Assembly: GCF_001884135.1 (NCBI RefSeq)
Contig: NZ_MAOC01000093.1
Span: 1-64,000 of the forward strand
Origin: Bacillus nitratireducens
GTDB lineage: Bacteria > Bacillota > Bacilli > Bacillales > Bacillaceae_G
Length of the DNA: 64,000 nt
Direction: 5' to 3'
Part shown: piece after piece, positions 1 to 64,000 of the stretch
Position numbering within the stretch: position 1 is the stretch's first letter
Layout of the letters: every line of letters starts with the position of its first letter
Position numbers and translations under genes: made by a program
Notes under the pieces: model-generated
What the model was told of the DNA's origin: nothing
Databases searched by the model: none
What the model saw: only the letters and a program-made list of their open reading frames with translations

Positions 1-11
1 TGCCAGGCAAA
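1..11 (+). rRNA. rrf: 3' end of 5S rRNA (partial)
   Basis: The window opens with tgccaggcaa, which resembles the 3' terminus of B. cereus-group 5S rRNA as I remember it. It sits directly before a tRNA cluster, the usual position in Bacillus rrn operons. Only about ten bases are present, so the call rests mainly on context. Confidence 0.5.
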
Positions 12-13
12 AC

Positions 14-89
14 GGAGGATTAGCTCAGCTGGGAGAGCACCTGCCTTACAAGCAGGGGGTCGGCGGTTCGATCCCGTCATCCTCCACCA
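14..89 (+). tRNA. tRNA-Val (anticodon TAC)
   Basis: Complete 76-nt cloverleaf with acceptor stem GGAGGAT/ATCCTCC, anticodon TAC at 47-49, T loop TTCGATC and encoded CCA. First tRNA after the 5S end, so it is probably co-transcribed with the rrn operon. Confidence 0.95.
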
Positions 90-94
90 TTCTT

Positions 95-170
<76 letters not shown>

Positions 171-183
171 GTTTTTATTGCAA

Positions 184-260
184 GAGCCATTAGCTCAGTT
201 GGTAGAGCATCTGACTTTTAATCAGAGGGTCGAAGGTTCGAATCCTTCAATGGCTCACCA
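184..260 (+). tRNA. tRNA-Lys (anticodon TTT), one base longer than usual
   Basis: Cloverleaf with acceptor GAGCCAT/ATGGCTC, anticodon loop CTTTTAA (TTT) and encoded CCA. It is 77 nt: an extra A sits between the T-stem end CCTTC and the acceptor strand ATGGCTC. The spare base can be accommodated as an eighth acceptor pair or as a bulge. Confidence 0.93.
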
Positions 261-274
261 TTTCAATCAAATAT

Positions 275-355
275 GCGGGTGTGGCGGAATTGGCAGACGC
301 ACTAGACTTAGGATCTAGCGCCTTTGGCGTGGGGGTTCGACTCCCTTCACCCGCA
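275..355 (+). tRNA. tRNA-Leu (anticodon TAG)
   Basis: Class II tRNA with long variable arm, acceptor GCGGGTG/CACCCGC, anticodon loop CTTAGGA (TAG). CCA is not encoded: the gene ends in A followed by CTTTT. Confidence 0.94.
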
Positions 356-384
356 CTTTTAATAAAATAACTCATACATGTCTT

Positions 385-459
385 GCGGAAGTAGTTCAGT
401 GGTAGAATACAACCTTGCCAAGGTTGGGGTCGCGGGTTCGAATCCCGTCTTCCGCTCCA
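385..459 (+). tRNA. tRNA-Gly (anticodon GCC)
   Basis: 75-nt cloverleaf with acceptor GCGGAAG/CTTCCGC, anticodon loop TTGCCAA (GCC), encoded CCA. Confidence 0.95.
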
Positions 460-473
460 TTTTAACTTCATAT

Positions 474-544
<71 letters not shown>

Positions 545-554
545 TTCTTATTGT

Positions 555-636
555 GCCGATGTGGCGGAATTGGCAGACGCGCACGACTCAAAATCGTGTT
601 CCTTCGGGAGTGTCGGTTCGACCCCGACCATCGGTA
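555..636 (+). tRNA. tRNA-Leu (anticodon CAA)
   Basis: Class II tRNA with acceptor GCCGATG/CATCGGT, anticodon loop CTCAAAA (CAA) and a long variable arm with a TTCG-like loop. CCA is not encoded. Last tRNA of the cluster. Confidence 0.93.
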
Positions 637-655
637 TCAAGAACGGCGTAACATC

Positions 656-688
656 AAGACTCTATACTAATTGTATAGAGTCTTTTTG
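656..688 (+). terminator. Terminator of the rRNA/tRNA operon
   Basis: Inverted repeat AGACTCTATAC / GTATAGAGTCT with a short loop, followed by a T-run, 20 bases after the last tRNA. Confidence 0.9.
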
Positions 689-742
689 TGTTTTCATTAC
701 ACGACAAAATAAGCACTAATAGTGCGTAGGAGGTAGTGTGCG

Positions 743-802
743 GTGGGTAAGCGACGAACTTTAGATACAGTTGGAAGAAACTATGAAGTACTAAAAGGAT
801 AA
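743..802 (+). CDS. Possible 19-aa micropeptide (GTG start)
   Basis: Open frame GTG...TAA encoding MGKRRTLDTVGRNYEVLKG, a basic soluble peptide. AGGAGG at 728-733 lies nine bases before the GTG, good spacing for a Bacillus ribosome site. The stop codon lies inside a strong terminator hairpin (793-828), so the transcript would be compact. I do not recognise a family. The RBS-ORF-terminator arrangement favours a real gene, but its size leaves chance possible. Confidence 0.4.
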   Translation: MGKRRTLDTVGRNYEVLKG

Positions 803-828
803 AACTGAACGTTCGGTTTTATCCTTTT
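793..828 (+). terminator. Long near-perfect hairpin terminator
   Basis: AAAAGGATAAAAC pairs with GTTTTATCCTTTT, with an inner GAAC/GTTC, giving a nearly uninterrupted stem of about 18 bp. It overlaps the stop of the 19-codon frame. The T-rich tail works on either strand, so it may also end transcription of the leftward gene at 877-1197. Confidence 0.75.
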
Positions 829-876
829 ATAGAATTTCAGTAGAATATTACATATACAATAATTTTTTCCAGCACT

Positions 877-1197
877 CTAGAGAGAATTTCTCCACCCAGG
901 TGACATGAAGTTAAATCCGACACCACCAGTAGATATTAGTACATTATCAACGGTTAAGTTTGTAATTTCTAAAAACCTCTTTTCAAACTCTTCTCTGTTG
1001 TACTTGTACATAGTTGAGTGGCACGCCCACATTGGCGTTGAAGTACTCAACCAGTCCCCTAATTCCTTTAATTCAGGAAACAACTCAAATCGAATTGGTT
1101 CATCTAATTTCATGAATCTCACTTGATAGATAGTTGGGTTTAGCTTTTCTCCTATCCCTTTAAGACTATGTGCTTTTTTCTCATTTGAATGTTTCAT
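877..1197 (-). CDS. Conserved-looking hypothetical protein, 106 aa
   Basis: I do not recognise this family. The product is soluble and mixed-charge, with no signal peptide or membrane segment, and aromatic-rich stretches such as TPMWACHSTMYKYN and a Gly-rich C-terminus (STGGVGFNFMSPGW). The start is placed at the ATG read from 1197 because GGGGGAAAG lies a few bases upstream; a longer frame to 1224 lacks a comparable site. Convergent with the tRNA operon and divergent from the YebC-family gene. Confidence 0.6.
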   Translation of the reverse strand: MKHSNEKKAHSLKGIGEKLNPTIYQVRFMKLDEPIRFELFPELKELGDWLSTSTPMWACHSTMYKYNREEFEKRFLEITNLTVDNVLISTGGVGFNFMSPGWRNSL

Positions 1198-1292
1198 AAT
1201 TACTTTCCCCCATCTTTTCTTCAAATTTTTTCCTATTTTAATTATACAGCAATAGAAAGTGATTATAGGAATATTATGGGAATCGGTGATGT

Positions 1293-1327
1293 AAAAAGAC
1301 TCTAACAGAAATGTTAGAGTCTTTTTT
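1293..1327. terminator. Bidirectional hairpin
   Basis: AAAAAGACTCTAACA / TGTTAGAGTCTTTTTT. A-run on one side and T-run on the other. It sits upstream of both flanking genes and may insulate them. Confidence 0.7.
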
Positions 1328-1545
1328 GTTAAATTATGTTACCTGATTCTAAAATTCGTAATAAACGTAGGAATTCATGTATAATATAACTTGTCGAAAG
1401 AACAAAATGATAGTAATTTATATTATGTCTGTAATATGAATCAAAAATGAACTTTTTATATTTCTTTTAAAAATGTGTTGAATACACATTATATTTCATA
1501 TTAATATTTTTATGTAGATTTAAAATGGGAAAGAGAGTGGAAAGT
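1328..1545. other. AT-rich upstream region of the YebC-family gene
   Basis: About 220 bases, very AT-rich, with no open frame that has a ribosome site. It presumably holds the promoter of the gene at 1546. I could not assign a clear -35/-10 pair. Confidence 0.4.
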
Positions 1546-2265
1546 ATGGGTCGTAAATGGAATAATATTAAAGAAAAAAAAGCATCAAAGGATGCAAATA
1601 CAAGCCGTATATACGCGAAGTTTGGACGTGAAATTTATGTGGCAGCAAAACAAGGCGAGCCAGATCCAGAATCAAACCAAGCGCTTAGAGTTGTATTAGA
1701 ACGTGCGAAAACATACAACGTACCAAGAACAATTATTGATCGTGCAGTTGAAAAGGCAAAAGGCGGTTCAGAAGAAAATTATGATGAGCTTCGTTATGAA
1801 GGATTCGGACCAAACGGATCTATGGTAATTGTAGATACACTTACAAATAACGTAAACCGTACTGCAGCAGATGTACGAGCTGCATTTAGCAAAAACAGTG
1901 GTAACATGGGCGTAAACGGTTCTGTAGCTTATATGTTTGACGCGACAGCTGTTATTGGTCTTGAAGGTAAAACATCAGATGAAGTTCTTGAAATTTTAAT
2001 GGAAGCAGATGTAGATGCACGTGACATTCTAGAAGAAGAAGAGTCTGTTATCGTTTATGCTGAACCTGATCAATTCCATTCCGTACAATCTGCACTTAAA
2101 GATGCTGGTGTTGAAGAATTTACAGTTGCAGAATTAACAATGCTTGCACAAAATGATGTAGAACTTCCTGAAGATGCTCAAGCACAATTTGAAAAAATGG
2201 TTGATGCATTAGAAGATTTAGAAGATGTACAGCAAGTTTACCACAACGTAGACTTAGGAGAATAA
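1546..2265 (+). CDS. YebC/PmpR (TACO1) family regulator, YeeN-like
   Basis: A 239-aa member of the YebC/TACO1 family. Family members are described both as DNA-binding transcriptional regulators and as factors that help ribosomes translate difficult stretches such as polyproline. The conserved N-terminus is intact ([20 protein letters not shown]), as are the KAKGG segment and YEGFGPNGS, and the acidic C-terminal domain is present. Start chosen at ATG 1546 because the family begins MGRKW; an in-frame ATG seven codons earlier lacks conservation. The short YeeN-type length matches B. subtilis YeeN. Single gene with its own terminator. Confidence 0.9.
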
Positions 2266-2270
2266 TAAGA

Positions 2271-2309
2271 CAGAAGATCCTTTCGTTTAACGAATAGGGT
2301 CTTTTTTTT
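2271..2309 (+). terminator. Terminator after the YebC-family gene
   Basis: Imperfect stem AGATCC...GGGTCT containing an inner CGTTTAACG palindrome, followed by TTTTTTTT. Confidence 0.75.
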
Positions 2310-2413
2310 GTGAAGTTAATTACGATGATGAATTATTAAAGGTGTTTTGTTGTAGTTATGGAATATGATTATAGATAGTATTTTAAATGATTGTATTTCT
2401 AGGAGGTATTTCT

Positions 2414-2875
2414 ATGGAGCATAAAACACCAAAGCATATCGTTGCCGTAGCAGGCTATTTAACAAATGAAAAGAATGAGGTGCTTTTAACAAGAGTGCAT
2501 TGGCGAGCGGATACGTGGGAAATGCCTGGGGGACAGGTAGAAGAAGGAGAAGCACTCGATCAAGCTGTTTGTAGGGAAATAAAGGAGGAAACAGGATTAA
2601 CGGTGAAGCCTATCGGAATTACAGGTGTTTATTATAATGCTTCTATGCATATTTTAGCTGTTGTGTTTAAAGTGGCATATGTGAGTGGTGATATAAAAAT
2701 TCAACCTGAAGAAATACAAGAGGCTAAGTTTATTGCTTTAAATGAAAAGAACATCGATGAGTATATAACGCGTCCTCATATGAAATCAAGAACTGTTGAT
2801 GCGATGAGAGCAACGCATTTCATTCCATATGAAACGTGGGAAGTACAGCCATATAACCTTCTAGGCAGGTTGTAA
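2414..2875 (+). CDS. NUDIX hydrolase
   Basis: A 153-aa NUDIX-fold pyrophosphohydrolase. The Nudix box GX5EX7REUXEEXGU is complete at about residues 39-61, with REIKEETG providing the metal-binding glutamates. The C-terminal part (ETWEVQPYNLLGRL) resembles small MutT-like proteins of Bacillus. The substrate, a nucleoside diphosphate linked to some moiety, cannot be told from sequence. Start set at ATG 2414 with AGGAGG at 2401-2406; the frame opens further upstream without a ribosome site. Monocistronic, with strong terminators on both sides. Confidence 0.88.
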   Translation: MEHKTPKHIVAVAGYLTNEKNEVLLTRVHWRADTWEMPGGQVEEGEALDQAVCREIKEETGLTVKPIGITGVYYNASMHILAVVFKVAYVSGDIKIQPEEIQEAKFIALNEKNIDEYITRPHMKSRTVDAMRATHFIPYETWEVQPYNLLGRL

Positions 2876-2922
2876 GAAAAGGGTAGCTATTTGAGATACA
2901 CTCAAATAGCTACCCTTTTCTT
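2876..2922. terminator. Strong bidirectional terminator
   Basis: Perfect stem GAAAAGGGTAGCTATTTGAG with its complement and a small loop, flanked by A- and T-runs. Begins immediately after the NUDIX stop. Confidence 0.9.
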
Positions 2923-2968
2923 ATGTATATTACTTCAGAAAAAGGTCAAAATGATAATAAAGCTAGTA

Positions 2969-2998
2969 TTGATTTTTAGAACGTTTGTTCTGTATAAT
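2969..2998 (+). promoter_or_regulatory. Putative SOS (LexA/DinR) promoter
   Basis: TTGATT (2969-2974) and TATAAT (2993-2998) are 18 bases apart. The spacer holds AGAACGTTTGTTCT, whose core at 2979-2990 matches the B. subtilis DinR box GAAC-n4-GTTC. An operator in the spacer is typical of LexA-repressed promoters. No protein with a ribosome site follows before the glycosyltransferase gene at 3316, about 310 bases on. Confidence 0.5.
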
Positions 2999-3205
2999 GA
3001 TGATATATCATATATAATTAGATTACTAGATGTTCAAAAATAGAAATTTATAGATGATATAATAAAAGAATAAAGTGGAATTAAGGAAGTATACTGCTCT
3101 TAATTTCTACGCTGCTATTGGTTATGAATGTTTTAAAATAATGTATATTCAACATTTCATATGAATAGTAGATAAAAAAGGACTGTGATACAATACATTT
3201 TTACA

Positions 3206-3271
3206 CCTTACAATGTTGTAAGGTACGTGTAAGAGAAATCGATGGGATATTCTTTTACAACAAGGTATTCT
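3206..3271 (+). promoter_or_regulatory. Promoter of the glycosyltransferase gene with upstream palindrome (shared architecture, copy 1)
   Basis: Perfect palindrome TTACAATGTTGTAA (3208-3221), CGATGG beginning at 3240 and a -10-like TATTCT at 3266-3271. The -10 ends exactly 50 bases after the palindrome ends. There is no good -35 hexamer, so an activator bound at the palindrome is likely. The same geometry recurs at 38003-38068, 48864-48929 and 55718-55783 on the other strand. A transcript starting near 3278 would have a leader of about 38 nt to the ATG at 3316. Confidence 0.6.
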
Positions 3272-3315
3272 TAAGTTAAGAGTTATATATGCTGTGTGGA
3301 AAAGAGGTGTTCGAG

Positions 3316-4092
3316 ATGAAAGAACGAGTATTATCTAGAGTGAACTATCATCAAAAAGTTGCATTAAATCCATTAAATAAATTTCTTTATAAAGCCATTA
3401 TATTATTATTATTGTTAAGTTTTGCATTATTATTCGTTGGAAATGTAATGATTGAGCGAAGTGATATTAGTAAATTACATGTACCTGCTAATTTAGAGGT
3501 GCCAGAATCATTAACACACGCATTTATTGCGACGGAAGATAAAAGATTTTATCATCATAACGGTTTAGACTATATAGCGATTATCAGGGCGTCTATTGAG
3601 AATATAAAAGCTGGTGGTGTTGTGCAAGGAGGAAGCACGATTACACAGCAGTTATCTAAAAATGCTTTCCTATCTAATGAACGTACATTTTCCCGTAAGT
3701 GGAAAGAAATTTTTTATACGAAAAAGATTGAACGTACATTCACAAAGGATGAGATATTAAAATTGTATGTAAGTAATATTTACTACGGAGAAGGCGCATG
3801 GGGGATTGAAAAAGCAGCAAACCTTTACTTCGGTAAAAAAGTGAATCAATTAACACTGGCTGAAAGTGCAATGATGGCTGCTGTAGTAAAAGCACCGGCT
3901 TATTACTCACCTGCACAAAATTATGATAAAGCAGTTGAGAGACGGAATGTAGTTTTAAGGTTAATGGAGAAAGAAGGCTATATAAATCATGATGAATATG
4001 TGCAAGCAGTTAGCGAGAAACTAGTAATTCGTCATGATATAAAAACAGAGCAATCCATGTTAAAAAATGCCCGTGAAAAAGCAGTAAGTTAA
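3316..4092 (+). CDS. Monofunctional peptidoglycan glycosyltransferase (GT51)
   Basis: A 258-aa membrane-anchored transglycosylase that polymerises lipid II into glycan strands outside the membrane; no transpeptidase domain follows. One transmembrane segment at about 25-45. GT51 motifs are complete: EDKRFYHHNG (about 74-83) with the catalytic Glu, GGSTITQQLSKN (about 105), RKWKEI, and the LAES segment. Length matches MtgA/Mgt-type enzymes. Start chosen at ATG 3316 with GAGG at 3304-3307. An earlier in-frame ATG at 3289 would lie only about ten bases from the transcription start inferred from the upstream promoter. Its promoter is shared with micropeptide genes elsewhere in the window. Confidence 0.9.
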   Translation: MKERVLSRVNYHQKVALNPLNKFLYKAIILLLLLSFALLFVGNVMIERSDISKLHVPANLEVPESLTHAFIATEDKRFYHHNGLDYIAIIRASIENIKAGGVVQGGSTITQQLSKNAFLSNERTFSRKWKEIFYTKKIERTFTKDEILKLYVSNIYYGEGAWGIEKAANLYFGKKVNQLTLAESAMMAAVVKAPAYYSPAQNYDKAVERRNVVLRLMEKEGYINHDEYVQAVSEKLVIRHDIKTEQSMLKNAREKAVS

Positions 4093-4123
4093 AAGAAGTT
4101 CCTATATAGGAGCTTCTTTTTTT
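4093..4123 (+). terminator. Terminator of the glycosyltransferase gene
   Basis: AAGAAGTTCCTATATAGGAGCTTC followed by TTTTTTT directly after the stop codon. Confidence 0.9.
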
Positions 4124-4279
4124 GAATAATTTGTGACAAAAGACGACACAATATTGTCACAAATGTTGTATTTTTGTAATTTATGTGAGCGTGTTCATTG
4201 CGTGACCGATATAAGTGTTGATATTATGTGTATTGTGTACAATGCTGTATACAGAATATGAATTTAAAGAGGAATGTAT

Positions 4280-4930
4280 ATGAAATCAAATAAACTCATG
4301 GTTCTTGGTGTAGTTTTTTCTATCGCAGTATTGATTGTAATCGGAACAATTGCGTATAGCATCATAAATGACAAAAAAGATAAAGGGAATGAGATGTTTG
4401 CTTATTCTACGCAACAATCTTTAGGGAAAGATGATGCTCCAGTTAAGGTAGTTGAATTTGGAGACTTCAAATGTCCTGCTTGTCGTACTTGGGATGTAAC
4501 AGTATTACCACGATTAAAAGAAGAATATATTGATAAAGGTAAAGTGCAGTTATATTTTATTAACTTCCCATTTATCGGAAAAGACTCTGATTTAGGTGCA
4601 GCTGCTGGTGAAGCGATTTATAAACAAGATCAAGATTCATTCTGGATTTTCTATGATGAGATTTATCAAAATCAAAAGAAAGATACGGAAGAATGGATTA
4701 CAGAAGAATTACTTCTTAATATTGTGAAAGAAAAGCTTCCGAAAATTAATGTAGAACAGTTTAAAAAAGATTTACACAGTAAAGAAATGAAAGACAAAGT
4801 ACGTAAAGATTCAGATCGTGCTCAAAAATTAAAAGTTCAAGGTGCTCCTTCAGTATATATAAATGGAAATCTTGCAAATCCTGATTTCGATAGTATGAAG
4901 AAGGCAATTGATAAAGAATTGAAAAAGTGA
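4280..4930 (+). CDS. bdbD: DsbA-like thiol-disulfide oxidoreductase (BdbD type)
   Basis: A 216-aa protein with an N-terminal membrane anchor (about 6-28) and an external DsbA/thioredoxin-fold domain that introduces disulfide bonds into secreted proteins. The active site is CPAC at 65-68 (GDFKCPACRTW), the cis-Pro loop is GAPSVYINGN near the C-terminus, and an alpha-helical insertion lies between them. No bdbC-like quinone partner is adjacent, so re-oxidation must depend on a gene elsewhere. Start at ATG 4280: AGAGG at 4268-4272 is well spaced for it and too close to the alternative ATG at 4274. Monocistronic with its own terminator. Confidence 0.88.
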   Translation: MKSNKLMVLGVVFSIAVLIVIGTIAYSIINDKKDKGNEMFAYSTQQSLGKDDAPVKVVEFGDFKCPACRTWDVTVLPRLKEEYIDKGKVQLYFINFPFIGKDSDLGAAAGEAIYKQDQDSFWIFYDEIYQNQKKDTEEWITEELLLNIVKEKLPKINVEQFKKDLHSKEMKDKVRKDSDRAQKLKVQGAPSVYINGNLANPDFDSMKKAIDKELKK

Positions 4931-4952
4931 TGAGTTATCTCATCACTTTTTC
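4921..4952 (+). terminator. Terminator of bdbD
   Basis: GAAAAAGTGATGAG and its complement with loop TTAT. The stop codon lies in the stem. Confidence 0.88.
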
Positions 4953-5045
4953 GACTTTTTTCGATAAAATTCTTGCTTCGTATTTTTTTACATGCTATAC
5001 TACTTTACATAAGTTATTTTAATATCTTATATTTATTTCATATTT

Positions 5046-5119
5046 GCGGGTGTAGTTTAGTGGTAAAACAAGAGCCTTCCAAGCTCTGGTCGAGAGTTCG
5101 ATTCTCTTCACCCGCTCCA
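5046..5119 (+). tRNA. tRNA-Gly (anticodon TCC)
   Basis: 74-nt cloverleaf with acceptor GCGGGTG/CACCCGC, anticodon loop CTTCCAA (TCC), encoded CCA. An isolated tRNA gene with its own downstream terminator. Confidence 0.95.
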
Positions 5120-5154
5120 AATTTTATTTAATGTTTTTCTAATAAATTGTGATC

Positions 5155-5199
5155 AACGCAGTGTTTCGTTTCTAAGATAAACGAGGCATTGCGTTTTTT
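5155..5199 (+). terminator. Terminator after tRNA-Gly
   Basis: AACGCAGTGTTTCGTTT pairs with AAACGAGGCATTGCGTT, followed by TTTT. Confidence 0.85.
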
Positions 5200-5319
5200 A
5201 ATGTTTGAAAAGCGTAATTGTATGCGAAAATAGAAGTAAAGAATAGTATTCCAAAAGTGAATTACTAACCAATATAGTCGTTACATAAGGGATAGATTCA
5301 TCGGAGGAGGCGATAAAGA

Positions 5320-6462
5320 ATGGATTTTGAACAATTAAAGCAAGAAGTAATTGCGTATAGTAAAACGATTGGTATAGATAAAATAGGGTTTGCTAGTGCA
5401 TCACCATTTGAGGAATTAAAGCAACGATTAATCCAGCAGCAACAATTAAATTATCAGTCTGGATTCGAAGAGCCTGATATAGAGAAGAGAACGAATCCAC
5501 AGCTTTTACTACCTGGTGCAAAATCAATCATTGCGATTGCTTTAGCGTACCCTTCAAAATTAAAAAATGCACCATTAAGTAAGCGTGGAGAACGCCGCGG
5601 GATTTTTTGTCGTGCTTCGTGGGGACAAGATTATCATCTCGTTTTACGAGATCGTTTGCAAAAGTTAGAGGCATATTTAATCGAGAAACTTCCGGATATA
5701 GAAGTGAAATCAATGGTCGATACAGGTGAACTAAGTGATCGAGCTGTATCAGAACGTGCCGGTATTGGATGGAGTGGTAAGAACTGCGCTATTATTACGC
5801 CGGAATTTGGTTCGTATGTATACTTAGGAGAAATGATTACGAACGTCCCATTCCCTCCGGATCAGCCAATAGAAGATCAATGTGGAAGTTGTACGAAGTG
5901 TATTGATATTTGTCCTACAGGTGCTTTAGTACAGGGTGGACAGTTAGACTCGAAGAAATGTATCGCATTTTTAACACAGACAAAAGGGTTTCTGCCTGAA
6001 GAATATCGCGATAAAATAGGAAACCGTATATATGGATGTGATACATGTCAGACTGTTTGTCCAAAAAATAAAGGAATGGATTTCCACAACCATCCTGAGA
6101 TGGAGCCTGATCCTGAGTTAGTTAAACCGTTATTAACACCACTTTTAACAATTAGTAATCGTGATTTTAAAGAGAAGTATGGAATTATGTCTGGTTCATG
6201 GAGAGGTAAAAAACCATTGCAACGAAATGCTATTTTAGCACTTGCGCATTTTAAAGAAACAGCAGCAATTCCTGATTTAATCGGTGTTATGAAAGATGAC
6301 CCAAGACCAGTACTTCGCGGAACAGCAGCATGGGCACTTGGGAAAATTGGCGGAGATGGAATAGGCGAAGCAATTGAAAAAGCGATGGAACGTGAGAAAG
6401 ATGAAGAGGTTCTTCATGAAATGAATCGTGGACTTGAATTGTTAGCACAGAAAAAAGAGTAG
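5320..6462 (+). CDS. queG: Epoxyqueuosine reductase QueG
   Basis: A 380-aa cobalamin- and Fe-S-dependent reductase that converts epoxyqueuosine to queuosine at position 34 of tRNAs, the last step of Q synthesis. The N-terminal domain carries the catalytic aspartate at D134 (MVDTGELSDR). Two 4Fe-4S motifs follow: CGSCTKCIDICP (C188-C198) plus C214, and CDTCQTVCPKN (C240-C247). The C-terminus carries HEAT-like repeats for tRNA binding (DDPRPVLRGTAAWALGKIG). GGAGGAGG precedes the ATG. The arrangement queG - amidase gene - trmL puts two tRNA wobble-position modifiers close together; B. subtilis has the same yhbA-yhbB neighbours. Confidence 0.95.
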   Translation: MDFEQLKQEVIAYSKTIGIDKIGFASASPFEELKQRLIQQQQLNYQSGFEEPDIEKRTNPQLLLPGAKSIIAIALAYPSKLKNAPLSKRGERRGIFCRASWGQDYHLVLRDRLQKLEAYLIEKLPDIEVKSMVDTGELSDRAVSERAGIGWSGKNCAIITPEFGSYVYLGEMITNVPFPPDQPIEDQCGSCTKCIDICPTGALVQGGQLDSKKCIAFLTQTKGFLPEEYRDKIGNRIYGCDTCQTVCPKNKGMDFHNHPEMEPDPELVKPLLTPLLTISNRDFKEKYGIMSGSWRGKKPLQRNAILALAHFKETAAIPDLIGVMKDDPRPVLRGTAAWALGKIGGDGIGEAIEKAMEREKDEEVLHEMNRGLELLAQKKE

Positions 6463-6506
6463 ATAATATCTCCCTTTTTCATATTGTAATATGGGAGGGA
6501 GACGAA

Positions 6507-7394
6507 ATGGTTGTAAAAGCGAATATTGAAAAGCAAGTACACCAGTTTTTAGCATATATCACAGAGAAACGAACTGACGTGGATGGTATTGCTGAAGATT
6601 TATTACGAATGGTACAGAGAAAGAAACAATTGTTTCAAAAACGTAGTGCAGATATAGTGAAAGCAACTGCCGATATTTCTTTCATGAGACAATTAAATAG
6701 TAGTGAGCATCAAGAAATTGATTATCAAGTACACTTTAAATATTTAATTAAGCATAAAGAATTATTTTATATCGAAGAGGAACAATTAAAACGACGAGTT
6801 TGTCTGAAAAATAATCGTGTAATAGATGATTATGCTCTTGAGGTGTCAGAAGAAATAGGGATAGGTGAAAAGTTAGAACGAGAAGTCACGAAAGAAAAAT
6901 ACGGTTCATATCAATATAATCGTTTAGAGGCAGTGAAATATGCAGAGCGTTGGTGGGATGATCGCAATCCTGTATACCGTAATTTCCCTGATAATTGTAC
7001 AAATTTCATTTCACAATGTCTGCACACTGGAGAAGTGCCAATGAACGGACATCCTAATATTCGTAAAGGGTGGTGGCAAAGGGGAAACCAATGGAGTTGG
7101 AGCTGGGCTGTAGCACACTCTTTTTATTGGTATTTGTCAGGTGCTACAACAGGGCTTCGGGCAGAAGCGGTAGAAAAGCCAGAAGACCTAATTCTTGGCG
7201 ATGTAATTGCGTATGATTTTGAGGATGATGGTAGGTGGAATCATACGACAATTGTAGTAGCAAAGGACGCAGATGGTATGCCGCTTGTAAATGCACATTC
7301 AGCGAATAGCCGTCGGCGTTATTGGAATTATGAAGACTCTAGTAAATATACACCGCAAATGAAATATAAATTCTTTCATATTATTAATGGGTAG
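6507..7394 (+). CDS. YhbB-like protein with amidase_6 domain
   Basis: A 295-aa protein. The first 130 residues are helical, charged and unassigned. The C-terminal half (about 135-290) matches the amidase_6 family, NlpC/P60-like putative amidases: PDNCTNFISQC with candidate nucleophile C164, GRWNHTTIV with H246, and NAHSANSRR. No signal peptide is visible, so it may act inside the cell or spore, or be exported another way. Cell-wall amide hydrolysis is inferred from the family and not shown. GGGAGGGAG precedes the ATG; it lies 44 bases after queG, probably co-transcribed. Orthologous to B. subtilis yhbB by context. Confidence 0.8.
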   Translation: MVVKANIEKQVHQFLAYITEKRTDVDGIAEDLLRMVQRKKQLFQKRSADIVKATADISFMRQLNSSEHQEIDYQVHFKYLIKHKELFYIEEEQLKRRVCLKNNRVIDDYALEVSEEIGIGEKLEREVTKEKYGSYQYNRLEAVKYAERWWDDRNPVYRNFPDNCTNFISQCLHTGEVPMNGHPNIRKGWWQRGNQWSWSWAVAHSFYWYLSGATTGLRAEAVEKPEDLILGDVIAYDFEDDGRWNHTTIVVAKDADGMPLVNAHSANSRRRYWNYEDSSKYTPQMKYKFFHIING

Positions 7395-7452
7395 AGATTT
7401 TTCGTTCAAGTGGTATAATACGTAGTAGACAAAAAATAGAGGTGAATATCGC

Positions 7453-7941
7453 GTGGGAGTACATGTTGTTTTATATCAACCAGAAATTCCAGCAAATACA
7501 GGAAATATTGCACGTACGTGTGCAGCAACTGGAACAGAATTACATTTGATTAGACCGCTTGGATTTTCAACGGATGACAAAATGTTAAAGCGTGCAGGAT
7601 TAGATTATTGGCAGCACGTAAAAGTTACGTATTATGATTCAATCGAAGAATTTTATGAGAAAAATAAAGATGGTGAATTCTTCTATTTAACAAAGTATGG
7701 CGAGAAAGCTCATACAGCATTTGATTATAGCAAACGTGAGAAGGATTACTATTTCGTGTTTGGAAGAGAAACAAATGGATTACCAGCTAATGTAATTGAA
7801 GAAAACTTCGATCATTGTTTACGTATTCCAATGACGGATAAAGTACGTTCATTAAATTTATCTAATACAGCAGCAATTTTAATTTATGAAGCGTTCCGTC
7901 AACAAAATTATCCAGGATTAGATTTAGAAATCGTTTATTAA
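7453..7941 (+). CDS. trmL: tRNA (cytidine/uridine-2'-O)-methyltransferase TrmL
   Basis: A 162-aa SPOUT-fold methyltransferase (CspR/YibK), predicted to 2'-O-methylate the wobble nucleotide of tRNA-Leu with SAM. Conserved segments: PEIPANTGNIARTCAATG at the N-terminus, YFVFGRETNGLP, and the knot motif RSLNLSNTAAILIYEAFRQ. The start is GTG at 7453, with GAGGTG about ten bases upstream; the protein begins at the usual place for the family. Ends in its own terminator. Confidence 0.93.
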   Translation: MGVHVVLYQPEIPANTGNIARTCAATGTELHLIRPLGFSTDDKMLKRAGLDYWQHVKVTYYDSIEEFYEKNKDGEFFYLTKYGEKAHTAFDYSKREKDYYFVFGRETNGLPANVIEENFDHCLRIPMTDKVRSLNLSNTAAILIYEAFRQQNYPGLDLEIVY

Positions 7942-7966
7942 AAGTCGCCATTTGGCGACTTTTTTA
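7941..7966 (+). terminator. Terminator of trmL
   Basis: AAAGTCGCC ATTT GGCGACTTTTTT. Confidence 0.9.
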
Positions 7967-8066
7967 TTTATTTTAGAAAATATGTAATCATACATTTTAA
8001 AAACGGTACATATTCATATAGAATGAGGTATATGAATAAAAATAGATAAGACAGGTTGAGATAAAT

Positions 8067-10136
8067 ATGAAGGAACAATATAACAATCAAAATACCTATT
8101 TAAGTATGATAGATATGGATTTAGTAAAACAGGGACTGCTACATGCTATTCAAGATTTAGTTTTTATTGTGAAAGTTATTGATGATGAAACTTTTAAATA
8201 TATTTATGTGAATAAAATAGGAATGGATTATGCCAGGCTAGGAACAGAATGTTATGGAAAAACTTTTGCAGAAGTATTACCAGAAGATACGGCAAGGGTA
8301 TTACAAAGGCAATATGCAAAAGTAATGAGAGAAGCGAGAGCAAATACATTTTGTGATGTAATTAGTTTACCAACTGGTAATATACATTATGAATCTTTAC
8401 TTAATCCAGTATGTGATGTAAATGGAATATGTCAGTTTATTATTTGTATTACTAGGGATATTACAGCACAGGTTAAGGAAAAAGTGGAAATAGAAGAAAA
8501 ACAAATGTTATTTAAGTCATTACTAGAATATAATAATGACTCCATTGTATCTGTAAATTCTATTGGGAGAATTACATATGCAAATCCAGCAACATATGAA
8601 ATATTTGGATATCGATATGAAGAACTAAGTAATCAATTTGTTTTTCAGTTTATAAATAAGGAATATGAACAGGCTTTTCAAACTATATTTAAGGGGGCTT
8701 TACAAGGAAGAGCACAACAAATTGTTGCAAAGAAATATATCCATAAAGAAGGATATGAACTTTATATTTCCGTTAGGACAATCCCCATTATTGTGAATAG
8801 TGAAATCGTCGGGGTGTACATAGTTACGAGGGATGTTACAAGGCAAGTATTAAATGAGATGAAAACAGAATATTTGGCTTACTTCGATCAGTTAACAGGG
8901 TTAATGAATAGAATATCATGTACAAATAAACTAAATGAATTTTTAGCTGAGAATAAAAAATTCGCATTGGTTTTTATAGATTTGGATGAATTTCACCTTA
9001 TTAATGATACATTTGGTCATAAAGAAGGAGATCAAGTCTTAAAAAAGGTTACTGAATGCTTACGAGACGTAAAAATAGAAGATATGCATTTATTTAGAGA
9101 ACATGATGATCAATTTGTTATGTTAATAGAAAATATAACGAGAGAATGCGTAGAGGAAGTTGCACAAACAATACTAAAAAAAATTAGTGGGCATTTTGTA
9201 CTAGAAGAAGAGGATGTTTATTTGAGTGCATCAATTGGGATTGTAATGGCCCCAGAAGATGGAATGGATGAAAAAATACTTTTCCAAAGAGTCGACGCAG
9301 CTTTGGAAAAAGCCAAGGAAAAAGGAAAAGGGTATTATCATTTTTATTGTAGTGGATTAGATTGTGAACGTGAACAAAGGTTTATAATAGAAAATCAGTT
9401 ACATCGTGCTATAGAAAAAGATGAATTTTTCCTATATTATCAACCTCAAATTAATATTGAAACGGGAAAGATAGCCAGTATGGAAGCCTTAATAAGGTGG
9501 GAGAATAAGGAGCTAGGATTGGTCTCGCCAAATCAATTTATCCCGCTTGCTGAAAGAACAGGATTTATTATTAAACTTGATGAATGGGTAGTACATCAAG
9601 TGTGTGAACAAATACGTGAATGGTTAAATAAAGGGTATGAAGTTGTACCAATTGCAGTTAATATTTCAGCTAGACATTTTCGTTCTATTACATTGATAGA
9701 GATGATTACACGCGCTTTAAACAAGTACAATGTCCCACCTCATTTATTAGCAATAGAAGTTACAGAAGGGGCTCTTATACATAAAGATGTATCGAAAAGA
9801 GTGCTATTGCAGTTAAAAGAACAAAATTTAAAAATTCATTTAGATGACTTTGGAACGGGATATTCATCTTTAAGTTATTTAAAAACATATCCGATTGATA
9901 CGTTAAAAATTGATCGTTCTTTTATGGAAGGTATATATATAGATGAAAGAGATACGAATATTACGGCTGCAATTATTCATTTAGCACATACTCTAGGATT
10001 AAATGTAATTGCAGAAGGAGTAGAAAAAGCGGAACAAATACAATTTTTAAAGGAAAAGAATGTGAAAATCGTACAAGGCTATTTTTATAATCGTCCTTTA
10101 TCGATATACGATGTGGAAAATATTTATTTTAAATAG
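8067..10136 (+). CDS. PAS-PAS-GGDEF-EAL protein with degenerate GGDEF (probable c-di-GMP phosphodiesterase)
   Basis: A 689-aa cytoplasmic signalling protein. Two PAS domains (about 20-135 and 145-265) precede a GGDEF domain (about 270-430) and an EAL domain (about 440-685). The GGDEF signature is replaced by HDDQF at 346-350, so diguanylate cyclase activity is unlikely; the domain may bind GTP as a regulator. The EAL domain keeps EALIRW, the EVTE metal-binding segment, DDFGTGYSSL, LKIDRSF and the EGVE glutamate, so c-di-GMP hydrolysis is predicted. No membrane segment, so the PAS domains would sense an internal signal. Monocistronic. Confidence 0.9.
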   Translation: MKEQYNNQNTYLSMIDMDLVKQGLLHAIQDLVFIVKVIDDETFKYIYVNKIGMDYARLGTECYGKTFAEVLPEDTARVLQRQYAKVMREARANTFCDVISLPTGNIHYESLLNPVCDVNGICQFIICITRDITAQVKEKVEIEEKQMLFKSLLEYNNDSIVSVNSIGRITYANPATYEIFGYRYEELSNQFVFQFINKEYEQAFQTIFKGALQGRAQQIVAKKYIHKEGYELYISVRTIPIIVNSEIVGVYIVTRDVTRQVLNEMKTEYLAYFDQLTGLMNRISCTNKLNEFLAENKKFALVFIDLDEFHLINDTFGHKEGDQVLKKVTECLRDVKIEDMHLFREHDDQFVMLIENITRECVEEVAQTILKKISGHFVLEEEDVYLSASIGIVMAPEDGMDEKILFQRVDAALEKAKEKGKGYYHFYCSGLDCEREQRFIIENQLHRAIEKDEFFLYYQPQINIETGKIASMEALIRWENKELGLVSPNQFIPLAERTGFIIKLDEWVVHQVCEQIREWLNKGYEVVPIAVNISARHFRSITLIEMITRALNKYNVPPHLLAIEVTEGALIHKDVSKRVLLQLKEQNLKIHLDDFGTGYSSLSYLKTYPIDTLKIDRSFMEGIYIDERDTNITAAIIHLAHTLGLNVIAEGVEKAEQIQFLKEKNVKIVQGYFYNRPLSIYDVENIYFK

Positions 10137-10144
10137 TTTATAAA

Positions 10145-10187
10145 AACAAGAAAAAAAGTGATGTGCTAAAAAGCACATCACTTTTTA
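10145..10187. terminator. Bidirectional terminator shared with the 31-aa microprotein gene
   Basis: AAAAAGTGATGTGCT / AGCACATCACTTTTT with a four-base loop. The microprotein's stop codon (TGA on the minus strand at 10178-10180) lies in one arm. Confidence 0.9.
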
Positions 10188-10273
10188 TGTGTACCTGGCT
10201 TATCGTTATAACCAGATGTGAAAATAGCTGTAAGAAATGTGAGTGATACACCTAAAATTAATAATAACTTCAT
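10178..10273 (-). CDS. 31-aa membrane microprotein
   Basis: Frame encoding a hydrophobic N-terminal helix (MKLLLILGVSLTFLTAIF) followed by a short polar tail TSGYNDKPGTHKK. A consensus ribosome site TAAGGAGG stands seven bases before the ATG, and the stop falls inside a shared terminator, so the gene is complete and compact. Predicted single-pass membrane peptide with the tail outside or in the cytosol. I do not recognise a named family. The perfect Shine-Dalgarno and tight terminator make this much more likely a gene than chance. Confidence 0.7.
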   Translation of the reverse strand: MKLLLILGVSLTFLTAIFTSGYNDKPGTHKK

Positions 10274-10538
10274 ACTAATTTCCTCCTTACTTTTTCGGTT
10301 TACGAATCTTATTTGTGAATCGAAATGTATGTAAGGTTCCTAGAAGAAAAGAATTTATTTACAATGAATAGTAGCGTGAAAACGTTAATACCCTTATTAT
10401 ACAGAATTTTCTTTGAATTTTGGAGAGAATTTTATAGAGCTATTATATATTTCGTTTTGATTTAAAGAATGTTTAAGGACATCCTAGCATACCTTTTATA
10501 ATAATCCGATTGAACAAGGAGATGGGGGAGGAGCTATA

Positions 10539-12434
10539 ATGGATATTCTAAAAAAGATTGAACAGCATCGAGCAGCAGAAGAACGTTTACAATGGGAAGG
10601 TACGTTTGCGGAGTATTTGGAGCTTGTGAAAGAAAGACCATGGGTGGCTCAAACAGCACACTCTCGCATTTACAATATGATAAAAGATGCCGGAATTGAA
10701 GAAGTTGATGGTAGAAGAAAATATAATTTCTTTAGTAATCAGCTGTTTGGATTAGAGGATGCGTTAGAACGCCTTGTAGAAGAATATTTTCATCCATCTG
10801 CAAAACGATTAGATGTTAGAAAACGTATTTTATTATTAATGGGTCCTGTTAGTGGTGGTAAATCAACTTTAGTTACGATGTTGAAACGAGGATTAGAAAC
10901 ATATTCACGTACAGATCGAGGGGCTATTTTCGCAATTAAAGGTTGCCCAATGCATGAAGATCCATTGCATTTAATTCCGCACCATTTACGTGATGACTTC
11001 TTTGATGAGTATGGAGTAAGAATTGAAGGGAATTTATCACCATTAAATGTGATGCGTTTAGAGCAAGAATATGGATCAAGAATTGAGGATGTAGTTGTAG
11101 AGCGTATTTTCTTCTCTGAAGATCGCCGTACAGGGATTGGTACATTTAGTCCATCTGATCCAAAATCACAAGATATTGCCGATTTAACAGGTAGTCTAGA
11201 CTTTTCTACGATTGCAGAATATGGTTCAGAATCAGATCCTCGTGCGTACCGATTTGATGGAGAATTAAATAAGGCGAACCGAGGTATGATGGAGTTCCAG
11301 GAAATGTTAAAGTGTGATGAGAAGTTTTTATGGCACTTATTATCACTTACACAAGAGGGGAATTTCAAAGCAGGTAGATTTGCGCTTATTTCAGCAGATG
11401 AATTAATTGTAGCGCATACGAATGAAACAGAGTATCGCTCCTTTATAGCAAATAAGAAAAATGAAGCATTGCACTCAAGAATTATTGTAATGCCAGTTCC
11501 TTATAACTTACGAGTTAGTGAAGAAGAACATATTTATGAAAAAATGATTCGTGAAAGTGACGTGTCCAATGTTCACATTGCACCGCATACACTTCGAGTT
11601 GCAGCAATGTTCACTATTTTAACTCGTTTAAAAGATCCGAAGCGTCCGGATATTGATTTAATTAAAAAGATGCGTTTATATGATGGAGAAACGGTAGAAG
11701 GTTATAATGCGATTGATGTAGAAGAATTGCAACGTGAATATCAAGATGAAGGTATGAAAGGTATTGATCCTCGTTATGTTATTAACCGAATTTCTTCTAC
11801 AATTATTCGAAAAGAGGTACCATCTATTAATGCACTAGATGTACTTAGATCGCTAAAAGACGGGTTGGATCAACATCCATCAATTAGTAATGAAGATCGA
11901 GAGCGTTATATGAATTTCATCTCATTAGCGAGAAAAGAATACGATGAAATTGCTAAGAAAGAAGTACAAAAAGCGTTTGTTTATTCATACGAAGAATCAG
12001 CTAAGACACTCATGGATAACTACTTAGATAACGTTGAAGCGTATTGTAATAAATCAAAATTACGTGATCCGTTAACGGGAGAAGAAATGAGCCCAGATGA
12101 AAAACTTATGCGTTCGATTGAAGAGCAAATTGGAATTTCAGAAAATGCTAAGAAAGCATTCCGTGAAGAAATTTTAATTCGAATTTCTGCTTATGCCCGT
12201 AAAGGAAAGCGCTTTGATTATAATTCACATGAACGTCTTCGTGAAGCGATTCAGAAAAAACTATTTGCTGATTTAAAAGATATAGTGAAAATTACAACAT
12301 CAACGAAAACACCAGATGAAAATCAGCTTAAGAAAATCAATGATGTTGTTGCACGCTTAATTGATGAGCATGGATATAATTCTTCATCTGCGAATGAATT
12401 GTTACGTTATGTAGGTAGTTTGTTAAATCGATAG
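10539..12434 (+). CDS. prkA: PrkA serine protein kinase / AAA+ protein
   Basis: A 631-aa PrkA. The N-terminal AAA-like domain has a Walker A at about 101-110 (GPVSGGKST); the C-terminal part resembles a kinase fold. Family members act early in sporulation in the B. subtilis mother cell, and both kinase and protease activity have been proposed. GGGGGAGG precedes the ATG. A CATACCTT at 10488-10495, some 45 bases upstream, resembles a sigma-E -10, but the -35 is weak. A cre-like TGAAAACGTTAATA lies at 10377-10390 with one mismatch. Followed by yhbH as in other Bacillus genomes, but separated by a terminator. Confidence 0.95.
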   Translation: MDILKKIEQHRAAEERLQWEGTFAEYLELVKERPWVAQTAHSRIYNMIKDAGIEEVDGRRKYNFFSNQLFGLEDALERLVEEYFHPSAKRLDVRKRILLLMGPVSGGKSTLVTMLKRGLETYSRTDRGAIFAIKGCPMHEDPLHLIPHHLRDDFFDEYGVRIEGNLSPLNVMRLEQEYGSRIEDVVVERIFFSEDRRTGIGTFSPSDPKSQDIADLTGSLDFSTIAEYGSESDPRAYRFDGELNKANRGMMEFQEMLKCDEKFLWHLLSLTQEGNFKAGRFALISADELIVAHTNETEYRSFIANKKNEALHSRIIVMPVPYNLRVSEEEHIYEKMIRESDVSNVHIAPHTLRVAAMFTILTRLKDPKRPDIDLIKKMRLYDGETVEGYNAIDVEELQREYQDEGMKGIDPRYVINRISSTIIRKEVPSINALDVLRSLKDGLDQHPSISNEDRERYMNFISLARKEYDEIAKKEVQKAFVYSYEESAKTLMDNYLDNVEAYCNKSKLRDPLTGEEMSPDEKLMRSIEEQIGISENAKKAFREEILIRISAYARKGKRFDYNSHERLREAIQKKLFADLKDIVKITTSTKTPDENQLKKINDVVARLIDEHGYNSSSANELLRYVGSLLNR

Positions 12435-12438
12435 TTTG

Positions 12439-12482
12439 ATAACAAAACGCTGTCTCTTGTTCTTGGGACGGCGTTTTGTTAT
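12439..12482 (+). terminator. Terminator of prkA
   Basis: ATAACAAAACGC...GCGTTTTGTTAT with inner GTC/GAC pairs. Confidence 0.85.
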
Positions 12483-12884
12483 CTATTGATACTTGTAAAA
12501 AGTGTCATAGCTTGTCCAAATATAATAAATTAAGATGCGATTTTATGAATTTATTGTCAATTATTTTTACAATATGCATATGATAGAGTAACCAACCATT
12601 CATACGAAAAAAGCCAACACAATACAATATGTTGCAATACGAAAATGTGTGCAACAATGCATTGTGTTTCTTTCTTATCAACGGCTGAATGTTTCTTTCT
12701 ATTATGTGAGTGGCAAAATTTTGTTTAGGATGCTCGGAGTATTGTATGAAAAACGCTATATATGTTTATGGGATGATTTTCAATGGGCAGTTACCTTTCA
12801 AATATTCTAGCTTGGCATATTACAGAACAAAATTTATAGATTGCTGTTCATAGAGGAAGACAATTACAGTAAGGAGGGAAAGGA
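12483..12884. other. 400-bp gap before yhbH with a large imperfect hairpin
   Basis: No convincing gene. AACACAAT...GTTGCA (12616-12636) pairs with TGCAAC...ATTGTGTT (12650-12668), giving a stem of 8 and 6 bp with internal bulges, followed by a T/C-rich stretch; it may back up the prkA terminator. The last 120 bases, containing GGCATATT near 12813, presumably carry the yhbH sporulation promoter, which I could not define. Confidence 0.4.
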
Positions 12885-14060
12885 ATGGGCGAAGAAAACC
12901 AACCAAATTATACGATTTCACAGGAAAACTGGTCCCTCCATCGCAAAGGATATGACGACCAACAACGCCATCAAGAAAAAGTGCAGGAGGCAATCAAAAA
13001 TAATTTACCAGACCTTGTAACAGAAGAAAGTATAGTTATGTCTAATGGCAAGGATGTTGTGAAAATACCGATTCGTTCTTTAGATGAATATAAGATTAGA
13101 TACAATTATGATAAAAATAAACATGTTGGGCAAGGAAACGGTGACAGCAAAGTTGGTGATGTCGTTGCGAGGGATGGATCAGGTGGTCAAAAGCAAAAAG
13201 GACCAGGAAAAGGGCAAGGGGCAGGAGATTCAGCTGGGGAAGATTATTATGAAGCGGAAGTCTCAATTTTAGAATTAGAGCAAGCGTTTTTCAAAGAATT
13301 AGAGCTGCCGAATTTAAAGAGGAAAGAAATGGATGAAAACAGGATTGAGCACATTGAATTTAATGACATTAGAAAAACAGGATTATGGGGAAACATTGAT
13401 AAGAAACGAACGATGATATCTGCATATAAACGAAATGCAATGGGCGGCAAAGCATCCTTCCACCCGATTCACCAAGAAGATTTAAAGTTCCGTACTTGGA
13501 ATGAGGTGTTAAAGCCAGATTCGAAAGCCGTTGTATTAGCGATGATGGATACGAGTGGATCGATGGGAATATGGGAGAAGTATATGGCACGTAGCTTCTT
13601 CTTTTGGATGACAAGATTTTTGCGCACAAAGTATGAAACGGTAGATATTGAGTTTATTGCCCATCATACAGAGGCAAAAGTAGTTACAGAAGAAGAGTTC
13701 TTTTCAAAAGGAGAAAGTGGCGGAACGATCTGTTCTTCCGTATACAAAAAAGCACTTGAGCTAATCGATAATAAATATTCACCAGACCGCTATAATATTT
13801 ATCCATTCCATTTTTCAGACGGTGATAATTTAACTTCGGATAATGCTAGATGTGTAAAGCTTGTTGAAGAGCTGATGAAAAAATGTAATATGTTTGGGTA
13901 TGGGGAAGTGAATCAATACAACCGCCACAGTACGCTGATGTCAGCCTATAAAAATATTAAAGATGAGAATTTCAGATATTATATTTTAAAGCAAAAAGCA
14001 GATGTATTCCATGCGATGAAGAGCTTCTTTAAAGAAGAATCAGGTGAAAAGATGGCATAA
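12885..14060 (+). CDS. yhbH: YhbH family (UPF0229) sporulation protein
   Basis: A 391-aa UPF0229 protein. The N-terminal half is charged, with a Gly/Lys-rich linker (about 80-115); the C-terminal half is a von Willebrand A-like domain with a MIDAS motif DTSGSMG at about 222-228. Always linked to PrkA in Bacillus and needed for efficient sporulation in B. subtilis; the biochemical role is unknown. GGAGGG precedes the ATG at good spacing. It ends 130 bases before ilsA with its own terminator. Confidence 0.93.
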
Positions 14061-14087
14061 TCCCTTTTAAAGGGATTATTTTTTTGT
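14058..14087 (+). terminator. Terminator of yhbH
   Basis: TAATCCCTTT TAAAGGGATTA followed by TTTTTTT; overlaps the stop codon. Confidence 0.88.
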
Positions 14088-14107
14088 AAACTTTTTATTT
14101 TTTTTAG

Positions 14108-14136
14108 TTGACAATGATAATGAAAATCATTATCAT
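14108..14136 (+). promoter_or_regulatory. Fur-controlled ilsA promoter
   Basis: TTGACA (14108-14113) and TATCAT (14131-14136) are 17 bases apart. Positions 14116-14134 are a Fur box, GATAATGAAAATCATTATC, one base from the 19-bp consensus. It covers the spacer and most of the -10, so Fur-Fe would block polymerase and the gene should be on only under iron starvation. Confidence 0.88.
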
Positions 14137-14189
14137 TTATTCAAGAAATGATTATATTTGGATTTATAGATTTTGGAGGAGATGTAAAG

Positions 14190-17100
14190 TTGAAAAAAAC
14201 TAAAAGAAAACATATCAATGCAATGCTAGTGGCGGCAGCCTTAGCGCTACCGTTTGCTGTGTATTCAACACCTGCTTTAGCAGCGGTAGCAATCGAGGCT
14301 AATAAAACGGGGTATGCTTTAGAAGATGGTACATATGATGCTGTTATTAAAGCGTATAAAGATAAAACGAATGAAGAGTCTATGGCAGCTGTTTATATAA
14401 AGGATCCTAAGTTAACGATTGAGAATGGAAAGAAAATTGTAACGGCAACGTTAAGTGAGAGTGATTTCTTCAAATACTTGAAAACAGAAGATATTCATAC
14501 TCCTGGTGTGTTTCATGATGTAAAAGTAATATCAGAAGATAAAAAGAAAAATGGAACGAAAGTGATTCAGTTTGAAGTAGGGGAATTAGGAAAGAGGTAT
14601 AATATGCAAATGCATATTTATATTCCGACAATGGCCTATGATAATAAGTATCAAGTGCAATTTGAAGTAAATACATTGAATTTAGAAAACAATGTTCCAG
14701 AAGAACAAAAGGAAAATAAAGAGGATAAAGTGGATCAACAAGATGAAAGTGGAAATGTAATAGTAGATAAGCAATTACAAATGCATATTAATAAATATAA
14801 CTTGAATAGAGAGAATCTAAATACGCCAATAACTAAGGAAGATTTATTAAAAGTTAAATCTTTAATAGTTGTTGAGGCAAAAAGTAAAGGGATAAAAGAT
14901 GTAAGCGGTCTAGAATATATGACGAACTTAGAAAACTTAACGTTGGAAGAAGTTAAGTTAGACAATATGCAGTTTATCTCGAAGTTGAGACAGTTGAAAT
15001 CAGTAAATATAACTTATAGTGAACTTCAAAATATTGAACCTTTGGCTGAGTTAGAGAATATTGAGAATTTAAGTTTAAGAAACAATAAAATTTCAGATGT
15101 AAGCCCATTGAGTCAAATGAAGAAGATTAAAATATTAGATTTAAATAGTAATGATATAAAAGATATAACACCATTGTTTACAGTAACTTCTTTAAGGACT
15201 CTAACTTTGGCAAATAATCAAATTAGTAATGCTAATCTTGCTGGGATTGAGCAATTGAAAAATGTGAAAAATTTATCTTTAAGTAACAATGGACTTACTA
15301 ATATCGAGCATATTACCTCAATGAAAAAATTAGTGGAGTTAGACCTTTCTAAAAATGAATTAAAAAACATCGAACCTTTATTAAGATTATCTACTGTACA
15401 ATCACTTAATTTAGAGGAAAACTATATTTCAGATATAACGCCACTTAGTCAATTAACAGGTTTATATGATTTAAAGCTGGGTTCGAATGAAATTCGTGAT
15501 GTTAGACCTGTTCAAGAATTAGGAAAAAGAATGTATATCGATATTCAAAGACAAAAAATCTTTTTAGATGAAGCAGGCGTGGATGAAGAAATAAAAATTC
15601 CAATATACAATCTTAAAGGAGAAACACTTCAAAATATTTATGTGAAAAGTGAAGAGGCTACTCTGAATAACGGGTTTATAAAATGGAATAGTCCTGGAGA
15701 AAAAATATATGAATTCAAACTAGATACGAATTCTGCTGAAAGTAAAATAAGATTTAATGGGACGGTTATACAAAGTATAGTTGAAAAACAAACAGAAAGT
15801 AAAAATGTAATTCTTGATGGAAATTTACAACAGCATATTAATAAAAAGAATTTTGGTAGAGAGAATCTAAATGCCCCTATAACAAAAGAAGATTTATTAC
15901 AGATTAAAACTTTAGAGATACTTAAAGAAAAAGGAAAAGAGATAAAAGATCTAACTGGTTTAGAATACATGACGAACTTAGAAAACCTCACTTTAGAAGG
16001 AGTAGGGTTGAAAAATATTGAGTTCATTTCAAACTTGAAACAATTGAAAGAGGTGAATGTATCTCATAATAAAATTGAAGATATAACGCCGTTATCTTCA
16101 CTGGAAAATTTACAGTGGTTAAACCTTGCGGATAATCATATTAAAGATGTATCAGTTCTTGGTTCAATGTTAGACCTACTCAGTTTAAAATTAGCTGGAA
16201 ATGAGATTCGTGATGTAAGGCCGTTAATACAATTAGGTCAATGGTTTTCAATTGATGTTGGAAGACAAAAAATCATTTTAAATGAAGCAAAAGTAAATGA
16301 AGAAATTCAAGTTCCCGTATATGATTTAGAAGGAGAAACTATTGAGAATATTAAACTAACAAGTGAGGGTGGAACGTTTAATAACGGAGTAATGAAATGG
16401 AGTACTCCAGGTGAAAAGGTATATAAATTTGATTTAGATTCGGATGAAACTAGTATAAGTTTTAACGGAACAGTAATCCAGAATATAGTTGAAAAAGAAG
16501 AAGTAAAAGAACCAACAACGGAAGTTGAAGGGTCAAAAGAAGAAGTAAAAGAACCAACAACGGAAGTTGAAGGGTCAAAAGAAGAAGTAAAAGAACCAAC
16601 AACGGAAGGTGAAGGATCAAAAGAAGAGGTAAAAGAACCAACAACGGAAGTTGAAGGGTCAAAAGAAGAAGTAAAAGAACCAACAACGGAAGTTGAAGGA
16701 TCAAAAGAAGAAGTAAAAGAACCAACAACGGAAGTTGAAGGGTCAAAAGAAGAAGTAAAAGGACCAACAACGGAAGTTGAAGGGTCAAAAGAAGAAGTAA
16801 AAGAACCAACAACGGAAGTTGAAGAAGTAAAAGAACCAACGACAGAAGTTGAAGAATCAAAAGAACCAGCAAAAGAAGCTGAAGGCTCGAAAGAAGAAGT
16901 GAAAGAGCTAACAACAGAGGTTGAAGGGGCGAAAGAAAAAGAAGTAGCACGAGAGATTGAAAAATTGAAAGAAGAAATAAACCAATCCACAGTAGTTCAA
17001 GAACAAAACGTGAATAATCAGGTTGTGACAGAAAAAGTAGTAGAGAATCAAAGCATGAAAGAAAATGAACCAGTTGTTAATAAACAAGAAGAAAGTAAGA

Positions 17101-17216
17101 AATCGCTAGGAGCAACAGGTGGACAAGCGAATACATCAACGTTACTTTCAGGCGTAGCATTAGTTCTTTCAGCACTGAGTATGTTTGTATTTAGAAAGAG
17201 ATTATTTAAGAAATAA
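14190..17216 (+). CDS. ilsA: IlsA-type NEAT and leucine-rich-repeat surface protein
   Basis: A 1008-aa secreted protein resembling IlsA, which in B. cereus binds heme, hemoglobin and ferritin for iron uptake. Order: signal peptide (1-31, cut near ALA-AV); NEAT domain (about 33-165) with the heme-type YxxxY as YDNKY; LRR block 1 (about 200-460) and a cap; a second copy of the module with a shorter LRR block (about 560-680) and cap; a 14-residue Glu/Lys repeat tract; then LGATGG, a hydrophobic helix and RKRLFKK. The last part is a sortase-signal architecture, but LPxTG is changed to LGATG. Start is TTG 14190 (GGAGGA at 14175-14180); the ATG at 14148 has no ribosome site. Confidence 0.88.
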   Translation: MKKTKRKHINAMLVAAALALPFAVYSTPALAAVAIEANKTGYALEDGTYDAVIKAYKDKTNEESMAAVYIKDPKLTIENGKKIVTATLSESDFFKYLKTEDIHTPGVFHDVKVISEDKKKNGTKVIQFEVGELGKRYNMQMHIYIPTMAYDNKYQVQFEVNTLNLENNVPEEQKENKEDKVDQQDESGNVIVDKQLQMHINKYNLNRENLNTPITKEDLLKVKSLIVVEAKSKGIKDVSGLEYMTNLENLTLEEVKLDNMQFISKLRQLKSVNITYSELQNIEPLAELENIENLSLRNNKISDVSPLSQMKKIKILDLNSNDIKDITPLFTVTSLRTLTLANNQISNANLAGIEQLKNVKNLSLSNNGLTNIEHITSMKKLVELDLSKNELKNIEPLLRLSTVQSLNLEENYISDITPLSQLTGLYDLKLGSNEIRDVRPVQELGKRMYIDIQRQKIFLDEAGVDEEIKIPIYNLKGETLQNIYVKSEEATLNNGFIKWNSPGEKIYEFKLDTNSAESKIRFNGTVIQSIVEKQTESKNVILDGNLQQHINKKNFGRENLNAPITKEDLLQIKTLEILKEKGKEIKDLTGLEYMTNLENLTLEGVGLKNIEFISNLKQLKEVNVSHNKIEDITPLSSLENLQWLNLADNHIKDVSVLGSMLDLLSLKLAGNEIRDVRPLIQLGQWFSIDVGRQKIILNEAKVNEEIQVPVYDLEGETIENIKLTSEGGTFNNGVMKWSTPGEKVYKFDLDSDETSISFNGTVIQNIVEKEEVKEPTTEVEGSKEEVKEPTTEVEGSKEEVKEPTTEGEGSKEEVKEPTTEVEGSKEEVKEPTTEVEGSKEEVKEPTTEVEGSKEEVKGPTTEVEGSKEEVKEPTTEVEEVKEPTTEVEESKEPAKEAEGSKEEVKELTTEVEGAKEKEVAREIEKLKEEINQSTVVQEQNVNNQVVTEKVVENQSMKENEPVVNKQEESKKSLGATGGQANTSTLLSGVALVLSALSMFVFRKRLFKK
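16497..16935 (+). repeat. 42-bp in-frame tandem repeats in ilsA
   Basis: Seven full 42-base units coding EEVKEPTTEVEGSK with minor variants (GPTTEV, EGEGSK), then an eighth cut short and several degenerate units. All keep frame. The tract forms a charged, Pro-containing wall-spanning stalk and should vary in copy number between strains. Confidence 0.95.
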
Positions 17217-17264
17217 AAACGTTTTATCTTATTATAATGTAAAATAATTATATAAATTTTTGAG

Positions 17265-17320
17265 AAGACATTATCATGGCGATTTTATTTTGAAATATGC
17301 TTATGATGATGTCTTTTTTT
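17265..17320 (+). terminator. Terminator of ilsA
   Basis: AGACATTATCAT pairs with ATGATGATGTCT across a loop of about 24 bases, followed by TTTTTTT. Confidence 0.75.
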
Positions 17321-17372
17321 AGAAGGATATAAATGGAGAAAGTGTAAATGTATTAGAGAAGGAGGAGAGATT

Positions 17373-18236
17373 ATGCATGTTAGTTCTATTTTGAAAATTG
17401 AAGAGGTGGCATCATTTATTGCGAATATGAATAAAGATGCTACGCATCATGTTGGTTATTGTGGAGATGAGAAAGAGGAGTTATTACAGACAATTATCCA
17501 TGATTTTTCTGATATAGGCTGGGAACAATCTTTTGTTGTTACTTATGAAAATAATAAAATAATAGGTGTATTAGGATTTGATGTGGATGAAGTAAAAAAA
17601 TGTGCAGAAATATGGGGGCCTTTTATTATTGCAGAGAATTGGAAAGAAGTTGCTTTACATATGTGGAAGGAACTTATAGAAAAGGTGCCTTTTCATATTG
17701 AGAAATTTTATGGTTTTTATCATGTAGAAAATAATAATTGTGCCCGCTTAATGAAGGATTTACATGCTAAAGAACAAGATCGACATAGTATTCTCATTTT
17801 AAATAATATTGCGGGACAACGTATTATATGTAATGTAGAAGAAGCTTTACCAAAAGTATTTGAGCAGTTTATCGCTTTGCACAATAATGTTTTCCCTAAT
17901 ACATATTATGAAGGAAATGAAATTATCGAACGTTTAAGTGATACGAATAAATTATTTGTAAGTATGAAGAATGATAAGTTAGAAGGTTATGTATATGTTG
18001 AAGTAAATCCGGAGTTTCAAGAAGCGAATATAGAATTTATTGCAACCACTGAAAATAGTAGAAGAAAAGGTGTTGGAGAGCGGTTATTACAAGGTGCAAT
18101 TCAGTATATTTTCTCCTTTCAAGGGATGAGAGAGATAGAACTATGTTTGAATACGAATAATGATCGTGCGATGAAGTTGTACAAGAAAGTAGGTTTTGAG
18201 GAGAAAGCATGTTTACAGCACTATATAATAGAGTAA
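17373..18236 (+). CDS. GNAT acetyltransferase with two GNAT-like halves
   Basis: A 287-aa protein. The C-terminal half (about 140-287) is a typical GNAT domain with the acetyl-CoA loop ENSRRKGVGERLL and the downstream NDRAMKLYKKVGFEE motif. The N-terminal half has a weaker GNAT-like pattern (NNKIIGVLGFDVDE, WGPFII), suggesting a duplicated fold with one active site. Substrate unknown. GGAGGAG precedes the ATG. Monocistronic; ends at a strong hairpin. Confidence 0.82.
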   Translation: MHVSSILKIEEVASFIANMNKDATHHVGYCGDEKEELLQTIIHDFSDIGWEQSFVVTYENNKIIGVLGFDVDEVKKCAEIWGPFIIAENWKEVALHMWKELIEKVPFHIEKFYGFYHVENNNCARLMKDLHAKEQDRHSILILNNIAGQRIICNVEEALPKVFEQFIALHNNVFPNTYYEGNEIIERLSDTNKLFVSMKNDKLEGYVYVEVNPEFQEANIEFIATTENSRRKGVGERLLQGAIQYIFSFQGMREIELCLNTNNDRAMKLYKKVGFEEKACLQHYIIE

Positions 18237-18281
18237 AAACCCATTCGTATGAAAATTATATTTCATACGAATGGGTTTTAT
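18236..18281 (+). terminator. Terminator of the GNAT gene
   Basis: AAAACCCATTCGTATG and its exact complement TCATACGAATGGGTTTT; A- and T-runs on both sides make it usable from either strand. Confidence 0.88.
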
Positions 18282-18347
18282 TTAATTTACTTTGCCGCCC
18301 TCAGTAATAACGGATTCAGGATTAATTTGAGGACCGAATACCCCCAT
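18282..18347 (-). pseudogene. 21-codon frame, possible gene remnant
   Basis: Just downstream of the BCCT gene on the same strand, a frame reads MGVFGPQINPESVITEGGKV, ending in Asn then TAA. The composition looks protein-like, but no ribosome site precedes the ATG, and an in-frame TAG lies five codons upstream. It could be the last codons of a gene whose body was lost, or chance. Confidence 0.25.
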
Positions 18348-18366
18348 TGAGAAGAGGTGCTAATTG

Positions 18367-19917
18367 TTACATAACCTTTTTTATTTTTTGCGGAACTTCT
18401 TTTGTTTGCGAATTAACATCTTCTTTTCTCAGCTCTTTAAAGAGCGAAGTAACCATAAGAACGACTACGATAGAAAATGGTAGAGCTGCGATTATAGCTG
18501 CAATTTGTAGTGCATTTAGTCCTCCTGCTTGTAATAAAATAGCTGCAATTATCGCGATTGTTAATCCCCATATAAGTTTTAAACTGTTTTTCGGTGATAA
18601 GCTTCCGTTACTCGTTTGCATTGAAACAACAAATGTTGCCGAGTCGGCAGAAGTAACGAAAAATGTGGCTACTAAAATTAACCCGATAATTGTTAAAAAT
18701 GTAGAGAATGGTAGGTGTGAAATAACAGCAAATAATCCAATCTCTGTACCATTTTTTGCGATTTCATCAGCTATTCCAAGCGATTGGAACATTTCCATAT
18801 GGATAGCGGTACCACCAAATACTGCAAACCAAAATGTACAGATAAGAGTTGGAACTAATACAACTCCAAAAATAAATTCTTTTATTGTGCGCCCTTTAGA
18901 AATACGGGCGATGAATGTACCAACGAATGGAGACCAAGAGATCCACCATCCCCAATAAAAAATAGTCCAGTTTTCAATCCAAGAAGAAGATTTTTCATTA
19001 AATGCTCCTAAATTTAATCCCATACTAGGTAAAGCCCCAATATAAGAACCGAGTGTAGATGTGAAATATTTCATAATAAATACAGTTGGTCCTAAAAGTA
19101 AAAAGGAGACGAGTAAAATACCTGCAAGAGAGAAATTTAAGTTACTCAAATATTTAATCCCACGATCTAAGCCAGTTTGTGCACTTGTTAAATATAAAAC
19201 AGCGAAGATGGCGATAAGTACGAGCTGTGTAAGTAAAGTGTTATGAATAGAAGGGAATAAATAGCTTAATCCTCCGGCGATTTGTTGAGCACCGATCCCA
19301 ACAGATGGCACAATACCGAATACTGTGGCTAAAACAGCTAAAATATCGACTGTTTTTCCGATAGGAGAATTTTTCGATCGATTAAATAATGGAGTAACTG
19401 TAGCCCCAATTGTGCTACCTTTTTGTTTGCGGAACGTGAAATATGCAATTGTTAAAGCAACCATCGCGTATAGTGACCACGGAAAGAGTCCCCAGTGGAA
19501 AAATGAATATTGCATAGCGAGCTTGGCGCTTTCTTCTGTGCCTGCTTTTCCTGTTAATGGATCTGTAAAATGTGAAATCGGTTCAGTAATTCCGTAAAAG
19601 AGGAGTCCAATTCCCATTCCTGCCCCAAACAACATGGATAGCCAAGATGGATAACTATACTTTGGTTTTTCTCCATCTTTACTAAGACGAATAGATCCAT
19701 ACTTAGAAAATGCTAAATAAGTAGCTAAAATAAGCATTGAGGTCATAAGTAGAGAGTAAAACCATCCAAATTTATTGAGAATGAATGAGTTTAAAGAAGA
19801 TGTAACGCTTTGTAAATCATAGCCTTGTATCCAACTTGCCGGGGTAATTCCCCATATGATGAATAATGTTGTTAGCAAGATGGAGATATAGAATACACTG
19901 TTCTCTTTTTTTATCAT
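18367..19917 (-). CDS. BCCT family betaine/choline/carnitine transporter (OpuD-like)
   Basis: A 516-aa secondary transporter with about 12 transmembrane segments, expected to take up glycine betaine or a related compatible solute with sodium. BCCT features: PASWIQGYDL near the N-terminus, a Gly-rich stretch (LFGAGMGIGLLFYGITEP) in the sodium-site helix, and the aromatic box helix (WTIFYWGWWISWSPFVGTF). The short charged C-terminal tail could act in osmosensing. Start ATG read from 19917, with GGGTGGGA just upstream. Substrate cannot be separated among betaine, carnitine and choline from sequence alone. Confidence 0.9.
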   Translation of the reverse strand: MIKKENSVFYISILLTTLFIIWGITPASWIQGYDLQSVTSSLNSFILNKFGWFYSLLMTSMLILATYLAFSKYGSIRLSKDGEKPKYSYPSWLSMLFGAGMGIGLLFYGITEPISHFTDPLTGKAGTEESAKLAMQYSFFHWGLFPWSLYAMVALTIAYFTFRKQKGSTIGATVTPLFNRSKNSPIGKTVDILAVLATVFGIVPSVGIGAQQIAGGLSYLFPSIHNTLLTQLVLIAIFAVLYLTSAQTGLDRGIKYLSNLNFSLAGILLVSFLLLGPTVFIMKYFTSTLGSYIGALPSMGLNLGAFNEKSSSWIENWTIFYWGWWISWSPFVGTFIARISKGRTIKEFIFGVVLVPTLICTFWFAVFGGTAIHMEMFQSLGIADEIAKNGTEIGLFAVISHLPFSTFLTIIGLILVATFFVTSADSATFVVSMQTSNGSLSPKNSLKLIWGLTIAIIAAILLQAGGLNALQIAAIIAALPFSIVVVLMVTSLFKELRKEDVNSQTKEVPQKIKKVM

Positions 19918-20186
19918 AGAATCCCACCCTTATTTAATAAAGTTAACAATTATATTAATCATAACAATTAAAGGTTTAATTGTCAAAAAATTCGATTTTT
20001 ATCGTGTGTAAAAGGACAGTTTAATCGCTATAGATTCATAATCATTGGAGGTTGGATAAAGGCAAGGGCGTTCACTATATGTTCAAAATGCAGGAAGAAA
20101 TAATATGAAATATTGCATTTTATATTGTTGTATCCAAATTTTATGTTAAATTCTTGAATGGAATATTTAATTAGGGGGACAATGGT
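19918..20186. other. Divergent promoter region between the BCCT gene and colA
   Basis: AT-rich, 269 bases. Contains the PlcR-box-like site at 20104-20119 and GGGGG before the colA ATG. No small frame with a ribosome site was seen. Confidence 0.4.
20104..20119 (+). promoter_or_regulatory. PlcR-box-like site before colA
   Basis: TATGAAATATTGCATT fits the PlcR consensus TATGnAnnnnTnCATA at all fixed positions except the last base (T for A). It lies about 70 bases before the colA start. Collagenases are among the secreted proteins of the PlcR regulon, so quorum-controlled expression is plausible. Confidence 0.5.
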
Positions 20187-23084
20187 ATGAACAAAAAATC
20201 AAAGATTAATAAAGTTATGCTTAGTATTAGTACAATGGCTCTATCGTTAGGAGCACTTCAAACTCATGCATCAGCGGAAGAAAAAGTGCCGTATAATGTG
20301 TTGAAAACGAAACCGGTTGGAATTGAAAAACCAGTAGATGAAGTTGGGCATATTTCGAAAGTTGATGAAACATTATCGTTTCAAGAACGTTTAAAAGTAG
20401 GAGACTTTTCACAGCGACCAGCATCTATTATGAAGAGTTCAGAAGTAAAGCAAGTTAAAGAAAGCTATTCAATGGCTGATTTAAACAAAATGAATAATCA
20501 AGAATTAGTTGAAACGTTAGGAAGTATTAAGTGGAATCAAATTACAGACTTATTCCAGTTCAATGAAGATGCAAAGGCTTTTTATAAAGACAATGGGAAA
20601 ATGCAAGCAGTTATAGACGAATTAGCTCATAGAGGTAGTACATTTACAAAAGAGGATTCAAAAGGAATTCAAACGTTTACGGAAGTGTTACGTTCAGCTT
20701 TTTATATTGCATTTTACAATAATGAATTAAGCGATTTAAATGAGAGAAGCTTCCAGGATAAATGTTTACCTGCTCTAAAAGCAATTGCAACAAATCCAAA
20801 CTTTAAGCTCGGTACATATGAGCAAGATTCAGTCGTATCTGCATATGGTAAATTAATTAGTAATGCTTCAAGTGATGTTGAAACGGTTCAATATGCGGCT
20901 AATATTTTAAAACAATATAATGATAACTTTCATACATATGTAGACGATCGTATGAAAGGACAAGCTGTATACGATATGATGCAAGGTATTGATTATGATA
21001 TGCAATCTTATTTATTTGAAACTCGTAAAGAGGCAAAAGATACAATGTGGTATGGGAAAGTAGATGGGCTTATTAATGAAATAAATCGTATTGCTCTTTT
21101 AAATCAAGTAACATCAGAAAATAAGTGGCTCGTTAATAATGGAATTTATTTTGCTAGTCGTTTAGGTAAGTTTCATAGTAATCCAAATAAAGGATTAGAG
21201 GTTGTTACACAGGCAATGCATATGTACCCGCGTTTAAGTGAGCCGTATTTTGTTGCGGTAGAACAAATTACAACAAACTATAATGGGAAAGATTATAGCG
21301 GGAATACGGTAGATTTAGAGAAGATACGTAAAGAAGGAAAAGAGCAATACTTACCAAAAACGTATACATTCGATGATGGATCTATTGTATTTAAAACTGG
21401 GGATAAAGTGTCAGAAGAGAAAATTAAGAGATTATATTGGGCTGCGAAGGAAGTAAAAGCGCAATATCACCGTGTGATCGGAAATGACAAAGCTTTAGAA
21501 CAAGATAATGCAGACGACGTATTAACGATAGTAATCTATAATACTCCGGACGAATACCAGTTAAATAGACAATTGTATGGATATGAAACAAACAACGGTG
21601 GAATTTATATTGAAGAGACAGGGACATTCTTTACATATGAGCGTACGCCAGAGCAAAGTATTTATAGTTTAGAAGAGTTATTCCGTCATGAGTTTACTCA
21701 TTATCTTCAAGGGAGATATGAAGTTCCTGGTTTATTTGGAAGAGGAGATATGTATCAAAATGAAAGATTAACTTGGTTCCAAGAAGGGAATGCAGAATTT
21801 TTCGCAGGATCTACTCGTACAAATAATGTAGTACCGAGAAAGAGCATAATTAGCGGATTATCATCTGATCCTGCAAGCCGTTATACAGCAGAGCGTACAC
21901 TATTTGCTAAATATGGTTCTTGGGATTTCTATAACTACTCGTTCGCATTGCAGTCTTACTTATATACGCATCAATTTGAAACGTTTGATAAAATTCAAGA
22001 TTTAATTCGTGCGAATGATGTGGGAAATTATGATACGTATCGTGAGACTTTAAGTAAAGATTCTAAGTTAAATAAAGAGTATCAAGAGTATATGCAGCAG
22101 TTAATTGATAATCAAGATAAGTACAATGTTCCGGAAGTAGCAGATGATTATTTAGTTGAACATGCACCAAAAGCATTAACAGAAGTGAAGAAAGAAATTA
22201 GTGATACGTTGTCTATGAAAGATACAAAAATGACAAAGCATACATCTCAATTCTTTAATACATTTACATTAGAAGGCACGTTCACAGGTAGTGTAACAAA
22301 AGGTGAGTCAGCAGACTGGAAAACAATGAGCAAAAGAGTAAATGAGGCTTTAGAACAATTGACGCAAAAAGAATGGAGTGGCTACAAAACGGTTACAGCG
22401 TACTTCGTTAATTATCGTGTGAATAGTTCAAATGAATTTGAATATGATGTAGTCTTCCATGGTATCGCAAAAGATGACGGAGAAAATAAAGCTCCGACGG
22501 TTAATGTAAACGGGCCTTATAATGGGGGTGTAAAAGAAGGAATTCAATTCAAAAGTGATGGATCAAACGACGAAGATGAAAAAATCGTTTCTTATTTATG
22601 GGATTTTGGAGACGGCAGAACAAGTAAAGAAGTTAATCCAGTACATGCATATGAAAGAGAAGGAATTTATAAAGTAGCGTTAAGAGTAAAAGATGATAAA
22701 GGAAAAGAGAGTAGAAGCGAAACAACTGTTACAATTAAAGATGGAAGTTTAACAGAATCAGAACCAAATAATCGTCCAGAAGAAGCGAATCATATTGGGC
22801 TAAACACTACTATAAAAGGTAGCCTTATCGGCGGGGATCACACTGATACTTATACATTTAATGTAGCATCAGCGAAAGATATCGATATTTCTGTTCTAAA
22901 TGAATATAGAATTGGGATGACATGGGTACTTCACCATGAATCAGATATGCAAAATTACGCAGCTTACGGTCAAGCTAATGGAAATCATATAGAAGCAAAA
23001 TTTAATGCAAAACCAGGTAAGTATTACTTGTACGTATATAAATATGATAATGGCGATGGAACGTACGCATTATCAGTAAAGTGA
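20187..23084 (+). CDS. colA: Secreted collagenase, peptidase family M9
   Basis: A 965-aa secreted zinc protease resembling ColA of B. cereus. Signal peptide (about 1-30, ending THASA). M9 N-terminal activator region, then the catalytic domain with [11 protein letters not shown] (H501, E502, H505) and the third zinc ligand E533 in [10 protein letters not shown]. After the catalytic helper region comes a PKD domain (about 770-850; YLWDFGDG) and a C-terminal PPC-type collagen-binding domain (about 855-965; [11 protein letters not shown]). It should degrade native collagen outside the cell. GGGGG precedes the ATG. The stop codon is inside a bcr-like repeat. Confidence 0.9.
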
Positions 23085-23147
23085 AACTTTAATTAGTGGG
23101 GGTTCTGTTCATCCCCCACTGATTATTAGCCCACAAATAGCGGGATA
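23081..23147 (-). repeat. bcr-like dispersed repeat, copy 1
   Basis: Reading the minus strand: CCCGC, TAATAATCAGTGGGGG, a loop, CCCCCACTAATTAAAGTTTCAC. Matches the copy at 49592-49685 in the opposite orientation, but with the first hairpin shortened. The GTGAAAC end supplies the TGA stop of colA, and the hairpin may serve as its terminator. I recall bcr repeats of the B. cereus group as similar; the exact class is not assigned. Confidence 0.7.
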
Positions 23148-23235
23148 AAATAAGTGCTTTTCCAATGTATGTTTAACTTTACTTTTTGTGGAAAATAGTA
23201 TATTATATAGATATACAATATATCGGTTATTTACT

Positions 23236-23315
23236 AGGAGGAGCCTGTCACAATGGGTTTCTCCTGTTCTTTTTTAGAGACCTGTCTTACAGGTTTTTCT
23301 TTAAAAAGTAAATAA
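23236..23315 (+). promoter_or_regulatory. Leader with short frame and competing hairpins before the NfeD/flotillin operon
   Basis: AGGAGG (23236-23241) precedes a 20-codon frame (ATG 23253 to TAA 23315). CTCCT at 23261-23265 can pair with that ribosome site. ACCTGT-ctt-ACAGGT-TTTTTC (23280-23300) resembles a weak terminator, and an upstream GCCTGT (23243-23248) can compete for ACAGGT. This is an attenuator-like arrangement about 100 bases before the NfeD-like gene. Confidence 0.4.
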
Positions 23316-23397
23316 CTGAAAATTAAGATTAATAATCTTTGAAAGAGGTGGGGCATACACATAACAAAAAAGGATTGTTTAAGAAAGGGGGATAAAA

Positions 23398-23946
23398 ATG
23401 ACCTTGTTCGGTTATCCACTTGAAACAATTTATTTATACGGATTTATAATTGCAACTATACTTACTGTTATTTATATCTTTTTTGGAGATATTTTTGAAT
23501 CAATATTTAGTTTTGGAGGCGGATCTGTATCCGTTGTAACGTTGCTACTTAGTTTTTTCGCCATGTTATGTGGACTTAGTTATATAGGGGAATATTTATA
23601 CTCCTATAATAGTCTCGTTATTTTCGGGGCCTCATTTGCTATATCTTTTATCGGTGTTTTCATAATGAAAATACTAATTTTAAAACCAATTGCAGAAGCA
23701 GAACAAAATACTGTCCAACGCATGGATGAATTTATCGGATGCAAGGGAGAAGTCATTACTACAATCCCTAGAGAAGGGTTTGGTGAAGTATTAATCTCCT
23801 CCCAATTTGGAAGTAATGCAATACCAGCTAGAGCAATTGGAAAAAAAGATATTTCACAAGGAACTGAGGTCATTATCGAGGGAGTTCAAGATGGTGTTTT
23901 ACTTGTAAAAAACATCGCTTATTCTTTAAAGAAACCAAAATTATAA
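23398..23946 (+). CDS. yuaF: NfeD-like membrane protein (YuaF)
   Basis: A 182-aa protein with three or four membrane segments in the first 100 residues and a C-terminal OB-fold (about 110-175; GEVITTIPREGFGEVLI). NfeD proteins are partners of flotillins, as YuaF is of FloT in B. subtilis, where they affect membrane fluidity and cell-wall synthesis. GGGGG precedes the ATG. The gap to the flotillin gene is 12 bases, a clear operon. Confidence 0.88.
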   Translation: MTLFGYPLETIYLYGFIIATILTVIYIFFGDIFESIFSFGGGSVSVVTLLLSFFAMLCGLSYIGEYLYSYNSLVIFGASFAISFIGVFIMKILILKPIAEAEQNTVQRMDEFIGCKGEVITTIPREGFGEVLISSQFGSNAIPARAIGKKDISQGTEVIIEGVQDGVLLVKNIAYSLKKPKL

Positions 23947-23958
23947 GGGGGAATTTAC

Positions 23959-25533
23959 ATGACGATTCCATTAATTATCGGTGGAGTTTTACTCGCAATT
24001 TTACTTCTACTCATTTTAGTATTCATTACAAAGTATCGTACAGTTGGTCCAGATGAAGCGTTAATTGTAACAGGGAACTGGCTTGGCGGTGGAAAGAATG
24101 TCGTTACCACTGATGATGGAAAGAAGATTAAGATTATCCGCGGGGGCGGTACATTCGTAGTTCCAATTATGCAAAGAGCAGAGCCTTTAAGCCTATTAAA
24201 CTACAAATTAGAAGTTGGTACACGTGATACGTATACGAAACAGGGTGTACCGATTACAGTAAATGGTGTTTCTATTATTAAAGTAGGATCCACAATTGAA
24301 GAAGTTTCTACAGCAGCTGAACAATATTTAGGAAAAGAAACAGAAGAGTTAAAAATAGAAGCAAAAGAAGTTTTAGAAGGGCATCTACGTGCTATTTTAT
24401 CTTCTATGACAGTAGAAGATGCTTATAGTAATAGAGAGCAATTTGCTCAAAAGGTACATGAAGTAGCTTCAACTGATTTGAAAAAGATGGGGCTTCGCAT
24501 CGTTTCCTTTACAATTAAGGAGATAATGGATAAGAACGGTTACTTAGATGCACTTGGTCAGCCACAAATTGCAATGGTTAAACGTGATGCAACAGTTGCG
24601 AATGCAGAGCGTGAAAAAGAAGCACGTATTGAAAAAGCTCGTGCAGAGAAAGAAGCGAAAGAAGCAGAGTATCAGCGTGATGCACAAATCGCTGAAGCTG
24701 AAAAACATAAAGAATTAAAAGTACAATCTTATAAACGAGAGCAGGAACAAGCTCGCGCAGATGCGGATCTTTCTTACGAATTACAACAAGCGAAAGCGCA
24801 ACAAGGTGTTACAGAAGAGCAAATGCGCGTTAAAATCATTGAGCGTGAAAAGCAAATTGAGTTAGAAGAAAAAGAGATTGCGCGTCGTGAAAAGCAGTAT
24901 GACGCAGAAGTAAAGAAAAAAGCAGATGCAGATCGCTATGCTGTTGAGCAATCAGCTGAAGCTGAAAAAGTAAAACAAATTAAAAAGGCAGATGCGGATC
25001 AATATAAGATTGAAGCTGAAGCAAGAGCACGTGCAGAAGAAGTACGTGTAGAAGGTTTAGCAAAAGCAGAAATTGAAAAAGCGCAAGGTCAAGCGAAAGC
25101 GGAAGTACAAAAGGCGCAAGGTACAGCGGAAGCAGATGTTATTAGGTTAAAAGGTTTAGCAGAAGCAGAAGCGAAACAAAAAATTGCAGAGGCGTTTGAG
25201 TTATATGGTCAAGCGGCAATTATGGATATGGTTCTTAAAATGCTTCCAAGTTACGCGAAAGAAATTGCAAGTCCACTTAGCAATATTGATAAAATTACAG
25301 TTGTTGATACAGGCGGCGGTGGTAAGAATAGCGGTGCCGGGAAGGTTGCAGGCTATGCGACTGATTTAATGGCAACAATGCAAGAAACGTTAAAAGCTTC
25401 TTCTGGCATTGATTTAAAAGAATTACTGGAAGGATTCGCTGGAAAAGGTGCCGTGCAACAACTATCAAATGATAAACCTGTAGTATCAGTAGTAGAAGAT
25501 GAGAAGAAAGAAATAAAAAAAGATAAAGAATAG
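23959..25533 (+). CDS. floT: Flotillin FloT
   Basis: A 524-aa SPFH/flotillin scaffold protein of membrane microdomains. N-terminal membrane hairpin (about 2-25), SPFH/PHB domain (about 30-190), then a long flotillin coiled coil with many Glu-Ala and Lys-Ala repeats (about 200-410). The C-terminal tail is Gly-rich, then acidic and lysine-rich. Length is close to B. subtilis FloT (YuaG). AAGGGGG precedes the ATG. Organises kinases and other proteins in the membrane; pairs with the NfeD-like protein. Confidence 0.93.
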   Translation: MTIPLIIGGVLLAILLLLILVFITKYRTVGPDEALIVTGNWLGGGKNVVTTDDGKKIKIIRGGGTFVVPIMQRAEPLSLLNYKLEVGTRDTYTKQGVPITVNGVSIIKVGSTIEEVSTAAEQYLGKETEELKIEAKEVLEGHLRAILSSMTVEDAYSNREQFAQKVHEVASTDLKKMGLRIVSFTIKEIMDKNGYLDALGQPQIAMVKRDATVANAEREKEARIEKARAEKEAKEAEYQRDAQIAEAEKHKELKVQSYKREQEQARADADLSYELQQAKAQQGVTEEQMRVKIIEREKQIELEEKEIARREKQYDAEVKKKADADRYAVEQSAEAEKVKQIKKADADQYKIEAEARARAEEVRVEGLAKAEIEKAQGQAKAEVQKAQGTAEADVIRLKGLAEAEAKQKIAEAFELYGQAAIMDMVLKMLPSYAKEIASPLSNIDKITVVDTGGGGKNSGAGKVAGYATDLMATMQETLKASSGIDLKELLEGFAGKGAVQQLSNDKPVVSVVEDEKKEIKKDKE

Positions 25534-25610
25534 CAAGATGAAAAGAATCTCTAGTAAATGGCAGAACTACAAGTAATGATTGGTAAATTTAAAGTGTAAT
25601 AACAAATATT

Positions 25611-25648
25611 AAGAAACGAGGTAGTAATTTTACTTCGTTTCTTTTTTT
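25611..25648 (+). terminator. Terminator of the yuaF-floT operon
   Basis: AAGAAACGAGGTA / TTACTTCGTTTCTT followed by a T-run. Confidence 0.85.
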
Positions 25649-25758
25649 ATGAAGATAAAGATAAAGAAATATATAGTAACCGTGTTATGATTAAAGGCGG
25701 TAATAAAAAAACTGTATTTTCTTTAAATTCTATCTTTAATCATGTTAGGGGAATGGTT

Positions 25759-27363
25759 TTGAAATTAAAAAAATTAAAGCTGCAACCGAGAATTACATTA
25801 ACTATTAGCACACTTATTCTTGTTGTACTGCTGTTAACAAGCTATTTATTTTACTATATACTATCTGAAACAGTAGAGGAGCAAATTGGAAAAAGAGCGT
25901 TGCATGTTGCGAAAACAGTTGCTGCTATACCAGAAATTGGGGAAGCTTTTCAAAAGGAAAATCCAGCTTCTATTATTCAGCCAATTGCAGAGAAAATTCG
26001 AATCGAAACAGATGCGGACTTTATTGTAGTTGGAAATAAAGATGGTATTCGTTACGCACATCCTATGCTTGATAAAATAGGAGAGAGAATGGTTGGAGGA
26101 GATAACAAAGGGGTTCTATTAGAGGGGAAGTCTTACGTTTCGGAAGCAACGGGATCATTAGGGCCTTCATTACGAGGAAAAGTCCCAATTCGTAATCAGG
26201 ATAATGAAATTATTGGCGTAGTTTCTGTTGGATTTTCAATGGATGATATTCATGGAGCGATAGAAGTATATGGAAAGCGTGTGTTTTGGATTACAATAAT
26301 AGGTCTGTTAATTGGGATAATTGGCTCTATATATTTAGCAAGAAGTATAAAACGAATGATGTTTGGAATGGAGCCAGAGGAAATTTCATCTTTATATGAG
26401 GAGCATAGTACAGTTATTCAATCTGTACGCGAAGGGATTGTAGTAATCGATAAAAATGGAATGGTTAGTTTAGTAAATCAAGCAGCAAATGACATTCTTT
26501 CTTTAGATAAACGACAAAATATAATGGGCGAATTTATTTTAAATGTTATTCCTAACTCATCGATACTGGACGTACTTCAAACTGGCGAAGAACAATTTGA
26601 CCGTCAATTAAATATAAAGGGACAGGATGTTATTGCCAATCGCCTACCTATTAAAGTTAATAATAAAGTAACTGGTGTAGTATCCAGCTTGCGCTTGAAA
26701 TCTGAGATGGATCAATTAACAGCGGAATTATCTCAAACACGGCAGTATACAGAGGCATTGCGGGCGCAAACGCACGAATATAACAATTTGTTGTATACGC
26801 TTTCAGGGCTTATTCAATTAGAGTCTTATGAAGATGCTTTAGAGCTTATTCATAAGGAAACGGCAGTATATCAAGACTTCGTTCAATTTATTATGAAGAG
26901 AATTCAAAATCCATGGCTAGGTGGAATTTTAATTGGATTTTACAATAGGGCACGAGAATTGAAGATTGATTTTGTGTTAGATCGAGAAAGTAGTTTAGAG
27001 AAGCTAAGTCCGCATATTGATAGTAATTACGTTGTTTCTATTTTAGGGAATTTGATCACGAATGCATTTGAAGCAATTGAAAGAAATCAAGATCATGATA
27101 AGAAAGTAAGAATGTTTGTAACAGACATTGGGGAAGAAATATTAATTGAAGTAGAAGATTCAGGACAAGGTGTTCATGATGAAATAATTACAAGTATATT
27201 CTATAAAGGTTTTTCGACGAAAGTGGGCGAAAAACGTGGATATGGATTAGCAAAAGTAAAAGAGTTAGTAGAAGATTTAAACGGGAGTATTGCGATTGAA
27301 AAAGGGGATTTAGGTGGTGCTTTATTTATCATTGCATTACCGAAAGAGAGAGGCGAATTGTAA
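25759..27363 (+). CDS. citS: Citrate-type sensor histidine kinase (CitS/DcuS family)
   Basis: About 534 aa. Two transmembrane segments flank an extracytoplasmic PAS/Cache sensor (about 45-170), followed by a cytoplasmic PAS (about 210-310), a phosphoacceptor helix with RAQTHEYNNLLY, and an HATPase with NLITNAFEAIE and a Gly-rich lid (GYGLAKVKELV). This CitA/DcuS architecture senses C4- or C6-carboxylates directly. The start is uncertain: TTG 25759 sits seven bases after AGGGG, whereas the ATG at 25753 is too close. One-base overlap with the regulator gene; the convergent citrate transporter supports citrate as signal. Confidence 0.85.
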   Translation: MKLKKLKLQPRITLTISTLILVVLLLTSYLFYYILSETVEEQIGKRALHVAKTVAAIPEIGEAFQKENPASIIQPIAEKIRIETDADFIVVGNKDGIRYAHPMLDKIGERMVGGDNKGVLLEGKSYVSEATGSLGPSLRGKVPIRNQDNEIIGVVSVGFSMDDIHGAIEVYGKRVFWITIIGLLIGIIGSIYLARSIKRMMFGMEPEEISSLYEEHSTVIQSVREGIVVIDKNGMVSLVNQAANDILSLDKRQNIMGEFILNVIPNSSILDVLQTGEEQFDRQLNIKGQDVIANRLPIKVNNKVTGVVSSLRLKSEMDQLTAELSQTRQYTEALRAQTHEYNNLLYTLSGLIQLESYEDALELIHKETAVYQDFVQFIMKRIQNPWLGGILIGFYNRARELKIDFVLDRESSLEKLSPHIDSNYVVSILGNLITNAFEAIERNQDHDKKVRMFVTDIGEEILIEVEDSGQGVHDEIITSIFYKGFSTKVGEKRGYGLAKVKELVEDLNGSIAIEKGDLGGALFIIALPKERGEL

Positions 27364-28055
27364 TGAATGAGGGGATTGAAGTATTGATTGTAGAAGATGA
27401 TATTCGGATTGCAGAGATTCATCGGCGTTTTACTGAAAAAATTGATGGGTTTAAAGTGATTGGGACGGCAACGACTGGGGAACAAGCGAAGGAATGGTTA
27501 GAATTTGTGAAGCCACAGCTCGTTTTATTAGATGTATATTTACCTGATATGCAAGGGACTGAACTCGTCACATATATTAGGCATAATTTACATGATACAG
27601 ATATTATTATGATTACAGCCGCATCAGAAACAGATGTAGTGCGGCATGCTTTACGAGGCGGAGTAACAGATTATATCGTAAAGCCGCTTACATTCGATCG
27701 ATTTAAAACAAGTTTAGAAAATTATCAAAAAAAGATTACGCAATTAAAGAAAAGCGCTCAATTATCACCGGAACAAATTGAACATCTATGGTCTCAAAGA
27801 GGTGTGCAGGCAAATCATATAGAATACGCCCCGAAAGGGATAGATCCATTAACGCTAGCAAAAATAAAAAAGCATATGCTGACTGTTAATGAAGATGGAA
27901 TTACTGCAGAGATGTTAAGTTCAATGGTAGGTGTTAGCCGATCAACAGCGAGGCGCTATTTAGAGTATTTAATTTCTGGAAAGAAAGTGCATGCAGAGCT
28001 TATATATGGAAGTGTGGGGAGGCCAGAAAGAAGGTATTTCCGTGTTTCTTCATAG
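27363..28055 (+). CDS. citT: CitT-type response regulator
   Basis: A 230-aa CitB-family regulator. The receiver domain (about 5-120) has the acidic pocket EDD, phospho-Asp in LLDVYLPD and the conserved Lys in IVKPLTF. The C-terminus is a winged-helix-like domain (SSMVGVSRSTARRYLEYL). Its ATG overlaps the kinase stop by one base (TAATG), so the two are translationally coupled. Expected to activate the citrate transporter at 28117-29421. Confidence 0.88.
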   Translation: MNEGIEVLIVEDDIRIAEIHRRFTEKIDGFKVIGTATTGEQAKEWLEFVKPQLVLLDVYLPDMQGTELVTYIRHNLHDTDIIMITAASETDVVRHALRGGVTDYIVKPLTFDRFKTSLENYQKKITQLKKSAQLSPEQIEHLWSQRGVQANHIEYAPKGIDPLTLAKIKKHMLTVNEDGITAEMLSSMVGVSRSTARRYLEYLISGKKVHAELIYGSVGRPERRYFRVSS

Positions 28056-28066
28056 TATGTTTCCAT

Positions 28067-28107
28067 AAAAAAACAGTAGAGGATTACATTTCTCTACTGT
28101 TTTTTTG
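28067..28107. terminator. Bidirectional terminator between citT and the citrate transporter
   Basis: AAAAAAACAGTAGAG / CTCTACTGTTTTTTT. Serves both convergent genes. Confidence 0.9.
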
Positions 28108-28116
28108 AATCTCATC

Positions 28117-29421
28117 TTATATTGGAATAATCCCAATTACAATTCCAGTAATCAACATAACCATTGTCGTTCCAACAGCCCAAAGTAAAGTAAAGCGTTG
28201 GTGTTCACCAAAATCAACTTTGGCCATTCCGACTAATAAATAAGTGGAAGCGACGAGAGGGCTTAGTAAGTGAACAGGTTGCCCGAGTAATGAAGCGCGT
28301 CCCATTTCAGCTGCACTAATTCCGTAAGCAGCAGCAGCTTTTGTTAAAATGGGTAGTACACCGAAGTAAAAAGCATCATTGGACATGAAAAATGTGAACG
28401 GCATACTAAGAAGAGCTGTAATAATTGGTAGTTGTGGTCCAAGTGCATCTGGTATAAGAGTCACTACACTTTGAGCCATTGCATCTACCATTTTTGTCCC
28501 TGATAGAATACCAGTGAAAATTCCAGCGGCAAATACGAGAGAAACAACGGCTAATACGTTTCCAGCGTGAGAGGCAATACGTTCTTTTTGTTGTTCCAAG
28601 CTTGGATAATTAATCATCACCGCAATAGCAAAAGCGACTGTAAATAACACAGGTAACGGCATAACTTCTAGTATGAGACAGACGAGTAGGGCAACAGTTA
28701 ATAAAAAGTTAATCCATAGCAGTTTAGGACGTTTATGTACTGCAGCTTCGACTGTTGCAGCTTGCTCATCCATTTTTTGCATTTGTTTTAAATATTGTAC
28801 ATCCATAATTCCTAAACGTTTCCTTTCCTTTTTTCCAAGGTAGTAGGCAACGAAAACAACCCAAATGGCACCAGCAATCATTCCTGGTATAAGCGGTGTG
28901 AAGAGCTCTGATGCATCAAGTCCAAGAGCACTCATAACCCGAGCGGTTGGTCCACCCCAAGGTGTAAGATTTGTAACACCTGCCCCTAACATAACAACCC
29001 CAGCTAATATAAGTGGATTCATCCCAAGACGTTTATATAGTGGATACATTGCGGAAACTGTAATCATATATGTTGTTGTTCCGTCACCATCTAATGAAAC
29101 GATAATAGTAAGAATAGCTGTACCAACAACAATTTTTAAAGGATCTCCTTTTACAAATTTTAATATTTTACTAATGACAGGATCGAATAAACCGCTATCA
29201 ATCATAATTCCGAAATATAAAATGGCGAACATAAGCATAATGCCAGTAGGTGCTAGCTTTTGAATTCCTTCTAACATCATAGGGCCCATATTGGCATAAA
29301 AGCCACCAATTAATGCGAAAATAATTGGAACTAATATTAATGCTACTAGTGCAGACATACGTTTCGTCATAATCAAAAACATAAAGACAAATACCATTGT
29401 AAATCCGAGTAATGCTAACAT
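28117..29421 (-). CDS. citM: CitMHS family citrate transporter
   Basis: A 434-aa transporter with about 11-12 membrane segments of the CitMHS family, which import citrate as a metal complex (Mg for CitM, Ca for CitH in B. subtilis) with protons. Family segments include SLDGDGTTTYMITVSAMYPLYK and TPWGGPTARVMSALG at the substrate site and the SNDAFYFGVLPI segment. GAGGGGGA precedes the ATG. A cre-like site lies at 29443-29456 just upstream. Which metal is co-transported cannot be read from sequence, so the symbol is provisional. Confidence 0.88.
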   Translation of the reverse strand: MLALLGFTMVFVFMFLIMTKRMSALVALILVPIIFALIGGFYANMGPMMLEGIQKLAPTGIMLMFAILYFGIMIDSGLFDPVISKILKFVKGDPLKIVVGTAILTIIVSLDGDGTTTYMITVSAMYPLYKRLGMNPLILAGVVMLGAGVTNLTPWGGPTARVMSALGLDASELFTPLIPGMIAGAIWVVFVAYYLGKKERKRLGIMDVQYLKQMQKMDEQAATVEAAVHKRPKLLWINFLLTVALLVCLILEVMPLPVLFTVAFAIAVMINYPSLEQQKERIASHAGNVLAVVSLVFAAGIFTGILSGTKMVDAMAQSVVTLIPDALGPQLPIITALLSMPFTFFMSNDAFYFGVLPILTKAAAAYGISAAEMGRASLLGQPVHLLSPLVASTYLLVGMAKVDFGEHQRFTLLWAVGTTMVMLITGIVIGIIPI

Positions 29422-29442
29422 GTAATCTCCCCCTCAAAAAAA

Positions 29443-29456
29443 TGATTACGCTTTCA
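29443..29456 (-). promoter_or_regulatory. cre-like site before the citrate transporter
   Basis: On the minus strand TGAAAGCGTAATCA matches the cre consensus TGWNANCGNTNWCA with one mismatch. It lies about 20 bases before the ATG, where bound CcpA would block elongation or initiation; this predicts glucose repression of citrate uptake. Confidence 0.65.
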
Positions 29457-29676
29457 AAATAAAATAAAAATTCAGATAAAAGGTTTTTTGTTTATAATAA
29501 AAGTTTCAATCTGAATGGTAAATAATTTGAAAAATAACATCATTAGAAGCATAATCTTTATTTTGATCATTTTGTTCACAGGGTAATTTTGAATTTTTAA
29601 AAAGATAAATGCCTTCGTACAAGAATGGTAGAATAAGATGGAAATAGCGAAGCGTGAAGTAGGGAGTAGATTTTGA

Positions 29677-29931
29677 ATGCAAACAAGAATAGAAGAAATT
29701 TATAGTTCGTGTAAAGGAAAAGTAGAGGAGATTTTTATTAATGAATCCTCTTACGTATATGAATGGGAAAAGTTAATGATGATCCGAAAAAGTGACGGTG
29801 AAATTGAAAAAATCGCAGTAGGTATTAGTGGGAATATAAGATTAGTAAATGTAGAAGTTGGACAAAACATTGATACGGACACATTATTAGTTAAGTTAGA
29901 AGATGATTTATTAATTACTGGTTGTGAATGA
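29677..29931 (+). CDS. Small biotinyl/lipoyl-like domain protein without the acceptor lysine motif
   Basis: An 84-aa protein with the strand pattern of a biotinyl/lipoyl barrel: GKVEEIFINESSYVYEWEKL in the first half and GISGNIRLVNVEVGQNIDTD in the second. The central hairpin reads LMMIRKSDGE instead of the usual MKM-type modification site, so attachment of biotin or lipoate is doubtful. It could be a structural remnant or a different small-molecule binding fold. GGGAGTAG precedes the ATG weakly. Stand-alone gene with a terminator. Confidence 0.55.
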   Translation: MQTRIEEIYSSCKGKVEEIFINESSYVYEWEKLMMIRKSDGEIEKIAVGISGNIRLVNVEVGQNIDTDTLLVKLEDDLLITGCE

Positions 29932-29932
29932 T

Positions 29933-29968
29933 GAGGGATGTGTAGAAGTAACTGCACATCTCTTTTTT
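29933..29968 (+). terminator. Terminator of the biotinyl-like gene
   Basis: GAGGGATGTG...GCACATCTC followed by TTTTTT. Confidence 0.75.
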
Positions 29969-30067
29969 GTTCCATATATTACAAAAATAACATTATTTTT
30001 TCACAAATCTCACACAACCTTTTGGTATTCTTTTCGTGGAGTATACGGTTTCTAGGGAGGAATATTG

Positions 30068-30571
30068 ATGAAGGTAAAATATGTCGCACTTGTTATATGT
30101 TTATGTTTCATATTTACGATAGTAGGATGTGGGAAAAAAGAACTAACAGCTGTTGCGATTAATGAGAAAAATGATAAGTGTGATATTTGTCAAATAGGGG
30201 TAATGGATAATCAATTCGCAACAGAAATTATTTTGGAGAATGGAAAAGCGTTAAAGTTTGATGATATCGGTTGTATGTATAAATGGATGGAGATCAATTC
30301 AGGTGAAAAGACGAAAGAAAAATTTGTTCGAGACTATGATTCGAAAGATTGGGTTTCGTTAGAAGATGCCACTTACGTATATGATAAAACAATAACGACA
30401 CCAATGGCTTATAATGTCATTTCATTTAAAAATAAAAAAGATGCAGAGAGCTTTGTATCTAACTATAAGGGGAAAGTTCTTTCATATAAAGAGCTAGCAG
30501 AGCATAAATGGGAAATGAATAAAGAGATGATGGGGAAACCGAAAACAGGAAATCACGGTGGGCATCATTAA
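30068..30571 (+). CDS. NosL-like lipoprotein
   Basis: A 167-aa lipoprotein. Signal sequence with lipobox at IVGC (about residue 20). Mature part matches the NosL family: CDICQIGVMDNQFA with a CxxC-type metal site and a later Met-containing segment (TTPMAYNVISF), ending in a His-rich tail (GNHGGHH). NosL binds Cu(I) for nitrous oxide reductase assembly; no nos genes are nearby, so a general copper role is more likely here. Start at ATG 30068 with AGGGAGGA seven bases upstream; the preceding TTG is not needed. Confidence 0.82.
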   Translation: MKVKYVALVICLCFIFTIVGCGKKELTAVAINEKNDKCDICQIGVMDNQFATEIILENGKALKFDDIGCMYKWMEINSGEKTKEKFVRDYDSKDWVSLEDATYVYDKTITTPMAYNVISFKNKKDAESFVSNYKGKVLSYKELAEHKWEMNKEMMGKPKTGNHGGHH

Positions 30572-30613
30572 TAATAGAAAAAGACAACTATATAGTTGTC
30601 TTTTTCTATTATT
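30570..30613. terminator. 44-bp perfect palindrome terminator
   Basis: AATAATAGAAAAAGACAACTA and its exact complement without a loop spacer; the arm overlaps the NosL stop codon. Contains T-runs on both strands. Confidence 0.85.
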
Positions 30614-30936
30614 ACTCAGGTGCAAATATAGAAAAGGTGTAAAATTTTTAGAAGAACGGTTACAATGGAATATAGTAACCTAAAGCAATCATTTATGTAC
30701 TTTTTAGAAATGTATACAAATGCGGTAAAAACGTGCTAAACTAATTGCTTCATAATGTTAATGATGAGGCCATCAGGCGTATCATTCCAATAGGTTGAGA
30801 AACATCGATATAAGTTTAGGATAATCCGATTAAAGAAGGAATCTAAAGGGCTTATGGATAAATGTATTCAAGAAGAATTATTGTATGTGATGGAGGAATG
30901 GTTAAGAAAACATTATCTTTCATAGGAGCTGTAGTT
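30614..30936. other. Upstream region of the ankyrin lipoprotein gene
   Basis: About 320 bases, AT-rich. A frame opens at 30862, but its first 25 codons lack a well-placed ribosome site. TTAGGATAATCC lies around 30815-30827. No assignable regulator site. Confidence 0.35.
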
Positions 30937-31734
30937 GTGAGAAAACAAAAAATTTTATTATGTATGTTATTAGGACTTTTAATGACGGTAGTGGCTTGCG
31001 ATAAGCAAGAGGAGCCAGAATCAAAACCGGTTCATGTGAAAAACGAAAAGAAAAAAGAAAAGCATAAAGAACAGGAAGAATCTAAAGAAGAAAAAAGTAT
31101 AAATTTAATGGACAAACAGTTGCTACTTTCTGCGACGCTTGGAGACACAGAAACAGCTATGAAGCTGATCCAAGATGGAGCGAATATCAATGTAGAAGGT
31201 GACAACGGAGAAACGCCTGTCCTTGCAGCGACGTATCAAAATCATGTAGAGACAGTTAAAGCATTAATTGGTGCAGGTGCTAATATTGAAATTAAAGATG
31301 AGAAACAAAGCAATCCACTTCTTTCTGCAAGTAGAGAAGGATATACGGATATTGTAAAAGTATTAATTAATGCAGGAGTTAATACGAAAGAAACGACTAA
31401 GTCAGGTGGAACAGCACTTATTTCTGCATCTGAGCGTGGCCATGTAGAGGTTGTTAAAGAATTATTAGAGCATACAGATATTGATGTGAATTATAAGAAT
31501 GAACGTGGTGGAACAGCTTTATTAGAAGCAATTGTATTAGGAAATGGTAGTGAAAGTCATAAGAAAGTAATTCAAATGCTTATTGACCACGGGGCAGATG
31601 TAAATATGGCCAATAAGGAAAATATTACGCCGCTGCAATATGCTGAAAAAAGAGGTTTTAAAGATATTGCGAATATGTTGAGGATAGCTGGAGCGAATGA
31701 AGTAGTACAGCCGCAACCACAACTGGCGGAATAA
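30937..31734 (+). CDS. Ankyrin-repeat lipoprotein
   Basis: About 265 aa from GTG 30937. Signal peptide with lipobox VVAC (about residue 20), a charged Glu/Lys linker (about 25-60), then five or six ankyrin repeats (about 65-255), for example NGETPVLAATYQNHVETVKA and GGTALISASERGHVEVVKEL. It should sit on the outer face of the membrane and bind a protein partner, which I cannot identify. GTG is chosen because AGGAGCT lies seven bases upstream and the signal peptide then starts normally (MRKQKILLCMLLGLLM); ATG 30898 would add a second hydrophobic stretch and has its GGAGG too close. Confidence 0.78.
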   Translation: MRKQKILLCMLLGLLMTVVACDKQEEPESKPVHVKNEKKKEKHKEQEESKEEKSINLMDKQLLLSATLGDTETAMKLIQDGANINVEGDNGETPVLAATYQNHVETVKALIGAGANIEIKDEKQSNPLLSASREGYTDIVKVLINAGVNTKETTKSGGTALISASERGHVEVVKELLEHTDIDVNYKNERGGTALLEAIVLGNGSESHKKVIQMLIDHGADVNMANKENITPLQYAEKRGFKDIANMLRIAGANEVVQPQPQLAE

Positions 31735-31951
31735 CAAGCTGAAGAAATAAAAAGTACGAAATAATCCCATTTAGATAGACAGAATGAAGAAATCAGTTAG
31801 TATATGATGGATTCAGTAATGTGTATTTGAATGGGATTTTTGTTTTGAAAAAATTATTTAAAAAGAGGAATAGATAAGGAATTCTTATGTGCGTATTCTA
31901 TAAAGCTTTGCTAAATAGAATTTATATACATAGTAACTAAGGAGGCTACAA

Positions 31952-32632
31952 ATGAAATTTTCAGAACTTGAGTTAATAGCAATTCAGGCAGAGGTTTTAT
32001 TTGTTCATAATCAAGTAGGAAGAATAAAGAGTGTAAATGAAAATGGAAATCTGAAAGCGCCGCGTTTTTTTCTTGGCCGAACTCGTGAAGGGAATATAAC
32101 GAGATATCATTATAACCTGGATAGTGAAATGATAAGTAAGATTGAGAAATTAATTCGAGAACGCTCAAATCACATAGAGATAGCAAAAATCATTAAAGTA
32201 CTAAATGAAGAGAGAACGGTGGAGAATATTTGGATGGGTCCTGCTTTCATGTTCCCTAATAATTTACATGAACCAACTAGAACAATACAAATAACAGAGA
32301 AAAATAAAGAGCTTTTGCGAGAAAATTTTTCTAATCTAATAGAACAGATGGAATGGAAGAAACCTTATTTTGCAATTGTAAAAAATGAAAAGGTAGTTTC
32401 TATATGTTGCAGTGCCAGAAGTACACCCGTAGCTGCTGAGGCAAGTGTGGAAACTTTAGCGGAGTTTCAGGGGAATGGATATGGTGCTGATGTCGTTACA
32501 GCCTGGGCAATATCAATACAAGAGGAAAAGCGCATTCCGCTTTATAGTACTTCTTGGGATAACTTTGCTTCGCAAGCAGTGGCAAGAAAACTAAAACTCA
32601 TTAATTATGGAATGAATTTACATATCGATTGA
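31952..32632 (+). CDS. GNAT family acetyltransferase
   Basis: A 226-aa protein with an unassigned N-terminal half (about 1-100; APRFFLGRTREGNITRYHYN) and a GNAT fold in the C-terminal half (TPVAAEASVETLAEFQGNGY acetyl-CoA loop, then STSWDNFASQAVARKL). Similar two-part GNATs occur in Bacillus with unknown substrates. AAGGAGG lies seven bases before the ATG. Stand-alone gene. Confidence 0.75.
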   Translation: MKFSELELIAIQAEVLFVHNQVGRIKSVNENGNLKAPRFFLGRTREGNITRYHYNLDSEMISKIEKLIRERSNHIEIAKIIKVLNEERTVENIWMGPAFMFPNNLHEPTRTIQITEKNKELLRENFSNLIEQMEWKKPYFAIVKNEKVVSICCSARSTPVAAEASVETLAEFQGNGYGADVVTAWAISIQEEKRIPLYSTSWDNFASQAVARKLKLINYGMNLHID

Positions 32633-32788
32633 ATTTTAAACATCGTTGTGTTCTGTTGGTTTATATTTATATATCCGGATTATTGTAAATCATGATGTGG
32701 TGAATATTTACATTCGGTTAACACCTAATTAACAATCTATCAAAACTGACTTAATAAATGCGTAATATAGTAAAGGTAACAAAATAAC

Positions 32789-32905
32789 TAGGGTAGAGAA
32801 CATTTGAGAACACCCGCTTACATATAACGTGCCGCTTTCTTAAGTGTGCTCTATTCCCTAGAGTTCAAATAAGGAGAAAGGTGTTCTATGTAAGTAGGTG
32901 TTTTT
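32789..32905 (+). promoter_or_regulatory. GlpP-type antitermination leader
   Basis: Two mutually exclusive structures. CTAGGGTAGAG (32789-32799) can pair with CTCTATTCCCTAG (32850-32862). Alternatively AACACCCGCTTACATA (32809-32824) pairs with TATGTAAGTAGGTGTT (32887-32902), with a two-base mismatch, followed by TTT: a terminator. B. subtilis GlpP binds glpF/glpD leaders to allow read-through when G3P is present; here the leader precedes glpP itself. AAGGAG at 32871 is followed by ATG-TAA at 32888, a start-stop pair inside the terminator arm. Confidence 0.65.
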
Positions 32906-32940
32906 AGTTTGGATAAAAATAGAAAAGCTAGGTGGAATGA

Positions 32941-33507
32941 ATGTTTAAAGAACCTTATATAGCGATGATAAAGGATTGGAAAGGGTACAAAACATACAAA
33001 AAATTACCGAAAACAGTTTTTCTTATGACGGGTTCAATGCTGGAGTTACCAGAGCGTGTATACGAATTACAGAAACATGGACATGATGTATTTCTTCATT
33101 GTGATTTTATACAAGGTTTAAATACGAATACAGAGGAAGCTCTTTTGTATATTCAAGATGTTATCGGAGCACAAGGCATTATTTCAACAAAAGGTTCGAC
33201 AATTCGAAATGCCAATAAAATTGGATTAAAAACGATTCAACGTATTTTTATTGTCGATACTTTATCTCTTACAAAATCAATTGAAAATTGTAAAACGACT
33301 AAACCGAATGCAGTAGAGATTATGCCTGGTATTATGCCTTCAATTATTAAGCAGCTAGCAGCGGAAATAGAATTTCCCATTATTGCAGGCGGATTGATTC
33401 AAACGCGGGAAGATGCGGAAATTGCCATTCGTGCAGGAGCAAGTGCGATTTCAACGAGTCATTATGAAGTATGGATACAAGAAGAAAAAAGGAGTGCAAC
33501 CTTGTGA
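32941..33507 (+). CDS. glpP: GlpP glycerol-3-phosphate-responsive antiterminator
   Basis: A 188-aa protein of the GlpP family, a TIM-barrel-like RNA-binding antiterminator that reads through leader terminators when bound to G3P. Recognisable segments: HCDFIQGLNTNTEEAL, GIISTKGSTIRNANKIGLKT, PNAVEIMPGIMP and GGLIQTREDAEIAIRAGASA, the last like a phosphate-binding loop. GGTGGAATG precedes the ATG weakly. First gene of a five-gene operon with the ugp transporter, overlapping the next gene by four bases. Its own leader looks like a GlpP target. Confidence 0.9.
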   Translation: MFKEPYIAMIKDWKGYKTYKKLPKTVFLMTGSMLELPERVYELQKHGHDVFLHCDFIQGLNTNTEEALLYIQDVIGAQGIISTKGSTIRNANKIGLKTIQRIFIVDTLSLTKSIENCKTTKPNAVEIMPGIMPSIIKQLAAEIEFPIIAGGLIQTREDAEIAIRAGASAISTSHYEVWIQEEKRSATL

Positions 33508-34601
33508 TCGAATTGAAAGATGTTTCAAAGGTATATAAAAATGCGGAAGAGACAGCGGTTAAAGACGTATCAGTTCATATTAAGAAGGGAGAATTTTTTG
33601 TTTTAGTTGGACCTTCGGGATGTGGAAAAAGTACATTACTACGAATGATCGCTGGCTTAGAAGAAATCTCTTCGGGAGATTTAATGATTAATGAACGTGT
33701 TGCAAATGATTTAGAGCCGAAAGACCGTAATCTATCAATGGTATTTCAAAATTATGCATTATATCCACACCTAACTGTAGAAGAAAATATTTTATTTGGA
33801 CTTAAGGTAAGGAAAGTACAAAAAGAAGAGCGACAAAAACGATTAATGGAAGCCATTGAAATGGTAGGACTGAAAGAGTATGTGAAAATGAAACCGGGCC
33901 AATTATCAGGCGGGCAAAGACAGCGTGTTGCGCTTGCCAGGGCGATCGTGAGTCAAGCACCGATTTGTTTAATGGATGAACCACTTTCGAATTTAGATGC
34001 GAAATTACGTGCGCAAATGAGGATTGAAATTAGAGAAATTCAGCAAAGACTAGGAATTACGATGATTTACGTTACTCACGATCAAATAGAAGCGATGACT
34101 ATGGGAGATCGTATCATGGTCTTAAATAAAGGAAGTATACAACAAGTTGGAACACCTCTTGATATATACAACGAACCAGCAAACGAATTTGTTGCAAGTT
34201 TTATAGGTTCTCCTTCTATGAATATAAATGATGGAAAAATGGATAAAGAAAAAGGCGTATTACATATAGGGCAATTGCAAATTCCATTATCTATTGGACA
34301 GTTAAAGCAATTACCAGAAGGAACAATTCGAATCGGCATGCGGCCTGAGCATATTGCATTGTCTGAGGAAGGACAAGAAGTTACGCTGCAATCTGTAGAA
34401 GTATTAGGAAATGAATCTATATTAAACTTTTCGGTAAATGGAACAACTTGGAGTGCGAAAGTCATTGGACAGTTACTCCTGAACAAAGGTGACAAAGTAA
34501 AATTATTATTCTCGCAAGAAAAACTATGCTTCTTTCACCAAAATACGAATGAACGATTAAAAGTGGTGGCTGAAGAAGAGTTGAAAGTGGTGGCGAAATA
34601 A
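33504..34601 (+). CDS. ugpC: ABC transporter ATPase, UgpC/MsmK type
   Basis: A 365-aa sugar-phosphate/sugar importer ATPase. Walker A GPSGCGKST (about 37-45), Q-loop FQNYALYPH, signature LSGGQRQRVALARAI, Walker B ICLMDEPLSNLD and the H-loop VTHDQ. The C-terminal TOBE domain (about 240-350) is the MalK/UgpC regulatory type. Start is GTG 33504, overlapping the glpP stop (GTGA), with AGGAG about eight bases upstream. Neighbours make glycerol-3-phosphate or a glycerophosphodiester the likely substrate. Confidence 0.88.
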   Translation: MIELKDVSKVYKNAEETAVKDVSVHIKKGEFFVLVGPSGCGKSTLLRMIAGLEEISSGDLMINERVANDLEPKDRNLSMVFQNYALYPHLTVEENILFGLKVRKVQKEERQKRLMEAIEMVGLKEYVKMKPGQLSGGQRQRVALARAIVSQAPICLMDEPLSNLDAKLRAQMRIEIREIQQRLGITMIYVTHDQIEAMTMGDRIMVLNKGSIQQVGTPLDIYNEPANEFVASFIGSPSMNINDGKMDKEKGVLHIGQLQIPLSIGQLKQLPEGTIRIGMRPEHIALSEEGQEVTLQSVEVLGNESILNFSVNGTTWSAKVIGQLLLNKGDKVKLLFSQEKLCFFHQNTNERLKVVAEEELKVVAK

Positions 34602-35533
34602 TGATTGAAGTAGGTAAGTTACCAGTTCAAACAACAGTGTCAAAAAAGAAGAGTTTATGGGGCAGAACGAAAGATTTAAGAATAGGATTATTGTTTTTGG
34701 CGCCATCTATTTTGTTATTTTCAATTTTTCTTTTCTATCCATTGTTTAGGACGATCTACTATAGCTTTTATTTAACAGATATACACGGAGAAGCTAATCT
34801 TTTCGTTGGTTTAGAAAATTATCAATATTTATTTTCTGATCCTGCTTTCTACAAAAGTATAAAGTCAACTTTATTATTTGTTTTATATACAGTGCCTACT
34901 AGCATTGTATTCGCCTTATTTCTTGCATTAATTGCAAATGAAAAAGTAAGAGGTATTGGATTGTTCCGAGTTCTTTTTTCTTCAACGATGGGAATATCAG
35001 TAGCTGCTAGTGCAGTGATTTGGCTATTTTTATTTCATCCAAGTGTAGGGTTATTTAATAATATATTAGCCTCTATGAATCTTCCTGCAATCGCATGGTT
35101 AACGAGTCCAGAATGGGCACTGTTTTCTGTATCGGTTACAACGGTTTGGGTGAATACGGGATTTGCATTTTTAGTTATATTAGGTGGTTTACAAAATATT
35201 GATACGTCTTTATATGAGAGTGCATCTATAGATGGTGCCAGTTATTTGTATAAGCTTCGCCGTGTTACATTACCGATGCTATCACCAACTTTATTTTTTA
35301 TCGTGACAGTAACGTTAATTAGTGCGTTCCAAAGCTTTGGACAAATTGATATTTTAACGCACGGTGGACCAAATGATGCAACGAATTTAATTGTGTACTC
35401 GATTTATAAAGAAGCATTTGTGAATCATCAATTTGGAACAGCAAGTGCACAAGCGATGGTATTATTCGTTTTCATTTTTATTGCTACATTGATTCAATTC
35501 AAGTTTGCTGAGAGAAAGGTGCATTATAAATGA
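34601..35533 (+). CDS. ugpA: ABC permease, UgpA type
   Basis: A 310-aa inner-membrane permease with six membrane segments. The cytoplasmic EAA-like loop that contacts the ATPase reads ESASIDGASYLYKLRRVTLP. It starts one base inside the ugpC stop (TAATG) and overlaps ugpE by four bases, so all three are translationally coupled. Confidence 0.88.
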   Translation: MIEVGKLPVQTTVSKKKSLWGRTKDLRIGLLFLAPSILLFSIFLFYPLFRTIYYSFYLTDIHGEANLFVGLENYQYLFSDPAFYKSIKSTLLFVLYTVPTSIVFALFLALIANEKVRGIGLFRVLFSSTMGISVAASAVIWLFLFHPSVGLFNNILASMNLPAIAWLTSPEWALFSVSVTTVWVNTGFAFLVILGGLQNIDTSLYESASIDGASYLYKLRRVTLPMLSPTLFFIVTVTLISAFQSFGQIDILTHGGPNDATNLIVYSIYKEAFVNHQFGTASAQAMVLFVFIFIATLIQFKFAERKVHYK

Positions 35534-36351
35534 TCGTTAAACAGTGGAAACAAAATTTCCTATTATACATGCTGCTCATTATTAGTGCAGTAATGGTGTT
35601 TTTTCCTGTACTCTATGCGTTTTTAATAAGCTTTATGACACCAGATGATATTCAAATGAGAAGGTTATTTCCGACCCAATTTACTTTCGATAATTTTATT
35701 AATATCTTTCAAAAAGTACCGCTTTTTACATACTTGTACAACAGTTTAATTGTATCGACGATTGTTATGATTGGACAACTTATCGTATCCAGTTTAGCAG
35801 CTTATGCTTTTGTTTTTCTTCAGTTTAAAGGAAGAAACATAATTTTCTTCCTGTTTATTTCAACGATGCTTATTCCGTGGGAAGCAACGATGGTGCCGAA
35901 CTTTTTAACGATTCAAAACTTTGGTTGGATCAATAGCTTTGCTGGGATGACAGTGCCATTCTTTGCAACAGCTTTCGGTATTTTCTTACTACGTCAACAT
36001 TTTATGACACTTCCAAATGAACTGAAAGAAGCTGCTTTTATTGAAGGGATTGGAAATGTAAGGTTTTTATTCAGCGTTGTAATTCCGTATTGTAAAACGA
36101 GTTTTATTACGCTTGGAGTATATAGCTTTTTAACAACGTGGAATATGTATTTGTGGCCGCTCTTAGTAACCACTGATGAAAAAGTAAGAACGGTTCAAAT
36201 TGGTGTGAAGCAGCTTCAATCTCAAGAAGTTGCAACTGATTGGGGCAGTGTAATGGCCGGTGTTACGGTTATCGTCATTCCAACGTTGATTTTACTATTT
36301 TTAGGGCAAAAGCAATTACAACAAGGATTAACAAAAGGTGCAATTAAATAA
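35530..36351 (+). CDS. ugpE: ABC permease, UgpE type
   Basis: A 273-aa permease with six membrane segments; EAA loop KEAAFIEGIGNVRFLFSVVIP region near residue 165. Second half of the importer channel. ATGA overlap with ugpA; 27 bases before the binding-protein gene. Confidence 0.88.
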   Translation: MIVKQWKQNFLLYMLLIISAVMVFFPVLYAFLISFMTPDDIQMRRLFPTQFTFDNFINIFQKVPLFTYLYNSLIVSTIVMIGQLIVSSLAAYAFVFLQFKGRNIIFFLFISTMLIPWEATMVPNFLTIQNFGWINSFAGMTVPFFATAFGIFLLRQHFMTLPNELKEAAFIEGIGNVRFLFSVVIPYCKTSFITLGVYSFLTTWNMYLWPLLVTTDEKVRTVQIGVKQLQSQEVATDWGSVMAGVTVIVIPTLILLFLGQKQLQQGLTKGAIK

Positions 36352-36378
36352 GCATACATAGGAAAAGGTGGGATTGAG

Positions 36379-37755
36379 ATGAGTTTATTGAAAAAAAGTG
36401 CTGCTCTTTTAATGGCAGCCACAATGGCATTAACCGGGGCAGCTTGTTCAAATAGTAAAACAGTGGGGAAACCTGAAGCGCAGGCAAAAGTAGCTCCAGT
36501 TGAAAAGAATGGTGATAAAACTGTAATTCGTTTCTGGCATGCAATGGGTGGAAAAACACAAGGTGTACTAGATGGGCTTGTTGCAGACTATAATAAATCG
36601 CAGAATAAATACGAGATAAAGGCAGAGTTCCAAGGAACATACGAAGAGTCTTTAACGAAGTTTAAAACGATGTCTGCAACGAAAGAAGCGCCAGCTCTTG
36701 TTCAATCGAGTGAAATTACAACGAAGTATATGATTGATAGCAAAAAGATTACGCCTATCGATAGCTGGATTAAAAAAGATAAGTACGATACATCGAAATT
36801 AGAAAAAGCAATTACGAACTATTATTCAGTTGATGGAAAAATGTATTCTATGCCGTTTAATTCATCTACACCAGTATTAATTTATAATAAAGATGCCTTC
36901 GCAAAGGCTGGATTAGATCCAGAGAAAGCTCCGAAAACATATGCGGAGTTAAAAGAAGCAGCGAAAAAGTTAACGATTAAAGAAGGCGGAAATGTAAAGC
37001 AGTATGGATTTTCAATGCTGAATTATGGTTGGTTCTTTGAAGAATTGTTAGCGACACAAGGTGCTTTATATGTAGATAATGAAAATGGTCGTAAAGATGC
37101 TGCACAGAAAGCAGTATTTAACGGTAAAGAAGGTCAAAAAGTATTTGGGATGTTAGATGAATTAAATAAAGCTAGTGCGCTTGGAAAGTATGGAGCAAGT
37201 TGGGATGATATTCGTGCCGCGTTCCAGTCTGGACAAGTTGCTATGTATTTAGATTCTTCGGCTGGTGTTCGTGATTTAATTGATGCATCTAAGTTTAATG
37301 TAGGCGTTTCGTATATTCCGTATCCAGAAGATTCGAAACAAAACGGTGTTGTTATTGGCGGTGCATCATTATGGATGACGAATATGGTTTCAGAAGAAAC
37401 GCAACAAGGTGCTTGGGACTTTATGAAATATTTAACGAAGCCAGATGTACAAGCAAAATGGCATACAGCAACAGGATATTTCTCAATTAATCCAGATGCA
37501 TATAATGAGCCGTTAGTAAAAGATCAATACGAAAAATATCCACAGCTAAAAGTAACAGTAGAACAATTGCAAGCGACGAAGCAATCTCCAGCAACTCAAG
37601 GAGCATTAATTAGTGTATTCCCAGAATCAAGAGATGCAGTTGTAAAAGCATTAGAAGCAATGTATGACGGAAAGAATAGTAAAGAAGCTTTAGATGAAGC
37701 CGCAAAAGCAACAGATAGAGCAATTAGTATTTCAGCTCGTACGAGTCAAAAATAA
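36379..37755 (+). CDS. ugpB: ABC solute-binding lipoprotein, UgpB type
   Basis: A 458-aa extracellular lipoprotein. Signal peptide with lipobox TGAAC (C at about 23), then a family 1 solute-binding fold. WHAMGGKTQGVLDGLV near the N-terminus and the MPFNSSTPVLIYNKDAF segment resemble G3P-binding UgpB proteins, and the GlpP neighbour supports G3P or glycerophosphodiesters as substrate. AAGGTGGGA precedes the ATG. Operon ends at a strong hairpin just after the stop. Confidence 0.87.
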   Translation: MSLLKKSAALLMAATMALTGAACSNSKTVGKPEAQAKVAPVEKNGDKTVIRFWHAMGGKTQGVLDGLVADYNKSQNKYEIKAEFQGTYEESLTKFKTMSATKEAPALVQSSEITTKYMIDSKKITPIDSWIKKDKYDTSKLEKAITNYYSVDGKMYSMPFNSSTPVLIYNKDAFAKAGLDPEKAPKTYAELKEAAKKLTIKEGGNVKQYGFSMLNYGWFFEELLATQGALYVDNENGRKDAAQKAVFNGKEGQKVFGMLDELNKASALGKYGASWDDIRAAFQSGQVAMYLDSSAGVRDLIDASKFNVGVSYIPYPEDSKQNGVVIGGASLWMTNMVSEETQQGAWDFMKYLTKPDVQAKWHTATGYFSINPDAYNEPLVKDQYEKYPQLKVTVEQLQATKQSPATQGALISVFPESRDAVVKALEAMYDGKNSKEALDEAAKATDRAISISARTSQK

Positions 37756-37793
37756 GAGAAAGCCGCATCCTTTTTCAGGATGTGGCTTTCTTT
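37756..37793 (+). terminator. Terminator of the glpP-ugp operon
   Basis: AGAAAGCCGCATCC / GGATGTGGCTTTCTTT. Confidence 0.9.
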
Positions 37794-37878
37794 ATTGGGA
37801 GATAAGGGATCAAAAAAATGATGAAGTCTTATCTCTTTTATATGAGTAAAGGGTCTAGAATGAATTTTGTCCTTTTCA

Positions 37879-37962
37879 TTATTTGTTTAACTCCATTGCA
37901 ACCTGTTTCCCATTTACAAAAACCTCTGCCACCGCTACTACAACTTCCATCACTTTTTTCAT
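37879..37962 (-). CDS. 27-aa micropeptide, copy A of a dispersed pair
   Basis: Frame encoding MKKVMEVVVAVAEVFVNGKQ then VAMELNK. AAGGAG stands about nine bases before the ATG. The paralog at 48747-48830 has 22 of 27 residues identical; of 12 differing codons, 7 are synonymous and the 5 replacements are conservative, a pattern that marks coding sequence. The last 11 residues are invariant. There is no signal peptide and the Val/Ala-rich core is amphipathic or strand-forming. The promoter with upstream palindrome (38003-38068) gives a leader of about 35 nt. I know no family for it. Confidence 0.78.
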   Translation of the reverse strand: MKKVMEVVVAVAEVFVNGKQVAMELNK

Positions 37963-38002
37963 ATCTCATCTCTCCTTGTTTTTTGTTTCATTTCTTACTT
38001 TT

Positions 38003-38068
38003 AGTATAAGGAAATACAGTAATTGCAACCATCGAATTGGATGACATGAGACTTACATTGTTGTAAGG
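38003..38068 (-). promoter_or_regulatory. Micropeptide promoter (shared architecture, copy 2)
   Basis: On the minus strand: TTACAACAATGTAA (38066-38053), CGATGG starting at 38034 (19 from the palindrome end), and TATACT (38008-38003) ending 50 bases after the palindrome. No consensus -35. Followed by the 27-codon gene. Confidence 0.65.
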
Positions 38069-38162
38069 ATAATAGTTTTAGTTTGTAATAAATGTGATTC
38101 AGAAGTTTCTGTCGTTTTGAATTATAATTAGAAAGAGAATGGTTTAGAAAGAAGGGGATAAT

Positions 38163-38867
38163 ATGAAAAGAATTCTTGTTATTAGTGATATTCATGGAGA
38201 AATAGAAAAGTTCGAACAATTATTGGAAGAAGCTCACTACGATGCAAAACAGGATCAACTAATTTTGTTGGGGGATTATGTAGATCGTGGCCCGAATGCA
38301 AGTGCTGTCATTGAAAAGGTAAAAGAGTTAAAAGAAGAGGGAGCCTTCATTTTAAAGGGAAATCATGAAGATATGATGATTAAGGCGTTAACGACAGATG
38401 AGGAACGTTCATGGAACCATTGGGTAAAAAGGAATGGTGGAGATAAAACGTTATATAGCTATGGATTTGTAGAAGAAGACATTGCGGTTAAGGAGGAAAA
38501 CTTCCAAAAACCGATTTTACAATCTCATATATTAGAGGAACATGTAACGTTTATTCAAGGATTAGATCATTACATTGAAACAGAAGAGTATATCTTTGTA
38601 CATGCTGGTGTTGAGCCAATGAAACAAGTTTCTGACTCTGAACCATACACGTTAATGTGGATCCGTAATGAGTTTCATAGTGGATATAGTGGCAAAAAGT
38701 TTGTTGTATTTGGTCATACGGAAACAAAAACGCTTCATGGTAGTGAGAATTGTGGAGTATATTTTGGGAGTAATCGTATTATAGGAATTGATGGTGGTGC
38801 GGTTTATGGTGGTCAGTTAAATTGTTTAGAATTGCCGAGTAAAAAGGTGTATGTAGTAAAAAATTGA
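38163..38867 (+). CDS. Metallophosphatase of the PPP (PrpE/ApaH-like) family
   Basis: A 234-aa calcineurin-like phosphatase. PPP signature motifs are intact: ISDIHGE (residues 7-13), LGDYVDRGPNA (about 37) and KGNHEDMM (about 64), with later metal-binding His in VHAGV and FGHTET. Members hydrolyse phosphoserine/threonine or dinucleoside polyphosphates; sequence does not decide. AAGGGG precedes the ATG. Stand-alone gene with its own terminator. Confidence 0.87.
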   Translation: MKRILVISDIHGEIEKFEQLLEEAHYDAKQDQLILLGDYVDRGPNASAVIEKVKELKEEGAFILKGNHEDMMIKALTTDEERSWNHWVKRNGGDKTLYSYGFVEEDIAVKEENFQKPILQSHILEEHVTFIQGLDHYIETEEYIFVHAGVEPMKQVSDSEPYTLMWIRNEFHSGYSGKKFVVFGHTETKTLHGSENCGVYFGSNRIIGIDGGAVYGGQLNCLELPSKKVYVVKN

Positions 38868-38903
38868 AAGGGATAAGGGAAATCTTATTTCTTTCAATTT
38901 TTT
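38858..38903 (+). terminator. Terminator of the phosphatase gene
   Basis: AAAAATTGAAAG...CTTTCAATTTTT, loop of about 20 bases, T-rich tail; overlaps the stop. Confidence 0.75.
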
Positions 38904-39017
38904 ATTAAGCAAAATTTAAGGGAGAGCTTTTATAATAAATCTTCCAAATTTTATATCGAGAAAAACGTTAAAATGTAATTATAAATAGAATTGAACTATA
39001 TGGTGGAAGGTGAGAAT

Positions 39018-39689
39018 ATGCGCTTACTTGTAGTAGAAGATAATGCTGCTTTATTGGAGTCTATCGTACAAATTTTACGCGATGAATTTGAAGTGGACAC
39101 GGCAATCAATGGGGAAGATGGCTTGTTTTTGGCATTACAAAATATATATGATGCAATACTACTTGATGTCATGATGCCAGAAATGGATGGATTTGAAGTT
39201 ATTCAAAAAATACGAGATGAGAAGATTGAAACGCCAGTTTTATTTTTAACAGCAAAAGATTCTTTGGAGGATCGAGTAAAAGGGTTAGATTTTGGCGGAG
39301 ATGATTATCTCGTTAAGCCATTTCAAGCGCCGGAATTAAAAGCGAGAATTCGTGCTTTATTACGACGAAGTGGTAGTTTAACAACAAAGCAGACAATTCG
39401 TTATAAAGGGATTGAACTGTTTGGAAAAGATAAAGATGCACAAGTAGATGGACAAGCAATTAAGCTGACTTTAAAACAGTATGAACTTCTAGAGTACCTC
39501 ATTCAAAATAGCGGTAAGATTTTAATGCGTGAACAAATTTTTGATCGTGTTTGGGGATTTGATTCGGATACAACAGTAGCCATAGTAGAAGTGTATGTTC
39601 ATCATTTACGTAAAAAATTAGAACCATTCGGTTATCAGAAAGATATTCAAACTGTTCGTGGTATTGGATATATATTAAAAGAACAATGA
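39018..39689 (+). CDS. OmpR-family response regulator
   Basis: A 223-aa regulator. Receiver domain (about 1-118) with acidic pocket EDN, phospho-Asp in LLDVMMPEMDG and the conserved Lys in LVKPFQ; winged-helix DNA-binding domain (about 125-222). Start at ATG 39018, where the family begins MRLLVVED and GAAGGTGAG lies upstream; an ATG nine codons earlier is unlikely. Overlaps the kinase gene by four bases. Target unknown; the secreted repeat protein and C39-like protease genes follow immediately. Confidence 0.88.
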   Translation: MRLLVVEDNAALLESIVQILRDEFEVDTAINGEDGLFLALQNIYDAILLDVMMPEMDGFEVIQKIRDEKIETPVLFLTAKDSLEDRVKGLDFGGDDYLVKPFQAPELKARIRALLRRSGSLTTKQTIRYKGIELFGKDKDAQVDGQAIKLTLKQYELLEYLIQNSGKILMREQIFDRVWGFDSDTTVAIVEVYVHHLRKKLEPFGYQKDIQTVRGIGYILKEQ

Positions 39690-40936
39690 AAAAGGGAAGT
39701 ATGTTTCAAAAAACACGCATTCGTTTGACTATAGTAAATTCATTAGTTTTCATCGTATTAATTGGGGTATTAGGCAGTATAATTTATTTATACACATATA
39801 ATCGAATTTATGGTGCAGTAGATAAATCATTTGAAAAAATAATTGAATATAAAGATGGGGTTAAATCTAAGAATCCTCCAAAGGGAGGCATGAAAAATAT
39901 TCAAATTGGGGATCCAAGAGTCATGAAGTTGTTCTGGAAAGGAAATACAATCTCAATGGATGAGAAAAACCCTAGATTTTTCTCTATTTTTACAGAGAAT
40001 ATTCCAGCTTTTGCGCCAAAGAAATTAGGAGTTCTTCAGGATATAGAAGTAAAGGGGCATTATTTCAGAACATTAGCGTTTCAGGATGATGGACAAATTG
40101 TGCAAATCGTACGCGATACAACAGCCGAAAAAGAAATGATAAATACTTTATTTTTAATTCTCGTTATAGGTTGCAGCATAGGAAGTCTATGTGCAATAGG
40201 AATCGGCTTTTTCCTAGCGGGGAGAGCACTCATACCGATTCAAAATTCATGGGAGAAACAGCAGCAGTTCGTTTCGGATGCATCGCATGAATTAAGAACA
40301 CCACTTGCGGTTATTCAATCAAAAACAGATGTATTATTCCAGTCACCATCTGCAACGATAGAAGAAAAGGCGATGGATATTTCTACAATTTCAAAGGAAT
40401 GTAGACGGCTATCAAAACTAGTTAGCAATTTATTATTGTTAGCACGTTCGGATTCTAATCAAATCGAGATGGATAAGAAAACATTTGAAGTGGATAAATT
40501 GTTAGAAGAAATAGTAGATCCATATAAAGAGATTGCTTCTTATCAAGAAAAAGAGATGATATTAAAAGTAGAACGTGACATATCGTTTATTGGCGATAGA
40601 GAGAGAATTCATCAATTGATGGTCATATTGCTAGATAATGCAATGAAGTATACGAATGAAGGTGGACATATTCAAATTACTTGTATACAAACGAGTAGTT
40701 CGATTCGCATACAAGTGAAGGATAACGGGATAGGAGTTAAAGAAGTGGATATTCCAAAGTTATTTGATCGTTTTTATCAAGGAGATAAAGCAAGAAGTCC
40801 ATCAGAAGGAGCGGGGTTAGGTCTTTCAATCGCTAATTGGATTGTAGAAAAGCATTATGGAAAAATATCGGTAGAGAGCAAATGGGGAGAAGGAACTTGT
40901 TTTGAAGTGATTTTCCCAAAAAATCAAAGATTATAA
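39686..40936 (+). CDS. Sensor histidine kinase
   Basis: A 416-aa membrane kinase. Two membrane segments (about 12-35 and 155-180) flank a sensor of about 115 residues. Phosphoacceptor motif SHELRTPLAV, N-box DNAMKYT, G1 DNGIGV and G2 GAGLGLSIANWIV are all intact. Partner of the regulator at 39018. The sensor shows no named domain. Ends at a strong terminator. Confidence 0.88.
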   Translation: MKKGSMFQKTRIRLTIVNSLVFIVLIGVLGSIIYLYTYNRIYGAVDKSFEKIIEYKDGVKSKNPPKGGMKNIQIGDPRVMKLFWKGNTISMDEKNPRFFSIFTENIPAFAPKKLGVLQDIEVKGHYFRTLAFQDDGQIVQIVRDTTAEKEMINTLFLILVIGCSIGSLCAIGIGFFLAGRALIPIQNSWEKQQQFVSDASHELRTPLAVIQSKTDVLFQSPSATIEEKAMDISTISKECRRLSKLVSNLLLLARSDSNQIEMDKKTFEVDKLLEEIVDPYKEIASYQEKEMILKVERDISFIGDRERIHQLMVILLDNAMKYTNEGGHIQITCIQTSSSIRIQVKDNGIGVKEVDIPKLFDRFYQGDKARSPSEGAGLGLSIANWIVEKHYGKISVESKWGEGTCFEVIFPKNQRL

Positions 40937-40977
40937 GTGAGAAGACGACCTTGTTTTTACAAGGTCGTCTTTTTTTA
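40937..40977 (+). terminator. Terminator of the two-component operon
   Basis: AGACGACCTTG / CAAGGTCGTCT followed by TTTTTT. Confidence 0.9.
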
Positions 40978-41172
40978 AGGGAAAGTTAAGAAACAACTTG
41001 TATCATGTATTACATCATGGAAACTTGTAATAGAAAGAGATGTTGGAGTAGATATTTTTGGATGAATTAGATGAATCATACTGTTATTTTTAACGGTGAT
41101 GAAGTTGATGTATAGTATTAAAAAAATTATGGGAAAGCTGGAAAAAGAAAGTGTGAGAGGGAGGAAGAAGTC

Positions 41173-41994
41173 TTGAAAAAGAAAATGATGACGGTATTCA
41201 CTATTGGAGTAATGAGTGTAAGTATATTAGGGGGGGCCTCTCCTTCTGGAACACCAAAAGGAAAGATCGATTACACGCAGCGTAGTAAAGAACAATTAAA
41301 TGATGGGAAAATACATGCAATGCATACAGAAGAAAAAGCGGAAAAATTAGGAATTGAAACGGATGGGAAAGAACAAATTACGTTAGAAAAGGAAATTCAT
41401 GAAACGGAAGTAGGAAGAGAAGCAGAAAAATTAGGTATCTCGGTAGAAGGAAAAGATGTTGGAATTCTTTCAGAAGAAATTTATGAAACAAAAGTGAGGC
41501 AAGAAGCGTTAAAACTAGGAATATCTATAGAGAATACGTCGATTGTAAGTTTAATTGATCAAATTAATAAGATTAAAATTAATAATGAAGCAGAAAAGCT
41601 TGGTGTTTCAATTGAAGGAAAAGAAGTAGAAGAAATTGAGGAAGAAATCTATGGAACGAAAGTTAGAGAAGAGGCAGAAAAGCTAGGTATTGCTCAACAA
41701 GGAAAAGAGATGGAAGAGTTAGCGCAAGAAGTGTACGAACAAAAAGTGCAGGAAGAAGCAAAAAAATATCATATTGATTTATATGGCAAAGATATATATC
41801 AAGTATTAAGAGAAATCAATGAGCAAAAGGTAATAGAAATAGCAGATGAGCTGGATATGGATAGAGCGAATTTGAATATTCAAGATTTGGCGGAGAAGAT
41901 AAATCTTGAACAACCTGAAAAGGGAAAAGAGCTTAAGTTTATTCCTATGGTTCAAACAGATGCTGATGCGTTTTATTCGTATTTAACGAATTAA
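41173..41994 (+). CDS. Secreted protein of tandem 32-residue EAEKLGI repeats
   Basis: A 273-aa protein starting at TTG 41173 (GAGGGAGGAAG upstream). Signal peptide (about 1-25, SILGGAS). The rest is about six or seven tandem repeats of roughly 32 residues, with core REAEKLGISVEGKDV then EEIYETKV, predicted helical and strongly acidic/basic. The last repeats drift (KKYHIDLYGKDIYQVLREIN). I do not know a family with a function. It ends seven bases before the C39-like protease gene, so the two are one operon and may act together outside the cell. Confidence 0.72.
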   Translation: MKKKMMTVFTIGVMSVSILGGASPSGTPKGKIDYTQRSKEQLNDGKIHAMHTEEKAEKLGIETDGKEQITLEKEIHETEVGREAEKLGISVEGKDVGILSEEIYETKVRQEALKLGISIENTSIVSLIDQINKIKINNEAEKLGVSIEGKEVEEIEEEIYGTKVREEAEKLGIAQQGKEMEELAQEVYEQKVQEEAKKYHIDLYGKDIYQVLREINEQKVIEIADELDMDRANLNIQDLAEKINLEQPEKGKELKFIPMVQTDADAFYSYLTN

Positions 41995-42001
41995 AAAGGG
42001 C

Positions 42002-42766
42002 GTGAGGGTGATACGAAAATGGAAGTGGTATATATGTATGACCGTACTTTGTATAGGGATATGGGGTGCATATACAAATGGAATTACAAAGTATGTGGAG
42101 AAAGTAAAGGGGTTACTATTTTCAAGTATACAAAGTCAAAAACGAACAGAGTTTAGTAATAACGATGAAAAAGTCATGTTATCAAATGTGCCTTTAATTC
42201 AACAATTACCAGAGTTAGATAGAGGCTGCGAAGTAACAAGTTTAGCGATGATGTTACAATATGCGGGTGTTTCTGTAGATAAGATGAAATTAGCGAGTGA
42301 CATCAAAAAGGTAAATTTTTTAGACGATGGTGTAAGAGGAAATCCGAATGAAGGATTTGTGGGGAACATTTATACGTTTTCTGAATCGGGATATGGTGTA
42401 TATCATGGACCACTTTTTCAATTAGCGAAAAAATATTTACCGAATGAAGCTGTGGACTTAACAGGGAAGAGTATTGAAGAACTTTATAAGAGTGTAAGTA
42501 ATGGGCAACCGGTAGTAATGATTACGAATGCAACATATGCACCGCTAGATGAGGATGAATTCATTATATGGGAAACAAATGGTGGAGATGTTTCTATTAC
42601 TTATAATGAACATTGTGTTGTTCTTGTTGGATATGATAAGGAGTCTGTATATATTCAAGATCCACTTAACGAAAGCCCGAATATCAGTGTATCGAGAGAA
42701 AATTTTGAAAAGGCGTGGGTACAAATGGGGAGCCAAGCGATTAGTTATGTGAAAAGTTCAAAATAA
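42002..42766 (+). CDS. C39-like cysteine peptidase family protein
   Basis: A protein of about 254 aa with an N-terminal membrane anchor or signal (about 8-25) and a peptidase_C39_2 domain (about 60-250). The papain-like triad is present: C76 in LDRGCEVTSLAM, H204 in NEHCVVLVGYD and D220 in IQDPL. Likely an extracytoplasmic protease; substrate unknown. Start uncertain: GTG 42002 or GTG 42008, the latter better spaced from AAAAGG. Directly follows the repeat protein gene. Confidence 0.75.
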   Translation: MRVIRKWKWYICMTVLCIGIWGAYTNGITKYVEKVKGLLFSSIQSQKRTEFSNNDEKVMLSNVPLIQQLPELDRGCEVTSLAMMLQYAGVSVDKMKLASDIKKVNFLDDGVRGNPNEGFVGNIYTFSESGYGVYHGPLFQLAKKYLPNEAVDLTGKSIEELYKSVSNGQPVVMITNATYAPLDEDEFIIWETNGGDVSITYNEHCVVLVGYDKESVYIQDPLNESPNISVSRENFEKAWVQMGSQAISYVKSSK

Positions 42767-42784
42767 ATTAGGGGGAAAAGGGGT

Positions 42785-43312
42785 ATGGATCTAGGAATAA
42801 TGGGTGACGAAATTAAGTTAGTGAGTTATACAGATGAGTGGAAAAAAGAATTTTCTAAAGTGAAACATGAAATACAAGAAAGTATGCATATAGAGGCGAA
42901 TCGTATTGAGCACATTGGCAGTACGGCTATTGAAGGTATGGTATCCAAGCCAATTATAGACATATTAGTAGCTGTAGATGATTTAAATGCAGTAGGGAAA
43001 TCTATTATAGATGGTTTTAAATCTATAGGATTTTTACGATTAAAGGTGGAGCGACCTGGTGAAATTATCTTTGCAAAGTTTACTGATCCTTCTTTTCAAA
43101 AACGTACACATTATATTCATTTAGTAGAGTATGAAAAGGGGATTTGGAATAATTTAATCTTCTTCAGAGATTATTTGAATGCCAATGAGGAAGCGAAAGT
43201 GGAGTACAAAAATTTTAAATTAGATTATGCTAAGAAGCATTCGGTCGGGATAAAGAAGTACACGGATCATAAAGAAAGTTTTGTGAAAGGTGTTTTTAAG
43301 AAGCGAAAATGA
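42785..43312 (+). CDS. GrpB (UPF0157) family protein
   Basis: A 175-aa member of the GrpB/UPF0157 nucleotidyltransferase-like family. The motif IEHIGSTAIEGMVSKPIIDI (about 41-60) resembles the polymerase-beta active site. Cellular role unknown. AAAAGGGG precedes the ATG; an internal ATG at 42800 is also possible. Nineteen bases after the C39-like gene, so it may share the transcript. Confidence 0.82.
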   Translation: MDLGIMGDEIKLVSYTDEWKKEFSKVKHEIQESMHIEANRIEHIGSTAIEGMVSKPIIDILVAVDDLNAVGKSIIDGFKSIGFLRLKVERPGEIIFAKFTDPSFQKRTHYIHLVEYEKGIWNNLIFFRDYLNANEEAKVEYKNFKLDYAKKHSVGIKKYTDHKESFVKGVFKKRK

Positions 43313-43316
43313 TATG

Positions 43317-43353
43317 AAACAAGAGAACTTCTATATGGGGTTCTCTTATTTTG
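43317..43353 (+). terminator. Terminator of the GrpB gene
   Basis: AAGAGAACTTC...GGGTTCTCTT with T-rich tail. Confidence 0.75.
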
Positions 43354-43622
43354 TAAGTTAATCTTTTTAAAAATAACTAAATATGCAAAAATGCATAATT
43401 GAGCAAAATAATACATGTTATTATTATGTATTGTTTTCTAAGTTGTTGAAATAACGAAGAGTGCAGCGGCTGTAGAAAAATAAGTTAATTTGATGGAAGA
43501 AGAAAAGAACTATAAGAAATGACTAGTACATTTAAAGTATAATAACAGCAAATATAAGTAAGGTGAAAATGATACCACCTTACTTATTATTCTATTTAAT
43601 AACTAGGGGAGCTATTGAAGGA
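43354..43622. other. AT-rich upstream region of malK
   Basis: About 270 bases with no gene. TATGCAAAAATGCATA (43382-43397) is an inverted repeat that could bind a regulator. The malK promoter presumably lies here but cannot be pinned down. Confidence 0.35.
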
Positions 43623-45215
43623 ATGCGAAAAAGATTATGGAATTTATGGAAAACGATTACATTGTTAGTTTGTACAGTTGTAATTTTTTCTTTACTTGTG
43701 ACAGATATATTAATTAGTCATAATGTAGAACGGACAACGGAGGAAAGCCAAGCAGAGAAAGCGAAAACAATTGCACACATTGTGGCGAATGATTCAGTTG
43801 TAATTAATGGTTTGATTGGGAAAGCAGATACTTCAGCAATCCAAACGTATACAAATAGGATATTAAAAAATACAGGTGTTCAATTTATTGTAGTTATGGA
43901 TATGGATGGAATAAGAAAATCGCATCCAAACCCTCAAAAAATAGGTCATCATTTTATTGGGGGAGATGAAGGACCTGTATTGAAAGGGAAGGAACATGTA
44001 TCGCTAGCAGAAGGAACTTTAGGTATTTCAATGCGAGTATTTGTACCAATATTTTCTGAAACAGGTGAACAAATTGGAGCGGTGGCTGTCGGTATTTCAG
44101 CAGATAATGTAAAAGAAAGGGTTAAGGAAAGTAGACATATTATTTATATTGGTGTCGGAGTTGGAGTACTAGTCGGAATTATAGGAGCAATATTGCTAGC
44201 TAGGCATATAAAGAAAAGTTTATTCGGTCTTGAGCCGCACAGGATAGCGAAAATTCTTGAAGAAAGAAATACGATGTTGCAATCTGTAAAGGAGGGTATT
44301 ATTGCTGTAGATAAAGAGGCGAGAGTAACTTTAATCAATAATGAAGCGAAACGGATATTTAAGAAAAGTGGACTGAAAGAAGAATTTATCGGTAAAGATG
44401 TTGAATTGTATATGCCGAATTCACGTATAAAAGAAGTGTTACAAACAGGAGAGGTACAATTAAACGAAGAACAAAATATTTATGGAATTACGATTGTTAC
44501 TAATCGTGTTCCTTTATATGTAAAAGGAGAAATAGTTGGTGCAATTGCAACATTTCGTGATAAAACAGAAATTAGAAAATTAGCAGAAGAGTTAACTGGT
44601 ACTAGGCTATATGCGGAAGCATTACGGGCTCAATCTCATGAATTTATGAATAAAATGCATGTCGTATTAGGTTTAACACATATGAAGCAGTATGAAGAAT
44701 TGCAGAAATATGTAAGTAGTATGGTATCAGAGCATCAATATGAAATGGGGGGGATTATGAAAAAAATTCAAAGCCCAGTATTTGCTGGATTTTTACTAGG
44801 TAAACTTAGTTATGCTAGAGAGAAAAATATAAAGTTAATTATAAAAGAAGATTCTTACTTACCAGAAATATATGATGAACGTATCATTCATGAACTGATC
44901 ACTATTGTCGGAAATTTAATTAATAATGCATTAGACGCAGTGACGAACTGTGAGAAGAAACAGGTTGAAGTTGGAATACAATATGGGGATACATTAATTA
45001 TTACAGTACAAGATACAGGGAAAGGCATAAAAGAAGATGAAATTGATGCATTATTTATAAAAGGTTATTCTACAAAAGGTGATAATCGGGGGTATGGTTT
45101 GCATCTTGTAAAGGAAAGTATACAGCGAATAAATGGTGAGATTCATGTTCATTCAGTGTTAGGAACGGGAACGACAATAACGATTGAAATACCTAAAAGT
45201 AGGGATGAGAGATAA
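43623..45215 (+). CDS. malK: Malate-type sensor histidine kinase (DcuS family)
   Basis: About 530 aa, same architecture as the citS product: two membrane segments around an external PAS/Cache domain, a cytoplasmic PAS, phosphoacceptor RAQSHEFMNKMH and HATPase with NLINNALDAV. The location beside a malate symporter and malic enzyme matches B. subtilis malK-malR, which sense external malate. Start uncertain: ATG 43623 follows AGGGGAG by some distance; a TTG at 43614 is an alternative. Confidence 0.85.
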   Translation: MRKRLWNLWKTITLLVCTVVIFSLLVTDILISHNVERTTEESQAEKAKTIAHIVANDSVVINGLIGKADTSAIQTYTNRILKNTGVQFIVVMDMDGIRKSHPNPQKIGHHFIGGDEGPVLKGKEHVSLAEGTLGISMRVFVPIFSETGEQIGAVAVGISADNVKERVKESRHIIYIGVGVGVLVGIIGAILLARHIKKSLFGLEPHRIAKILEERNTMLQSVKEGIIAVDKEARVTLINNEAKRIFKKSGLKEEFIGKDVELYMPNSRIKEVLQTGEVQLNEEQNIYGITIVTNRVPLYVKGEIVGAIATFRDKTEIRKLAEELTGTRLYAEALRAQSHEFMNKMHVVLGLTHMKQYEELQKYVSSMVSEHQYEMGGIMKKIQSPVFAGFLLGKLSYAREKNIKLIIKEDSYLPEIYDERIIHELITIVGNLINNALDAVTNCEKKQVEVGIQYGDTLIITVQDTGKGIKEDEIDALFIKGYSTKGDNRGYGLHLVKESIQRINGEIHVHSVLGTGTTITIEIPKSRDER

Positions 45216-45216
45216 A

Positions 45217-45924
45217 ATGATCAAAGTTTTGATTGTAGAAGATGATCCGATGGTTGCGATGCTAAATAAGCATTACTTAGAGCAAGTGGGAGGGTTTGAA
45301 CTTGTCCATGCAGTTAACTCAGTTAAAGAAGCGATAGAAGTATTAGAGAAGTCACGAGTAGACTTCATATTACTTGATATTTTTATGCCTGAGGAGACTG
45401 GATTTGAGCTGTTAATGTATATTCGAAATCAAGAAAAAGAAATTGATATTATGATGATTTCAGCTGTGCATGATATGGGAAGTATCAAAAAAGCATTACA
45501 ATATGGAGTTGTAGACTATCTAATTAAACCATTTACATTTGAACGCTTTAAGGAAGCATTAACTGTGTATCGAGAAAAATTTACTTTCATGAAAGAACAA
45601 CAAAAAATTAGTCAATCGGAATTAGATTCACTAATTTTACAAAAAGAAAAAAGAGAGTCCTTTGACTATAAAGAGCTTCCGAAAGGATTAACAAAGCAAA
45701 CATTGCAACTCATTTGGCAGAAAATCGAATCGCTTAATGGACAAGCATTTACAACTGATGAAATGGCGCAATTAGTAGGGGTTTCGAGAGTTTCTATTCG
45801 AAAGTATGTAATGTTTTTGACTGAAGTCGGAGTATTAGAGAATGAAATGGTGTATCAAAGTGTGGGAAGACCGGTGAGTAAATTAAAGTGTATTGACCGG
45901 AATAAAATAGATTTTTACGTATAA
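45217..45924 (+). CDS. malR: MalR-type response regulator
   Basis: A 235-aa CitB-family regulator. Receiver with EDD, phospho-Asp in LLDIFMPEE and Lys in LIKPFTF; C-terminal helix-turn-helix (MAQLVGVSRVSIRKYVMFL). ATG 45217 begins one base after the malK stop. Expected to activate maeN and perhaps the malic enzyme gene. Confidence 0.87.
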   Translation: MIKVLIVEDDPMVAMLNKHYLEQVGGFELVHAVNSVKEAIEVLEKSRVDFILLDIFMPEETGFELLMYIRNQEKEIDIMMISAVHDMGSIKKALQYGVVDYLIKPFTFERFKEALTVYREKFTFMKEQQKISQSELDSLILQKEKRESFDYKELPKGLTKQTLQLIWQKIESLNGQAFTTDEMAQLVGVSRVSIRKYVMFLTEVGVLENEMVYQSVGRPVSKLKCIDRNKIDFYV

Positions 45925-45957
45925 GCGACTTATTATAAGTTGCTTATACTTTTTTTA
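45925..45957 (+). terminator. Terminator of malKR
   Basis: AAGCGACTTAT / ATAAGTTGCTTA followed by a T-run. Confidence 0.75.
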
Positions 45958-46001
45958 ATTACAAAAATAGTTACAAAACTTTCAAAAACTATTTTTACTA
46001 T

Positions 46002-46015
46002 TGAAAGCGTTTTAA
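46002..46015 (+). promoter_or_regulatory. cre-like site before maeN
   Basis: TGAAAGCGTTTTAA matches TGWNANCGNTNWCA with one mismatch, about 30 bases before the maeN ATG. Predicts CcpA repression of malate uptake. Confidence 0.55.
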
Positions 46016-46046
46016 TATTGTAACTAAGAAAACAAGGGGGTGCCAT

Positions 46047-47393
46047 ATGGGGATTCAAAAGGATATGGAAGCGGTATCATTTTCTGAGGAGAATGGGGTA
46101 CAAAGAGAATCGTTCGCTTCGAAAATTATGAATGTAAAAATCGGTGTAATACCTTTACCGTTATATGTAGTATTGGCTGCTATTATTTATGGGGCATCTG
46201 TATATAATAAATTGCCAGCAGATATGATTGGTGGATTTGCAGTTATTATGATCATGGGGATTTTCTTAGGTGATATTGGGATGAGAATTCCAATTCTAAA
46301 AAACATTGGTGGTCCAGCAATTCTTTCATTATTTATTCCATCGTTACTTGTATTTTTTAACTGGATGAATCCAGCTTCAATGGAAGCTGCGACTATGTTA
46401 ATGAAAAAATCGAACTTTTTATATTTATATATTTCTTGTTTAGTAGTAGGAAGTATTTTAGGAATGAACCGTAAAGTATTAGTACAAGGTTTCGTTCGCA
46501 TGTTTATTCCTTTAGTAGTAGGAACGTTAGCTTCTATCGCAGTAGGCTTATTAGTAGGTTCACTATTTGGATTTGAAATGAAGCAGACATTTTTCTTTAT
46601 CATCGTGCCAATTGTGAGTGGTGGTATTGGGGAAGGGATTTTACCGTTATCACTAGCTTACGGTGATATTTTAAATGAATCATCAGCAACGTTTGTATCA
46701 CAGCTTATTCCAGCAGCTATTATCGGAAATATGTTTGCAATTGTGAGCGCAGGCTATATGAAGCGTTTAGGTGAGAAGAGACCTGAGCTTAGTGGGAATG
46801 GTGTATTAGTAAAAACAGATAATCAAGCAGAGTTATTAAAAGAGCAAAATACAGAAAAACCAATTGATTTCTCATTAATGGGAGCCGGGTTATTGATTGC
46901 ATGTACATTCTTTATTTTCGGAGGATTTGCTTCTAAGTTTATCGGTATTCCAGGAGCAATCATTATGATTTTTTCAGCAGCACTTGTGAAATACTTTAAA
47001 TTAATGCCAGCAAAAATGGAGCAAGGTGCATTCCATTTATATAAATTTATTTCAAAGAATTTAACTTGGCCGCTAATGGTCGGTTTAGGATTGCTATATA
47101 TTCCGTTAAAAGACGTAGCAGCAGTTCTTTCCGTAGGATATGTTGTTGTTTGTGCATCAGTTGTTCTTACAATGGTAGCATCAGGTTTTCTTATAGGTAA
47201 AGTGATGAAAATGTATCCAGTTGAATCGGCAATTGTAACCGGATGTCATAGTGGTTTAGGTGGAACTGGAGATGTTGCTATTTTATCAGCTTCAAATCGT
47301 ATGGAATTAATGCCGTTTGCGCAAATTTCAACGCGTTTAGGTGGAGCAGCAGTGGTCGTAACAGCAACAATTTTATTAAAAATGTTTTCATGA
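46047..47393 (+). CDS. maeN: 2-hydroxycarboxylate transporter (MaeN-like Na+/malate symporter)
   Basis: A 448-aa transporter of the 2HCT family with about 11 membrane segments. The two re-entrant GGxG-type loops are present (VSGGIGEGILPLSLAYG and SGLGGTGDVAILSASNRMEL), with the substrate-binding Arg region RLGGAAV at the C-terminus. Sits next to malKR and malic enzyme, so malate is the likely substrate, though citrate carriers belong to the same family. AAGGGGG precedes the ATG. Confidence 0.88.
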   Translation: MGIQKDMEAVSFSEENGVQRESFASKIMNVKIGVIPLPLYVVLAAIIYGASVYNKLPADMIGGFAVIMIMGIFLGDIGMRIPILKNIGGPAILSLFIPSLLVFFNWMNPASMEAATMLMKKSNFLYLYISCLVVGSILGMNRKVLVQGFVRMFIPLVVGTLASIAVGLLVGSLFGFEMKQTFFFIIVPIVSGGIGEGILPLSLAYGDILNESSATFVSQLIPAAIIGNMFAIVSAGYMKRLGEKRPELSGNGVLVKTDNQAELLKEQNTEKPIDFSLMGAGLLIACTFFIFGGFASKFIGIPGAIIMIFSAALVKYFKLMPAKMEQGAFHLYKFISKNLTWPLMVGLGLLYIPLKDVAAVLSVGYVVVCASVVLTMVASGFLIGKVMKMYPVESAIVTGCHSGLGGTGDVAILSASNRMELMPFAQISTRLGGAAVVVTATILLKMFS

Positions 47394-47399
47394 TCAAAA

Positions 47400-47430
47400 C
47401 AGGCTAGCTATATTCATATAGCTAGCTTGT
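47400..47430 (+). terminator. Hairpin between maeN and the malic enzyme gene
   Basis: Perfect inverted repeat GCTAGCTATAT / ATATAGCTAGC with no long T-run; may stabilise mRNA or reduce read-through. Confidence 0.5.
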
Positions 47431-47453
47431 CAAATTAAGGGGAGATTATAAGT

Positions 47454-48656
47454 ATGTTAGAAAATCAGATTAATGAAAGATCATTGTTATTGCATAAAGA
47501 GTTAGTAGGAAAAATTGAGATCACAAGTAAAGTAGAAGTGAATTCAGCGGATGATTTAAGTCTGACTTATACACCAGGGGTAGCTGAGTCTTGTAAAGCA
47601 ATTGCGGCAGATGAAGAAACAGCGTATGACTATACAGCAAGAGGGAACATGGTGGCAGTTGTTTCAGATGGAACAGCAGTACTTGGTTTGGGAAATATTG
47701 GACCGAAAGCGGCTATGCCTGTTATGGAAGGGAAAAGTATTTTATTTAAGAAGTTTGCGAATGTAGATGCTTTCCCGCTATGTTTAGGTACGACTGATGT
47801 GGATGAAATCGTTACCCTTGTGAAAAATCTAGAGCCTACATTTGCAGGTATTAATTTAGAGGATATTGCAGCACCACGCTGTTTTGAAATTGAAAAACGA
47901 TTAAAAGAAGAAACGAATATTCCTGTATTTCATGATGATCAGCATGGGACGGCTATTGTTGTTTTAGCAGCTGTTATTAATGCATTAAAAGTTGTAAGTA
48001 AACAAATGGACGATGTTAAAATTGTTATTAACGGTGCGGGTTCGGCAGGAATTGCAATTGGAAAATTATTATTAAAAGCTGGCGCAAAACACATTACGTT
48101 AGTTAGTTTAGAAGGTATTGTTTGTGAAGGTGAAACATGGATGAACGAAGCGCAAATCGAAGTTTCAAAGAAGACAAATCGAGAATATGTACGTGGAACA
48201 TTAAAGGAAGCGATTCATCAAGCTGATATTTTCATCGGTGTATCTGCTCCAAACGTATTAACGAAAGAACTTATACAGACGATGAACGAGAAACCAATTG
48301 TGTTTGCAATGGCGAATCCAATCCCAGAAATATTCCCAGAGGACGCATTAGAAGCTGGGGCAGCTGTAGTAGGAACTGGACGTTCTGATTATTCGAATCA
48401 AGTAAATAATGTATTGGCGTTCCCTGGAATATTCCGTGGTGCGTTAGATGTTCGTGCGACTGATATTACAGAAGAGATGAAATTAGCAGCAGCATATGGG
48501 ATCGCTAACATAATTACGGACGAAGAACGTAATGCGAATTATGTAATTCCAAATCCATTAGATAAAAGAGTTGTTCCAAGTGTTGCAGAAGCAGTAGCAA
48601 AAGCAGCCATTGATTCAGGAGTGGCGCAAATTACGAAAATGCCAAGTTATAAATAG
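47454..48656 (+). CDS. Malic enzyme (short type)
   Basis: A 400-aa NAD(P)-malic enzyme that decarboxylates malate to pyruvate. Motifs: catalytic Tyr in YTPGVAE, metal-site segment GLGNIGPKAAMPVMEGKS, DIAAPRCFEIE, FHDDQHGTAIV, and Rossmann loop INGAGSAGIAIGKLLL. Length matches YtsJ-type enzymes, not the longer MaeA/MalS. GGGGAG precedes the ATG. Following maeN, it completes a malate import and oxidation module. Confidence 0.92.
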   Translation: MLENQINERSLLLHKELVGKIEITSKVEVNSADDLSLTYTPGVAESCKAIAADEETAYDYTARGNMVAVVSDGTAVLGLGNIGPKAAMPVMEGKSILFKKFANVDAFPLCLGTTDVDEIVTLVKNLEPTFAGINLEDIAAPRCFEIEKRLKEETNIPVFHDDQHGTAIVVLAAVINALKVVSKQMDDVKIVINGAGSAGIAIGKLLLKAGAKHITLVSLEGIVCEGETWMNEAQIEVSKKTNREYVRGTLKEAIHQADIFIGVSAPNVLTKELIQTMNEKPIVFAMANPIPEIFPEDALEAGAAVVGTGRSDYSNQVNNVLAFPGIFRGALDVRATDITEEMKLAAAYGIANIITDEERNANYVIPNPLDKRVVPSVAEAVAKAAIDSGVAQITKMPSYK

Positions 48657-48657
48657 T

Positions 48658-48693
48658 CAAAAGCAGCGCCTTAAAAAGGCACTGCTTTTTTTT
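48658..48693 (+). terminator. Terminator of the malic enzyme gene
   Basis: AAAAGCAGCGCCTT / AGGCACTGCTTTTTTTT. Confidence 0.9.
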
Positions 48694-48746
48694 GAGATAA
48701 GAAATCAAAACAATGAAGAAGTATAAATTTATTCAAGCCCCTTTCA

Positions 48747-48830
48747 TTATTTATTTAATTCCATTGCAACTTGTTTACCATTTACTAAAACCTCAGTTAC
48801 TGCTACGATCACTTCTATCATTTTTTTCAT
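48747..48830 (-). CDS. 27-aa micropeptide, copy B of a dispersed pair
   Basis: Frame encoding MKKMIEVIVAVTEVLVNGKQ then VAMELNK, paralog of 37879-37962. GGAGAG lies just before the ATG. Promoter with upstream palindrome at 48864-48929 leaves a leader of about 30 nt. The downstream flank (GAGATAAG-n2-ATCAAAA-n1-AATGA) is also shared with copy A, so the whole unit was duplicated. Confidence 0.78.
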   Translation of the reverse strand: MKKMIEVIVAVTEVLVNGKQVAMELNK

Positions 48831-48863
48831 CTCTCCTCTCTCCTCGCTTCATCTCTTACTTTA

Positions 48864-48929
48864 AGTATAAGAGAAGAGAGATGATCCAACTATCGAAGTA
48901 CGGGACGTAGAAATTCCATTGTTGTAAGG
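48864..48929 (-). promoter_or_regulatory. Micropeptide promoter (shared architecture, copy 3)
   Basis: On the minus strand: TTACAACAATGGAA (48927-48914, one half-site mismatch), CGATAG starting at 48895, and TATACT (48869-48864) ending 50 bases after the palindrome. Same spacing as the other copies. Confidence 0.62.
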
Positions 48930-48950
48930 AAGTGTTTCAGTTTTGTCACT

Positions 48951-49475
48951 TTATTCGGCGTTGATTACAAACTGATCATAATATTTTTCATTCACATATA
49001 TATTTAATACCCATAATCCAGAGGAAGGTAGTGACATTACGAGAGGGAGTTCCTTTATGGTTGTATCGACTGTATTTGAAGTAGTCCAAGTTTGTTTGGA
49101 AGTTTCTTTTTGAAAGAGTACTGGAGTTGTAGTTGTAGTTCCTTGTTTTAACGCGATAATAGATAGTTTTCCAGTTGGCATTTCAGGATCTAGGAAGAAC
49201 CACATTATTTCATTTTGTTCATTTGCGATAATAGAGCTATCAGCCATTGCAATTTTTCCTTCAATGCCTTTTAAGGGCATCTTCCCCTCTGTAAAGGAAG
49301 GTGCTTCTTCCCAATTTACATCTTTTAAAACACTAAGATGAAAAAAGGAAGGTGCGTTAATTTGAGAGGATGACGTTTCTAGTACCTCTTTTTTAGGTAC
49401 ATTTGAATCTGGTTGCACTTGCGCGCAGCCAGTAATGAGGAAGGAGAAAAGTAGCATAGTTCCGATTTTTTTCAT
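48951..49475 (-). CDS. Putative lipoprotein of unknown function
   Basis: A 174-aa lipoprotein: signal peptide with lipobox ITGC (C at about 17) and a mature beta-rich domain (for example SGLWVLNIYVNEKYYDQFVI at the C-terminus). Possibly DUF4871-like; not confirmed. GGAGTGTG precedes the ATG. No operon partner. Confidence 0.68.
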   Translation of the reverse strand: MKKIGTMLLFSFLITGCAQVQPDSNVPKKEVLETSSSQINAPSFFHLSVLKDVNWEEAPSFTEGKMPLKGIEGKIAMADSSIIANEQNEIMWFFLDPEMPTGKLSIIALKQGTTTTTPVLFQKETSKQTWTTSNTVDTTIKELPLVMSLPSSGLWVLNIYVNEKYYDQFVINAE

Positions 49476-49549
49476 AGTGCCACACTCCTAATTTTTATTG
49501 TTAGTGTAATTGTATTTGCTAGCAGGCGGGACAATTCCTTTAAATCATA

Positions 49550-49582
49550 AAAAGAGGTCGTAAGTTTTGTACGACCTCTTTT
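49550..49582. terminator. Bidirectional terminator
   Basis: AAAAGAGGTCGTA / TACGACCTCTTTT. Could serve the leftward DMT exporter gene after the bcr-like repeat. Confidence 0.8.
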
Positions 49583-49591
49583 GACATTTTC

Positions 49592-49685
49592 TATCCCGCA
49601 TTAACTGCCCGTAAACGCCCGATTGGTGCGGGCTAATAATCAGTGGGGATGAACAAAACCCCCACTGATTAAAGTTTCACTTTAT
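49592..49685 (+). repeat. bcr-like dispersed repeat, copy 2 (longest)
   Basis: Two consecutive hairpins: CCCGCA...TGCGGG and AATCAGTGGGG...CCCCACTGATT, ending AAAGTTTCACTTTAT. The terminal TTTAT matches the target-site sequence I recall for bcr1 repeats. The last bases supply the stop codon of the DMT transporter gene on the minus strand. Confidence 0.75.
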
Positions 49686-50614
49686 ATTTGCTCAGTTGAA
49701 AAGGTTGGTTCTCTCTCTTTTTGAGGCATTGTTAAGAAAATAACAGAAAGAACGATACATACTCCGCCTAATAATTGATATGCTCCAAAAGACTCATTAA
49801 GCCAAGCGATTGAAACGATGGCAGCTACAAGTGGTTCAATGCTAGATAAAATACTTGTTTCTGTTGCTGCTAAATATTTAAGACTCCCGATATAAAGAAG
49901 GAAAGAAAGAGTGCCGCTTATAATGATAAGAATAAGCATAGAAAAAGTTTGAAGTGTGAAAGTTTGCGAAATCTGATTCCATCCAAAAGAACGATTACAA
50001 ATAAGCAGTGCAATCCCTCCAATTAACATCCCCCAGCCAATTACTATAGTTGTTCCGCATTCTTTAATGAGAGAAGCCGGATGAAGGGTATAAAACGCAA
50101 AACCAATCGCTGTTAACAGGCCGAAAGTAATAGCTGCTTTAGATAAAACAATATTTTCAATTGAACCGTTTGTAATAATAAAGTATGTCCCTGTTAGAGC
50201 AGTGATAATTGCGATTATTTGCATAGAAGCAGGGAATTTCTTTTGCTCAAGCGCAACGTAAATTGTAATAAGAACAGGACCTAGAAATTGAAATAGTGTT
50301 GCTGTGACAGCGTTACTAATATGAACTGTTTCGATAAAAGCGTACTGCGCACCAAGCATGCCAAGAATAGAGAAAATTATAAGCTGTATAAAGTGTTTAG
50401 GGTGTTTCCAAATGTGAAATATGTTTTGTTTTTTAATAAGCAAGAAAGATAAAATGAATATTCCAGCGAGCAACAGGCGAATTGTTAAAAAATCAAGTGA
50501 TGATACGTTAGTATGTTGAAATAGCCACTGAATCATAGGACCAGATAATCCCCATAGGGTGGCTCCTGTAATAATCATCATAAGTCCAATGCGTCTACCA
50601 TTGTTCATTATCAT
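49682..50614 (-). CDS. EamA/DMT family transporter
   Basis: A 310-aa permease with ten membrane segments arranged as two EamA repeats. Typical Gly-rich starts (ITGATLWGLSGPMIQWLF) and the second-repeat signature SSIEPLVAAIVSIAWLNE are present. Probably exports a metabolite or amino acid. Divergent from a MocR-type regulator, the usual partner arrangement. GGAGATG precedes the ATG. The stop codon overlaps a bcr-like repeat. Confidence 0.85.
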   Translation of the reverse strand: MIMNNGRRIGLMMIITGATLWGLSGPMIQWLFQHTNVSSLDFLTIRLLLAGIFILSFLLIKKQNIFHIWKHPKHFIQLIIFSILGMLGAQYAFIETVHISNAVTATLFQFLGPVLITIYVALEQKKFPASMQIIAIITALTGTYFIITNGSIENIVLSKAAITFGLLTAIGFAFYTLHPASLIKECGTTIVIGWGMLIGGIALLICNRSFGWNQISQTFTLQTFSMLILIIISGTLSFLLYIGSLKYLAATETSILSSIEPLVAAIVSIAWLNESFGAYQLLGGVCIVLSVIFLTMPQKEREPTFSTEQI

Positions 50615-50728
50615 GCATCTCCTCTCTAGTATTTGATTATTAATGCGTTACATGATAAAAGGAATTATATAGAACTTCTGGTACTGTAAAAAGTATCAGT
50701 TATGTGTTTTTGAGAGGGGTCAGTTATT

Positions 50729-52129
50729 GTGTTAGAATTAACGCCTAATTTGAATGCAAATAGTAAGACGGCACTGTATGTACAATTGTATGAGTATATA
50801 AAAAAAGAGATTAAAGATGGAACGATCTCGGCTTTTACGAAATTACCGGCTAAGAGGAAGCTAGCAACATATTTACAAGTGAGTAAAAATACAGTTGAAG
50901 CTGCTTATGAGCAACTTCTTGCGGAAGGATATATTGAGTCGATTTCTAGAAAAGGGTATTTTGCATGTGAAATCGAGCAAATGATTCATGTGGAAGGCAG
51001 CGAAGAGGTGATAGGAGAAGCGCCTTTTCAAGATAAGGAGTATAAATTTGATTTCACTCAAACGGGTGTGGATACTAATACTTTTCCGTTTCATGTATAT
51101 CGAAAAATTACGAACGAGGTATGGCAAGTTGAAAATAAAGATTTACTTTTTCTTGGACATCCGCAAGGGGAGGTAAGTTTACGAGAAGCAATCGCGAGCT
51201 ATTTGTATGAATCTAGAGGTGTACGATGCGTAGCTAGTCAAATTGTAATAGGAGCGGGTACGCAAATATTAGTAAAAATGTTATTTCAGATGTTAAAGGG
51301 AAGTCGTTATGCAGTTGAGAATCCTGGGTACCATCGGAAAATGGTTGTTTTTGAGCAAGGGGAACAAAATGTCCAAATGTTATCTTTAGATCGAGATGGA
51401 ATTTGTATGTCACAGTTAACTGATAGCCATGCAAATGTTGTATTTGTTACACCTTCGCATCAGTTTCCTTGCGGGATGATTATGCCAATTACGAGAAGAA
51501 TGCAGCTTTTACAATGGGCGCAAAAAGAAGAAGGAAGATATATTATTGAAGATGATTATGATAGTGAATTCCGATATTCAGGAAAGCCGATTCCGGCGCT
51601 GCAAGGGTTAGATCGAGATGGGAAAGTAATTTATATGGGTACGCTGTCTAAAGCGCTATTGCCATCATTACGGATGAGTTATATGGTGTTGCCAAAACCG
51701 CTCATTAAGCAGTATCAGGAGCAATATTTATTTTATACACAAAGCGTTTCAAGAATGGATCAAGAGATCATTAAGAAATTTATAAATGATGGGCATTGGG
51801 AAAAACATATTCATAAAATGCGCGTTGTGTACCGAAAGAAGAGGGACCGCCTTGTTTCGGTAATAGAAAAATATTTTTCTATTGGGGTTGAAGTAATAGG
51901 AGAGGACTCCGGCCTACATATTTTATTAAAAGTGCATAATGGGATGGAAGAGAAAGAGTTAGTGGAAGCTGCAGCTGAAAGGAGTATTAAAGTATATCCT
52001 GTTTCGATGTATTATAAGGAAGGGACTTCTCCCGAAAATACAGTATTGCTTGGATTTGCGACTCTATTAGAGGAAGAAATTGAAGGGGCCATTCAATTAT
52101 TATATACAGCATGGTTTGCAAGGAAGTAA
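50729..52129 (+). CDS. MocR-family (GntR/aminotransferase) regulator
   Basis: A 466-aa fusion of an N-terminal GntR winged helix (about 1-75; LATYLQVSKNTVEAAYEQLL) and a fold type I aminotransferase-like domain (about 110-465). The PLP lysine lies in GTLSKALLPSLR; DDYDSEFRY is the cofactor-binding segment. Such regulators sense PLP or amino acids and usually control an adjacent divergent gene, here the DMT exporter. Start is GTG 50729, with GAGAGGGG upstream. Confidence 0.88.
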   Translation: MLELTPNLNANSKTALYVQLYEYIKKEIKDGTISAFTKLPAKRKLATYLQVSKNTVEAAYEQLLAEGYIESISRKGYFACEIEQMIHVEGSEEVIGEAPFQDKEYKFDFTQTGVDTNTFPFHVYRKITNEVWQVENKDLLFLGHPQGEVSLREAIASYLYESRGVRCVASQIVIGAGTQILVKMLFQMLKGSRYAVENPGYHRKMVVFEQGEQNVQMLSLDRDGICMSQLTDSHANVVFVTPSHQFPCGMIMPITRRMQLLQWAQKEEGRYIIEDDYDSEFRYSGKPIPALQGLDRDGKVIYMGTLSKALLPSLRMSYMVLPKPLIKQYQEQYLFYTQSVSRMDQEIIKKFINDGHWEKHIHKMRVVYRKKRDRLVSVIEKYFSIGVEVIGEDSGLHILLKVHNGMEEKELVEAAAERSIKVYPVSMYYKEGTSPENTVLLGFATLLEEEIEGAIQLLYTAWFARK

Positions 52130-52160
52130 AAAAACATCCTCATAAATGGAGGATGTTTTT
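52128..52160. terminator. Bidirectional terminator
   Basis: AAAAAACATCCTC / GAGGATGTTTTTT between convergent genes. Confidence 0.88.
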
Positions 52161-52162
52161 TA

Positions 52163-52675
52163 TTATTTTTCTTCATCAAGGAAAAGAACCATATGCTCTT
52201 CATCCCAATATTGTCCGTTATATTTTAATGAACGTTCCTGCACACCAAATGTTTTAAAGCCTAATGACTCATAAAGTTTTTTTGCACCATCGTTGCCAAC
52301 AACTACATCAAGCATAACTTGCTCTACTTCTAGAGATTTAGCAAGTTCAAGACATTCCTTAATAAGTGCTTTTCCTGCTCCAAGTCCGCGTGCTTTTGGA
52401 GACACGTATACTGAACCAATTTTCGCTTTATGTTCTTGTTTTACATATGGTTTCGTTTCCAGTGTTGCAACTCCGATTAATTCTCCATCTTTAAATGCAC
52501 CTAGTGTATAGTTCTCATCTTGTGCTAATTTTTGGGCTTTATATTCAATAGCACACTCTTTATTAATAATATCTTCATAAGAAGAGCTGAAAGCTTCCGG
52601 GTTTTGTTTTAATCCTTCTACTCGAAGTTCTAAGTAAATTTCTGCTTCGTCTTTTGTTAATACATGGATATCCAA
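52163..52675 (-). CDS. GNAT acetyltransferase, paralog 1
   Basis: A 170-aa single-domain GNAT. Acetyl-CoA loop VSPKARGLGAGKALIKE and the NDGAKKLYESLGFKTFG motif are clear. Very similar to the protein encoded at 55837-56343, especially after residue 80 (shared KIGSV-VSPKARGLGAG and the NGQYWDEEHMVLFL ending). Substrate unknown. GGAGGGTG precedes the ATG. Confidence 0.87.
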   Translation of the reverse strand: MDIHVLTKDEAEIYLELRVEGLKQNPEAFSSSYEDIINKECAIEYKAQKLAQDENYTLGAFKDGELIGVATLETKPYVKQEHKAKIGSVYVSPKARGLGAGKALIKECLELAKSLEVEQVMLDVVVGNDGAKKLYESLGFKTFGVQERSLKYNGQYWDEEHMVLFLDEEK

Positions 52676-52821
52676 TTATATCACCCTCCAAATCTTTTAC
52701 AGTTGTACCTATATTTTATATTGAAATAAAAATAATTTCAAAAGCTTAGCTTATATGAGCTGGTTTTATAAATAAAATAGCACCAGTAGTGCTGACTACC
52801 ACTGGTGATTTCCCGCATATA

Positions 52822-54285
52822 TTATTCAAAGGGTAATTCAATTATAAATTCTGTTCCGACTTCTAATTCGCTTTTTACTTCGATAGAACCATTATGAAGT
52901 TCTACAATTTCCTTTGCAACAGCCAGTCCGATACCTTTTCCACCTGTAGCTCGTGTTCTAGATTTATCGACACGGTAAAAGCGATCGAAAATGTGTGGGA
53001 TATCTTCTTTTGGAATTCCTTCACCTTCATCTTGTACACTTATTGTAAAAGTATTCGTACTCGATAGTACACGTATTGTTATAGAAGTGTTTTCTGATGA
53101 ATGTTGATAAGCGTTGTGTAATAAATTTAACATCACTTGTTCCATACGCCTTTCATCTATACAAACTTCTAAATCATTTTTACAGTATACATGAATTTCT
53201 ATTTGTTTGTTTGTTAATGTTGTTTTTGTTTTTTCAACCATTCGTTCTAAAAATGGTCTAAGGGGCATTTTTTGTTTTTTAATAACGAATTGATGTTGCT
53301 CTAATTGTGCAAGCATAAATAAATCTTGTACGAGATCGGTTACACTATCCGTTTCGTCTTCAATGATTTGTAAGTATTCTTCACGTTCTTCTTTCGTTAG
53401 AGAATCTCTTTTTGCTACCTTTGCATAACCTTTCATATAGGTTAATGGAGTTAGTAATTCATGCGCTACACTAGCGAGAAATTCGTTTCGTTCTTTTTTC
53501 ATATACGTAAGTTCACTAGATAAATCTTCAATCGTTTTTGCTAAGCTTCCAAGTTCATCATTTCGTTTAATTCCTAATTGAATCGGCTTATTTAATTTTG
53601 ACATTTTTTCTGTCGCCCGCTTCATTTTTATAAGCGGTTCTGTAATAACACGAGAAAAAACAAAGACAGAAATAGTAGTTAAAATAATTGTCAAAACACT
53701 AATGATAAAAAATTGATTCATGAGTTTAAGTAACATATTTTCTAAGAAAGATGTCTTTAATAACATATATAACTTACCTTGAAATCCTTGAATTTCCAGC
53801 GGGCTTACCGTTGAGATGAATTTTGATTTTTTCCAGTTTTTTTCAACGATTAATCCACCTTCTGGGATAGTCTCTGTTTTACAAGTAAGTTGTTTTTGCA
53901 TTTCTTTCGTTACGGGTTCTGAGGTAGAAATAATTTTGCCGTTATTGTCTGTTATAATGATAGCTATATCAGAGTTAGCAATTAATTCAGATTCAACTAA
54001 GTGTTCAGCCTCAGTGTTGATATCAAACTCGGGGTACACAGCACGTTTAGGCCGTTTACTGTGTTCAGCGCTTTCTGTGAGTTTCTTTTCTTTAGAATAT
54101 GCACCCCACTTCGCGCGGTTTTTGATCATTTTACTATAGCGATTTCCTTTCTCTAAAAGAGCAAGAGTTTCCTCTTCAATACGTATGTTTGAAAGGTTCT
54201 TATAAAAAGATACGAAGGCAATTGTTTCAATACATAAAGCTAATATTAAAAAGTATGTCCCAACTTTAAGGGAAAGTTTGCTCAT
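52822..54285 (-). CDS. Sensor histidine kinase with HELLTP phosphoacceptor motif
   Basis: A 487-aa kinase. Membrane segments near 10-30 and 195-220 flank a sensor of about 165 residues; HAMP domain (about 220-275); phosphoacceptor AHELLTPLTYMKGY, where the usual Arg of HELRTP is Leu; N-box NLLHNAYQHS and G2 GKGIGLAVAKEIV. Start at ATG 54285 preceded by GGTGAG; an upstream ATG at 54327 is less likely. Downstream of its regulator gene, with a hairpin between them. Confidence 0.85.
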   Translation of the reverse strand: MSKLSLKVGTYFLILALCIETIAFVSFYKNLSNIRIEEETLALLEKGNRYSKMIKNRAKWGAYSKEKKLTESAEHSKRPKRAVYPEFDINTEAEHLVESELIANSDIAIIITDNNGKIISTSEPVTKEMQKQLTCKTETIPEGGLIVEKNWKKSKFISTVSPLEIQGFQGKLYMLLKTSFLENMLLKLMNQFFIISVLTIILTTISVFVFSRVITEPLIKMKRATEKMSKLNKPIQLGIKRNDELGSLAKTIEDLSSELTYMKKERNEFLASVAHELLTPLTYMKGYAKVAKRDSLTKEEREEYLQIIEDETDSVTDLVQDLFMLAQLEQHQFVIKKQKMPLRPFLERMVEKTKTTLTNKQIEIHVYCKNDLEVCIDERRMEQVMLNLLHNAYQHSSENTSITIRVLSSTNTFTISVQDEGEGIPKEDIPHIFDRFYRVDKSRTRATGGKGIGLAVAKEIVELHNGSIEVKSELEVGTEFIIELPFE

Positions 54286-54309
54286 TTTCTCACCATACCT
54301 TATTTCATA

Positions 54310-54348
54310 TAAAGGGCCAGTGGTCAACTATTGTCCACTGACCCAATT
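54310..54348 (-). terminator. Hairpin between regulator and kinase genes
   Basis: GGTCAGTGGACAA / TTGACCACTGGCC without a long T-run. Probably tunes regulator-to-kinase ratio instead of ending transcription fully. Confidence 0.5.
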
Positions 54349-54350
54349 AA

Positions 54351-55022
54351 TTATTCACTTTTCCATTTATATCCGACTTTATAGACAGTTTCTAAGTAAT
54401 CTTCAACTGGAAATCCTTTTTTGCGTAACTTATCCCGTATATTACGAATATGTGAATCGATAGTTCTGTATTCGATGTCTGTTTGATAGCCCCAAATCTT
54501 TTCGATTAAATCGTCTCGGCTGTAGGCACGGTTTGTATTTTGTAAAAATAGTCCGAGCAACGAAAACTCAATAGGAGTTAGTGAGATTTTTTCATTATAA
54601 ACTGTAACAGTATGTTTCGTTTTATCCCACTCAATACCATTGAAGCTAACAAAGCCATCTTTCTTTGTGCGGCGTAATATAGCCTCGATTCGCGCGACTA
54701 ATACATGTTCATCGAATGGTTTTGTAATGTAGTCATCTGCTCCCATTGTTAGGCCTTTGACCATATCGTAGTTTTGGTTGCGAGCTGTTAGCATAATAAT
54801 TGGAACGTTGGAAATTTGACGGATTTGATAGCAAGTATCCCACCCATCCATATTCGGCATCATAACATCTAATAAAATAATATCGAAGTCCTTCTGTTCG
54901 ATTAATTCTAGCGCTTCAAGGCCAGAAGTAGCTTTCATACAAAAATAGCCGCGAGGGCTTAAGAACAGATCTAATAATCGTAACATACGTTCTTCATCGT
55001 CTACTAATAAAATTTTCACCAT
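54351..55022 (-). CDS. OmpR-family response regulator
   Basis: A 223-aa regulator. Receiver: acidic pocket DDEE, phospho-Asp in LLDVMMPNMDG, Lys in ITKPFDE; C-terminal winged helix (IEYRTIDSHIRNIRDKLRKK). Start at ATG 55022 (MVKILLVDDEE); an ATG four codons earlier is an alternative. Works with the kinase encoded downstream. Confidence 0.87.
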   Translation of the reverse strand: MVKILLVDDEERMLRLLDLFLSPRGYFCMKATSGLEALELIEQKDFDIILLDVMMPNMDGWDTCYQIRQISNVPIIMLTARNQNYDMVKGLTMGADDYITKPFDEHVLVARIEAILRRTKKDGFVSFNGIEWDKTKHTVTVYNEKISLTPIEFSLLGLFLQNTNRAYSRDDLIEKIWGYQTDIEYRTIDSHIRNIRDKLRKKGFPVEDYLETVYKVGYKWKSE

Positions 55023-55221
55023 AATCTTGTGCACCCCAAACTATTCATTCTACTTGTATAGTTTACATGAAAATAATAAAAAACTCTTTTTATGTGATTG
55101 AATGGATGGCTGATTTTTTCAATCAGGGCAATTGACATAAAAAATGCACTAGTTTTGCACAACTATTTTTTATAATAGAAAACGTAGCGACACAAATACC
55201 CTATGTTGCGACATAACGTCA

Positions 55222-55245
55222 TGTCATTTTATTTATAAAATGACA
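55222..55245. promoter_or_regulatory. Perfect palindrome in the leader region
   Basis: TGTCATTTTAT-TT-ATAAAATGACA, an 11-bp perfect inverted repeat in the 329-base region between divergent genes. Could be an operator or an RNA hairpin. Confidence 0.4.
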
Positions 55246-55263
55246 ATTCCATTCTATTGTGTA

Positions 55264-55335
55264 TGTGAGATAGAGAGGGTTTTCGTATTCACCTCGCATC
55301 GGATAAGAAAAATTTCCTATCTCACACTTTTTTTA
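55264..55335 (+). promoter_or_regulatory. Attenuator-like hairpin before the 40-aa microprotein gene
   Basis: TGTGAGATAG (55264-55273) pairs with CTATCTCACA (55317-55326), followed by eight Ts. Inside, GAGG (55275-55278) can pair with CCTC (55292-55295). An intrinsic terminator 17 bases before the start codon of the small gene suggests conditional read-through; no known riboswitch class was recognised. Confidence 0.5.
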
Positions 55336-55351
55336 AAAGGGGATTGTACAC

Positions 55352-55474
55352 ATGAATAAAAAAGTAGAGCATTTACAAAAAGAAAAGCAAGATCGTAATG
55401 CGGTTGTAATGTGTGTTGCGGTATCTATGCTTATTATGATAAGTTGTGTAAATAAATTTTTCGGGATTTTATAA
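55352..55474 (+). CDS. 40-aa membrane microprotein
   Basis: Frame starting MNKKVEHLQKEKQDRN (charged, cytoplasmic) then a hydrophobic helix AVVMCVAVSMLIMISC and a short tail VNKFFGIL. AAAAGGGG lies about nine bases before the ATG, and a perfect terminator follows the stop. Predicted single-pass membrane protein; no family recognised. The hairpin upstream implies regulated expression. Confidence 0.68.
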   Translation: MNKKVEHLQKEKQDRNAVVMCVAVSMLIMISCVNKFFGIL

Positions 55475-55477
55475 TAG

Positions 55478-55518
55478 AAAAAAAGCTTATTGCCTCTTAA
55501 GAGGCAATAAGCTTTTTT
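55478..55518. terminator. Perfect bidirectional terminator between two microprotein genes
   Basis: AAAAAAAGCTTATTGCCTC / GAGGCAATAAGCTTTTTTT with loop TTAA. Confidence 0.92.
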
Positions 55519-55526
55519 TATGTATT

Positions 55527-55616
55527 CTATATAATAAACCAAGGTAAAATTGCTAATCCAGAAGTTACAATTGCTGTGGCACATATTAAAAAGATAGCTC
55601 GTTTATTTTGTCTCAT
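55527..55616 (-). CDS. 29-aa membrane microprotein
   Basis: Frame encoding a basic start MRQNKRA and a hydrophobic helix IFLICATAIVTSGLAILP, ending WFII. GAGGAG lies nine bases before the ATG. Convergent with the 40-aa gene and sharing its terminator. Its probable promoter (55718-55783) has the same palindrome architecture as the micropeptide promoters, with a bcr-like repeat between promoter and gene. Confidence 0.68.
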   Translation of the reverse strand: MRQNKRAIFLICATAIVTSGLAILPWFII

Positions 55617-55660
55617 GTCACATTCTCCTCTACATATCAATTGCATGCTATACGTTCATG

Positions 55661-55712
55661 TAATAATCAGCGGGAGATGGATACTCCTTGCTGAGTAAAG
55701 TTTCACTTTATA
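55661..55712 (+). repeat. bcr-like dispersed repeat, copy 3 (degenerate)
   Basis: TAATAATCAGCGGG...CTTGCTGAGTAAAGTTTCACTTTAT; same 3' end as the copy at 49592-49685 but shorter and diverged. Lies within the predicted 5' leader of the 29-aa gene. Confidence 0.62.
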
Positions 55713-55717
55713 TTTTT

Positions 55718-55783
55718 AGTATAACGAATGGAAAGGATTGGAACGATCGATAAAGGTGACATGAAGATTACATTGTTGTAATG
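55718..55783 (-). promoter_or_regulatory. Microprotein promoter (shared architecture, copy 4)
   Basis: On the minus strand: TTACAACAATGTAA (55781-55768), CGATCG starting at 55749 and TATACT (55723-55718) ending 50 bases after the palindrome. Without the bcr-like insert the leader would be about 45 nt, like the other copies. Confidence 0.62.
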
Positions 55784-55785
55784 AA

Positions 55786-55817
55786 AAAAGCATCTTAATT
55801 AATAAGAAGATGCTTTT
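55786..55817. terminator. Terminator-like hairpin
   Basis: AAAAGCATCTT / AAGATGCTTTT. Positioned to end the leftward GNAT gene or shield the microprotein promoter. Confidence 0.65.
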
Positions 55818-55836
55818 GAAAAATTATATTAAAATG

Positions 55837-56343
55837 TTAATTATTTAAGAATAAAACCATATGCTCTTCGTCCCAATATTGACCGTTATGCTTTAAGGAA
55901 CGCTCTTGCACACCGTAAGTTTGGAAGCCGAGGGACTCATATAATTTTTTTGCAGCAGTGTTATCAGCAACAACATCAAGCATGAGCTGTTCTACATGTA
56001 ATTTATCGGCATTTTCAATAATCGCTTTAATTAAAGCTCGTCCTGCACCGAGGCCGCGCGCTTTTGGAGAAACAAAAACGGAGCCGATTTTTGCCTTATG
56101 TTCTTGCTTAATAAATGGCTTTGTTTCTAAAGTAGCAATGCCAACTAAATCATTATCTTTGAAGACACCTAGAGTATACTTATCAGGATTGCTTAATCGC
56201 TTTGCCATGGCAGCGACAGGGTTTTCATGTTTAAGAACATCTTCATAAGAAGAGCTAAAAGCCTCAGGGTTTTTCGTTAAACCTTCCATACAAACTTTCA
56301 AATAAATTTCTGCGTCCTCTGTTGTTAATAAGCGAATTTCCAT
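55837..56343 (-). CDS. GNAT acetyltransferase, paralog 2
   Basis: A 168-aa GNAT closely similar to 52163-52675: NPEAFSSSYED near the start, VSPKARGLGAGRALIK loop, NTAAKKLYESLGFQTYG and the same C-terminus. AGGAGGT precedes the ATG. The pair flank a two-component system and probably arose by duplication. Confidence 0.87.
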   Translation of the reverse strand: MEIRLLTTEDAEIYLKVCMEGLTKNPEAFSSSYEDVLKHENPVAAMAKRLSNPDKYTLGVFKDNDLVGIATLETKPFIKQEHKAKIGSVFVSPKARGLGAGRALIKAIIENADKLHVEQLMLDVVADNTAAKKLYESLGFQTYGVQERSLKHNGQYWDEEHMVLFLNN

Positions 56344-56545
56344 AGTTGTAACCTCCTAGATTGATTCAAATTTAATTCATTAACTTTGTAAGATTAAGTT
56401 TAGTTAAATGTATTCTGTGACTATTCTTTCTTAATTTGTAAAAGAATGAAAAGATTATGCTACAATATTTTGTTTTAATTATGTAATGAAATTATATATT
56501 AACTTTATTAACTATTCAAGTGTTATATATATTACATTTTTATAA

Positions 56546-56581
56546 CTAAAATACCTCCTCAATTGAGAAGGTATTTTTTAG
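56546..56581. terminator. Terminator downstream of fdhD
   Basis: AAAATACCTCCTC...GAGAAGGTATTTT followed by T; overlaps the fdhD stop region. Confidence 0.75.
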
Positions 56582-57384
56582 TTATTCGATTGATAACCAT
56601 CGATTCGTTCTGGATGTGTATAAATATTGCAAGATTCATTTCGAATGAATCCTACTACGGTAATGCCTAAATCGTGAGCGAGTTGCAATGCTAGCTTAGT
56701 TGGAGCTGATTTAGATAGGACGATTTCGCAACCGATTTTTGAAACCTTTAACAAAATTTCAGATGAGATTCGCCCGCTAAACGCGATGATTTTCCCTTGA
56801 ACAGATATATTGTTCCGTAAACAATGACCGTATATTTTATCTAGTGCATTATGTCTTCCGATATCCATTCTTGATATGAGAATATTTTTTCGATCGCATA
56901 ACGCGGTATTGTGCACACCACCTGTTTGGCGAAATGTAGTTGAAGATTGTTGTAAAGTATTCATTAAGTAAAAACATTCTTCAGGAGTAACTTTCACGTG
57001 TATATCATGTAAATCTTTTGCTTTTGCTGCATCGTTAACGAAAATAAAACCTTGTCTACCTTTTCCGCAGCAAGAAGTGATGTATCGCTTATTATATAAA
57101 GTTTGATAGAGCGGATTTACTTTTGATGATGTTACATGTACAATTCCGTTATCTTTTTGCACCCATAGTTCTTCAACATCTTTATAGGAAGAAATAATCC
57201 CCTCAGAAATTAAAAAACCAATTACCATATCTTCAATGTAATTTGGTGTGCATACAACTGTTACATATTCCTCACCGTTTAATTTAATAGTAATAGGAGA
57301 TTCTGTAACAATCTCATCCAGTTGTTTTGAAAATGTACCAGATTGATAGCGTACAATTGTATAAGTCTCTTGCGTAGGCCCCAT
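56578..57384 (-). CDS. fdhD: FdhD, formate dehydrogenase accessory sulfurtransferase
   Basis: A 268-aa FdhD, which transfers sulfur to the molybdenum cofactor so that formate dehydrogenase becomes active. Family segments: TPNYIEDMVIGFLISEGII, TSCCGKGRQG (C105-C106, in place of a spaced CxxC), RQTGGVHNTAL, DIGRHNALDK and GRISSEILLKV. Start at ATG 57384, with AAGGGGAA eight bases upstream; upstream codons are not conserved. Divergent from the formate dehydrogenase gene. Confidence 0.93.
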   Translation of the reverse strand: MGPTQETYTIVRYQSGTFSKQLDEIVTESPITIKLNGEEYVTVVCTPNYIEDMVIGFLISEGIISSYKDVEELWVQKDNGIVHVTSSKVNPLYQTLYNKRYITSCCGKGRQGFIFVNDAAKAKDLHDIHVKVTPEECFYLMNTLQQSSTTFRQTGGVHNTALCDRKNILISRMDIGRHNALDKIYGHCLRNNISVQGKIIAFSGRISSEILLKVSKIGCEIVLSKSAPTKLALQLAHDLGITVVGFIRNESCNIYTHPERIDGYQSNN

Positions 57385-57684
57385 ATTAAATTCCCCTTTT
57401 ATATGTATTTCTCTCCCATATTTATCATAAAACAATGGGGAAATAAAAACATCTATTAGCAAGGAAATCACAGATTATTTTGGTTATTATTGTATATGTA
57501 CGATATAATAGAACTGTAGAATAGTGATATTTTCAAGCTTTCGTAGTTATACCTTATAACATCTAGAATCGACTTCATAAGAAAAGTATTCGGGCAGAGC
57601 GTTTCAAAAATATGTACAGTAATGCGATTTTGAAAACGGATTCATAATTGTGTTGTACAGTTGGTTGTAAGGAGAGGGGAAACT

Positions 57685-60627
57685 ATGGCAGAACAGACAG
57701 TCCGTGTAACCGTGGATGGTAAAGAATTTTCCACATCGGGTGAAAAGACGATACTACAATTATTTAACGAGAGTAATTTGGAACATCCTCAAATTTGTCA
57801 TGTACCAGAAGTAGATCCAATTCAAACTTGTGATACGTGTATTGTAGAAGTAAATGGGAAGTTATTACGTGCTTGTTCAACGAAATTAGAGAACGGTATG
57901 CATATCGAAAGACAGTCCCAGCGTGCTAAAGAGGCGCAGACTGAAGCAATGGATCGAATATTAGAGAATCATTTATTGTATTGTACAGTATGTGATAACA
58001 ATAATGGTAACTGTAAAGTCCATAATACAGTACATATGATGGAGATTGAAGAACAGAAATATCCGTATGAACCGAAAGTAAGTGCATGCGAAGTGGATAC
58101 ATCGCATCCATTCTATCGATACGATCCGAATCAATGCATTGCTTGTGGACAGTGTGTAGAAGTATGCCAAAATTTACAAGTGAATGAAACGTTATCAATC
58201 GATTGGAGTTTAGACCGTCCACGTGTTATTTGGGACAATGGTGTAAGTATAAATGACTCATCTTGTGTGAGTTGTGGGCAATGTGTAACAGTATGTCCGT
58301 GTAATGCGTTAATGGAAAAAACAATGCTGGGTGAAGCAGGATTTATGACAGGATTAAAACCAGATGTGTTGGATCCAATGATTGATTTTGTAAAAGATGT
58401 AGAACCTGGATATAGCAGTATTTTAGCGGTTTCAGAAGTAGAGGCTGCGATGCGTAAGACGAAAGTTAATAAAACAAAAACAGTTTGTACATTTTGTGGT
58501 GTAGGTTGTTCATTTGAAGTATGGACGAAAGATCGTCAAATTTTAAAAGTACAACCTGTTTCAGATGCACCGGTTAATGGTATCTCTACATGTGTAAAAG
58601 GTAAATTTGGTTGGGATTTTGTAAACAGTGAAGAGCGTATTACAAAACCGTTAATTCGCCAAGGGGATATGTTTGTTGAGGCTTCATGGGAAGAGGCTCT
58701 TGAAGTTGTTGCATCTAATATGCAACATATTAAGTCAGAATACGGTAGCGATGCATTTGGTTTTATTTCTTCTTCTAAAGTAACAAATGAAGAAAACTAC
58801 CTTATGCAAAAACTAGCCCGTCAAATATATGGAACGAATAACGTAGATAACTGTTCGCGTTATTGCCAATCGCCAGCGACAGACGGTTTATTTAAAACTG
58901 TCGGTATGGGTGGGGATGCTGGAACAGTGAAAGATATTGCTGAAGCAGGTCTTGTTATTATTGTTGGTGCAAATCCAACAGAAGGTCATCCTGTACTTGC
59001 AACTAGAGTAAAGCGTGCTCATAAATTACACGAGCAAAAATTGATTGTAGCAGACCTTCGTAAACATGAAATGGCAGAGCGTGCTGATATATTTGTTCAC
59101 CCGAGTCAAGGAACGGATTATGTATGGCTTGCTGGTATTACGAAATATATTATTGATCAAGATTGGCATGATAAAAAGTTCATAGCTGAAAATGTAAAGA
59201 ATTTTGATGAATATAGCAAAATGCTAGAAAAGTATACGCTTGATTATACTGAGAAAATTACAGGGATTTCTAAAGATAATCTTAAAGAGATGGCTCGTAT
59301 GGTATATGAAGCAGATGGTACTTGTGTACTTTGGGGAATGGGTGTAACGCAAAATACAGGAGGAAGTACAACGTCAGCTGCAATTTCAAATTTACTTCTT
59401 GTTACGGGTAACTATCGTCGTCCTGGTGCAGGTGCGTATCCATTACGCGGACATAATAACGTACAAGGTGCTTGTGATATGGCAACATTACCGAACTGGC
59501 TTCCAGGTTATCAAGCAGTTTCAGATGATGTGCATCGTGCGAAATTTGAAAAAGCATACGGTACTACCATTCCGAAAGAACCGGGACTAAATAATATCGC
59601 AATGTTACTAGCAGCGGAAGAAGGAAAACTGCGTGGTATGTATGTTATGGGAGAAGAAATGGCTTTAGTAGATTCAAATGCCAACCATGTACAACATATT
59701 TTAGCGAATTTAGACTTCCTCGTTGTTCAAGATATGTTTTTATCGAAAACAGCTCGTTTTGCCGATGTTATTTTACCGGCAGCACCAAGCTTAGAAAAAG
59801 AAGGAACATTTACAAATACAGAACGCCGTATTCAAAGATTGTATGAAGTATTGAAGCCACTTGGTGATTCTAAGCCAGATTGGTGGATTTTACAAAAAGT
59901 AGCTCGTGCACTGGGCGGAGACTGGAACTATGGAAGTCCAAGTGAAATTATGGATGAAATTGCATCGCTTGCTCCGTTATACTCACAAGCAACGTATGAC
60001 CGTTTAGAAGGCTGGAATAGTTTATGCTGGGGTAGCCATGATGGTAGCGATACACCATTATTATATGTAGATGGATTTAACTTCCCGGATAAGCTAGCTC
60101 GTTTATCATTAGATGAATGGGTACCACCAGTAGTAGCACCAGATGAGTATGATTTACTATTAAATAATGGCCGTATGCTAGAGCATTTCCATGAAGGAAA
60201 TATGACGAATAAGTCAGCTGGCATTTTATCTAAAGTGTCTGAAGTATTTGTTGAAATTTCACCTGAACTTGCTAAAGAACGTAATGTGAAAGATGGTGGT
60301 CTTGTAGAATTAGCATCACCATTTGGAAAGATTAAAGTACAAGCGCTTGTTACAGATCGTGTAACCGGAAATGAGTTATATTTGCCGATGCATGCGACAG
60401 TAAATGAAGAGGCAATTAATATTTTAACAGGAACAGCGACAGACATTTATACGTGTACACCAGCTTATAAACAAACAATGGTGAAACTGCGCGTATTACG
60501 TGAAAAAGGAAATCGTCCGTTACCATCCTCAAACCCGAGAGATAAAAAACGTCATCCGCAAAATGGTGTTGAAATCGAGCAAAAGTGGCAAAGAAAACAA
60601 TACGTATCACTTGTGGACCAGAATTAG
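57685..60627 (+). CDS. Formate dehydrogenase catalytic subunit (Fer2-containing)
   Basis: A 980-aa molybdopterin enzyme oxidising formate to CO2. N-terminal 2Fe-2S domain (C38, C49, C52, C64), a His/Cys cluster, two 4Fe-4S motifs (CIACGQCVEVCQN about 151; CVSCGQCVTVCPCNA about 194), then the molybdopterin domain with its own 4Fe-4S site (CTFCGVGCSF about 264). The active-site residue is Cys (NCSRYCQSPATD, near C394), not selenocysteine. C-terminal molydopterin-dinucleotide-binding domain. Matches YjgC/YrhE of B. subtilis. Start ATG 57685 with AAGGAGAGG upstream; twelve bases before its DUF1641 partner. Confidence 0.92.
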   Translation: MAEQTVRVTVDGKEFSTSGEKTILQLFNESNLEHPQICHVPEVDPIQTCDTCIVEVNGKLLRACSTKLENGMHIERQSQRAKEAQTEAMDRILENHLLYCTVCDNNNGNCKVHNTVHMMEIEEQKYPYEPKVSACEVDTSHPFYRYDPNQCIACGQCVEVCQNLQVNETLSIDWSLDRPRVIWDNGVSINDSSCVSCGQCVTVCPCNALMEKTMLGEAGFMTGLKPDVLDPMIDFVKDVEPGYSSILAVSEVEAAMRKTKVNKTKTVCTFCGVGCSFEVWTKDRQILKVQPVSDAPVNGISTCVKGKFGWDFVNSEERITKPLIRQGDMFVEASWEEALEVVASNMQHIKSEYGSDAFGFISSSKVTNEENYLMQKLARQIYGTNNVDNCSRYCQSPATDGLFKTVGMGGDAGTVKDIAEAGLVIIVGANPTEGHPVLATRVKRAHKLHEQKLIVADLRKHEMAERADIFVHPSQGTDYVWLAGITKYIIDQDWHDKKFIAENVKNFDEYSKMLEKYTLDYTEKITGISKDNLKEMARMVYEADGTCVLWGMGVTQNTGGSTTSAAISNLLLVTGNYRRPGAGAYPLRGHNNVQGACDMATLPNWLPGYQAVSDDVHRAKFEKAYGTTIPKEPGLNNIAMLLAAEEGKLRGMYVMGEEMALVDSNANHVQHILANLDFLVVQDMFLSKTARFADVILPAAPSLEKEGTFTNTERRIQRLYEVLKPLGDSKPDWWILQKVARALGGDWNYGSPSEIMDEIASLAPLYSQATYDRLEGWNSLCWGSHDGSDTPLLYVDGFNFPDKLARLSLDEWVPPVVAPDEYDLLLNNGRMLEHFHEGNMTNKSAGILSKVSEVFVEISPELAKERNVKDGGLVELASPFGKIKVQALVTDRVTGNELYLPMHATVNEEAINILTGTATDIYTCTPAYKQTMVKLRVLREKGNRPLPSSNPRDKKRHPQNGVEIEQKWQRKQYVSLVDQN

Positions 60628-60639
60628 GGGGCGGAGATC

Positions 60640-61122
60640 ATGGCAAAAGAGATTACTTTAATTAAAAAGAAGGTTGTAACAGAAGAAGAAAAGAAACAGC
60701 AAGTAACAGATGAACTGTTAAATGAGCTAGCTGAAAATAGAGAAGCAGTAGAAGAGACGATGCAGCTATTAGGACAGTTACAAAAAGCTGGAATTTTAGA
60801 TGCAGCAATTAGTTTACTTGCTGCAAAAGAAGATGTTTCCAAAATAGCTGTTGAACAATTAAATCGTGAACCAGTAAAGAATGCATTAAACAATATGATG
60901 GGGGCAGGAGAGGCATTATCTTCAGTGGACCCAGAAATAACGAAACAAATAACATCTAGTTTAGTCACTGGATTACAATTTGCAACGGATGAGCTGAAAA
61001 ATGGAAAGAAAACAAAAGTGATGGATTTCTTTAAAGTGTTAAAAGATCCAGATATCAATAGAGCAATTACATTTGGTTTTAGCTTCTTAAAAGCATTTGG
61101 TCAAGGGTTAGAGAAAAAATAG
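60640..61122 (+). CDS. DUF1641 partner protein of formate dehydrogenase (YjgD-like)
   Basis: A 160-aa DUF1641 protein, helical, with a conserved C-terminal segment (VMDFFKVLKDPDINRAITFG). In Bacillus it is always next to this type of formate dehydrogenase; work on the B. subtilis pair describes it as the subunit linking the enzyme to the quinone pool, as I recall. GGGGGCGGAG precedes the ATG. No transmembrane segment is obvious. Confidence 0.85.
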   Translation: MAKEITLIKKKVVTEEEKKQQVTDELLNELAENREAVEETMQLLGQLQKAGILDAAISLLAAKEDVSKIAVEQLNREPVKNALNNMMGAGEALSSVDPEITKQITSSLVTGLQFATDELKNGKKTKVMDFFKVLKDPDINRAITFGFSFLKAFGQGLEKK

Positions 61123-61130
61123 AGTAAATG

Positions 61131-61164
61131 AAAAAGTGATGGCAAGTAGCCATCACTTTTTCAT
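61131..61164 (+). terminator. Terminator of the formate dehydrogenase operon
   Basis: AAAAAGTGATGGC...GCCATCACTTTTT. Confidence 0.9.
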
Positions 61165-61276
61165 TGTATGTATAAGAGTGTTCATGTTAAGCGGAATATA
61201 TTATTATTAAAAAGATGGGTTGGAAATGGAAATATGGAATCCATCTCAAATATCGTTTTAGAATGTGGAGGAATAT

Positions 61277-63148
61277 ATGCAGCACCGTAAAAGACTATCT
61301 ATACCAGGGGTAATGGGACATTCCTTTCAAACAGTTAGATTTGCTTTTTGGAATGTATTAACCTTTCAACTTGCTTATAAATTATTAGCAGCGATTGTAT
61401 TTGTCCCGCTATTTGGGATCATCTTTAATAAGTTATTGTATTTTGGTGGTTATGCAAATGCGACGAATGATGAATTATTAGCATTTTTAAAGACACCATA
61501 CGGCATTTTCGCAATCGTAATTTTATCATTGTTAGCACTGTTTCTTATCTTTACGGAATTTGCGGTGCTTATTATCATTTCGTACTTCGCTCATAAAAGA
61601 CAAAAGGTGAAATTACGTCCGATTTTATATAAAACCGTAACGTATTTACCTACTCTTTTCACATATTGCTTACCAGGATTTATTTTATATGCTGTCGTAT
61701 TGTTACCTCTTTTAAATATTGGATATGAAACGGCATTAATTCCGCAAATTCAAATTCCTAACTTTATTACAGGAGAACTGTTTAAGACAACGATGGGACA
61801 AGTTGGTTATTACACGTTCTTTGCTGTAGTTGCGTATTTGAACCTTCGCTGGATTTTTGTTCTACCTATCGTTGTTTTAGAGCAAAAGCCGTTTCGCACA
61901 GCAGCACGTAAAAGTGCAACGTTAGTAAAAGAAAGTTTTTTTAAAGTACTATTCTTTTTAGTTGGATTTTTTATTTCAATAGGGATTGTGTACGGTGTAT
62001 TTTTTGGAATGTATTTATTGTGTCTATGGGGCATGTATGAATTTACAAATCCACAGGGAACATTTGCATTATTAGCGGAATCAACAATGTCTGTATTTTT
62101 AACGAGTACATTGTATTTATTTAGTTTTATCGTGACGCCATTTTATATTATGGCAATAACACGATTGTATTTACAAAAGGTCCCGGTTGAAGATGTTTTA
62201 TTAGAAGAAGGATTAGATTATTCGAAAACAAAAGCAGATAAATGTTTCTTCCAAAAACATCGTTGGAAATTTATTGGTGTATATATTGTAGGAATTATTA
62301 CTGCCGGAATGGTCGTTGCCTTCATTGTAACGTTTATTTCAAATTCATATAAAGAACCAATCATTATGGCTCATCGTGGTTATATTTCAAAAGGTGTAGA
62401 GAATACGAAAGAAGCTGTGCAGGGGGCTATTGATGCTAAAGCAGACTACGCTGAAATTGATGTACTGCAAACAAAAGACGGTGAACTAGCAGTTATACAT
62501 GATTTGAAACTAAAACGTCTTGCGAATGCTAATGTTCATGTGTCAGATTTAACGATGGAGGAGTTAAGACAGCTTACCCTTAGTCAAGATGGTTTTTCAG
62601 GACAAATAAGTACACTTGATGAGATCATTAAGCTGGCAAAAGGAAAAATCAAACTTAATATTGAAGTGAAGCTTCATGGTGGCGAAAAAGATTTCGTAAA
62701 CAAAGTATTAAAAGCGATTAAAGATAATGAATTTGAGAAGCAATGTGTCATTCAAACGTTACACTATCCGCTTATTAAAGAGTTTAAACGTGCAAATCCA
62801 AATATAAAAGTAGGATATATACTGTATGCGAGTAGAGCTAACTTAAAGAATGTGAAGGCTGATTTTTATGTAGCAGAAGAATACATGTTAAATAAGAAAT
62901 TAGTAAAAGAAGCAAGGAAGTTAAACAAGCCAATTTACGTATGGACGGTAAATGATATGGAAAGTTTAAAGGGATATTATAAGTTAAACGTAGATGGTAT
63001 CATTACCGATTATCCTGAAGATGCACGTGAAACAATTAAGATGTTAAAAGAGCAAGAAGATCGTGAAAGTGATATGTTTGATAAAATTGGTGAGACGACA
63101 GAAGATCTATTTTCAAAGTTATTTATGATCTATCCAGCTGCTGGCTAA
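61277..63148 (+). CDS. Membrane glycerophosphodiester phosphodiesterase
   Basis: A 623-aa protein. The N-terminal 345 residues hold about seven membrane segments of the GPDPase_memb type; the C-terminal GDPD domain (about 355-610) has catalytic HRG (H366), EIDV and the later HD (VIHDLKLKRL) motif. Predicted to release glycerol-3-phosphate from glycerophosphodiesters or teichoic acid at the membrane surface. GGAGG lies six bases before the ATG; the GTG at 61265 is not needed. Product fits the Ugp importer and GlpP in this window. Confidence 0.88.
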   Translation: MQHRKRLSIPGVMGHSFQTVRFAFWNVLTFQLAYKLLAAIVFVPLFGIIFNKLLYFGGYANATNDELLAFLKTPYGIFAIVILSLLALFLIFTEFAVLIIISYFAHKRQKVKLRPILYKTVTYLPTLFTYCLPGFILYAVVLLPLLNIGYETALIPQIQIPNFITGELFKTTMGQVGYYTFFAVVAYLNLRWIFVLPIVVLEQKPFRTAARKSATLVKESFFKVLFFLVGFFISIGIVYGVFFGMYLLCLWGMYEFTNPQGTFALLAESTMSVFLTSTLYLFSFIVTPFYIMAITRLYLQKVPVEDVLLEEGLDYSKTKADKCFFQKHRWKFIGVYIVGIITAGMVVAFIVTFISNSYKEPIIMAHRGYISKGVENTKEAVQGAIDAKADYAEIDVLQTKDGELAVIHDLKLKRLANANVHVSDLTMEELRQLTLSQDGFSGQISTLDEIIKLAKGKIKLNIEVKLHGGEKDFVNKVLKAIKDNEFEKQCVIQTLHYPLIKEFKRANPNIKVGYILYASRANLKNVKADFYVAEEYMLNKKLVKEARKLNKPIYVWTVNDMESLKGYYKLNVDGIITDYPEDARETIKMLKEQEDRESDMFDKIGETTEDLFSKLFMIYPAAG

Positions 63149-63170
63149 ATGCTAGTAGCTGTTTTTTTTT
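63130..63170 (+). terminator. Terminator of the phosphodiesterase gene
   Basis: AGCTGCTGGC...GCTAGTAGCT followed by nine Ts; contains the stop codon. Confidence 0.85.
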
Positions 63171-63518
63171 ATGAAAAGAATATATTTCTAAAGTATTGTA
63201 CAAAGTAATAAGTGTATATGTATACGTAACTACTTAGTTTTTTGCATTGTTACATTATTGTCAAATAATAAATAATTACTATGCGTTTTGAATAGATATA
63301 ATGTAAATAGAGTGATAGATAATGCGATGGTACGAACAACCCAATAGAATCAATGTTTCGTATATTTACACTATTCTAAATATATAAACTTTAAAAAAAT
63401 GGTATGTTAGCGTTTTCATAATTTTTAAGTTATGCTAGAATAAGGACATAAGTTATTAATTATTACAAAAAGAAAAAAGAATTCCTTTTTTCTGTTAATT
63501 ATAAGGGGGCATTTCATT
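63171..63518. other. Regulatory region upstream of ald
   Basis: About 350 AT-rich bases. Contains the cre-like site below and a candidate -10 (TAGAAT near 63436). No small frame with a ribosome site was found. Confidence 0.5.
63405..63418 (+). promoter_or_regulatory. cre site before ald
   Basis: TGTTAGCGTTTTCA fits TGWNANCGNTNWCA at every fixed position. It lies about 100 bases before the ald ATG, near the presumed promoter. Confidence 0.65.
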
Positions 63519-64000
63519 ATGCGTATTGGGGTACCAGCAGAAATTAAAAACAACGAAAACCGTGTGGCAATGACACCAGCAGGTGTTGTACATTTAATTC
63601 GTAACAATCACGAAGTATTCATTCAAAAGGGTGCAGGTTTAGGATCTGGTTTCACAGATGCTCAGTATGTTGAAGCGGGAGCAAAAATTGTTGATACAGC
63701 TGAAGAAGCTTGGAACATGGAAATGGTTATGAAAGTTAAGGAACCAGTTGAAAGCGAATACAAACACTTCAGCGAAGGTTTAATCTTATTCACATACTTA
63801 CACTTAGCTCCAGAACCAGAATTAACAAAAGCGTTAATCGAGAAGAAAGTTGTTGCTATCGCATATGAAACAGTACAATTAGAAAACCGTTCATTACCAT
63901 TACTTGCACCTATGAGTGAAGTAGCTGGTCGTATGGCTGCACAAATCGGTGCACAATTCCTTGAGAAAAACAAAGGCGGTAAAGGTATCTTACTTGCAGG
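63519..64000 (+). CDS. ald: Alanine dehydrogenase (5' part)
   Basis: First 160 codons of L-alanine dehydrogenase, running off the window; it interconverts alanine with pyruvate and ammonia using NAD. Characteristic N-terminus [20 protein letters not shown] with substrate-binding Arg15, KVKEP with the catalytic-region Lys, and the [11 protein letters not shown] segment. AAGGGGG is well spaced before the ATG. Confidence 0.97.

What the first reader, a model, noticed from the sequence alone, without database searches (positions are those of the whole stretch)
37798..38068. Dispersed micropeptide cassette, two near-identical copies (37.8-38.1 kb and 48.7-48.9 kb)
Both copies contain, on the minus strand, the palindrome promoter, a short leader with a ribosome site, a 27-codon gene and a shared 3' flank (GAGATAAG...ATCAAAA...AATGA). 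The peptides are 22/27 identical, with 7 of 12 codon differences synonymous and all 5 replacements conservative; the ending NGKQVAMELNK is unchanged. This is selection on a protein, not a non-coding repeat. The copies sit after different operons 10.8 kb apart, so the unit has been duplicated and relocated as a block. I know of no described family; possible roles include signalling peptide, membrane-active peptide or regulator of a larger protein.
Basis: partly seen in the sequence, partly recalled or inferred. Interest (0 to 1): 0.85.

Follow-up and report, generated by a model that had tools for sequence, protein, structure and literature searches.

The report
Paired stress-promoter micropeptides with self-blocking mRNA
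Two sister genes for a 27-residue peptide sit behind a promoter that looks like those bacteria switch on when antibiotics attack their cell envelope, and each message seems able to fold back and hide its own start signal, so they may be tightly held stress peptides of a kind not described before.

Summary
In detail: two 27-codon minus-strand genes (37879-37962, 48747-48830), 22/27 residues identical, 12 codon differences, 7 silent. One outside relative was found, in Heyndrickxia sporothermodurans (L001).

New: (1) The "palindrome promoter" has one architecture in both copies, in L001 and at two more window sites: TTACA-N4-TGTAA, a TGTNA half-site 11 bp on, a -10 hexamer 58 bp from the palindrome start. 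It resembles sites of BceR-type regulators, which answer cell-envelope antibiotics. L001 carries an NsrR-like regulator and short kinase 3.5 kb away. In viral contigs the architecture precedes PAP2 or DUF1093/YxeA genes in 5 of 8 loci, two near-identical groups; wrong-spacing controls gave 0 and 10 loci, none with these genes seen. (2) The "shared 3' flank" is complementary to the ribosome site, start codon and first codons (1 and 27 of 2000 shuffles pair as well), predicting a translation-blocking fold-back, as in type I toxin mRNAs. L001 lacks it.

Best reading: an envelope-stress-induced amphipathic micropeptide, probably membrane-acting. Conservation in close relatives, translation and function remain unshown.

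The parts
37879..37962 (-). micropeptide gene A, MKKVMEVVVAVAEVFVNGKQVAMELNK, stop included
48747..48830 (-). micropeptide gene B, MKKMIEVIVAVTEVLVNGKQVAMELNK, stop included
38052..38067 (-). promoter A: perfect palindrome CTTACA-N4-TGTAAG (main BceR-type site)
38042..38046 (-). promoter A: TGTCA half-site, 11 bp after the TGTAA arm; TCGAT follows at 38031-38035
   Evidence: and sequence
38003..38008 (-). promoter A: -10 hexamer TATACT
   Evidence: not picked up by the sigma-70 scan, which needs a better -35
48913..48928 (-). promoter B: decayed palindrome CTTACAACAATGGAAT; CGTCC at 48903-48907 and TCGAT at 48892-48896
48864..48869 (-). promoter B: -10 hexamer TATACT
   Evidence: not picked up by the sigma-70 scan
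37943..37972 (-). translation start region of A (ribosome site, ATG, codons 2-7) predicted to be sealed by the 3' arm
   Evidence: duplex -28.9 kcal/mol, 1 of 2000 shuffles as strong
48811..48840 (-). translation start region of B, predicted to be sealed
48694..48722 (-). anti-start arm B in the 3' untranslated region
   Evidence: duplex -26.8 kcal/mol, 27 of 2000 shuffles as strong
48659..48689 (-). terminator-like hairpin behind B, overlapping that of the convergent malic-enzyme gene
   Evidence: the same scan found no terminator near A
3207..3222 (+). same promoter architecture, perfect palindrome; -10 hexamer TATTCT at 3266-3271
3289..4092 (+). GT51 transglycosylase behind that promoter (the in-frame ATG at 3316 is the likelier start)
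   Evidence: PF00912, E 1.9e-63; start choice is inference
55767..55782 (-). same promoter architecture (two changes in the twelve palindrome letters, none in TTACA-N4-TGTAA); -10 hexamer TATACT at 55718-55723
55527..55616 (-). unrelated 29-residue hydrophobic micropeptide C, MRQNKRAIFLICATAIVTSGLAILPWFII

Best explanation
Genes A and B are paralogous stand-alone micropeptide genes in a cell-envelope-stress regulon controlled by a BceR-type (OmpR-family) response regulator. When a cell-wall-active peptide antibiotic is sensed through a BceAB/BceS-like module elsewhere in the genome, the phosphorylated regulator binds the palindrome, then the TGTNA half-site, and recruits RNA polymerase to a promoter with a good -10 and a poor -35. 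The short mRNA carries an anti-start arm after the stop codon that can fold back on the ribosome site, ATG and first codons, so finished transcripts would be closed; peptide would be made from nascent or 3'-trimmed mRNA, giving a pulse. The peptide is a single amphipathic helix with two N-terminal lysines, probably lying on the inner membrane face, where it most likely modulates an envelope-stress protein (the Bce-type module or lipid II synthesis). Shown by computation: the genes, promoter architecture, regulon company, RNA complementarity. Inferred: regulator identity, fold-back control in vivo, helix at the membrane, target.
For: Five promoters (A, B, C, GT51, L001) put the -10 at exactly the same distance from the palindrome. 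Scored on 19 positions, the window has 4 sites at 16 or more against a mean of 0.1 in 200 shuffles, and 3 at 18 or more against a highest score of 17 in any shuffle (the pattern was written after seeing the sites). Out of sample, in viral contigs: the architecture found 8 loci, 3 before PAP2 phosphatases and 2 before DUF1093/YxeA proteins; a variant with TCGAT found 34 loci, 1 before DUF1093, 31 with one other promoter and protein of unknown role, 2 beside ssrA; wrong-spacing controls found 0 and 10 loci, with no PAP2 or DUF1093 among the frames printed (read by eye). The whole L. paracasei PsdR/ApsR consensus AnnTTACnAnnnnGTnAG (PMC10858260, passages) fits GT51 and L001; A fits all but its first letter. 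L001 has a short kinase plus a regulator whose best PDB match by 62 bits is NsrR 5dcl/5dcm, of the lantibiotic-resistance class. Fold-back. Helix: AlphaFold2 of the L001 peptide, helix 2-28, mean pLDDT 87; helical moment p 0.03-0.05.
Against: Only one relative was found, and its sequence score alone (35-38 bits) would not be significant against the whole collection; homology rests on context. No relative in any close species was seen. No BceRS or BceAB was recognised in the window, although only one of its two-component pairs was put to Pfam and whole-genome search was impossible. The simple sigma-70 scans did not report promoters A or B. Copy B's palindrome is decayed (2 of 12 letters; CGTCC instead of TGTNA). 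The 5 supporting viral loci are two groups of near-identical sequences, not five independent cases; 3 of the 8 do not fit, and 31 of the 34 hits of the other pattern precede a protein of unknown role. L001 and peptide C lack a significant anti-start arm (314 and 546 of 2000). Of 48 larger genes of the window one (52822-54327) has a start-to-3' duplex of -27.3, stronger than copy B's. Between A and B the helix shows almost no compensatory change. AlphaFold2 readily gives helices for short peptides.
Confidence: 0.55

Rival explanations
1. Type I toxin: a membrane-active micropeptide whose full-length mRNA is held inert by a 5'-3' long-distance interaction and released by 3' trimming, as in hok and AapA3, here with a stress-regulated promoter.
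For: The anti-start arm in both copies; the same occlusion geometry is described for aapA3 (PMC6733600, passages), whose ORF is 90 nt against 84 here.
Against: No convincing antisense RNA promoter: the simple scans found one + strand site near A and none near B, totals no higher than in shuffles. Hydrophobicity moderate (best 19-residue mean 1.34 and 1.29). The arm is absent from L001. The regulon company looks protective.
Confidence: 0.15
2. Dual-function or purely regulatory RNA: the conserved helix is what matters, and the frame is incidental or secondary.
For: Long 5'-3' helix predicted in both copies.
Against: Substitutions fall 11 of 14 in third codon positions; the protein is kept in L001 while the RNA arm is not; no Rfam family there.
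Confidence: 0.1
3. The peptide is exported and acts outside as a leaderless bacteriocin, PSM-like surfactant or signal.
For: Amphipathic helix, net charge +1 to +3, lone gene behind an inducible promoter.
Against: No signal sequence by eye; no exporter or immunity gene recognised among the 8 neighbours scanned; both copies lie at the ends of convergent unrelated operons.
Confidence: 0.12
4. The promoter belongs to another OmpR-type regulator (WalR or PhoP bind direct TGTAA-like repeats at 11 bp, recalled), not a BceR-type one.
For: TGTAA and TGTNA form an 11-bp direct repeat in A, C, GT51 and L001; WalR controls wall enzymes (recalled).
Against: The inverted TTACA arm is conserved too; PAP2 and DUF1093/YxeA targets and the regulator-kinase pair beside L001 fit BceR-type modules.
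Confidence: 0.15

Closest known systems
[quoted passage not shown] subtilis), PsdR/ApsR (L. paracasei)
   Same: Inverted repeat TTAC..GT upstream of the target promoter; DUF1093/YxeA is a gene of such modules and lies behind this architecture in viral contigs
   Different: Targets named in the passages read are transporters, YxeA-type proteins, dlt and mprF; no 27-residue peptide among them
VraH of S. aureus VraDEH
   Same: Small accessory protein of a Bce-type module (PMC7438565, passages)
   Different: VraH is a membrane protein encoded in the transporter operon; A and B are stand-alone, not clearly transmembrane; no sequence comparison was made
CwrA of S. aureus
   Different: Different organism; regulator and sequence not compared
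hok and aapA type I toxin mRNAs
   Same: 3' end of the mRNA sequesters the ribosome site (PMC6733600, passages)
   Different: No antisense antitoxin seen, toxicity unknown, peptide only moderately hydrophobic

Membership tests
Target of a BceR-type response regulator | Inverted repeat of the TTACA-N4-TGTAA kind upstream of the promoter | tested here: met
   Exact at A, C, GT51 and L001; B has one change in the ten repeat letters. The TTACnAnnnnGTnAG string holds at A, GT51 and L001, not at B or C.
Target of a BceR-type response regulator | Secondary site downstream of the main site | tested here: inconclusive
   TGTNA half-site 11 bp on in A, C, GT51, L001; CGTCC in B. That BceR promoters need a secondary site is recalled, not read here.
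Target of a BceR-type response regulator | Cognate BceRS-like pair in the genome | tested here: inconclusive
   Regulator and short kinase beside the L001 gene; window genome not held.
Target of a BceR-type response regulator | Induction by envelope-active peptides | not testable with these tools
   needs a reporter
Type I toxin | mRNA with occlusion of the ribosome site (here 5'-3') | tested here: met
   Predicted for A and B; not for L001 or C
Type I toxin | Antisense RNA antitoxin | tested here: inconclusive
   No convincing + strand promoter; simple scan only
Type I toxin | Small hydrophobic, usually transmembrane peptide | tested here: inconclusive
   27 residues, best 19-residue Kyte-Doolittle mean 1.34 and 1.29
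Type I toxin | Toxicity on overproduction | not testable with these tools
   -
Known small-protein family | Match to a curated profile or structure | tested here: not met
   Pfam, PHROGs and NCBIfam none for A, B and the L001 peptide; PDB best E 0.64 for A; A none in plasmids and phages

The most novel reading that the evidence does not exclude
A family of envelope-stress-induced micropeptides whose own mRNAs carry a fold-back lock of the type known from toxin-antitoxin systems, but without an antitoxin RNA: the lock, not an antisense RNA, turns a sustained antibiotic signal into a brief pulse of a membrane-active peptide. With peptide C, micropeptides would be a regular output class of BceR-type regulons.
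Probability: 0.25. Interest if true: 0.78.

Novelty: new variant of a known kind. Interest (0 to 1): 0.57.

Why it matters
BceR-type modules are a main route by which Gram-positive bacteria resist bacitracin, lantibiotics and host peptides. Three micropeptide genes and a transglycosylase behind one promoter architecture in 64 kb would add an unseen layer of small effectors, and an mRNA that locks its own start codon would be a translational control that I have not seen linked to this response.

Tried and rejected
Leader peptide or attenuator: rejected for A and B, since the next gene downstream is convergent. Known RNA family: the 8 Rfam matches of the window are all tRNAs. Mobile element or plasmid/phage cargo: peptide A has no match in plasmids or phages, the L001 peptide none in plasmids (51); cassette A DNA has 7 weak plasmid matches covering at most 14 percent, E 0.07 or worse (53); no relative in viral contigs (183 candidate stretches, none confirmed). 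Peptide C: no match in plasmids, nothing in Pfam, three PHROGs of unknown function at E 0.07-0.11. For the palindrome, PlcR and TnrA sites (recalled), HitR/HssR (direct repeats) and GraR were considered and set aside by sequence. A claim of covariation in the fold-back was dropped: the consensus structure is fitted to both copies, and only 2 of 40 pairs change on both sides. In one search peptide C was entered one base out of frame; that query is void and C was re-read. Searches used wrong end coordinates and are void. No published description of the peptide was found; the ten text searches were made, of which only 61 (peptide letters) and 88 (small proteins of this group; listing only) look for the peptide itself.

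Full report
WHAT IS THERE. Both micropeptide genes exist as described. A is at 37879-37962 and B at 48747-48830, both minus strand, each with a purine-rich ribosome site, ATG and TAA. They differ at 14 of 84 bases, 3/0/11 by codon position; 12 codons differ, 7 silently. Random placement of the same substitutions kept as many residues in 16 of 20000 trials. One antisense frame is equally conserved between A and B because its wobble positions coincide (22 of 26), but it has no start codon in B, only a TTG in A, and is less conserved against L001. So a protein is the better reading. Both genes lie at the tail of convergent, unrelated operons: an ABC-transporter solute-binding protein for A, a malic enzyme for B. 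There is no downstream gene on the same strand to regulate.

RELATIVES. It shares 16 of 26 residues with A and 18 of 26 with B. Alone, 35 to 38 bits would mean little against a collection of that size; what makes it convincing is that the same promoter, at the same spacing, lies upstream. No hit came from a close relative of the window. Plasmids, phages and viral contigs gave none.

THE PROMOTER. Aligning A, B, L001 and two further palindrome sites of the window gives one architecture: TTACA-N4-TGTAA (TGGAA in B); TGTNA 11 bp after the second arm (CGTCC in B); TCGAT 11 bp further (ACAAT in L001); and a -10 hexamer starting 58 bp after the first T, in all five. The -35 region is poor, and the sigma-70 scans did not report A or B. 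The two further sites precede a GT51 transglycosylase (3289-4092, PF00912) and a 29-residue hydrophobic peptide C (55527-55616). Scoring 19 positions, the window holds 4 sites at 16 or more (mean of 200 shuffles 0.1) and 3 at 18 or more (best of any shuffle 17). This score is partly circular, because the pattern was written from these sites and A and B are homologous.

WHICH REGULATOR. The L. paracasei PsdR/ApsR consensus AnnTTACnAnnnnGTnAG fits GT51 and L001 in full and A in all but the first letter; B and C miss one or more letters (PMC10858260, passages only; sequences). Beside the L001 peptide lies an OmpR-type regulator (857-1531) whose end overlaps the start of a short kinase frame (3-899, cut by the end of the stretch). 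The regulator's best match in the PDB is 5dcl/5dcm at 188.8 bits, the next 126.8; those entries are NsrR of the lantibiotic-resistance class, aligned by its authors with BceR (PMC4773095, passages). The kinase's BceS likeness is my reading of its layout; Pfam gives only HATPase_c above cut-off.

OUT-OF-SAMPLE TEST. The architecture was searched in viral contigs. With the -10 fixed and TCGAT left free: 8 loci. L040, L041 and L043 precede a PAP2 phosphatase (Pfam on L040 and L041; L043 is cut short but near-identical), L038 and L042 precede DUF1093/YxeA proteins, and L037, L039, L044 do not fit. With TCGAT and no -10: 34 loci: 31 share one near-identical promoter, 29 of them with the same protein start and 26 with that frame at least 150 residues long, of unknown role (L013, 161 residues, no Pfam match over cut-off); 1 (L008) precedes DUF1093; 2 lie beside ssrA (by eye). 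YxeA belongs to the BceR-type YxdJK-YxdLM module (PMC7438565, PMC3968067, passages). Two controls with wrong spacing gave 0 loci and 10 loci; none of the 10 showed PAP2 or DUF1093 among the frames printed (read by eye; one locus printed no frame); one (L049) precedes a 36-residue membrane peptide. The five supporting loci form two near-identical groups, so this is two cases plus L008, not six.

THE 3' FLANK. The last 29 bases of the flank, 25 of 29 identical between copies, are complementary to the ribosome site, start codon and codons 2-7 in both copies. Duplex energies are -28.9 (A) and -26.8 kcal/mol (B); 1 and 27 of 2000 shuffled flanks pair as well. Whole transcripts fold better than shuffles (z -2.14 and -2.68; 4 and 2 of 200 shuffles as good). 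With the arm, mean unpaired probability of ribosome site plus ATG is 0.37 in A and 0.24 in B; without it and what follows, 0.65 and 0.82. Among 48 larger genes of the window the mean start-to-3' duplex is -14.4 (sd 3.4); one, 52822-54327, reaches -27.3, stronger than B. Between stop codon and arm B has 24 bases where A has 51, and the flank as a whole aligns no better than unrelated upstream DNA (47 of 84 against 63 of 118 columns), so the arm is what is kept. Compensatory change is almost absent. L001 and C show no such arm (314 and 546 of 2000). So the lock, if real, belongs to the A/B pair.

THE PEPTIDE. AlphaFold2 gives the L001 peptide one helix, residues 2-28, pLDDT 87; such predictions come easily for short peptides. 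By their spacing of 3 and 4, polar residues K3, E6, E13, N17, Q20, E24 and K27 of A and B would fall on one side; K2, K19 and N26 do not. The helical moment exceeds shuffles at p 0.03-0.05. Hydrophobicity is moderate. Conserved in all three: MKK, AV, EV, VNGKQVA, LN.

VERDICT. A real micropeptide pair, most likely BceR-type regulon members, with a predicted translational lock. Regulator class about 0.7, translated peptide about 0.85, lock acting in vivo about 0.45, membrane-side modulator about 0.4 (my estimates). It works like a small accessory output of an antibiotic-response regulon; it is not shown to be a VraH relative or a type I toxin on the present tests.

Noticed in passing
window 3207-4092: GT51 transglycosylase behind a perfect copy of the same promoter; wall synthesis as a probable regulon output.
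   Followed up: partly
window 55527-55782: Unrelated 29-residue hydrophobic micropeptide behind the same promoter, followed by a hairpin.
   Followed up: partly
L013 1476-2092 and 30 further loci: 161-residue protein of unknown function behind the same promoter pattern; in L013 an integrase gene lies about 1 kb further on.
   Followed up: partly
L049 6351-6409: Similar palindrome with shorter spacing before a 36-residue membrane peptide.
   Followed up: no
L001 5164-5766: Lipoprotein_22 protein 70 bp behind the Heyndrickxia micropeptide, possibly one operon.
   Followed up: no
window 52822-54327: Histidine kinase gene whose 3' region is strongly complementary to its own start region (-27.3 kcal/mol).
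   Followed up: no
window 52163-52675 and 55837-56343: Two similar GNAT acetyltransferase genes flanking a two-component system, apparently another local duplication.
   Followed up: partly
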